A stretch of DNA of 40,447 nucleotides from Campylobacterales bacterium (GCA_018399655.1 JAGYNS010000002.1:1-40447); one strand, 5' to 3'; counted from the first letter of the stretch, positions 1 to 40,447 are shown. Notes: generated by a model from the letters alone, not told the origin. Made by a program: numbers and translations.

Positions 1-19
1 CAAACATTTTTTTCCTTTT

Positions 20-322
20 TTAACTATTAATATCATGAAGCTCTTTAAATAAATACGCTTCTACTATATCTTCTATATATCTTTGTGTTGGAGCTACTAG
101 TATTGCTAGCCCCTCTTCCATAAATGGCCAGATATGCTCTTTTTGGTCTTTTACTACAACCACATCAATCCAATCACTTATCTCATCTCTTGATTGATAA
201 AATTGACTATTTGATATTTTTCCTTCTAATATATCAAGTAATACCCAATATTGAGCATCATCTATACTACAAAGTTTTGCAGACTCAATATCACTATCAT
301 CTACGGGTAACAAAATATTCAT
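20..322 (-). CDS. Small conserved-looking protein, possibly NifX/NifB-C-terminal-like fold
   Basis: A 100-residue open frame with a clear ribosome binding site (AAAGGA six bases before the ATG). The start MNILLPVDDSDIESAKLC and the following short beta/alpha pattern recall the dinitrogenase iron-molybdenum cofactor-binding fold (NifX/NifB C-terminal domain). That resemblance is by eye only and is weak. There is no signal peptide or membrane segment. It has several acidic and few basic residues. It lies downstream of ffs on the same strand and is separate from the nuo operon. The stop is near the window edge, so any downstream partner is not visible. A real gene is likely; its function is not known. 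Confidence 0.6.
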   Translation of the reverse strand: MNILLPVDDSDIESAKLCSIDDAQYWVLLDILEGKISNSQFYQSRDEISDWIDVVVVKDQKEHIWPFMEEGLAILVAPTQRYIEDIVEAYLFKELHDINS

Positions 323-408
323 TATTTTTCCTTTTATGGTGCCAATTTATTGTAGTTTGTATTATATTAAAAATAAGATTAGATTTTAATTGAAAAGTAT
401 AAAGTACC

Positions 409-516
409 CCTTCCAGATACCTAAACACATAAAAAAGAGAGGTTCCTTGCTGTATTCCTACCCTGGGGAGTTGCCTTTCAGTTTCATTGTAAAGGTCTAA
501 AAGAGGTAGTGGAATT
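409..516 (-). ncRNA. ffs: Signal recognition particle RNA (4.5S RNA)
   Basis: Not in the ORF track; found by reading the minus strand. It contains the SRP domain IV hallmark: CAGG, a three-base stem GUA, the GGAA tetraloop, the closing UAC, then AGCA. This matches E. coli CAGG-UCC-GGAA-GGA-AGCA with a compensated stem. The two ends of the roughly 108-base RNA pair: TTCCA and TACCT near the 5' end match AGGTA and TGGAA near the 3' end, leaving a small internal loop, as expected for the single long hairpin of a short bacterial SRP RNA. The RNA binds Ffh and targets nascent membrane proteins. The exact ends are estimated from the terminal pairing. Confidence 0.87.
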
Positions 517-544
517 GTATTGAAAATATATTTAATACTAGATT

Positions 545-571
545 AAACAAAGCTAATAGTTAGCTTTGTTT
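545..571 (-). terminator. Hairpin at the end of the nuo operon
   Basis: A perfect 12-bp stem, AAACAAAGCTAA paired with TTAGCTTTGTTT, with a 3-base loop, begins at the nuoN stop codon. On the minus strand the stem is followed by a short T/A-rich stretch, so it most likely ends nuo transcription before ffs. The weak U-tract lowers confidence in strict rho-independence. Confidence 0.65.
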
Positions 572-2055
572 TAAAATCCACTCATCTGAACATAAGTAGA
601 GATCATATTCAATAACGGGTCAATATAAAGAATAGAAGTGACCGTAATAATTGCAGAGATACCAATCACTGTTTTGAGTGGATTATTTGCATTCCCCATA
701 AACTCCATACGATCATCTTCTCTTGGCTCTTTTAAGAACATATACACAATAAGCTTTAAGTAATAGTATGCAGCAATTGCAGAGTTAAGTGCCATAATAA
801 GAGCAAGTAAAATATATCCACCATTTACTGTAGCTCCTATAAGGTACATTTTTCCCCAAAATAAACTAAATGGTGGGATCCCAGCAAGGCTTAACAAAAA
901 CAATCCCATAAGAGAAGCGGCGATTGGCGATCTTTTGATCATTCCTGAAAACTTCTCAAATGGATGATCTGATTGGAATCCATGATCTGTTTTGGTTCTA
1001 TTTACCCATAGCATAGCAAATGCCCCTAGATTTGTAAATGTAAATAAAATCCAGTACAAAAATAACCCTTCTGTTGCTTGTGTAGTACCAACTAAGATCG
1101 CTGCCATAACAAAACCTGCATGTGATACAGATGAGTAAGCCAACATCCTTTTTACATCAGTTTGAACTAAAGCTACCATATTAGGAAGAGTCATTGTTAT
1201 TACTACTGTGATATATAGCACAAATTCTACCCACTGATTATTCACACTTACAAATATTTCAAAAAATCTAAGTGCTACTACAAACGCTGCAATTTTTGGA
1301 ACAACAGACATATACCCAGCCATTGCTGAGCTACTTCCTTCATATACATCTGGTGCCCAAGTGTGAAATGGTACAAGTGAAAGTTTGAACCCAAGTCCAC
1401 CAAGGATAAAAACTACCCCTAATAGTACAAATGGATAGTTTGCAAAGTCAGATGCAACTAAACTTTGACTTATATATCCAAGCTCAACACTTCCTGTAAG
1501 AGCGTAGAATATCATTATACCAAAGGCAAAAAATGCTGCTGCTAGTGCTCCCATTGTAAAGTATTTTATAGCTGCCTCAGTTGATTTATCCCTATTATGC
1601 ATAGCTATAAGTGCATAGAGTGACATAGAAGCTGTTTCAAGTCCAACAAAAATAAGAATCAAGTTGTCACTTGCTACCATAAATTGGAACCCTGCTACCA
1701 TAAATAAAAATAGTGCAAAATATTCTGGATATCTATATTCATGGAATCTTTTTTGTGATAATGCAAGCAAGATAAACAATCCAGATGCTACTAAAATAAT
1801 AATTTGAGCAAGCAATGATATCCCATCCATCAACATCACATCAAAGAAACCTCTCGTAGCACCACTGTATCCAACTACAGAACCTAAACTAATAAGTAAT
1901 ACGAGTATCGTTAACATTACATACAACGATTTATGTAAGTTTTTAGTTATTAGATCGATACATATTATCAATAATCCCCCAGCAATAGCTATAAGCATTG
2001 GAACAAGTGAAGGTAGATTTAAAGCGGCTATATCTACTGAAATTGGCTCAATCAT
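571..2055 (-). CDS. nuoN: NADH-quinone oxidoreductase subunit N
   Basis: Antiporter-like proton-pumping membrane subunit of Complex I, 494 residues, the usual length, almost entirely hydrophobic helices. The family's key charged residues are visible: Glu in [13 protein letters not shown] (about residue 140) and Lys in [13 protein letters not shown] (about 220), with a further Lys in SVVPKIAAF. It is the last gene of the operon. Its ATG shares one base with the nuoM stop (TAATG), which indicates translational coupling. The start is fixed by that junction. No anomalies. Confidence 0.96.
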
Positions 2056-3581
2056 TATTTTGTCTCCCCTATTGTATTAACCATTGCAATTTTCTCTTTT
2101 GCTTCTGGTGTTACTGATTTTAAGTACATCACTTGTACCAACTGCTTGACAGATTTATCAACTGGATCAAGCACTGGCTTTGGATAAACTCCTAGATATA
2201 TCACAATCATTACAAGTGGTACAAGTGCAGCTAGCTCTCTTCCTTTTACATCTTGTAGTTTTTCATTCACTGTTTTTGTCACTGGTCCAAAGAATGTTTT
2301 TTTGTAAAGTACTAGCATATACACTGCACCTAAAATGATCGTAGTTCCTGCAATAATTGTAAGAACTGGTGATACTGCAAAAAATCCTAGTAAACTTAAA
2401 AACTCACCTACAAATCCAATAGTAAGTGGAAGCCCAACGGAAGCCATTAGCATAATACCAAATATTGTTGCAAACATCGGCATTGGTTTTGCTAATCCAC
2501 CAAATTCACTCATCATCTTTGTATTTCTTCTATCGTAAATCACCCCTACAAGCATAAACAGAGCCCCTGAAACGATACCGTGTGAGATCATAAGAAAAAT
2601 AGACCCACCGATCCCCTCAACATTGAGTGCAAAAATACCAAGAATAATTACCCCCATATGTGATACTGAGGAGTAAGCAACAACTTGTTTAATATCCTCT
2701 TGAGCATATGCTACAAGTGCTGTGTAAACTATGGCAATGATTGCCAATATAGCCATAGGGATCATAAGTATGACACTCGCATCTGGGAATAGAGGTAATG
2801 AAAATCGTACAAATCCATAAGTTCCCATTTTAAGCAATACTGCTGCTAGAATAACCGAACCAATTGTTGGTGCTTGTCCATGTGCATATGGAAGCCATGT
2901 ATGAAATGGTACCATTGGAACTTTAATAGCAAACCCCAAAAAGAATGCCGCAAATAGCCAAAGCTGCATATCCACAGGCAACATCATCATGTTCCAATCC
3001 ATTATGCTAAAGCTCCATGTTCCTGTTGTTTGGAAATAAACATATCCCATATAAAGCATACCTACAAGCATCACTAATGACCCTGTAAATGTGAAAAGGA
3101 AAAACTTTACTGAAGCATAGATTCGTAATTTTCCACCCCATGCTCCAACAATATATAACATAGGAACCAATGATAACTCCCAGAACAAATAGAATATGAT
3201 CGCATCAAGGGCAACAAACACCCCAACCATAGTCATCTCTAAAAATAATACTGAGATAATAAGGTTTTTAAGATCCCTTTTTTCAGTGAGTCCTATTAAT
3301 GCAATCATGGTCATAAATGTAGTCATAATAACTAAAAACAATGAGATACCATCTATCCCTAAGTTGTACGATATTCCATATTGTGAAATTATTGGTATAA
3401 ACTCACTAAATTGCATCCCAGCATAATTTGTATCAAATGTAGCCCATAGGTAGCAAGCAAGTAAAAACTCTATTGCTGTTACTGTTATACCATAAGTTCT
3501 AATTGAATCCTTATCTACCATGAATCCAATCACAGCAGCAAATGCTGGAAAAAATACTAAAATTGATAAAATATATTCCAT
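2055..3581 (-). CDS. nuoM: NADH-quinone oxidoreductase subunit M
   Basis: Antiporter-like membrane subunit of Complex I, 508 residues, normal length. The proton-channel residues are present: Glu in [10 protein letters not shown] (about residue 135) and Lys in [16 protein letters not shown] (about 220). About fourteen membrane helices can be read as hydrophobic runs. A strong ribosome binding site (AAGGAAAGGGAAAGT) precedes the ATG. It follows nuoL by 12 bases and couples to nuoN through TAATG. Intact. Confidence 0.97.
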
Positions 3582-3593
3582 ACTTTCCCTTTC

Positions 3594-5540
3594 CTACTTT
3601 AAATTACCAAAAACGATTGCTAGAATTAGAAGTACTAATATACCTATTCCCATCCATTTCAACGCTTTTGATAAGTTTCCTGACTGCATTGCAGTTCCTG
3701 CTTCTCCACCACTGTAAATCCCTTTTGCAATACCATCTACAATTGCATCAATAATTTTAAGGTCAAGCTCTTTCCAGCTAAATGTTGCTAGTTTTCCATA
3801 CGGTTTTGAAACTACATTTTCCCAAAAATGGTTCATGTAATATTGATTGGCTAGTATTTTATAACATGGTCTATTTTTAAATGTTTCACTAAAATAGGTT
3901 CCATCTTTTTGAAACTTTAATACCGCCAACGCAATACCACCAAGTGCAATACCGAGTGTAAGGATTATAAGCATCCAGAATGTTCCTGTAGTTACATGGA
4001 TATCAAGTTCTGGAAGTGTTTTTGTAATCATCTCAACATATGCTTCTTTAAAGAACCCTGCAACCACTGCTAAAATAGCAAGTGGTGCCATTGCAGCTAT
4101 TACAAATGTATAGGTTTCATGTGGATGTTGATAATTTTCATCCTCTTTATTGTGACTCCAGTTCTCTTTTCCAAAAAAGATATACATAATAAGTCTAAAT
4201 GAATAAAATGCTGTAAGACCTGCTGTTATCCATAATACTGCCCAAATCACATATGCATGTGTTCCAAATGCAACTTCTAGAATTAAATCTTTTGAGAAGA
4301 ACCCAGCAAATGGGAAGATACCTGCAAGTGCTATAGAAGCTAAGATCATAATAAGACCTGTTTTTGGCATATATTTATACAAATTACCCATCTTTTTAAT
4401 ACTAATCTCATCATTCATAGCATGCATAACATTTCCAGCGCCTAAGAATAATACTGATTTGAAGAATGCATGCATTGCAAGATGAAATAGTGCCACCCAG
4501 TATGCTCCAAGACCAGCTGCTACAAACATATACCCTAGTTGTGATAAAGTTGAAAATGCAATGATTTTCTTCATATTTGTAGCTACTAGTGCCATTGCAG
4601 CAGCTCCAATTGCTACAAGAGCACCAAGCGCTGCAATAAAATATCCAACTTCAGGGACAACTGTAAAAATCTCATTTGCTCGAATAACTAAATAAACCCC
4701 AGCAGTTACCATTGTTGCAGCGTGAATCAATGCTGAAACTGGTGTTGGACCCTCCATAGCGTTTGCAAGCCAGGTATTAAATGGAAATTGAGCTGATTTA
4801 CCCATTGCTCCAATGAAAAGAAAAATTGCAATAGCAACTACTAATCCATCACTTAATCCACCAATTTGTGCAAAAACCACATCATATTGTAAACTTCCAA
4901 TATTCCAAAATATCAAGAACATACCAACAAGCATACCAAGGTCTGCAACTCTATTCATAATAAATGCTTCATTTGCTGCCCATGATGGGGATGGTGAAGA
5001 GTATGGAGAGAGTGTAGAAAATGGTGATTGTGTGATATCTTTACTTCTTTCTTGATCCTTTTTATGATACCAAAACCCAATCAGACCCCAAGAACAAAGT
5101 CCAACTCCTTCCCAACCAATAAATAGACCAGCAAAGTTATCTGACATCACAAGTATCATCATAGAAAAAACAAATGCGGAAAGCCACGCAAAAAATCTAT
5201 TAAATGATTTGTCATGATCCATATATCCAATTGAGTGAATATGCACCATTGTAGATACTAATGTAACCACAACCATCATCACTACACTTACAGGATCAAC
5301 GATAAACCCAAATGGTATATCAACATTTCCTATCACTATCCAATCAAGCATTTTCACATTGACCACTGCATTTGCAGTATAGATATGTGAAAGCAAAATT
5401 AAAGAAGCTATTAATGAAACCCCTAACAGTGCAGATGTTACAATTCCTACAAATAATTTTTTAGGACTATTGCTAAACAGTGCTGCAAACAGTGACCCAA
5501 CTAATGGTGCAAATAGTGCCGTATATAAAAAACCTTCCAT
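3594..5540 (-). CDS. nuoL: NADH-quinone oxidoreductase subunit L
   Basis: Largest antiporter-like subunit of Complex I, carrying the long lateral helix at the C-terminus. Key residues are visible: Glu in GWEGVGLCSWGLIGFWY, and Lys in GKSAQFPFNTWLANAM followed by EGPTPVSALIHAATMVTAG. The track starts at a TTG (5546). The ATG two codons later fits better with the AAAGGG site that overlaps the nuoK stop, giving 648 residues. Oddity: a Ser/Pro-rich stretch (TQSPFSTLSPYSSPSPSW) is inserted between the conserved FWYHKKDQ and ANEAFIMNRVADLG segments, where relatives have a short loop. The reading frame is otherwise unbroken. Confidence 0.96.
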   Translation of the reverse strand: MEGFLYTALFAPLVGSLFAALFSNSPKKLFVGIVTSALLGVSLIASLILLSHIYTANAVVNVKMLDWIVIGNVDIPFGFIVDPVSVVMMVVVTLVSTMVHIHSIGYMDHDKSFNRFFAWLSAFVFSMMILVMSDNFAGLFIGWEGVGLCSWGLIGFWYHKKDQERSKDITQSPFSTLSPYSSPSPSWAANEAFIMNRVADLGMLVGMFLIFWNIGSLQYDVVFAQIGGLSDGLVVAIAIFLFIGAMGKSAQFPFNTWLANAMEGPTPVSALIHAATMVTAGVYLVIRANEIFTVVPEVGYFIAALGALVAIGAAAMALVATNMKKIIAFSTLSQLGYMFVAAGLGAYWVALFHLAMHAFFKSVLFLGAGNVMHAMNDEISIKKMGNLYKYMPKTGLIMILASIALAGIFPFAGFFSKDLILEVAFGTHAYVIWAVLWITAGLTAFYSFRLIMYIFFGKENWSHNKEDENYQHPHETYTFVIAAMAPLAILAVVAGFFKEAYVEMITKTLPELDIHVTTGTFWMLIILTLGIALGGIALAVLKFQKDGTYFSETFKNRPCYKILANQYYMNHFWENVVSKPYGKLATFSWKELDLKIIDAIVDGIAKGIYSGGEAGTAMQSGNLSKALKWMGIGILVLLILAIVFGNLK

Positions 5541-5546
5541 CTTCAA

Positions 5547-5852
5547 CTACCCTTTCATACTTTGTAATGTATCGAGACTAATAGTATTGTGTCTTTTAAA
5601 CCAAAGTACTAACAATCCTAGCCCTATAGCTACTTCACTTGCTGCTACTGCTATGATGAAAAAAGCAAACATTTGCCCCGTAAGATCACCATGAAACTTC
5701 GAAATTGCTGCTAATCCTATATTAACTGCATTGAGCATAATCTCTGTAGAGAAAAATAGCATTAGTAAGTTTTTTCTTCGTAATGCACCATACATACCTA
5801 TCATAAATATAATGGTACTTAAGATTAGATAATCATTTAGTGTTATACTCAT
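5547..5852 (-). CDS. nuoK: NADH-quinone oxidoreductase subunit K
   Basis: Small membrane subunit of Complex I, 101 residues, three hydrophobic helices. The two membrane glutamates of the family are present, in FFSTEIMLNAVNIGL and VAASEVAIGLGLLVL. Its start overlaps the end of nuoJ by four bases. It ends right before nuoL, and its last codons (ATG AAA GGG TAG) supply the ribosome binding site of nuoL. Confidence 0.97.
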   Translation of the reverse strand: MSITLNDYLILSTIIFMIGMYGALRRKNLLMLFFSTEIMLNAVNIGLAAISKFHGDLTGQMFAFFIIAVAASEVAIGLGLLVLWFKRHNTISLDTLQSMKG

Positions 5853-6430
5853 TTAATATCCTTTTTAATCTCTGAATCTGTTCTATGGTGATCAATATCA
5901 TGCTCTTCCATCTCGGTAATTGATACATCCATCTTCTTTCCAGCTAAAATTATTCCACCTATCATAGCTACAAGAAGCATCACCGCAGCAACTTCAAATG
6001 GGATGAGATATTTTGTAAATAAAACAAGTCCTATATCTTGAGTATTTCCGTACGCTTCATTAATTGGATAGTGTGCTGTGATATTAGCTCCAATTATAGG
6101 CGCTGTTAATATAGCCACTACTAAAAGGGCAATTACTCCAGACATTAAGAAAGTTAATCGTGGTTTCGCTACTGATTCTTTTACATCATTAATAGAGTCA
6201 AAAAACATCATACCAAAAGCATACAAAGCCATAACAGCTCCTGTATATACTACGATTTGTACTGCTCCTAAAAATTCAGCTCCTAGTAAAAAGAAAAATG
6301 CAGAGATGAAAATCATCCCAGCAGCTAATGAGCTTAATGCATAAAGTGCATTTTTCGTCATAACGGTTACTGTAAACATTGCTATTGTTAAAAAAGCAAA
6401 TAGGTAAAAGGCTACTACTTCAAACATCAT
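5849..6430 (-). CDS. nuoJ: NADH-quinone oxidoreductase subunit J
   Basis: Membrane subunit of Complex I, 193 residues with about five hydrophobic helices and a charged C-terminal tail (EEHDIDHHRTDSEIKKDIK). Diagnostic stretches are GAEFLGAVQIVVYTGAVMALYAFG and the late EVAAVMLLVAMIGGI helix. A ribosome binding site (AAGGA) precedes a double ATG, and either could be used. It overlaps nuoK by four bases and follows nuoI by six. Confidence 0.95.
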   Translation of the reverse strand: MMFEVVAFYLFAFLTIAMFTVTVMTKNALYALSSLAAGMIFISAFFFLLGAEFLGAVQIVVYTGAVMALYAFGMMFFDSINDVKESVAKPRLTFLMSGVIALLVVAILTAPIIGANITAHYPINEAYGNTQDIGLVLFTKYLIPFEVAAVMLLVAMIGGIILAGKKMDVSITEMEEHDIDHHRTDSEIKKDIK

Positions 6431-6436
6431 TATTCC

Positions 6437-7063
6437 TTAATAAGCCAGTGGCGTTTTTTTGATTTTTTTATCTGCATCGGGTGAAATTGCACCAAATCCA
6501 TCATATTCCACTTGTTGTGCTAACTGGTCAAATGGGGTTAAAAGATCATCTTTGAGAACAAAGTGTTCTCTTTGTTCACTTGCATTTTCATATCTTCCCC
6601 CATGAACAATTGCAAGTTCTGGGCATACTTCAGCACAGTATCCACAAAAGATACAACGACCTAGATTAATGGTATACTCCATAACCTCTTTTCGCGAGTT
6701 TTCATCTATTTTTGTATCCATTCGAATACATTTTGCGATACAAATTTTCTCACACAATCCACACCCAATACATCGGTTATTTCCACTTTCAAGAAGACCC
6801 AAAAGCTTGTGTACTGCTCTATATCTTGGGCTAATTGGAAGTTTCTCTATTGGATAGAGTGTATTGTGTGTCTCATTGTTGACCAATACACCTTTCATTA
6901 TTTTAAAAGTTATCCCTAAACCTTTAAAAAGCTCTAGACTCAAACTTCTTTTTACTACTTGCGTAAACTGTTGCCATCCTGTTTTTGGATACTCTTCAAT
7001 ATCCATTAAAACATACTCTTGAGTGCCAACATTTCTCTCTTTTAAATCTTTAAAACTCATCAT
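6437..7063 (-). CDS. nuoI: NADH-quinone oxidoreductase subunit I (2x 4Fe-4S)
   Basis: Peripheral-arm ferredoxin subunit of Complex I that carries clusters N6a and N6b towards NuoB. Two CxxCxxCxxxC-type motifs are visible: CIGCGLCEKICIAKC and CIFCGYCAEVCP. The length is 208 residues, with an N-terminal segment of about 70 residues ahead of the clusters, somewhat longer than the E. coli protein (180). Start: AAAGGG then ATGATG, so MMSF or MSF. It sits between nuoH and nuoJ in standard order. Confidence 0.96.
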   Translation of the reverse strand: MMSFKDLKERNVGTQEYVLMDIEEYPKTGWQQFTQVVKRSLSLELFKGLGITFKIMKGVLVNNETHNTLYPIEKLPISPRYRAVHKLLGLLESGNNRCIGCGLCEKICIAKCIRMDTKIDENSRKEVMEYTINLGRCIFCGYCAEVCPELAIVHGGRYENASEQREHFVLKDDLLTPFDQLAQQVEYDGFGAISPDADKKIKKTPLAY

Positions 7064-7072
7064 TCAACCCTT

Positions 7073-8032
7073 TTATAGTACTACTAGACCAGTTACTAGT
7101 ATATTTAATAAAGCTAATGGCATCAACACTTTCCAACATAACCACATCAATTGATCTGGTCGTATGTGTGGCCAAGATGCTCTTGTCCATAAGAAAAGGA
7201 AAATCAAGAACATAACTTTTAAAATAATTGCTAACGCTCCAGGGATAAACCATAGATCATTGAACCCACCTAAAAACATTAAAGATGTTAAGAATGCTAT
7301 TGTAAAAAGGTTTGCATATTCACCTATAAAAAACATCCCCCATCTCATCCCAGAATACTCTGTCGCATATCCAGCAATAACTTCTGCTTCATGCTCTAAA
7401 AGGTCAAAAGGTGTTCTATTTGTCTCTGCAAATCCTGCTATTAAAAATAGGAAAAATGCTACAGGCTGTGTCCAAATAAGCCAATTTGACAATCCACCTG
7501 CTTGATAGTTGTTAATATCAATAAGTGATAAACTTCCTACAAGCATCAATGGAGCTAAAATCGAAAGACCAGTAACAACCTCATATGAAAGAAGTTGAAT
7601 AGCTGTTCTGGCACCTCCAAGAAGTCCCCATTTATTTGCTTGAGACATACCACCTAAAAGTGGTCCATACAATCCTGTTGCCATAACACCAAGGACAAAT
7701 AACACCCCAACATTGACATCAGATACAATTACTCCAGGGAGAAACGGTATTGCTGTCATTGCAATAAATGCCGTTGCTGCAGTGATCACTGGAGCTATCA
7801 TAAAAATAAGTCTATTTGAATTTTGTGGAACAAAATCCTCTTTTGTAAAAAGTTTTGCACCATCAGCTAAAATTTGTAGCAGTCCATAAGGACCTACATG
7901 CATAGGACCAGGTCGTCTTTGCATAAAAGCTAATATTTTTCTTTCCACATATGTAGTAAATCCAGCTAATGCAGAAAATACGGCTAAAATAACTACTACT
8001 TTAACTATTGTCATTAGAATTTCATTATCCAT
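7073..8032 (-). CDS. nuoH: NADH-quinone oxidoreductase subunit H
   Basis: Membrane subunit that forms the quinone-binding chamber with NuoB and NuoD. 319 residues, about eight to nine helices. The conserved loops are present: ERKILAFMQRRPGP, GLLQILADGAKLFTKED and the acidic loop AETNRTPFDLLEHEAEVIAGY with the following YSGMRWGMFFIGEYAN. It lies three bases after nuoG2 and ten bases before nuoI. Intact and of normal length. Confidence 0.97.
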   Translation of the reverse strand: MDNEILMTIVKVVVILAVFSALAGFTTYVERKILAFMQRRPGPMHVGPYGLLQILADGAKLFTKEDFVPQNSNRLIFMIAPVITAATAFIAMTAIPFLPGVIVSDVNVGVLFVLGVMATGLYGPLLGGMSQANKWGLLGGARTAIQLLSYEVVTGLSILAPLMLVGSLSLIDINNYQAGGLSNWLIWTQPVAFFLFLIAGFAETNRTPFDLLEHEAEVIAGYATEYSGMRWGMFFIGEYANLFTIAFLTSLMFLGGFNDLWFIPGALAIILKVMFLIFLFLWTRASWPHIRPDQLMWLCWKVLMPLALLNILVTGLVVL

Positions 8033-8035
8033 CTT

Positions 8036-10489
8036 TTACACCTTTGTTATATTTGCTGTAGCGAATCTACAGTTTTCAAATAGTTTTCTTGTTTCACAAT
8101 TTTTTTCAAATGTTGGTACATACGAAATCTCCCCTTTTAGATCACTATCCACCCTTACAAAAAGTGTTACTTTTTGATCATTTGCAGATATTTCAACCTT
8201 GTCATCTTCTTTTAGCTCAAGTTGAGCAGCAAGCTCACTTGAAACATATAGAGCAACTATATCATTTTTTAGTTGATTTGCAAGTGCAGTAAACTCATTA
8301 AACTGATTAATTGGGTTTGCACTGTATATAATATACTCACTTTCATTTTTACTTAATGAGTTTATTGTCGTGTTAAAAGGTTGCTCTTTTCTATCTACAG
8401 GTTCACAATCAATGGTATAGCCTCTATGCTCTGCACGGTCATTACCATAATAATTTTCAAGGAGATCAAACTCTATTTTTTTGAATATCTCTTGTGTATA
8501 TTCTATAGTGTTACTTTTTTTCTCATCTAATATCTCATTTGCAATATTATTGAGGCAATATCCATGATAAGCTACTGCAGCATTTGTAGGGACAACTTTT
8601 TTGTTAATATTTACAAATGTCCCCTCTTGTTGAGACAATACTGGCATATCAAGATCCCCATCACCTAAGCTACTGATTTGAAAATCTGCTTCCATATTGT
8701 ACCCTACTGTTTTCCCAGTAGCAATCACATCAAGATCACATAACTTACTTACCCCTAACGAATTTGTTTGTGTTGGGATAATAAGAACTTTAAACGGCGT
8801 ATACTTTTCAACTATAGCAACTAACTTTGCCAAACTACTGCTATTTGGATGGTTGATACAATCTTCCCCTACTATTAAACTAAAGTTTTCTTTTTTCGCA
8901 AGCATCGCTTCAAGAGTTTCTAAAAGAGATTCATCACTTCCTATAGTATCTAAAAGTTTTGTATAGGAATATTCAACTTCTGTATCTACTTTTTTAGGTA
9001 CCATTTTAGTTGTTTCTTTCTCTTCTCCTGTTTCAGGATCAGTAACCATCTCAACAACTTTTTCTTTAATAGTTTCTGTGACTACTTTTGTTCGTTTCTC
9101 TTTAAATGAATCCAAAAAGCTTTGAATATCTTCAGGTAGATCTTTCCCAAACTGATCAAGTATAAGGTAAAAAACAGCCTCTTCACTTAATACATTTATT
9201 TGTACTGGCTGAATAGTTTTTCCTAATTTTCCTAGCCCTTCAATATGCTTATCTCCCATAGGATGAAAATATATTCCTGCACCTTTATTCATACTAATCG
9301 CATTATTAAATGCATATTTTACACTTGGAGCATCCGATTTTAAATAAGACCCAACACTTATAATAAAATCGCTATTGTGGATATCTTCTAAATCTGCACC
9401 ATAAAGATCTTTTCCACTTTCATTTGCGTAGTTGTTTAAAAACTCTTTAAATTTAAAAGCGTTCATATTAACAAGTTTTGCCCCTGTTTTTTCTTTTATT
9501 TTTTGGAGTATATAAGCTTCTTCATTGGTAATAAATGAGTTAAAGACTATAGATTCTGCATTTTTAAAAGCCTCTACTGCTTTTTGAAATTGCTCTTCGT
9601 TTTTTTGAGCTTTATTGATATAATCAAATCCAAAGCGAGCTGCACCACTTAAGCTTGTATAGTGAGAATCATTTGTTACTCTATAGATCCTTTTTTCAAG
9701 ATTATTTTCAATAGTGTCATGTTTTACTTCATAGTACATTAAAGAACAATCTGAACTATAAGGATTTGATGCTGGAATCTTTGTAAGTTCCCACGCATTT
9801 GATTTGTACTGAAAATCACTACTTACAAGAGCTCCTACTGGACAAACAGCAATACACTCCCCACAATCAATACATTTCTCTTCTTCAAAACCTATTAGAT
9901 TTTTATTGAGCTTATTCCACATTGCATAGGCATCTTTTGGCATACACTCTTTATAGGACTTATCAAGTGCTTCAGCTCCTCTTTTAACAGTGCTTAGTGC
10001 ATTTGATCCTATCATATCTTTACAAATAGTTACACACTTTTCACACACTATACAAAGCCCTGGGTCATATTTCATCACTCCCCAATTTTGTGCTGGTCTA
10101 TCTACATCTTTTACAGCATAGTTTTGAGAATCAACTTTCATATACAATGAGTAGTTTTGCAGTTCACACTCACCACTTTGATCACAAACCCCACACTGTA
10201 ATGGATGATTTACATCATAGACTTCCATGATTGCTCGTCGCTCTTTTACGATATTTGGAGTATCAACTTCAATAGCCATTCCATCTTTACATTTTGCATT
10301 ACAAGCATACACTTGCTTACCATCAGCTTCTACCAAACACAATCGACACGCTAATGTTGGTGTACATTTTGTTTGGTAGCAAACTGCTGGGATAAATATC
10401 CCATTCGCTCGAGCCACATTGAGGATAAACTCCCCCTCTTGTGTTTCACACTGTTTTCCATTAATAGTGATATGTATCATATTTCCCAT
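8036..10489 (-). CDS. nuoG: NADH-quinone oxidoreductase subunit G, second copy
   Basis: Second of two tandem NuoG paralogues, 817 residues. The N-terminus keeps the 2Fe-2S ligands (CYQTKC..ACRLC..YAC), the HPLQCGVCDQSGEC His-Cys3 cluster, and two 4Fe-4S motifs (CIVCEKCVTIC, CIDCGECIAVC). The N7-type motif at the start of the molybdopterin-like domain is degraded: SNPYSSDC, where copy one has CAHCSSGC, so two of three visible cysteines are gone. A charged insertion (VVTETIKEKVVEM..DPETGEEKETTKM) near residue 465 is absent from copy one. It starts by TAATG overlap with the first copy, so both are co-translated. Tandem NuoG copies are known in some Campylobacterota; here each probably makes a distinct contribution. 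Confidence 0.93.
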   Translation of the reverse strand: MGNMIHITINGKQCETQEGEFILNVARANGIFIPAVCYQTKCTPTLACRLCLVEADGKQVYACNAKCKDGMAIEVDTPNIVKERRAIMEVYDVNHPLQCGVCDQSGECELQNYSLYMKVDSQNYAVKDVDRPAQNWGVMKYDPGLCIVCEKCVTICKDMIGSNALSTVKRGAEALDKSYKECMPKDAYAMWNKLNKNLIGFEEEKCIDCGECIAVCPVGALVSSDFQYKSNAWELTKIPASNPYSSDCSLMYYEVKHDTIENNLEKRIYRVTNDSHYTSLSGAARFGFDYINKAQKNEEQFQKAVEAFKNAESIVFNSFITNEEAYILQKIKEKTGAKLVNMNAFKFKEFLNNYANESGKDLYGADLEDIHNSDFIISVGSYLKSDAPSVKYAFNNAISMNKGAGIYFHPMGDKHIEGLGKLGKTIQPVQINVLSEEAVFYLILDQFGKDLPEDIQSFLDSFKEKRTKVVTETIKEKVVEMVTDPETGEEKETTKMVPKKVDTEVEYSYTKLLDTIGSDESLLETLEAMLAKKENFSLIVGEDCINHPNSSSLAKLVAIVEKYTPFKVLIIPTQTNSLGVSKLCDLDVIATGKTVGYNMEADFQISSLGDGDLDMPVLSQQEGTFVNINKKVVPTNAAVAYHGYCLNNIANEILDEKKSNTIEYTQEIFKKIEFDLLENYYGNDRAEHRGYTIDCEPVDRKEQPFNTTINSLSKNESEYIIYSANPINQFNEFTALANQLKNDIVALYVSSELAAQLELKEDDKVEISANDQKVTLFVRVDSDLKGEISYVPTFEKNCETRKLFENCRFATANITKV

Positions 10490-12771
10490 TATGCTTCAAC
10501 CTTTTGGATTTCTACTTTTTTAAATCTATACCCTTGTTCAATAAGATCATCATGGAAATCATTATCAAAAGTTGGGTATAAAGCCACTGTCCCTTTTATA
10601 TTTTTATCAATTTTGAATACTTTTTTTGTAATTTGATTATTATAGCTTATAGTAACTTCATCTTTATCTTTGATTTTTGCTGCTGTTGCAAAAGCTGAAC
10701 TTCCTCGTAGCTCTTTAGTTGTTTGAAGCAATAGTGATCTTCCCGTATTTTTATTGAATTGGTGTAAAGGTTCACATCTATAAATAATAGTACCATTAAA
10801 CGAATCAATTGAGGATATCTGCTCAAGTTTTGTAGAGCTTTTTATCATCTCAATTTTTTCACAAGCAAGTGGATACCCTCTTTGATCTTTCCCATATTTG
10901 TCAAATCCATTTTTTAAGCTATCAAACTCTACACTTAAAAAACCTTTGTTTTGAGGCAACTGTTTTGTATATTCAATTGTTAGGGCTACTTTATTTTCTA
11001 AAATACCATTAGCGATATCATTGAGGCAGTATCCATCAAACGGTAAGGCAACATTTGTGTTGACCACTTTTTTATCAAGACTAACAAAAGTACCCTCTTG
11101 CTGATTTAATGCTGGAACCTCTATATCACCCACTCCACTACTACTAATAATAAAGTCACCCTTTTCATTGTACCCTACCACTTTTGAACCAACTTCATCA
11201 TCAAGTTCACAAATTAAGCTTACCCCTAACGAATTTGTTTGAGATGGGATAATTACCACTTTAAAATCAGTATATTTATTGATTATACCTGCTAATTTTG
11301 CGATATTTGAAGCTTGTGAGTGACCAAATAGATCTTCTCCTAAAACAAGTGTTTTATTTTTTCCTCTTTTAAGCTTTTGTACTATAAGCTCAAACTCCTC
11401 TTCCCCTACACTACACTCACCACTTAAGTTCCCAATATCAAGATCATCAAAATACTCTTTAAACTCATCTGGAATATCTTTAATCAAATAGCTTGCAAGA
11501 AGTGCCATCACACCCTCTTCACTCCCTACTTCATATTTAACAAATTGATTATATTTATTTTGTAATGCAATATCATCAATTGGGTGCATATAGATAAAAT
11601 CAGCCCTTTGCTTTTTTGTCGCAATATTACAAGCATATTTTACCACTGGATTATCTCTACTAATTCTAGTACCAATCATAATGATTGCATCACTTTGTTG
11701 GATCGTTTCATTGGTTCCGTCATACAAAGGCTTTTGAGTGACACTTTCATAACTTTTTATAAAATCTTGAAATTTTTTTGCATCATAATTTACAAGTTTT
11801 ATTCCAGTTTGCTCTTTGAGTTTTTGTAAGATATATGCTTCTTCATTTGTTATAAATGAATTAAAAACAATCGTATCGCTTGAACTTATCGCTTCAACTG
11901 CTAATTGAAGTTTTGCAGGATCTTTTCCATCTCCTTTATTTTCAAAATGAAATCCAAATCGTCCCGCACCACAAAGTGCATCAAACTCCGCATCATTGGT
12001 CACTCGAGTGATTTTATTCTCAAATGGATTTGATACACCTGCATGTTTTACCTCATAGTATAATCCACACCCACTGCTACAATGTGCACAAGTTGCTGGT
12101 ACTTTTTTTGATTCCCATGCATTTGAGCTATATTTATATTCATTTGAAACCAATGCTCCCACTGGGCATACAGAGATACAATCTCCACACTGTTCACATC
12201 GAGAATACTTTATATCTATAATTGATTTGTATCCACCTGGTTTTACATACAGTGCAGCACTTCCTATCACTTCGTTACAAGTATGGACACACTTTTCACA
12301 CATAATACAAAGACTTGGATCATACCCTAGTATCCCCCAGCTTTTCTTTTTTCTTGCAGGCTCTTTTACTGCAAACTCTTGTGAATCTACGCCAAACTCT
12401 AAAGTTTTATTTTGAAGATCGCACTCTCCACTTTTATCGCAAACCCCACACTGTAATGGATGATTTACATCATACATTTTCATTATATTTTGTCTATGTT
12501 TAAACAGCTCTTGATTGTTTGTGGTGACCACTGCTTTGTCTACTGCTTTTTCTTGGCAAGAGAGAACTGTTCCATCAACCCCTTCTACATCTACCACACA
12601 CATTCTACATGCGGCTATTGGTGACACTTTTGTCAAATAACACATTGTTGGGATATAAATATCATTGGCTCTTGCAATTTGCAATATTGTTTGCCCATAT
12701 ATCCCTTGACACTCTTTTCCATCAATTGTGATGGTTATTAGTTTTCCTCTATGTTGTACTCGTTCACTCAT
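10489..12771 (-). CDS. nuoG: NADH-quinone oxidoreductase subunit G, first copy
   Basis: Largest peripheral-arm subunit, with iron-sulfur clusters leading from NuoF to NuoI. The track starts at 12807, but the real start is MSERVQHRG, whose ATG overlaps the nuoF stop (ATGA), giving 760 residues. Ligand sets seen in order: 2Fe-2S (CYLTKV..ACRMC..LSC), HPLQCGVCDKSGEC, CIMCEKCVHTC, CEQCGDCISVC, then a full N7-type CAHCSSGC before the molybdopterin-oxidoreductase-like region. No molybdenum cofactor binding is expected in Complex I. It is clearly paralogous to the next gene (shared blocks such as FNSFITNEEAYILQKIKE), so a tandem duplication is the likely origin. Confidence 0.94.
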   Translation of the reverse strand: MSERVQHRGKLITITIDGKECQGIYGQTILQIARANDIYIPTMCYLTKVSPIAACRMCVVDVEGVDGTVLSCQEKAVDKAVVTTNNQELFKHRQNIMKMYDVNHPLQCGVCDKSGECDLQNKTLEFGVDSQEFAVKEPARKKKSWGILGYDPSLCIMCEKCVHTCNEVIGSAALYVKPGGYKSIIDIKYSRCEQCGDCISVCPVGALVSNEYKYSSNAWESKKVPATCAHCSSGCGLYYEVKHAGVSNPFENKITRVTNDAEFDALCGAGRFGFHFENKGDGKDPAKLQLAVEAISSSDTIVFNSFITNEEAYILQKLKEQTGIKLVNYDAKKFQDFIKSYESVTQKPLYDGTNETIQQSDAIIMIGTRISRDNPVVKYACNIATKKQRADFIYMHPIDDIALQNKYNQFVKYEVGSEEGVMALLASYLIKDIPDEFKEYFDDLDIGNLSGECSVGEEEFELIVQKLKRGKNKTLVLGEDLFGHSQASNIAKLAGIINKYTDFKVVIIPSQTNSLGVSLICELDDEVGSKVVGYNEKGDFIISSSGVGDIEVPALNQQEGTFVSLDKKVVNTNVALPFDGYCLNDIANGILENKVALTIEYTKQLPQNKGFLSVEFDSLKNGFDKYGKDQRGYPLACEKIEMIKSSTKLEQISSIDSFNGTIIYRCEPLHQFNKNTGRSLLLQTTKELRGSSAFATAAKIKDKDEVTISYNNQITKKVFKIDKNIKGTVALYPTFDNDFHDDLIEQGYRFKKVEIQKVEA

Positions 12772-14780
12772 ACTGCCACCATCCCTAGGTAATAACATCT
12801 CATACATCGTTCAGCCTCAGCTTGTGCTTCAACTGCTGTGAATCCTAGATTTACCTCTTTGTTATTGTCTTTCCTTACTTCTGTTGCAAGTTTTTCACTT
12901 GTCTCTCTTGGAAGTCCTGGCATCCAACCTTTAATCTTCTCATTTTTATTATACACTTTGAGTCTATTCATATGATCTTCCATAATCTCACTATCTAAAA
13001 GTGAAACTTCTTTATCATATATATATCGACTCATAACCGATGCGGCTCTTCTTGCTTGCCCTACTGCATTTACAATTGTCATTGGACCATATTCACAATC
13101 CCCTGCAGCAAAAAGTCCAGGTCGACTTGTCATATAATCTTTCCCATTTGTTTGTAAAGTTCCCCATGAGGTCATCTCTAGTTCCCAATCTTTTGGTAAA
13201 ATTTGAAGGTCACATGCTTGTGATACTGCAGGTACTACAAAGTCACACTCAACATCTTCACTCGCTCCTTCTACTTTGACAAGTTGTGGTCTTCCCCCAT
13301 CTGGGTCTGGTACTTGTTCATACTGATCAATTCGAACCCCTGTAATCTTTCCATTGTCATCATAAATAGTATCAATAGCTGAGTAAAACTTAAACTCTAC
13401 ACCCTCTTCAACTGCTTCAGTATACTCTTCAAGGGTAGTATTTCTAATAATTGTCTTTTCATCTCTTCGATAAAGCATAATTACCCTTTTTGCACCCTCT
13501 CTTATAGAGCATCTTACAACATCCATAGAGGTAAATCCACCACCAACACAAACAACGGTTTTATCTTTGAGGTCTTCTGATGCTGGGCTTCCTATTTTGT
13601 ATTTATGCCAAAGATTCACTTTATCTAGCATCTCAATAGCACCCCAATATCCTTCATAGCTAGGATCTTCATTTTCACAACGGATCTTTTTTGATAGTCG
13701 TGTTCCAAAAGCTAAAAGTGTCGCATCAAACTCTTCATCAATCTCTTTAAGTCTCTCTGCGGTTACTCTATGATTTGTTATAATTTCAACCGTTGGCAAA
13801 TCAGCTACTAGCTGAATATCTTTGTTATATTTTTCAATTGGCATTCTGTATTGTGGAACCCCAACAGCAACCTCTCCACCTAATACAGGAAGTTCTTCAA
13901 ATATCGTAACACTAATCCCCTCTAGACCCAAATAATACGCTGTAGTTAATCCAGCAGGTCCAGCTCCTATAATGGCTACTTTTTTCCCATCATTTCTAGG
14001 AGCTTTTGGTTTGAGTGGATGAAACCACTCAAGATCATGATCAGTTTCATAATCAGCTCCAACTCTTTTTAACTCCATAATTGACACTGGCTCATCAAGG
14101 TTAGATCTTCTACAGGCATCTTCACATGGATGTGGACATACTCTTCCACATGTATGCGATAAAGGCATAGTTTGTCGTGTTGCTTTGAGTGAACTTTCAA
14201 AGTCAAGCTCTCTGACCCCATCAATATATCCAGGGATATCTACATGGGCTGGACACATATCTGTGCAAGGAGCTGTGACATTTGCTATATATCGCTCAGT
14301 ATCTTTTTCATACCATGGAGATTTTTGCCCATTTTGAATCAATGTTAAAAACTGCTCTTCAAAAGCTTCTATCATATATAAAATTGGTGTTGGAACAGTT
14401 TTTCCTATCTCACATTTACTAGTAGTAGTCATTGTAGAACTTACCTCTTTGATATGATCTAAGTCACTAAGGTCCCCTTCCCCTCTTGCTATCTTGTCAA
14501 GCATATCAAAAAGGATCTGTCCACCCCATCTTCCAGGGGTACACCTTCCACAAGCTTCACTATATTCCTGATACTGTCTTGCATAATTCATGGCAAGTTT
14601 TACAACATCTACATCTTCTTCAAACAATGCAAATCCATCCCATCCTACAAATGCTTTTGTAGGGGATTCTTTCGTGTAATCAACAGGAAGTTTTACAGAG
14701 ATCTCATCCCAGTTATCTAGGGGTTTACCTCTATTATCAATCACTTCACCTTGCCAATTAGAATAATAAACTTTACTCAA
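12768..14780 (-). CDS. nuoF: NuoF-type iron-sulfur domain fused to GltD-like FAD/NAD(P)H oxidoreductase
   Basis: 670 residues at the nuoF position. Residues about 70-150 match the C-terminal cluster-N3 domain of NuoF (EACGRCTPGRWG, later TSKCEIGKTVP), but the third cysteine of the usual CxxCxxC is Gly. The canonical NuoF FMN/NADH domain (GRGGAGFP) is missing. Instead, residues about 165-590 are a GltD-type small subunit: cysteine-rich N-terminus (CTDMCPAHVDIPGYI, CGRVCPHPCEDACRR), FAD site VAIIGAGPAGLTTAYYLG, NAD(P)H site VVCVGGGFTSMDVVRC, and FAD-closing GLFAAGDCEYGP. A last CxxC (ERCMRC) lies at the end. Inference: the GltD part is the NAD(P)H entry module for this Complex I. Related fusions occur in other Campylobacterota. 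Confidence 0.88.
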   Translation of the reverse strand: MSKVYYSNWQGEVIDNRGKPLDNWDEISVKLPVDYTKESPTKAFVGWDGFALFEEDVDVVKLAMNYARQYQEYSEACGRCTPGRWGGQILFDMLDKIARGEGDLSDLDHIKEVSSTMTTTSKCEIGKTVPTPILYMIEAFEEQFLTLIQNGQKSPWYEKDTERYIANVTAPCTDMCPAHVDIPGYIDGVRELDFESSLKATRQTMPLSHTCGRVCPHPCEDACRRSNLDEPVSIMELKRVGADYETDHDLEWFHPLKPKAPRNDGKKVAIIGAGPAGLTTAYYLGLEGISVTIFEELPVLGGEVAVGVPQYRMPIEKYNKDIQLVADLPTVEIITNHRVTAERLKEIDEEFDATLLAFGTRLSKKIRCENEDPSYEGYWGAIEMLDKVNLWHKYKIGSPASEDLKDKTVVCVGGGFTSMDVVRCSIREGAKRVIMLYRRDEKTIIRNTTLEEYTEAVEEGVEFKFYSAIDTIYDDNGKITGVRIDQYEQVPDPDGGRPQLVKVEGASEDVECDFVVPAVSQACDLQILPKDWELEMTSWGTLQTNGKDYMTSRPGLFAAGDCEYGPMTIVNAVGQARRAASVMSRYIYDKEVSLLDSEIMEDHMNRLKVYNKNEKIKGWMPGLPRETSEKLATEVRKDNNKEVNLGFTAVEAQAEAERCMRCYYLGMVAV

Positions 14781-14806
14781 AACAAATCCTTCTTACGAGT
14801 TTTATT

Positions 14807-15076
14807 TTACTCTGTTTCCTCTTGGGTATCACTTTTTTGAACAGGTGGTTTCTCTTTTTTGACAACTACCGTCCAGTCAACTTCATTGAACTTCAAAGAG
14901 TTCATAAGTGTCCACTGATTTTCCTTAATTGCATCAGCTACATTTTGAACTGAACTAAAATCACCTATCTCAAATAAAAATATCCCATTTTCACCCTCAG
15001 TGATCTCTTTCCCCATAATCTCTACTAGTCTTGGGATAAAATTCTCTTTGTGCTCTCTTAAATCATATCGTTTCAT
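14807..15076 (-). CDS. nuoE: Epsilon-type NuoE replacement protein, cysteine-free
   Basis: 89-residue protein in the nuoE position between nuoD and nuoF. It has no cysteine at all, so it cannot hold the 2Fe-2S cluster of canonical NuoE (about 160 residues, four Cys). Campylobacter and Helicobacter carry comparable small non-homologous proteins here (Cj1575c type), often labelled NuoE by position. The C-terminus is charged and probably disordered (KKEKPPVQKSDTQEETE). A structural or docking role for the entry module is inferred; the enzymatic label should not be taken literally. Confidence 0.8.
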   Translation of the reverse strand: MKRYDLREHKENFIPRLVEIMGKEITEGENGIFLFEIGDFSSVQNVADAIKENQWTLMNSLKFNEVDWTVVVKKEKPPVQKSDTQEETE

Positions 15077-15088
15077 CTCATCCCTTCC

Positions 15089-16315
15089 TTATCGGTCAAT
15101 CTCACCAAATACAATATTTAAGTTACCTATAATAGTAACCACATCGGCTAACTGGTGACCAGGTAATATATCTTGTAGTAATCCTGTGTGCCAAAAACTA
15201 GGAGCTCTACATTTGAGTTTATATGGGTATGGTGATCCATCACTTACAATATAAAATCCAAGCTCCCCTTTTGGAGACTCTGTTGCTACATACACTTCCC
15301 CAACTGGTGGTCTCATCCCTTGAGTAACCAATACAAAATGTTGCATCAAAGAGTAGTTTTGTGTCATCATCTCCTCTTTTGTTGCAGAGATATACTCAGG
15401 TGCATGAGCCATTAACTGCGTATCACTCTGCTTATACATAGGGATCAATTGTCGTAAAATCTTAACAGACTCGTACATCTCTGCCATATGACACTTATAT
15501 CTTCCATAAGAGTCACATCTATCTGAAATTGGAATATCAAAATCTAGCTCAGGATACAATCCGTAAGGCATCTCTTTTCTTAAATCCCATTTAATACCAC
15601 TTCCTCGAAGTGATGGACCACTACATGCCCACTCTTTTGCCATCTTAGGAGTGAGAATTCCAACATTTTCTAGTCTCATTCTCCAGATTCTATTTTTTGT
15701 TAAAAGCCCTTCGTATACTTTGATTTGTCCCTCAAATATTTGCAAGAATTTTTCAAGATCATCTGTCCAGTTTTTTGGAAGATCAAGTGGTACTCCCCCA
15801 ATTCGCACTGCACTATGGGTGAGTCTTGCTCCACAATAATCCTCCATAAGATCCATTGCAAACTCTCTTTCACGGAAACAATAAAGAAATACTGACATCG
15901 CACCCACATCAAGTGCATGAGTTGCAAGCCAAAAAAGGTGTGAAATAATTCTATTAAGCTCAAGAAGCATTGTTCGTATCACTTCAGCTCGTCTTGGTGC
16001 TTCAATCCCTAACAGCTTTTCAACCGCTAATGCATATCCATAGTTATTGGAAGTTGCTGCGATATAATCCATTCGGTCTGTTGTAGGTAAAAACTCATTG
16101 TAGATCATATTTTCACCCATTTTTTCTATCCCTCTATGAAGATACCCAATATCTGGATGAGCTTTTATCACCTCTTCACCCTGGAGTTCAAGCATCAGTC
16201 GTAATTGACCGTGAGCAGATGGATGTTGAGGACCAAAGTTTACGATCATCGCATTGTCTTCTCGTTCAAAACTTATATTTTCAAAGAAAGGTTTTAATCT
16301 ATTTGTTACTTGCAT
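15089..16315 (-). CDS. nuoD: NADH-quinone oxidoreductase subunit D
   Basis: 49-kDa-type subunit that builds the quinone pocket, 408 residues, normal length. Signature blocks: [19 protein letters not shown] near the N-terminus, [16 protein letters not shown], the [11 protein letters not shown] block, [10 protein letters not shown], and the C-terminal [18 protein letters not shown] ending. The start directly abuts the nuoC stop. It is a stand-alone nuoD, not a nuoCD fusion. Confidence 0.97.
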
Positions 16316-17137
16316 CTACTTTCTCTCTTTCAATTGTTTTTTCTCTTTTTTATCAAATGGGGTTACAAGTGTTGCTCCAAAAAGTTTTACTCCACCCTCT
16401 TCTTGATACCTAATTGGTGTGTCAGGTTCGTTTCCTTCAGAGATTTGCGTTCCAAATGGTACTTCATGTCCAAGTCTTGCAAATCTTTCAGTATCGTATC
16501 TATCTACACATGCTGCATCACGAAGCTCAGGACCAATTACATCTCTCGCATTTTTCCCAAAAATTTTATCCACTTCATACCAGCTAGCAAACTCATCCCC
16601 TTGTAGTGGATAAGTTTTCAGTAGTGGATGACCTACCCAATCATTTGGCATAAGTATTCGAGTCAGTTCAGAGTGATTGTTTACATAAATACCATACATA
16701 TCATACATCTCTCTTTCACTAAAGTTCGCCATTCTAAAAATTGACTCAACTGAAGTGATTGCATCACCATTATTAATAAATGCTTTAAGTCGTATTCTTT
16801 TATGTTTAGATGTTGAAAGCATCTCGTATATAATCTCAAATCCACCTTTTGAAGCCACATAATCAACTGCTGTTAACTCCATCATAAAATCATATGCTCT
16901 AATCTCCTTAAGGTGCTTAATCGCAGCAAAATTATCTTCAGGATTTATAACCAGCACCATATGATCAAGTTCTATATAAGACTCCAAAACACTACAGATA
17001 TTTTTCAAACTGTGTAGGTCTTGACTAAATACTCCATCGGTAAAAACAGATTTTCTAGGAAGTGTTGGTGTTACAAAAAATCTATCACTATAATAGGATT
17101 TTTTTTGGACATCATCTTTTGGTGTATATGCTCTCAT
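16316..17137 (-). CDS. nuoC: NADH-quinone oxidoreductase subunit C
   Basis: 30-kDa-type peripheral subunit, 273 residues. The family core is visible at FMMELTAVDYVASKGGFEIIYEMLS and the signature FSEREMYDMYGIYVNNHSELTRIL followed by MPNDWVGHPLLKTYPL. It is extended at both ends relative to stand-alone NuoC: about 60 residues at the front, and a C-terminal tail of about 80 residues past the core. Adjacent to nuoB and nuoD with no gap. Confidence 0.95.
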   Translation of the reverse strand: MRAYTPKDDVQKKSYYSDRFFVTPTLPRKSVFTDGVFSQDLHSLKNICSVLESYIELDHMVLVINPEDNFAAIKHLKEIRAYDFMMELTAVDYVASKGGFEIIYEMLSTSKHKRIRLKAFINNGDAITSVESIFRMANFSEREMYDMYGIYVNNHSELTRILMPNDWVGHPLLKTYPLQGDEFASWYEVDKIFGKNARDVIGPELRDAACVDRYDTERFARLGHEVPFGTQISEGNEPDTPIRYQEEGGVKLFGATLVTPFDKKEKKQLKERK

Positions 17138-17647
17138 CTATATCAACCTTTTCGCTCTTTGAGCCATATTTGCTGGCTCTCTTCTTATTTTTTGTTGTAA
17201 CTGCATCAATGCAAACTGTAGAGTTTCAGGTCTTGGGGCACAACCTGGAAGGTAAATATCAACAGGAATTACTCTATCAACCCCTTGCACGGTAGCATAG
17301 GTATTGAACATTCCACCAGTGTTTGCACATGATCCCATTGAGATAACCCATTTTGGATCTGGCATCTGGTCATACAATCTTCTCATAAACTCTGCATGTT
17401 TTTTTGTTAAAGTTCCAGCTACTACTAGCACATCCGATTGTCTTGGACTTGCTCTAAAAATTGTACCAAATCTATCAAAGTCAAATCTTGAACCACCTGA
17501 TGCCATCATCTCAATAGCGCAACATGCAAGTCCATAAGTCATAGGCCATAGTGAGTTACTTCGTCCAAAATTGACTATTTTATCAACCGTAGTAAGTTTT
17601 ACTGCTTCCCCACCTTGTCTGAAATAGTTTACTTTATGCTGTGCCAT
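17138..17647 (-). CDS. nuoB: NADH-quinone oxidoreductase subunit B
   Basis: Carries cluster N2, the last iron-sulfur centre before quinone. Its ligands are visible: adjacent cysteines in [12 protein letters not shown], then [10 protein letters not shown] and [11 protein letters not shown]. The track start at 17731 lies deep inside nuo[10 protein letters not shown] at 17647 has a good ribosome binding site (AAAGGAGCACTAGA) and gives 169 residues, the family length, overlapping the nuoA end by 19 bases. Confidence 0.96.
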
Positions 17648-18018
17648 TCTAGTGCTCCTTTTCTCCATTCGTATACGAATCCAATAATAAGCAATAATAA
17701 AAAGAAAAACATTGCTACAAATCCAAACCAACCAAGAACTTTAAAGTTTACTGCCCAAGGAACCATAAAAATAATCTCAACATCAAATAAAATAAACAAA
17801 AGTGCCAGCATATAAAACTGTACCGAAATAGTATTTGGCTGTTTTGTAACCTCTGGACCACACTCATAAAGTGTAGTTTTTAGTTTTTCTGTATCTCTTC
17901 TTGCAAGCTTTCTACTTACAAATCTTGCTGCCATAGTGGTCGCTATAAAAGCTCCAAATGTCAATACAAACATAACAAACGCACCAAAATATGGATGTGC
18001 AAAGCTAGAATGTTCCAT
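17629..18018 (-). CDS. nuoA: NADH-quinone oxidoreductase subunit A
   Basis: First gene of the operon, 129 residues, three membrane helices. The conserved loop [11 protein letters not shown] and the acidic helix [18 protein letters not shown] are present. A strong ribosome binding site (AAGGGG) lies six bases before the ATG. Its 3' end overlaps nuoB by 19 bases. The upstream leader of about 60 bases carries a small hairpin and a candidate promoter. Confidence 0.97.
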
Positions 18019-18134
18019 TTTTTCCCCTTAAGTTAGAAGACTACAAGCCCTTGTAGCCTTGAGTGTAATTGGACAAATCATAGCCAATTATAATTAAATA
18101 TTAACTTACAACACACATGCAATAGGGATATTTT
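18019..18134 (-). promoter_or_regulatory. nuo operon leader and candidate promoter
   Basis: A TATAAT hexamer on the minus strand at 18087-18092 sits in an AT-rich tract typical of Campylobacterota sigma70 promoters, which often lack a clear -35. It would give a leader of about 60 bases. The leader contains a 6-7 bp hairpin, CTACAAG paired with CTTGTAG (18041-18056), and an ATTGG..CCAAT inverted pair just downstream of the -10. Whether either is an operator is unknown. Confidence 0.4.
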
Positions 18135-19048
18135 TTAACTGCTTATGTAACTATTTGGAACACTAAAATAGGATTTTATAATTTCTTTTAATTGTGAAGC
18201 TGGTGCGACTGTTTGTCCATGAAACTGACTTTTATTAAATGTTCTTTGCCTTTTTGCAAGTTGAGAGGTATGCGTAGTGATCCAATACTCCAACTCTTGC
18301 TTATTGATTTTTCCATCAAAATATTCTAAACACTCCTTAATTCCTATGCTTTTCATACATAAAGGCTCTCTTGTATAGTTTTGCTCTAAAAACTTTACCT
18401 CATCAAGTATTCCGTTTTGTAACATCTTTTTTGTTCTAAGAGTTGCTCAATCCTCTCTCGAAGTATTTGAACCTCAGTGATTATCTCATAGATATTAAGG
18501 TTTTGGATAATTGGTTGGGGTTTGTTTTTCTAAAATATTCAGTTGGTATAGTTTGTGTTTCATAATAAATCTCTAAAGCTTTTTCTATCCGATATTTATC
18601 ATTGGGTTGAATTTTACTCATATAGTTCTTATCAATACTTTTAAATACTCATAAGAAGCACCAAGATTGAGAAGTTTTTCTTTGACAATTAACTTTGTCT
18701 CTTGAGAGGGAGGGATAGCTGATATCCCTCACACAAACTCTTGAGATAAAAACCTGTCCCCCCAACAATGATAAGATTTTTGTTGTTTTTGTTCAGAGTA
18801 GTTTTTCGCTTTTGGTACTCTTCCATAAAACTCCATCACATCAAACTTTTGATTTGGATATATTGTGTCTATCCCAAAATGTACAATCCCTCTCTCTTCT
18901 ATCGTGGGTTTTGGTGAAGCGATATCTATCTCTTTATAGATACTTCAAACTATCAAGGAGAGTATCACCCCATTAAGTTTTTTGCCAACTCTATAGATAG
19001 GGCTGTTTTCCCCGATGCTGTTGGTGCGATGATGGCTATTTGTTTTAT
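18135..19048 (-). pseudogene. miaA: Broken tRNA dimethylallyltransferase
   Basis: MiaA adds the isopentenyl group to A37 of UNN-decoding tRNAs. The N-terminal P-loop IKQIAIIAPTASGKTAL is readable, then LNGVILSL, KEIDIASPKPT, VHFGIDTIYPNQKFDV, LIIVGGTGFYLKSL and the C-terminal SQLAKRQRTFNKSQF, but they fall in different frames. Several single-base gains and losses are seen within the first 150 bases alone. The probable start codon reads ATA instead of ATG behind an intact AGAGGAAAAAG site. Only the last 96 residues remain open. Almost all damage is indels with codons preserved around them, so sequencing error in this stretch is a serious alternative. Confidence 0.82.
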
Positions 19049-19061
19049 CTTTTTCCTCTTT

Positions 19062-19514
19062 TTAGTGTACTTTTTTATTCATATTGTTTATTTTACTAGA
19101 TAGCTCTAAAATCACATTTTATAAAACTTTGATGCGGGGGTATTCTCTGTAAACTCTTTTACTTTAAAAGCCAAAAATCAAGGTATTTTCTTCTATAGAT
19201 TCTACTGTTGCACTGCGAGGTTCCCCTGTGAGTCGCATCATCTCCCAAAAAGAGAGGGTTTATCAATCACCGCTAAACGGATTTTTGAGTTGCTTTCAAG
19301 ACTTTGTTTGCTAATAGCAACTCTCCCTTTCAATAGATAAAATAGGTAATTTCTCCTGTCTCACCCTCTTTAAAGATAGTTTGCTTATCTGCATAGTTTA
19401 ATATTTTACATCAGAGATCAATCCAACAATCTCTGCTTGCGACAAGCCATCAAAAAAAGCTATCTTATCACTTATAGTCAGGAGCATCTTTAGTGCTTTC
19501 GTTGCCTCTTCCAT
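19062..19514 (-). pseudogene. Broken CRP-like cyclic-nucleotide-binding domain protein
   Basis: Reading the minus strand from an ATG behind AAAAGGG gives MEEATKALKMLL, ISDKIAFFDGLSQAEIVGLI, then in shifted frames IFKEGETGEITYFI, MMRLTGEPRSATVESIEENT and LELSSKINNMNKKVH before a stop. This is the beta-roll cNMP-binding pattern (GE..GE..Y, GE...L.GEPRSAT). No helix-turn-helix can be placed, so it may be a stand-alone sensor domain of about 150 residues. It sits just upstream of miaA with the same orientation and was probably co-transcribed. At least three frame breaks are visible. Confidence 0.68.
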
Positions 19515-19701
19515 CTACAACCCTTTTTTTTGATTTATCATACCAAATTTCATATCATAGTATAATTAATTGAGAATAAACAGAACTAATCTCTTTCTAA
19601 TCTGATGCTATTTTACCATCAAAATCCCATTATAAATAATTATATGTTCTGCATCTGTCCTAGTTCTTTAATTTAAAAACTATTATAGTAAAATCTCCCA
19701 T

Positions 19702-20544
19702 ATGGAAAAAATACTTAAAAATTAATGACTTCAATGAATTGGTGATGTTCAAACACTCTATCTTCTCACTCCCATTTATATTTATAGCGATGGTGGTTGC
19801 AGCTTCTGGTTGGTTTGGTTGAAACTACTCCTCTTAGGAGTTTAAGCAGCCTTAAGTGCTAGAAACTTTTGCAATGGGATTCAATAGATATCTAGATAGA
19901 GATATCCGATGCATAAATCCACGAACCGCCAATAGACCTAATGTAGATGGAAGAATCGATCCAAATCAAATTTTAACTTTTACCCTCTTCAATGGTTTGG
20001 ATTTATCATCGTGGCTTACTTTGTCAATGATTTAGCATTTTACTTAGCGCTTCAATGTTGATTATCATTGGAAGTTACTCTACTAAAGATTTTCCTTTTA
20101 GCTCATATCATTCTTGGAGTTTCTTTGGGACTTGCCCCTATTGCTGGGGTGGTAGCGGTCAGTGAAACGATACCTTTATGAATGCCTATTTATCTCTCTA
20201 TTGGTGTATTGTTTTGGGTAGCTGGGTTTGATTTGTTGTACTCTTTACAAGATATTGAAGTGGATAAAAAACTAGGACTTCACTCCATCCCTAGTAGATT
20301 TGGTGCAAAAAACACTATGCTGTTTCCAAAAATTATGCATATGCCTATAATTTTTGGTTATTATTTGTTAATGGAAGCTAATCTTGGAGTATTTGGATAT
20401 TTTGCAGTTGTTATATAGTATCGCTATGTTGACAACGGAGCATCTGTCCACAAAGACTTCGCAAAGATTGATAAAGCCTTTTACTATCAATGGTTACCTT
20501 GGGATTGTATTTTTGTACTCATTGTAGTAGATAGTTTTAGTTAA
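19702..20544 (+). pseudogene. mqnP: Broken UbiA-family prenyltransferase (menaquinone, MqnP-like)
   Basis: Membrane prenyltransferase that would attach the polyprenyl tail in menaquinone synthesis. Fragments in order, in shifting frames: NDFNELVMFKHSIFSLPFIF, FAMGFNRYLDRDI, NPRTANRP (first Asp-rich motif NRxxDR..NPRT), then LLYSLQDIEVDKKLGLHSI (second motif), and the C-terminal KIDKAFYYQWLPW. The last 78-residue part is open (track ORF 20182-20418). Divergent from miaA; Campylobacter has a ubiA homologue near miaA too (Cj0164c/Cj0166), which supports orthology. If truly dead and single-copy, quinone supply to the intact Complex I would need another gene, which makes sequence error worth testing. 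Confidence 0.78.
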
Positions 20545-20556
20545 TTCTATCTACTA
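20525..20556. terminator. Shared hairpin between convergent mqnP remnant and dxs
   Basis: A 10-bp inverted repeat, TAGTAGATAG and CTATCTACTA, with a 12-base loop spans the stop codons of both convergent genes. It could act as a bidirectional terminator. The flanking T-tracts are poor, so this is moderate at best. Confidence 0.45.
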
Positions 20557-22344
20557 ATTGGTAAGAGCAATATATCCTAAATCTTTCTCTAAAAGCTTTG
20601 TATCTCCATGTTGGATATAGATATCAGGGTATTCAAATGATTTGAGTTTTATGGTTAGTTGGGCATCGTTGATAAACTCTAAAAGAGCACTTCCCACTCC
20701 CCCTTGTTTTTGAGAGTCACTAAAGATATACCAATGTTTTGTGTCATTTGCAAGCTCTTTTAAAAGATGGCTATCGAGTGGTTTTACAAATCGAAGATCA
20801 ACGAGAGTGATATCCTCTTTTAAAAGTTTCGCTGTTTGTATTGCTTTTCCAACTCCTGCACCATAGCCTATAAAAGCAATATCACTAGAGCCTTTTTTGA
20901 GAATCTCAGCTTTGCCGTACTCAAAAGGGGTTGGCTCAAATTCCAATTCAGCAAAAGCTCCTCTTGGATACCTCATGGCACAAGGTCCACTTTCAAAATC
21001 CTTTGCAAACTCTAGTGCATATTCTAAAGTTTTTGCATCTCTTGGAGCAAATAAAGTCATATGGGGTAAAAATCGTAAAAAGCTTATATCAAACTGCCCT
21101 TGATGGGTTTCCCCATCGGCCCCTACTATACCTGCTCTATCAATTGCAAAAGTAACAGGTAAACTCATCAAACATACATCATGGATAATTTGATCAAACC
21201 CTCTTTGTAAAAAAGTGGAATAAATAGTAACAAAAGGCTTGAACCCCTCTTTTGCCATGGCTGCCATAGAGGTAACCGCATGCTGTTCTGCAATAGCTAC
21301 ATCCCAAAATCTATCTGGGAAATCTCTCATCAATAGATCAAGCCCCGTACCACTTGGCATTGCAGCGGTTACCCCTACAACTTTTTCATCAACGCTCGCT
21401 ATTTTATGTAATGCTTCACTGTATATTTGAGTGGCACTTTTATTGCCAGATTTTTTTACGAACTCACCAGATTCAACGCAAAAAGGTCCAACTCCGTGCC
21501 AGTGTTCATGTTGCCCTTCAGCTACTTTATACCCTTTTCCTTTTACTGTTCGTGCATGGACAATTACAGGTTTTCCAAAGTTTTTTGCAACCTCTAAAGT
21601 TTCACACACCTCTTCAATATTATGCCCATCTATTGGACCTATATAATCGATCCCCATCTCCTCAAACATAATACCTGGAGTGATAAGCTTCAAAGACTCT
21701 TCCACTCTTTTTGCAAGATATGTAGCCCCTTCTGGAAGATTTTTTTTGATAAACTTATCAACTTTATCTTTTATCCCTTGATAGGTTTTCCCTGCAAGTG
21801 CACGGCTAAGGTGTTTACTTATAGCTCCTATTGGTTTGGCTATAGACATCTCATTGTCATTAAGAATAATCACTATTGGAAGCTTAATATCTCCTAGTTC
21901 ATTCAATGCTTCATATACCATCCCCGCAGTCATAGAGCCATCCCCTATCATCACCACTGGCACTTTTTTTATCCCTTGAAGCTTGGCAGCTTTGGCAGCT
22001 CCCACTGCAAGTGAGATAGAGGTGGATGAGTGACCAGCTACAAAATAGTCACTGTCACTCTCTTTTGGTTTGGTAAAACCACTGATTCCCCCAAACTGAC
22101 GAAGAGTTTCAAACTGATCCCAACGCTCTGTAAGTAGCTTATGAGGGTAGCACTGATGAGATACATCAAAAATAAATGGATCTGTTTTTACATCAAAAAC
22201 TTTATGCATACCAAGAGTAAGTTCAACAGCCCCCAAAGTGGAACTAAAGTGACCACCATTTTGTGAAACCACTTCAATGATTCGCTCTCTAATATCCCCT
22301 GCTAACTGCTCTAACTCTTTGATGTTTTTATTTTTTATATCCAT
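20554..22344 (-). CDS. dxs: 1-deoxy-D-xylulose-5-phosphate synthase
   Basis: First enzyme of the MEP isoprenoid pathway: pyruvate plus glyceraldehyde-3-phosphate to DXP, thiamine-diphosphate dependent. 596 residues, normal. TPP/Mg site GDGSMTAGMVYEALNELG..LNDNEMSIA, substrate motifs VSHQCYPHKLLT and AGHSSTSISLAVG, transketolase-like central part with GVTAAMPSGTGLDLL and the catalytic Glu region DVAIAEQHAVTSMA. No frame damage, although it abuts the decayed miaA/mqnP segment. Followed on its own strand only by the broken prenyltransferase on the opposite strand. Confidence 0.97.
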   Translation of the reverse strand: MDIKNKNIKELEQLAGDIRERIIEVVSQNGGHFSSTLGAVELTLGMHKVFDVKTDPFIFDVSHQCYPHKLLTERWDQFETLRQFGGISGFTKPKESDSDYFVAGHSSTSISLAVGAAKAAKLQGIKKVPVVMIGDGSMTAGMVYEALNELGDIKLPIVIILNDNEMSIAKPIGAISKHLSRALAGKTYQGIKDKVDKFIKKNLPEGATYLAKRVEESLKLITPGIMFEEMGIDYIGPIDGHNIEEVCETLEVAKNFGKPVIVHARTVKGKGYKVAEGQHEHWHGVGPFCVESGEFVKKSGNKSATQIYSEALHKIASVDEKVVGVTAAMPSGTGLDLLMRDFPDRFWDVAIAEQHAVTSMAAMAKEGFKPFVTIYSTFLQRGFDQIIHDVCLMSLPVTFAIDRAGIVGADGETHQGQFDISFLRFLPHMTLFAPRDAKTLEYALEFAKDFESGPCAMRYPRGAFAELEFEPTPFEYGKAEILKKGSSDIAFIGYGAGVGKAIQTAKLLKEDITLVDLRFVKPLDSHLLKELANDTKHWYIFSDSQKQGGVGSALLEFINDAQLTIKLKSFEYPDIYIQHGDTKLLEKDLGYIALTN

Positions 22345-22357
22345 TTTATTTCCAATT

Positions 22358-22807
22358 CTATTTTAATAGATCCACTTCCCAAAAAAAATCGATCCACTCA
22401 TCTGCTTCTTTTACACTAAAATCTGGCTGTACCAGTGCAGATGGCTTATAAAATAGCGTTGCTACTTTCAATTCTATTTGTGGATATTTTTGTTGTAATA
22501 TTTTGAGAACCTCAACGATCGTTTCCCCACTATCAACTATATCATCAACTACCACTACCTTGTTGTTTTTACCTAAATCTGGAATATTGCTTATATCAAA
22601 AGTTTGAAGCTTTTGCATCCCATCATAATGGATCGAATTTATAGTATATAGCTGTCTTATCTCTAATGCTTCACTTATTAAGTGCCCAAGAGTTAAACCA
22701 CCTCTTGCAATAGATACCAGTGCATCTGGATTGTATTGTTTTATTTTAGGAAGTATCACCTTACAATCTCGTAAACACTGTTCATAACTATAATATACTT
22801 TTTTCAT
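22358..22807 (-). CDS. Phosphoribosyltransferase, probably purine (xanthine/guanine) type
   Basis: 149 residues with the type I PRTase fold. The PRPP-binding motif VVVVDDIVDSGET is at about residues 85-97 and the flexible-loop region SIARGGLTLGHL is near the front, the same layout as Gpt-like enzymes of purine salvage. It ends in WIDFFWEVDLLK, reminiscent of the C-terminal WxxFPWE seen in Gpt-type proteins. It lies in the dxs-hisC interval, where Campylobacter carries flagellar genes. Precise base specificity cannot be read from sequence. Confidence 0.82.
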   Translation of the reverse strand: MKKVYYSYEQCLRDCKVILPKIKQYNPDALVSIARGGLTLGHLISEALEIRQLYTINSIHYDGMQKLQTFDISNIPDLGKNNKVVVVDDIVDSGETIVEVLKILQQKYPQIELKVATLFYKPSALVQPDFSVKEADEWIDFFWEVDLLK

Positions 22808-22821
22808 ATTTGTTTGTATAT

Positions 22822-23928
22822 CTATTTTTTACTTTCATCCAAAACAATATCCAAATGCTCAAATACTTTTTCATTTTGATCATTTGTCCCTATTGTTATT
22901 CGGATCGCATTAAATCCATACCCTGTCATATCTCTTACTATAACTCCTCTTTGAAGAAGTTTTTGTGCAATCTGCTTTGAGCTATACCCATCAAGATATA
23001 TGGTGATAAAATTTGTATATGAAGGGATATACCGAAACCCTTTTTTCTTTGCATACGCTTCATAAGAACTCATCTGTTCAAAGTTTTTCTCAATACATTT
23101 CGAGACAAAATCTTCGTGCTTCAACGCTTCAATTCCAGCAGCAAGAGAAAGTGTGGTGATATTAAAAGGTGGTCGAAGCTTATGTAAAGTTTGGATAATA
23201 TCTTCATTGGCTATTCCATATCCAACTCTCATCCCCCCTAGTGCATACGCTTTTGAAAAGGTCCCTAGATAAATGGTATTTGGATATTTTGCTATCACAT
23301 CAGATGGGATAATCTCTTTTTTACCATCTTTATATTTTGCATACTCTTGATACGCTCCATCAAGTACTACAAGAGTATTTGGATCAACTTCATCTAAAAA
23401 CTTATACACCTCATTAGCATCCAAACACTCCCCTAAAGGATTATTTGGTAAACACAAGAAGATAATATCAGCACCTTGGCTTTTATAAATCTCTCTAAAC
23501 TCATCAAGGTTATGCTCATCTGAAGGGGTTTTAAGTATAGTTGCTCCCGTTTGTTTTGCATAGATCTCATACATAGCAAAAGTTGTTTTTGCCATAAGTA
23601 CTTTAGAGTTTGTATTGCATTTTGCATGGACACAAAACTCAATAACCTGATCAGACCCAGCACCAATTACTACATTAGAACTATCAACTTGAAATTTTTT
23701 TGCCAGTGAATCTTTTAGTTCATACATTGAATCATCTGGATACACATAAGCATTGCACGCTTTTCTTTGTAAAATATCTACTACTTCTGGAGCTACACCA
23801 TATGGATTTTCATTTGATGCTAACTTAATAATCTTTTTTGGATCAACCCCATACTCCCTTACTACTAACTCTATTGGCTTTCCAGCCTCATAGGTTTGTA
23901 CATTATCTAAAACACTATTATATGTCAT
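22822..23928 (-). CDS. hisC: Histidinol-phosphate aminotransferase
   Basis: Class I/II PLP aminotransferase of histidine synthesis, 368 residues. The PLP lysine is in [15 protein letters not shown] (about residue 225). Other blocks: [13 protein letters not shown] at the front, CLPNNPLGE and [11 protein letters not shown]. It overlaps the pheA end by 11 bases, as in the lysA-pheA-hisC group of Campylobacterota. Such enzymes may also serve aromatic amino acids next to pheA. Intact. Confidence 0.93.
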
Positions 23929-24997
23929 CTGCTTCCCTTACATAGCTTCCTAAAAATTTTATACTTTTTTGATGTTTTTTCAATATCTCATCCACTTTTT
24001 GATCATTTTTGTGTCCATTAAAATCGATAAAAAAGGTTGAAACACCACCCACAATATGAGACTTTATCTTTGTAAGATTGATCCCTGCTTTATCAAAATC
24101 CCCTAAAAATCGTACCAATGCTCCATGTTCATTTGGAAGTTGGGCTAGGATTGAGGTTTTATCATCTCCACTTTGTCCATTTTCAAAATCACTCACAATT
24201 AAAAATCGCGTACGGTTATTCCCTTTATCCTCAATATTTTCAAATAAAATTGGCAAACTATACATCTTAGCTCCTATATGGGAGCAAATCGCAGCACAAT
24301 TTGATTCAGCCATCGCAAGTTTTGCAGCTTTTGCAGTGCTTTCCACTGGGATAAGCTCCACCTCATCAAGTCCTAGGTCTTCTAAAAATTTATGACACTG
24401 TTCAAATGCTATATCTTTTGAGTAGATTTTTTTGATCTGTTTTACCCCATCGCAAGTGGTCGCTAAGCAATGGTGAATATCCACCATCACCTCAGCAATG
24501 ATCTTAAGATCATACTCACTTAGGCAAGTGATTGTATCACTTACTATCCCATTGGAGCTATTTTCAATAGGGATCACCCCAAATTTTGCTTTTTTGTTGT
24601 CTACTTCTCGGAACACCCCTTTAATTGAAGCGATTGGCAAATACGCACTCATTGCTCCAAAACGACTCTCTGCTGCTTGATGGGTAAAACTCCCCTCAGG
24701 ACCCAAGTAAGCAATATTTTCAGGTAACTCCAAGTTTCTACTAATAGCAAAAACCTCTAAAAAAAGTGCTTCTATCGCTCCACGGGTAAGATCTCCACCT
24801 TTTTGTTTTGATCTAGCTTCTAGTCTATCGATGATCGCTTTTTCCCTCTCAGGTCTATAGATGGCACCACCTGTTTGAGCTTTAAGCTCCCCTACTTTGT
24901 GAACTGTTTGCATCCTCTCATTTAAAAGATCCAACATCTTATCATCAATACTATCTAAGGTATTTCGTAATTTATTTAATTCACTTGCCTCATCCAT
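23918..24997 (-). CDS. pheA: Bifunctional chorismate mutase / prephenate dehydratase
   Basis: P-protein of phenylalanine synthesis, 359 residues. N-terminal AroQ chorismate mutase (residues about 5-90, [22 protein letters not shown]). Prephenate dehydratase follows ([35 protein letters not shown], catalytic TRFLIVSD). The C-terminal ACT domain ([17 protein letters not shown] and KSHIVGG) is the expected phenylalanine feedback site. Strong ribosome binding site AAGGGAAAAGCA before the ATG. It lies 19 bases after lysA. Confidence 0.96.
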
Positions 24998-25016
24998 TGC
25001 TTTTCCCTTGTATTAG

Positions 25017-26234
25017 TTACTTTAAATACTGCTCTTCTAAAGCGATCAAATCTTCAAAAGTTTCCCGTTTTCTTATGAGTCTATCTTTCCCATCTTCTAC
25101 TGCGATCTCTGCTACTTTTCCTCTTGTATTATAGTTGCTTGCCATTGTAAATCCATACGCACCACTACTATATATAGCCATAAGGTCATTATGCTCTGTC
25201 AATGGAAGTTCAATATCTTTGGCAAAAAAGTCACCACTTTCACATACAGGACCTACCACATTGCAAGTAGAGCTATTTTCACTCTTACCCAACACCTCTA
25301 TTTTATGGTATGCATCATACAGCGTTGGTCGCAAAAGATCATTCATCGCTCCATCTACAACTACAAACCTTTTCTCTCCATTGGTTTTTTCATATAAAAC
25401 TTTCGTTACAAATACTCCACTATTTCCTACCAAATACCGTCCTGGCTCACATACTATAGTAATATCTAGCCCATGAAGAGCATCAAGAATAGTTTGAGCA
25501 TACTCATAAGTATTGATAAGGGTTTCATTGTCATATACTATCCCTAAACCTCCCCCTACATCAAAAAACTTCAACTCCACATCAAGTGCTGCTTTTATGT
25601 TTCGTACAAGATTTGCAACAATATTCACTGACTCTTTTATAGGAGCTAGCTGTGTTAACTGGCTACCTATGTGGCAATGGATCCCAATAGGATCAAGATA
25701 TTCACTTTTTTTTGCACTTATATACATCCGTTTTGCGGTATCTATATCAACCCCAAACTTATTTTCATGAAGTCCAGTAGAGATATATGGATGGGTTTTT
25801 GGATCAACATTAGGATTGACCCGTATAGAGATCCTAGCTTGTTTTTGTAAATTTTTTGCCATAAGCTCAACTCTCGTAAGCTCTGCTTCACTTTCTACAT
25901 TGATCATCAAAATATCAAGCTTTGCGGTGCCTCTTTTATCTCACTATCTATTTTTCCAACTCCGAAAGAGACCATAATCTTATATTTTTTGGTATTCCAG
26001 CTTTTAATGCTCTTTTTACCTCGCCCTATACTGACACAATCCGCCCCACTCCCTTGATTACCCTACGTGCTTTACTACACTTAAATTTGGTTAAACTTTA
26101 ATCGCGTATAAGGATAAGTGATTTACGAGCTTTAAAGCATTTTTAAGCTCTTGGTATTGTTTGTAATATAATCAGTCATATACATAATATGGTGTTTGAT
26201 ATTTTCCTGAAAGTTCTTTAAAATTTATTCCCAT
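25017..26234 (-). pseudogene. lysA: Diaminopimelate decarboxylase, broken in its N-terminal quarter
   Basis: LysA converts meso-diaminopimelate to lysine. The last 297 residues are open and healthy (HCHIGSQLTQL, FDVGGGLGIVYD, CEPGRYLVGNSG, GPVCESGDFFAKD). Upstream, the N-terminus is readable in pieces from an ATG at 26234: MGINFKELSGKYQTPYYVYD then a stop, later LYAIK (the PLP lysine motif) immediately followed by a frame break, VKRALKAGIPK, and KIDSEIKEA in yet other frames. The PLP lysine and the barrel start are therefore not joined to the rest. Lesions are largely one-base insertions with the flanking codons preserved. Either the cell is a lysine auxotroph or this stretch is misread. Confidence 0.85.
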
Positions 26235-26750
26235 TATCTTCTCTTATTTTTTAAATTTAAGAGTTATAATAGCTAAATATTTGTAATTAATGACTTAATG
26301 GGAAGGTTAGTGGTATTTTTCCTTTTTTCAACTCTTTTAATTTTTTTCTTTTTTATTATATTAATTTTGTTGAAATAATCTTTGAAACTGTTTACTTCAG
26401 TAACCCTTTGCCTTAACTGAAAGGTTTTGTGGTCTTTTTTTAGTGATTAAGCACTTCTTCCTAAATACATTATTTCTATGGTAATCAAATATTGTATTCT
26501 ATTTTCATTATAAATATACTATCCTAATTTATAATTATCAAGGTATAAATAAAGCATTTATAAAAAACTAAATTATCTAAATGCCCTAATACTAATTTAA
26601 AATACTGACTATATCATTTGTCAGAGATCAACTTGTAACTGTTTTAAGATTGGCCAAGTTACTCAATAAATCCATTTAATCCATTATTAGAGGTATTTTC
26701 ATTATCGCAAAAGTAATTTTAGAAGATGTATAGTTTAATATATTAATAAT
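26235..26750. other. Non-coding or fully decayed interval
   Basis: About 500 bases of very AT-rich DNA between the lysA remnant and the next decayed gene. I found no frame, RNA motif, tRNA or repeat I can defend. Stops are dense in all frames. Confidence 0.5.
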
Positions 26751-27530
26751 CAATTTACATCTAATTTCTTCTGTCTTCCATGCATATCTCTCCAATATTT
26801 ACCTCAGTAGTGCCTTCAAAGACTGATTAACATCATGAATTAAAAAATAAATCTTATTTGCTTCTTCTAACTCCTTCATTTTTATGTTTCCTTGTCTAAA
26901 TAATAAAAAACTTAATGTGAAAAACTAAAGGAAAAAATATTGTAAAATATAAAACTAAATTAATTGAAGAACCTTGAACTATTAACAAATAGCAAAATAT
27001 ACAAAGCATTATAAAGAGTATATAGGAATAAATATCTTTAAAATATTTCCTGCATATTGTTAAAAAATCTATTATTTTTCTATTTTAATCTTGCTATCCG
27101 TTAAAACTTGCTGGTACTTTCAGTTTCACTAGTGCATTATTAACTTTATTCAACTCATGAGAATAAACTCAATTCTAATTCTAAAGATTCAATCTACTTC
27201 CCGCCAAATCCTTAATTTTAGCCTTATCTTCATCTATACGAATTTATTTTTTCCATTAACAGTATTTTTTTTGCTTTTAAGGTTTTCTAGAATTTAGCTC
27301 AAGTTTTCGTTCATTTATATTAAAATTTGTATCTGCATATAAAAATATAATTAACAAATATGTCATTTATTTCTTTAATTTTATCATCATCAAAAGACTC
27401 ATTACTTTGCTCTGAAATTCCCAGCTTTTGTATAACATCGTATGTATACCTTGATGAAAAAAATAAATCAATTATTTTTAAGAATAATAACATTAGTGAC
27501 ATATCTATTTCAACCTTATCTTTATTAATC
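26750..27530 (-). pseudogene. Remnant of an unidentified coiled-coil/membrane protein
   Basis: On the minus strand, pieces in different frames suggest one old gene: INKDKVEIDMSLMLLFLK, a 60-residue open piece with YTYDVIQKLGISEQSNESF, then charged coiled-coil-like pieces (NINERKLELNSRK, ESLELELSLFSHE), then a strongly hydrophobic part (YSYILFIMLCIFCYLLIVQG, INLVLYFTIFFPLVFH) and MKELEEANKIYFLIHDV. The order coiled coil, two membrane helices, then a soluble end is a guess. I do not recognise the family. It lies directly downstream of the HNH endonuclease remnant in the same orientation. Confidence 0.3.
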
Positions 27531-27650
27531 TTTTGTTAATCTAGGCGTTTTTAAATAACTAAACTTTTCTTGAAAACTCTTATTTTTTTAAGTAATTCAC
27601 TTAAAAATCTTTTAAATTAATTGGAAATTCTAAGTCCAACCCATTCAATT

Positions 27651-28871
27651 TTATATTTTTTCTATATAAATTCCTTCCGTTTCATCTCCATCATCTACAG
27701 AAAATCCTAAAGATTTTAAATACCCATCTTTAACAATAAAAAATATATCAGATTCCATCACAGAATCAATTTCCAAAACTTTGTTTTCAAGTACAAAAAA
27801 TTTCATATTACCCCTTATATACATATTATGATGATATTTCAAATAAGATATTCTATCTTTATTTAGAAATGAACTATTTATTTGATATTCTTCTTTATTT
27901 ATATGTTTTTGCAATTCATCTGACAAACCATCAAATACTTGTATTTTACCCTCTATTGTAAAAGTAATATATCCTTGATCAAATAAGATGTCCGAAGTTT
28001 CTACTCCGGCAATAAGCCATTATTTGAGTCATATGCTTGATAATCACTAGCATCTCTAAATGGCAAGATATGACTTGCAATTAATGAGGGATAATCTAAT
28101 TTTTCAGCCATACATTTTTCTATACCGTAAAATGATTTTACTTCTTTCTTTAATTCATGTTTATACAATTTATGAAGATATGTGTCTCTTTGTTTATCAC
28201 TTTTATTTTTCTCTAGGACTAAATGAATATCCTTATCCTCTTCAAAAATTATTATTTTATGTTTTCTATCAACAGAAAGATCTTCGAAACGATAAAATTG
28301 CAAATAAATGTTTGCACTTGATTATATTTTCTATCTTTAAAACTAATTATTTTTGCATATTGAACTGGCTTTATCTAATTCATTTCTATTTAAATATCCT
28401 TTTGAATATAAGGAAGTATCATTAATTGTCATCAACGCAATTATATCTTCCTCATTTAGTTTTCTTAAAACAGTCAAAGTCTTAATTAAAATTCATCTCT
28501 TTTGATTAGAATCACTGATTACCGACCTATTAAAACTTGAATTTGAATATACAATCTTTGAAAAAATAATTCTCTTTTCTTAGCATCTTTTGCTTTAACA
28601 TAATCTTTTGATAAATTATGTACACTTCTTAATTCATAATTTGAAAGGCTGAATTTCTTTATAAGTATTTATGACTTTTCTAACAGATATTTCATTAATT
28701 TGTAAATACTCATTAACACAAGATTATGAAATTCTCATATAATACATTCGAATAAACTTCTTTTGATGTTCTTCAACAAAATTAATAATGATTTTTAAAG
28801 ACTTATTAAATTTTGCCATTAAAATCTGTAAGTGCCATTGTCGTAGGCCAATAATTTTCATATTTTTGCAT
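27651..28871 (-). pseudogene. Broken HNH restriction endonuclease
   Basis: A start MQKYENYWPTTMALTDFNGKI at 28871, behind AAGG, opens a gene that soon loses its frame. The C-terminal third is well preserved in two open pieces: track ORF 28001-28303 ends IASHILPFRDASDYQAY..NNGLLPE, and track ORF 27651-27926 resumes in another frame, with the joint reading GVETSDILFDQGYITFTIEGKI. Together these make the HNH pattern SHI..R....NGLLL...D.LFDQGYI of type II-like restriction enzymes. One frameshift splits the HNH core itself. It follows the methyltransferase on the same strand, consistent with the R gene of one restriction-modification operon. Confidence 0.72.
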
Positions 28872-28896
28872 AATAAAACCTTAATTACTATAATTT

Positions 28897-29739
28897 TTAT
28901 TTTACAATAAATAAATACTCAGTATTTTGCTTTTTCTCTTTACCAGTTACTTTATAATCCATGAGGTTTTCAGCGCTTTGAGATATCATTAGAATACTTA
29001 CCTATGATATTAATTAACTCATCTTTTGATGGATAAGAATTATTGTTATAGCTTTAAAAACCAATATTTAAAATTTACTAAATTTGAAAATAACTTATCA
29101 AACCAATGCTAAGAGGTTTATCTATATAAATTGTTTTCGAAAGGTTTTAATTTTTTAGATAATTATACTTTCATCAATAAGTCCATAAAATCCAAAATAG
29201 TTATTCATAGTTCAGTGTGTAAGTCTAATAAAATTCATATCTGCTTTTATTTTATCTAATAAATTAAATATATCATCATTATAAACTTCATTTTTTTGAT
29301 TATTATCAAATATTGCACTTTATTATAGTCAATTAAATTTTTTATAAAATGACATTTAAATGATTCATTATGATAAGCTCTTTTTCTTTTATATTTTGAA
29401 TAACTATATTCTTCATCTCTAAGTTGTTTTTATCTTTTTTTTCCCCGAATTTAGATTAAATCTTGAATACGGCATTTTACGAACCATAGCTCTTCTTATT
29501 AAAGTAAAATGCCAATGGATTTTTATATTCTGAGGATAAATTTTTCAATATTATTTCTATATAAATCTAGCTCCATACACTCTTCCCTGGAAGAAAAAAA
29601 AACTTTAGTGAGTTTTTTGTACATAAAACCTTTTTGGTTTTCCTTCAAATATAATATCTATGTCTTTTTGGAGTTAAAGTATCGGAATTATTTTTCAATA
29701 AGTGATTTTGCTAAATAGTAGTTTATTTTTAATATATCA
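28897..29739 (-). pseudogene. Decayed C-terminal m6A (D12-class) methyltransferase half
   Basis: Continuation of the methyltransferase upstream. In shifted frames the minus strand reads NDILKINYYLAKSLIEK, LTPKDIDIIFEGKP, ECMELDLYRNNIEK, FTLIRRAMVRKMPYSRFNL, KRKRAYHNESFKCHFIKNLI, TMNNYFGFYGLI and finally DYKVTGKEKKQNTEYLFIVK before a stop. That is the D12-class adenine methyltransferase order. The DPPY motif expected just before TMNNY is destroyed (reads FIRLTH, stop). The damage density is roughly several changes per 30 bases near that motif. Confidence 0.72.
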
Positions 29740-30987
29740 TTACAAACAGCTGTTTACCCTGTTCAAACAGCTGTTCAAACAGCTGTTCAACCCAATAGAT
29801 GAGCCACCGCAAAAAGCATCAAAAATAGAATTGGCGTCTTTTGGAAAGTAGTCGCAAATCCAGTTTACTAATTTTTCTTTATTGCCAATATAATTCACTT
29901 TTGGATATTTGTAGTTAAATAAAACTTTACTTTTATTGTCTTCTTTTATCATATTTAGTATGTTCTTTGCTATTGCTTCAGCCATAAGTGGAGGCACTGC
30001 ATTGCCAACTTGTTGCTGTGCAGATATACTATTCCCTTTAAATTCAAAACTATCTGGAAATGTTTGTAGTCTTGCTAATTCCCTAACTGTTAGAGCTCTA
30101 TTTTGAGAATAATGAAAAACTTTTCTCATGTCTCCTGTAATAGTTACAGATGGTTTATTACTATCGTATTTAATATATTTTCTAACATCTCCACTTTTTG
30201 GTCTCAAATCAATAGGTATGTCTTTTCTATCTCCACCATCTTTAATGAAACTCATTTTTTGTAACATCTGTTCAGTATGATTCATCGCTTTATGATTAGG
30301 TATATTTGATTCTTCTCCTGAACTTAAAATGGGTAAATCATCTAAATATTCTTTTACTGTTTTATGTTTAGTATGAGTAACTTTAGGAAATAAAATATTA
30401 TTGCTCATTCTTGAACCAATAAAAATAACTCTTTTTCTAATTTGAGGGACGCCATAGTCAGCAGAGTTTAAAATAGTACACTTAACTTCATATCCTAATT
30501 TATTAAAATCTTCAATAATCTCTTCTTTTGTTTTATGATTATTATGGGTATAAAGTCTTGCAACATTTTCCATAACAAAATACTTTGGATTTACAATGCT
30601 TACGACTCTAACAAATTCTTTAAATAGTCTATTTCTTGGGTCATCAATAAATTTTCTGCCTATATTTCCTGCTATGCTAAAACCTTGACAAGGTGGTCCT
30701 CCTATAATTACATCAACTTCATGTGAATCAGTTAATTTTTTTATCTCTTCTTCTGTAATTTGTGAAATATCTTTGGATATTAATTTATGTGTAGGGAAAT
30801 TGGCTTTGTAAGTTTTACAAAAGTCTTCTTCTATATCAACTGAAAAAATATTTTCAAATCCAGACTTATCAAAACCTAGTGAAAAACCACCAGCTCCACA
30901 AAATAAATCTATGTATTTTAAAGTTTTTATAGTTGTTCCTTTTGAGCTATTATTATTTTTAAAATTAAATAAATTTAGTTGTTGCAT
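29740..30987 (-). CDS. DNA cytosine-5 methyltransferase with truncated adenine-methyltransferase tail
   Basis: The cytosine methyltransferase part is complete: motif I DLFCGAGGFSLGF, motif IV GGPPCQGFS with the catalytic Cys, motif VI MENVARL, motif VIII QIRKRVIFIGSR, motif IX RALTVRELARLQTFP, motif X QQVGNAVPPLMAEAIAKNI (end about residue 350). The frame then enters a second methyltransferase, YIGNKEKLVNWICDYF..FDAFCGGSS, its AdoMet motif, and stops in a short repeat (NSCLNSCLN). So this was an m5C-m6A fusion, as known for some type IIS systems whose asymmetric sites need two activities. The start at MQQLNLF (30987) has AGGAG upstream; the track start is five codons earlier. The m5C activity may persist as an orphan. 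Confidence 0.9.
   Translation of the reverse strand: MQQLNLFNFKNNNSSKGTTIKTLKYIDLFCGAGGFSLGFDKSGFENIFSVDIEEDFCKTYKANFPTHKLISKDISQITEEEIKKLTDSHEVDVIIGGPPCQGFSIAGNIGRKFIDDPRNRLFKEFVRVVSIVNPKYFVMENVARLYTHNNHKTKEEIIEDFNKLGYEVKCTILNSADYGVPQIRKRVIFIGSRMSNNILFPKVTHTKHKTVKEYLDDLPILSSGEESNIPNHKAMNHTEQMLQKMSFIKDGGDRKDIPIDLRPKSGDVRKYIKYDSNKPSVTITGDMRKVFHYSQNRALTVRELARLQTFPDSFEFKGNSISAQQQVGNAVPPLMAEAIAKNILNMIKEDNKSKVLFNYKYPKVNYIGNKEKLVNWICDYFPKDANSIFDAFCGGSSIGLNSCLNSCLNRVNSCL
29743..29787. repeat. Short 12-bp repeat CAAACAGCTGTT at methyltransferase truncation point
   Basis: Two perfect tandem copies (29764-29775, 29776-29787) and a third copy 21 bases away (29743-29754). The core CAGCTG is palindromic. 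The unit and the offset are multiples of three, so copy loss would not change the reading frame. On the minus strand it encodes the terminal NSCLNSCLN..NSCL of the truncated methyltransferase. Confidence 0.85.
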
Positions 30988-31170
30988 TGAAACTCCTAAC
31001 ATTTTAGAAAGTATAGCAACAATTGTTCATTTTATTAAAAAATATGTCAATATGCAATATTTTTACTTACAGTGATTATATCTAAGTTCTATTTTAAATT
31101 TGGTTAGCTTAATTTAAATGCTTAAGTCAACTATTTGATCAATATTCATTAAAAAGTTATTCAATTTCTA

Positions 31171-32052
31171 TTAATTATACTTTTTTACAATTGTGTTATA
31201 GAGTTTATGATATTGCAGTGGGTCAACTGTAGTATTATAAAGTCGCATAGCGTAGTGTAGATGGGGACCTGTTACCCGTCCTGTATCTCCTGATTTTGCT
31301 ATGAGTTGACCTTTGTTTACTATATCTCCCTCTTTGACCAATGATTCGCTCAAATGACTATAATAGCTATAAGCCCCTCTTCCATGATCTATATAAATAA
31401 CCCTACCTAGATAAAATCGATCCATCACAAGAGCCACTTTCCCATAATTTGAAGCAAATATATCATCTCCAATAGCTGCTCTAAAATCTGTCCCTGTATG
31501 GTAGCTTTTTGCAACACCGTTATAAACTCTAGCATTTCCAAATGCACTCGTGATCTTACTCTCCATTGGGTTTTGAAAAAAACTACTTTGTGTAAGATCG
31601 TGTGGATAGACTTGAGAGTATACTTTTGAATACACCTTTGAATACTCTTTTTTTGCTCTTTGTTTATTTTTCGTTGAAAGGGTCACTTTCCCTCTTGGAA
31701 CTTTGATAATCTCATTTTGTTTATACTGCCCATCAACCACCTCTATAAAATCTTTTTGTTGCTCTATCTCTGTATTTTTTAAATAGGTAACCACCACATC
31801 ATATTTTTTTAAAGGGGTATGATAGTCCACTGGTAAAAAAACCACATATTGAGTTATATCCCCACCTATAGTAAACATCTGGTAGGTTTTGTCTAAAAAG
31901 ATCGCATTGGGAGCTTGTGACATAGGGGCATCACTTTGAAAAACAACCGCAAAAGAGGTGCCATGCTTGACTTGTTTGTGAGAAAGTTCAATGGTTACTT
32001 GAGCAAAACAAAAACTAACAAAGAGGAGTAAGGGAAGAACTATTTTTTTCAT
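31171..32052 (-). CDS. Secreted M23 (LytM-type) peptidoglycan peptidase
   Basis: About 293 residues with an N-terminal signal peptide (MKKIVLPLLLFVSFCFA, cleavage before Q), so periplasmic. The C-terminal M23 zinc peptidase domain is visible at about 190-290: HTGTDFRAAIGDDIFAS (zinc His and Asp), DHGRGAYSYYSHLS and GPHLHYAMRLY with the HxH zinc/catalytic pair. All metal ligands are present, so an active endopeptidase is expected. The middle region is basic. The track begins at 32082, but the signal peptide favours MKK at 32052 (or MIMKK at 32058). No strong ribosome binding site is seen. It lies downstream of the palindromic element. Confidence 0.88.
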   Translation of the reverse strand: MKKIVLPLLLFVSFCFAQVTIELSHKQVKHGTSFAVVFQSDAPMSQAPNAIFLDKTYQMFTIGGDITQYVVFLPVDYHTPLKKYDVVVTYLKNTEIEQQKDFIEVVDGQYKQNEIIKVPRGKVTLSTKNKQRAKKEYSKVYSKVYSQVYPHDLTQSSFFQNPMESKITSAFGNARVYNGVAKSYHTGTDFRAAIGDDIFASNYGKVALVMDRFYLGRVIYIDHGRGAYSYYSHLSESLVKEGDIVNKGQLIAKSGDTGRVTGPHLHYAMRLYNTTVDPLQYHKLYNTIVKKYN

Positions 32053-32069
32053 AATCATATTTCTGTTAT

Positions 32070-33759
<1,690 letters not shown>

Positions 33760-33823
33760 TTTTTTACCTTTTTTATTCAAAATTATTTTACCATAAGAAT
33801 ACTATAAAAATACTACTATAGAG

Positions 33824-34858
33824 TTACAATTTATATTTTACCATCTCAAGTACTTTTGAGGCATATCCCCACTCATTGTCATACCATATAACCAATTTAA
33901 TCATTTTGCCATGAACCACTTGAGTAAAACGGTGATCAATAATAGAGGTATACAAAGAGCTTTGAAAGTCACTTGATACCAATGGATCATAGCTATTGTA
34001 AACTATAGGAAAATGCTGTTCATTTTGTTGTTTTTCAAATAACTTTTCAACACTTTCTTGTGTAGTGCTTTTTTGTACACTTATTGCAATATTGATAGCC
34101 CCCACTGTTGCAGTAGGAACTCGAAAAGAGTTTGAGCTAATTGTGTTTTTATTGATTTGTGGCATCACCAAAGAGCAGGCATCTATAGTAGTTGTTTTAC
34201 TTGGTATAATATTTTGAGTGGCACTTCTTCCAAACTCAAAATTACACTCTATATCTCTATCGCTGCTGCCTATACATCCACTATCAAGGGTTTTTTGGTG
34301 ATTGAGCAAAGGATGAATAGTAGTAATATCTCCATACTCTATCCCATACTCTTGATCAATTGCATAAAGTACTGGTAAAAGTGCTGTTGCATTGCATGAA
34401 CTTGCAGCGATAATTTTATGACTAGGGGTAAGAAGCTCTTGCTCATTGACCCCTAAGATCACATTGCAATCTGCTTGCTTATTTGGATGGGTTAAAAAAA
34501 CTTTTTCAACAGCCATTGAGGCTAAAATATCTGTATCTATTTTTGCTCCACTTGCATCTATAAAAACATCCACTGCTAAAGAGTTTAAATCCAGCATTGA
34601 GAGATCTTTTGTGTGACTTACAAACACTTTATGCTCGCCACTTTGTAGATAGTCCCCCTCTACACTATATCGCTTTTCTAAGCTTCCGTAAGTTGAATCA
34701 TAGTTAATAGTATATGCGATATTTTTTTTATTTGGCTTTAGCTCATTGATCCAAACAACATTGAGCCTTGGATCTTTGAGAGCCAATCGGAAAAGAGATT
34801 TTCCAATTCGCCCCATCCCATTGATACAAATATTGATAGGGGTAAGGTTATTCTTCAA
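33824..34858 (-). CDS. gap: Glyceraldehyde-3-phosphate dehydrogenase, divergent active site
   Basis: 344 residues. NAD site [20 protein letters not shown], catalytic Cys in [13 protein letters not shown], catalytic His in [15 protein letters not shown], and the near-universal C-terminal [14 protein letters not shown]. The active-site block is unusual: SSCNATALL in place of the common ASCTTNCLAP, though the Cys and His are kept. It overlaps the pgk end by 11 bases. It could work in glycolysis, gluconeogenesis or as an erythrose-4-phosphate dehydrogenase; the context with pgk and tpiA favours the first two. Confidence 0.92.
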
Positions 34859-36044
34859 TAATGAGTGCCTTTACCCCTGGAAGAATTTTCCCTTCGATAA
34901 GCTCTAAAGAAGCTCCACCACCAGTGGAGATAAATGTCATCTCTTCCTCATCTCCTGTTCTTCGTACAAGGTCTGCGGTATCTCCACCACCAACTACCGT
35001 TGTTGCATAAGAGTTTGCTACAGCGTGGGAGATTTTAAAACTTCCTTTGGCAAATTTATCCATCTCATACACCCCCATAGGTCCATTCCATAAAATAGTG
35101 TGAGCATCTTCTAGTGCTTGAGCAAAAAGTGTTGCACTTGCAGGTCCAATGTCTAATCCCATCCACCCTTTTGGTATCTCTTGAACGGTGGTAGGTTTTG
35201 CAAAAGCCTCTGCGTCAAATGTTTCTGCGGCAATAACATCCACAGGAAGATAAAGCTTCACCCCTAAACTTTTCGCTTTTTCCATAATATTTAAAGCATC
35301 TGGAATCAACTCATCTTCTACCAATGATTTACCAACATCATACCCCATCGCTTTTAAAAAGGTAAATGCCATACCTCCACCAATAATGATTTTATCTACT
35401 TTTGTAATAAGGTTGTGCAAAGCTTCAAGTTTTCCACTTACTTTGCTTCCACCTACAATACTGACAAAAGGTCTCTTTGGATTTTCTATAATGTGATAAA
35501 AAAACTTAATCTCTGAAGCCAATAAAAATCCAGCTGCTTTATGCTCTGCATCAAAATGTTGTGCAACCCCTTCAACTGAAGCATGGGCTCTATGAGATAC
35601 CCCAAAAGCATCATTGATATAAATATCAGCTAAACTTGCTAATGTTTGTGATAGTTCTGGATCATTCTTTGTCTCTCCTGGTTCAAAACGCATATTTTCT
35701 AAAAGCATAATCTCCCCACATGCAAGCTCTTTTGCCATCTGTATTGTTTCATCACATATAACATTTGGAGCTAACTTAATATCAGTTTTGAGCAAAGTAT
35801 GCAATCTTTTTGCCACAGGTTTCAATGAATATTTTTCTTCATAACCATTTTTAGGTCGCCCAAAATGACTTGCAATAATAATTGCACAATCATTATCTAT
35901 ACAATATCGTATAGTATTTAATGCACTTTTTATTCGTCTATCATCTGTAATATTTTGATACTCATCTACAGGGACATTAAAGTCACATCGTATAAATACT
36001 TTTTTACCACTAATATCTATATTTTTTATCTCTTGTAGTTTCAT
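34848..36044 (-). CDS. pgk: Phosphoglycerate kinase
   Basis: 398 residues, normal length. N-terminal substrate block [31 protein letters not shown], hinge [16 protein letters not shown] site in [15 protein letters not shown] and the C-terminal [24 protein letters not shown]. First gene of the minus-strand glycolytic operon. The ribosome binding site before the ATG is weak. Divergent from nrdA across a 237-base interval. Confidence 0.97.
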
Positions 36045-36281
36045 GAGGTTTTGTTTTGGTTGGATATTTTATCTAATGATTACTATAAAAACGGTTAAAG
36101 TTTTTTATTTTCTTAACAATTTTTTTAACCTAGTTTCAGATAGAATTCGTTTAATTGTACCAAAGTGAAGATATGATTTTGGTTAATTTCTAAAAAGGCA
36201 AAATTAAACAAAAATACGCTAAAGTACATTTCATTTTTCTTAACTAAATAAAATTTAAATTTATACTAATTGGAGCTTTTT
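36045..36281. promoter_or_regulatory. Divergent pgk / nrdA promoter region
   Basis: AT-rich spacer between divergent operons. It holds an inverted pair GGTTAAA (36093-36099) and TTTAACC (36124-36130), with an extra TTAAC in between, which could be an operator or a hairpin. Candidate -10 elements are TAAAAT facing pgk and TATGAT (about 36172) facing nrdA. No NrdR box that I can defend was seen. Strong site TTGGAG lies six bases before the nrdA ATG. Confidence 0.35.
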
Positions 36282-38666
36282 ATGGCCATAATGATCACAA
36301 AACGAAATGGACGGCAAGAGGTCTTAGATATCACAAAAATTCAAAAGTACACACTCGCTGCAACTGAAGGGTTAGAGGGGGTGAGTCAAAGTGAACTTGA
36401 GATTGATGCACAGATAAAGTTTATAGATGGAATGAGTTCAAGCGATATCCAAGATGCTTTGATTAAAACTGCTGTTGAAAAGATAGATATTGATGTACCA
36501 AATTGGACCTATGCGGCTTCAAGACTTTTTCTTTTTGACCTTTATCACAAAGTAGGCAAAGCAACCCATGGGATCAAAGGGAAACCTTACGCACACCTCA
36601 AAGAGTATATAGGATATGGGCAAGAAGCAGGGCGTATCATCCCTGGACTTGAAGATGGCTATGATCTTGATGATCTTTCAGAGTATATTGATCCATATAG
36701 AGATTATCAATTTACCTATTTAGGGATGAAGACACTTTATGATAGATATTTATTAAAAAACAATAATAAAGAGCCAATAGAACTTCCTCAACAGATGTTT
36801 ATGGGTATTGCTATGTTTTTAGCACAAAATGAAAAAGATAAACAACAAAGAGCCAAAGAGTTTTATGATGTGATCTCAAAATTTGAAGTGATGCTCGCTA
36901 CTCCAACATTGAGTAATGCTAGAACCAATCGACACCAACTCTCAAGCTGTTATATAGGGAGCAGTCCTGATAATATCGAAGGGATTTTTGATGGGTATAA
37001 AGAGATGGCACTTTTATCTAAATTTGGTGGAGGAATAGGATGGGACTGGAATAGCATCCGAAGTCTTGGTGGATCTATCGATGGTCATAAAAATGCAGCT
37101 GGAGGAACAATCCCATTTTTAAAAATAACCAATGATATTGCCATTGCTGTGGATCAATTAGGTACTAGAAAAGGTGCCATTGCTGTGTATATGGAACCAT
37201 GGCATATGGATATAGAGGATTTTCTAGATCTAAAGAAAAATAGTGGAGAGGAGAGACGAAGAGCCCATGATCTTTTCCCAGCACTATGGATCAATGATCT
37301 TTTTATGGAAAGAGTTTTAGAAGATGCTCATTGGACCTTATTTGATCCTTTTGAGACTAAAGATTTAGCAGCACTTACAAAAGAGGCTTTTAAAAAACGG
37401 TATGAAGAGTATGAAAATGATCACTCTATAATAAAAGAGCAAATGCCTGCAAAAACGCTTTGGAAAAAGATACTTACATCTTATTTTGAATCAGGAAGTC
37501 CATTTTTATGCTTTAAAGATAATGCTAATACAGCAAATCCAAATGATCATACAGGATTTATAAGAAGTTCAAATTTATGCACAGAGATTTTTCAAAATAC
37601 CAATCCAAACCACTATAAAATTAAAATAGAGCTAGAAGATGGGGATATCCTTACATTTGAAGAGGATGATGAAGTCACTTTAGATAATGGAAGAGTAAAA
37701 AAAGCCAACAAAATAACCGCACTAGATAGACTTAATAACAAATCTATTTATATCGTTGAGAAAGAAAAAGTTGATGGGGATACAGCAGTTTGTAACTTAG
37801 CTTCCGTAAACTTAAGTAAGATCAATACCAAAGAGGATATAGAAAGGGTAGTACCAACAGCAGTTCGTATGCTTGATAATGTCATTGACCTTAATTTTTA
37901 CCCTTTACGAAAAGTAAAAGCAACCAATCTTAAAACAAGATCTATAGGTCTTGGGGTAATGGGTGAATCACAAATGGTAGCGGAGCATCAACTTGAGTGG
38001 GGAAGTAATGATCACTTGAAAAAAATCGATATGGTAATGGAAGCTATTAGTTATAATGCTATTAAAGCTTCTAGTGATCTTTCTGTGGAAAAAGGTCAGT
38101 ACCCACTTTTTGAAGGTTCTAAATGGTCACAAGGGGTTATGCCTATGGATCATGCACGACCAGCGGTAAATGCTTTGGTTGAGAAAGATCTTTTTGATAA
38201 AGGGTATGACTGGGATGGATTAAGAGAAAAAGTAAAAAAAGATGGGATGAGAAATGGTTACCTTATGGCTATCGCTCCTACAAGTTCTATCTCTATTTTA
38301 GTAGGTACAACTCAAGCTATTGAGCCTGTATACAAAAGAAAATGGTACGAGGAGAACTTAAGTGGTCAAATCCCTGTAGTTGTTCCAAATCTTAATGCTC
38401 AAACCTGGCAATACTATACTCCTGCATATGAGGTGGAACAAACTGATATCATTAAAGCTGCAGCTATTAGACAAAAATGGATCGATCAAGGGCAATCAAC
38501 CAATATATTTATGAGCTTAGATAAAGCAAGTGGGAAGTATCTTCATGAGATATACACCCTTGCTTGGAAGTTAGGACTAAAGTCAACTTATTATCTAAGA
38601 AGTCAATCTCCTGAAGCAGTAGCTGATGTAGCTGATAGAAGTATGGAGTGTGTTGGGTGTCAATAA
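36282..38666 (+). CDS. nrdA: Class Ia ribonucleotide reductase, large subunit
   Basis: Reduces ribonucleoside diphosphates to dNDPs. 794 residues from the ATG at 36282; the track's TTG at 36270 is actually the ribosome binding site TTGGAG. An N-terminal ATP-cone is present (ITKRNGRQEVLDITKIQKYT). Catalytic cysteines: LSSCYIGS (C225-like), SNLCTEIF (N, C439, E441-like), AVCNLASVNL (C462-like), and the C-terminal ECVGCQ redox pair. Between the C439 and C462 motifs there is an extra segment of about 45 residues (IELEDGDILTFEEDDEVT..) not found in E. coli NrdA. It forms an operon with nrdB. Confidence 0.96.
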   Translation: MAIMITKRNGRQEVLDITKIQKYTLAATEGLEGVSQSELEIDAQIKFIDGMSSSDIQDALIKTAVEKIDIDVPNWTYAASRLFLFDLYHKVGKATHGIKGKPYAHLKEYIGYGQEAGRIIPGLEDGYDLDDLSEYIDPYRDYQFTYLGMKTLYDRYLLKNNNKEPIELPQQMFMGIAMFLAQNEKDKQQRAKEFYDVISKFEVMLATPTLSNARTNRHQLSSCYIGSSPDNIEGIFDGYKEMALLSKFGGGIGWDWNSIRSLGGSIDGHKNAAGGTIPFLKITNDIAIAVDQLGTRKGAIAVYMEPWHMDIEDFLDLKKNSGEERRRAHDLFPALWINDLFMERVLEDAHWTLFDPFETKDLAALTKEAFKKRYEEYENDHSIIKEQMPAKTLWKKILTSYFESGSPFLCFKDNANTANPNDHTGFIRSSNLCTEIFQNTNPNHYKIKIELEDGDILTFEEDDEVTLDNGRVKKANKITALDRLNNKSIYIVEKEKVDGDTAVCNLASVNLSKINTKEDIERVVPTAVRMLDNVIDLNFYPLRKVKATNLKTRSIGLGVMGESQMVAEHQLEWGSNDHLKKIDMVMEAISYNAIKASSDLSVEKGQYPLFEGSKWSQGVMPMDHARPAVNALVEKDLFDKGYDWDGLREKVKKDGMRNGYLMAIAPTSSISILVGTTQAIEPVYKRKWYEENLSGQIPVVVPNLNAQTWQYYTPAYEVEQTDIIKAAAIRQKWIDQGQSTNIFMSLDKASGKYLHEIYTLAWKLGLKSTYYLRSQSPEAVADVADRSMECVGCQ

Positions 38667-38732
38667 GATTACATAAAAAAGCTACAAACAAAACTATTAA
38701 TTAAATATACTAAAAATAAAAAAGAGTAGATA

Positions 38733-39752
38733 ATGGAAAGAAAAACTATATACAACCCAAGCTCAAGAGAAAATCTTAACGATAGAAGAACTTTTGGTGG
38801 AAATCCTGATGGGATGATAAACTTTACCAATGCAAAGTATGAATGGGCTTTGCGTCTATGGGATACTATGGAAGCAAACACTTGGTTTCCTAAAGAGGTA
38901 CAGATGACAGCTGATGCAAAAGACTATAAATATCTTACAACCTCAGAAAAAAGGATGTATGATTTGGTTCTTTCTCAGCTTATTTTTATGGATAGCTTAC
39001 AAACTAATAATTTAATGGACAATATCAATCCATATATTACCGCTCCTGAGATCAATGCTTGCCTTTCACGACAAAGTTATGAAGAGGCGAACCATAGTAA
39101 ATCGTATGCAGTGATGGTAGAATCCATTTCAGATAATACTGCTGAGATCTATGATATGTGGAAAAATGATCAAAAGCTACTAGAGAAAAACACATTTATT
39201 GCCAATACCTATAAAAATCTTGCAGGAAACATCACTGATAAAAAAATAGTCTTAGCGATGTTTGCCAACCAAATTCTTGAAGGACTTTATTTTTATGCTG
39301 GGTTTGCCGCGATGTATGCCCTTGGAAAATCTGGAAAGATGCTAGGGAGCTCTCAAATGATCAAATTTATCCAAAGAGATGAAGTGACCCATCTACTTTT
39401 ATTTCAAAATATGATCAATAGTACAAAAAAAGAGCGACCAGAACTTTTTACTAAGGAGCTAGAAGAAGAAGTTCGTACAATGTTCCGACAAGCGGTTGAT
39501 TTAGAAGCGAGTTGGGGGGATTATATAACTCAAGGGCAAATTTTAGGATTTACAAAAGATATTATTCGACAATATATAGAGTATCTAGCAGATAGAAGAC
39601 TTGAAGCAGTTGGGTATGAGCCAGAATATGGAGTGAAGCATCCAATACCATGGGTAGATGGATATAGTAGTTTTAATGATCAAAGAACCAATTTCTTTGA
39701 AGGGAATGTGATAAACTACTCCAAAGGGAGTATAGATTTTGACGACTTCTAA
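38733..39752 (+). CDS. nrdB: Class Ia ribonucleotide reductase, small subunit
   Basis: Di-iron/tyrosyl-radical subunit, 339 residues. Iron ligands and radical site: FMDSLQTNN (Asp), EEANHSKSY (Glu, His and the radical Tyr at the E-x2-H-x3-Y spacing), LEGLYFYAG (Glu), [10 protein letters not shown] (Glu, His). The radical residue is Tyr, not Phe, so this is the ordinary type and not class Ic. The C-terminal tail ends SIDFDDF, the expected peptide that docks on NrdA. It lies 66 bases after nrdA. Confidence 0.96.
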
Positions 39753-40447
39753 AAGTAGCCAAATATTACTTATAGAAAATGCGCTACAAAGCCTCAATAA
39801 ACATATTGCCGAAAAAGATGCAAATATAATTTCACTTGAGGATCAAATAGAAAAACTCAAAGAGACAATCACTACTTTAAAATATGAGTGTAAAGCAGCT
39901 ATCAATGAACAAGAGAAGTTTAGTGATAGAGTGGAGCACCTTGAAAAGACCAACTCTATTTTAAAACGAGACCTTAAGCAGAAAGATCAACAACTATTTG
40001 AAAAAATACAGCAGATCGACTCAATGAAAGTAAAAAATGAAGATTTTATGGATACCATTGAATCTAAAATGGAGCATGCAAAAAAACAATTGCAGGAGAG
40101 AGATACCATCATCTCTGAACTTCAAATGATCAATAAAGAGCTCAATAAAGAGAAAGAAGAGCTCAAAGAGCAATATGAAACCACTATTGTTACAGAGCAA
40201 CAAAAACTCAATAAAGAACTTAATAAACAGGTACAAAAACTTAAAGCCCAATACAAAGAGATAGAAGAGCAAAATAATTCTTTTAAAGAGGAAACCAAAG
40301 AGCAAAAAAAGATCATCTCAAAATTGGAAAAAAAACTGAAACAGTATGAGTTTAAAAGTTTTATAGATACAAAACACCAATTTGACTATGCAGATACCGA
40401 TATTACTCTTGATGAACCAAAAAATGGTCGCGCTCGGTGTCACGACA
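39739..40447 (+). CDS. Coiled-coil protein, TTG start, partial at window end
   Basis: Missed by the ORF track because it begins with TTG and has no stop in the window. The frame opens just after a TAG at 39733. The TTG at 39739 has AGGGAG eight bases upstream and overlaps the end of nrdB by 14 bases, suggesting coupled translation. About 236 residues are visible: a short leader [16 protein letters not shown], then nearly continuous heptad-rich coiled coil loaded with Glu, Lys and Gln ([20 protein letters not shown]). There is no signal peptide or membrane helix. Function unknown; an SMC-, filament- or scaffold-like role cannot be told apart. The last 22 bases look foreign (see findings). Confidence 0.75.

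Follow-up and report, generated by a model that had tools for sequence, protein, structure and literature searches.

Complex I is usually treated as an NADH-linked enzyme. Several described systems depart from its canonical form and bear on the operon studied here. In the epsilon-type complex I with nuoX and nuoY (eNuo), nuoEF are absent (PMC6682613); the NuoX homolog HP1264 is reported to bind FMN and to have a novel fold (PMC6269979), HP1265 is annotated as NuoF (PMC3561388), and for Cj1574c a mediating role in transfer from flavodoxin has been reported (PMC4178425). Nautilia has been described without NuoE, F, G and K (PMC2628731). In StnC, a GltD-type module passes electrons from NADPH into a NuoG chain without bifurcation (PMC10482914).

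We analysed 40,447 nucleotides of a Campylobacterales bacterium (GCA_018399655.1 JAGYNS010000002.1:1-40447), hereafter the window, which carries a complex I operon with a fusion gene at the nuoF position. The parts of this operon are of known kinds; what appears to be new is that a NuoF remnant is joined to GltD within complex I, that NuoG is present twice, and where NuoY comes from. In the literature searched, neither the fusion nor a reading of NuoY as part of a NuoG was found described, and an earlier mention is possible.

The nuo operon of the window and its fusion gene

The genes nuoA, B, C, D, H, I, J, K, L, M and N are encoded together, as expected of complex I (NDH-1), along with nuoX, the fusion gene and two nuoG genes:

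17629-18018, minus strand: nuoA
17138-17731, minus strand: nuoB
16316-17137, minus strand: nuoC
15089-16315, minus strand: nuoD (nuoA to nuoD together span 15089-18018)
14807-15076, minus strand: nuoX, the so-called NuoE, of the HP1264 family (PF16514, E 2.4e-33; 2LXR, E 7e-18)
12768-14780, minus strand: NuoF'-GltD fusion subunit at the nuoF position, 670 aa, TTG start (Pfam and NCBIfam scans)
10489-12771, minus strand: nuoG1, an extra full NuoG; the open frame extends to 12807
8036-10489, minus strand: nuoG2, ortholog of the only NuoG in the SHORT layout described below (PRK08493, 1084 bits)
571-8032, minus strand: nuoH, nuoI, nuoJ, nuoK, nuoL, nuoM and nuoN

By Pfam scan, the fusion contains NADH_4Fe-4S (PF10589, residues 63-145), Fer4_20 (158-248) and Pyr_redox_2 (266-576), while Complex1_51K (PF01512) and SLBB were not found in it, and PF01512 was found nowhere in the nuo operon of the window. 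This agrees with the original prediction that a GltD module follows the NuoF cluster domain at the nuoF position and that the FMN/NADH domain is gone. Residues 29-150 are the only stretch with similarity to NuoF. This C-terminal cluster domain is common to the fusion and to canonical NuoF/Nqo1, but the fusion has neither the FMN/NADH domain and SLBB domain nor the full set of four N3 cysteines, the third being glycine. What it does possess are the features of a GltD- or StnC-type protein, namely Fer4_20 and two Rossmann domains with conserved motifs, and the PDB matches of this part are StnC, NfnB and GltD.

The gene upstream of the fusion had been taken for a cysteine-free NuoE. Its 89-aa product in the window is indeed cysteine-free, and cysteine is present in 11 of 48 relatives; as to identity, it does not match the NuoE family with its thioredoxin-like [2Fe-2S] fold (PF01257), but PF16514 and 2LXR instead, which makes it NuoX. 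Downstream, the start of nuoG1 overlaps the stop of the fusion as ATGA. NuoG1 has the cluster motifs N1b, N5 with its His, two of ferredoxin type, and N7, and in the window's copy of nuoG2 the N7 ligands are lost according to the alignment. That the fusion is a physical part of complex I is predicted from its place in the operon, from the shared ATGA with nuoG1 and from its NuoF cluster domain.

The bin holding the window is fragmented (355 contigs, 85% complete), and one might suspect a chance fusion or an assembly artefact of a single bin. This candidate was rejected, and we regard its probability as negligible: full-length orthologs occur at one and the same place in single-contig genomes and in more than 12 families, and they were found in 28 of 60 relatives at 53-86% identity.

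The original prediction had staked itself on the genome having no separate canonical nuoE/nuoF pair. Taken to the letter, this has failed; in substance it has not, as the pair lies on another contig (C296) in an operon of its own, nuoCD-E-F-G-H-I-J-K, whose NuoF has the NuoF domains in full (PF10589, PF01512 and SLBB). The same bin encodes a Hox-type hydrogenase. A fusion complex and a canonical complex also occur together in G107, a 99%-complete relative. Given this coexistence and its separate operon, the canonical NuoEF would belong to a second complex I and not act as partner of the fusion complex. Two complexes I side by side have been published for Sulfurospirillum multivorans (PMC4585668). 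The canonical NuoF shares 73% identity with its counterpart in G219, a fusion-carrying genome of family f6, so transfer of the canonical operon or a stray contig is possible; the GC contents compared in this regard (0.37 vs 0.34) fit either.

Cluster ligands, cofactor motifs and the pyridine nucleotide

The features within the fusion are as follows:

14331-14696, minus strand: NuoF C-terminal cluster domain, residues 29-150, not preceded by an FMN or SLBB domain
14412-14552, minus strand: degenerate N3 motif, C77, C80, G83 (third Cys replaced) and C123 (alignments, motif check)
14037-14309, minus strand: Fer4_20 domain, residues 158-248, with C172, C176, C211, C215, C219, C223 and Lys238
14067-14069, minus strand: Lys238, at the position of StnC K170 (alignment with 8oh5)
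13053-13985, minus strand: GltD module, predicted to bind FAD and NAD(P)H, residues 266-576, with GAGPAG, VGGG..MD and YRR (Pfam, PDB matches)
12795-12806, minus strand: C-terminal CMRC, C659 and C662, invariant, predicted to join C172 and C223 as ligands of a distal [4Fe-4S] cluster

The positions C77, C80, G83 and C123, placed also by alignment to NfnB/HydB, are all invariant in both ortholog alignments, and in every ortholog glycine takes the place of the third N3 ligand (motif CGRC-x-P-G...C; overlapping sets of 17, 32 and 26 sequences). The motif thus indicates that this ligand is lost, which may leave the NuoF' domain without a cluster. The lost ligand and the extra NuoG1 are both features that the original prediction had missed.

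In the GltD part, C172, C176, C215, C219, C223, C659 and C662 are invariant among the orthologs, along with Lys238, and the cysteines of the fusion align with the conserved cysteines of both StnC clusters (8oh5). Which of them would serve the proximal and which the distal cluster is predicted by homology; an AlphaFold model of the fusion made with 32 orthologs (pLDDT 66, pTM 0.45) is too weak for cluster geometry. The closest solved GltD part is that of StnC (8OH5) and 9BOV, with the same set of cysteines, the Lys ligand and a CxxC where the module ends. The protein context differs: StnC carries the module inside NuoG and belongs to a soluble complex that also has a bifurcating NuoF, whereas ours follows what is left of a NuoF, within a membrane-bound complex I. 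It is therefore a different fusion from that of the Stn transhydrogenases, which have GltD within NuoG and a bifurcating StnB with FMN, while PF01512 is lacking here. GltD and NfnB (NfnL) share the fold and the FAD and NAD(P)H sites with the fusion, but NfnB has Glu where the fusion has Lys as a cluster ligand, and its CxxC lies at the N-terminus instead of the C-terminus.

These comparisons bear on whether the FAD of the GltD module might bifurcate or confurcate electrons as in NfnB, linking NADPH and ferredoxin with quinone. The shared fold and a conserved arginine, R312 at the position of NfnB R201, would suit such a mechanism, which we nevertheless consider very improbable: the arginine is common to the non-bifurcating StnC, the fusion has no second flavin domain, and Lys238, of the StnC type where NfnB has Glu, argues against bifurcation. 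The corresponding lysine of StnC, K170, is described at the cluster beside the non-bifurcating FAD (PMC10482914).

FAD binding and NADPH specificity are likewise predictions from motifs. YRR at the NAD(P)H site was present in all 26 orthologs checked, which is no proof of NADPH over NADH, and NADPH is not the substrate of every GltD-family member. The loop after YRR reads IIRNTTLEEY in the fusion and differs from the EMPA-like loop of the solved NADPH enzymes; canonical NADH-type NuoF, moreover, is often missing from genomes with the fusion. These points would fit a GltD module that uses NADH, in which case the change would be one of architecture only. We think this unlikely, given that YRR is kept throughout and that the best solved relatives of known substrate (StnC, NfnB and GltD) are NADPH-linked.

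Two layouts across Campylobacterota and the origin of NuoY

About 50 loci were read, and they fall into two layouts: LONG, with the order nuoD-nuoX-fusion-nuoG1-nuoG2-nuoH, and SHORT, of the Campylobacter, Helicobacter and Sulfurospirillum type, with nuoD-nuoX-nuoY-nuoG2-nuoH. SHORT corresponds to eNuo with nuoXY. The operon of the window shares with it the gene order, NuoX and NuoG2, but has the fusion and a full NuoG1 where SHORT has NuoY; in the LONG loci read, the fusion always lies between nuoX and nuoG1. The Nautilia-type complex I is like the fusion operon in having no canonical NuoEF, although it has no entry module, whereas the window's operon carries a full replacement.

In a phylum sample of 298 genomes, about 81 matched the fusion (E < 1e-100), carriers including Arcobacteraceae, Sulfurovum and Nitratifractor bins; Sulfurimonas denitrificans is presumed, going by its family, to be LONG as well. 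The match spans from residue 40 or earlier onward in 73 of the 81, and in one it covers residues 254-669 only. The reported segment covers about residues 131-669 only in the remaining seven; five of these genomes were read, and all are LONG, with the NuoF part in the same frame and an insert before the GltD part. NuoX (PF16514) is found in 242 of the 298 genomes and is kept in both layouts.

ATP-citrate lyase is encoded in 63 of the 81 LONG genomes vs 6 of the 162 SHORT ones, SHORT meaning in these counts that NuoX is present and nothing matched the fusion; the loci read cover only about 22 of these genomes. On independent pairs this link is not significant, about two of six contrasts differing, and the enzyme is absent from all sampled LONG genomes of families f13 and f14. 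The tendency of LONG to go with ATP-citrate lyase, which few independent contrasts support, the NADPH-linked relatives of known substrate and the Lys type that speaks against bifurcation together favour reading the fusion as an NADP(H) module.

Long-chain flavodoxin is encoded in 45 of the 81 LONG genomes vs 150 of the 162 SHORT ones. As a clean marker of SHORT it was rejected, since over half of the LONG genomes also encode it, that of the window included. A different account of the donor is that ferredoxin or flavodoxin serves LONG too, entering at NuoX or at the NuoG cluster domains, while the GltD module would be a side port resembling ferredoxin:NADP reductase, which passes electrons from reduced ferredoxin or flavodoxin to NADP+ with an optional quinone bypass. 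NuoX, kept in both layouts and with a homolog that binds FMN (PMC6269979), would suit this account, as would the use in SHORT of flavodoxin (PMC4178425) or, as proposed, ferredoxin (PMC4585668). Against it, the fusion stands in the place of NuoF and is coupled to NuoG1, and long-chain flavodoxin is absent from 36 of the 81 LONG genomes, a count that covers flavodoxin and not ferredoxin. We hold it to be possible but on the doubtful side; what has been published on flavodoxin is confined to SHORT. The suggestion in the original prediction of a rebuilt entry module with a donor other than NADH probably fits: its NADPH branch gains from the GltD module, and its ferredoxin or flavodoxin branch proves to be the route published for SHORT.

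NuoY, at the position of HP1265 and Cj1574c, was considered as a NuoF and rejected. In families f10 and f13, which we take, judging by gene order and the sizes of the genes, to be Campylobacteraceae and Helicobacteraceae, it aligns with residues 356-757 of NuoG1 (hhalign profile E 6e-37), compared with 4e-13 for NuoG2 and 0.54 for both the fusion and NuoF. In a tree, NuoY of f13 groups with the NuoG1 of f13 (support 98/95), those of other families being less well placed. From these alignments, we read NuoY as a remnant of the C-terminal half of NuoG1 that is without the cluster-bearing half.

An unrooted backbone tree built from the NuoD, NuoX, NuoG2, NuoH and NuoI of 45 operons shows seven changes of layout, at least six of them forced by supported branches, and rejects a single clade for SHORT (p-AU 1e-8). 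With NuoY a mere part of NuoG1, the changes are most simply taken as repeated losses rather than gains, an argument made from the fragment since the tree is unrooted, and LONG is probably the ancestral form of complex I.

A proposed electron path and its meaning

The reading that we favour, with somewhat more confidence than doubt, is that the fusion is the subunit through which electrons enter or leave an epsilon-type complex I of the LONG form, with a path from NADP(H) to menaquinone, and that SHORT arose by repeated loss. By analogy with StnC, the fusion would most likely function as a non-bifurcating NADP(H) entry/exit module that exchanges electrons with quinone. The NuoF cluster domain would serve as a dock, the NADH/FMN catalytic part having been replaced by a GltD-type flavoprotein. 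Electrons would pass from NADP(H) to FAD, to a proximal [4Fe-4S] cluster (C176, C215, C219, Lys238) and to a distal one (C172, C223, C659, C662), then, possibly through a three-cysteine N3-like site, to NuoG1, and onward by NuoG2 and NuoI to menaquinone, coupled to proton pumping. In autotrophs the flow may often be reversed, with quinol reducing NADP+ for CO2 fixation. In SHORT (Campylobacter, Helicobacter, Sulfurospirillum and part of the Arcobacteraceae), the fusion gene and the cluster-bearing half of NuoG1 would have been lost repeatedly, and the remaining NuoY (Cj1574c/HP1265), with the FMN-binding NuoX, would serve flavodoxin or ferredoxin.

A more far-reaching version, which we put forward tentatively and with less confidence than doubt, is that two serial NuoGs and an NADP(H) flavoprotein run mainly in reverse in vent and sediment Campylobacterota, supplying NADPH to the reductive TCA cycle, and that this machine, eroded repeatedly, became the complex I that flavodoxin drives in Campylobacter and Helicobacter.

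The complex I of Campylobacter and Helicobacter has been an oddity with two unexplained subunits, of which one, NuoY, is now traced to a second NuoG, so that their "NuoF/NuoY" looks like a leftover of the larger LONG machine. As judged from sequence, many marine bacteria that use sulfur and hydrogen would have a complex I whose NADH-binding part is replaced by an NADPH-type flavoprotein, and the locus predicts that abundant chemolithoautotrophs possess a complex I of the NADP(H):menaquinone type.

The nuoG1 start and tandem NuoG copies

The nuoG1 open reading frame is listed with a start at 12807 in the window, but the ATGA overlap with the stop of the fusion gene suggests that translation truly begins at 12771. 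In three loci of family f18 (L163, L182 and L195), the C-terminal blocks of NuoG1 and NuoG2 are identical over 206, 209 and 102 aa, respectively, which points to gene conversion within the tandem nuoG pair. In a single-contig genome, NuoG2 occupies two overlapping frames (L187:5681-8051), reflecting either a frameshift or a real split.

Layout and fusion variants among families

In loci L165-L170 of family f13, an insert of roughly 60-290 aa separates the NuoF' and GltD parts of the fusion protein, with open frames reaching up to about 960 aa. Family f6 has the long layout (nuoX-fusion-nuoG1-nuoG2) apart from the Sulfurovaceae-type genome G248, which possesses two complex I loci of the short type (nuoX-nuoY-nuoG2; L175 and L176).

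Further redox operons in the same bin

Contig C296 of the bin (L024) carries another complex I operon, this one of the canonical kind (nuoA/B/CD/E/F/G/H/I/J/K). Because its NuoF is closest to that of G219, a Sulfurovaceae-type member of family f6 (73%), this operon may have been transferred, or the contig may be a stray. Contig C355 (L023) encodes a NAD-reducing [NiFe] hydrogenase operon of the HoxEFUYH type, preceded by a small ferredoxin-like gene, and the same diaphorase genes are found in related genomes (L028, L029 and L030).
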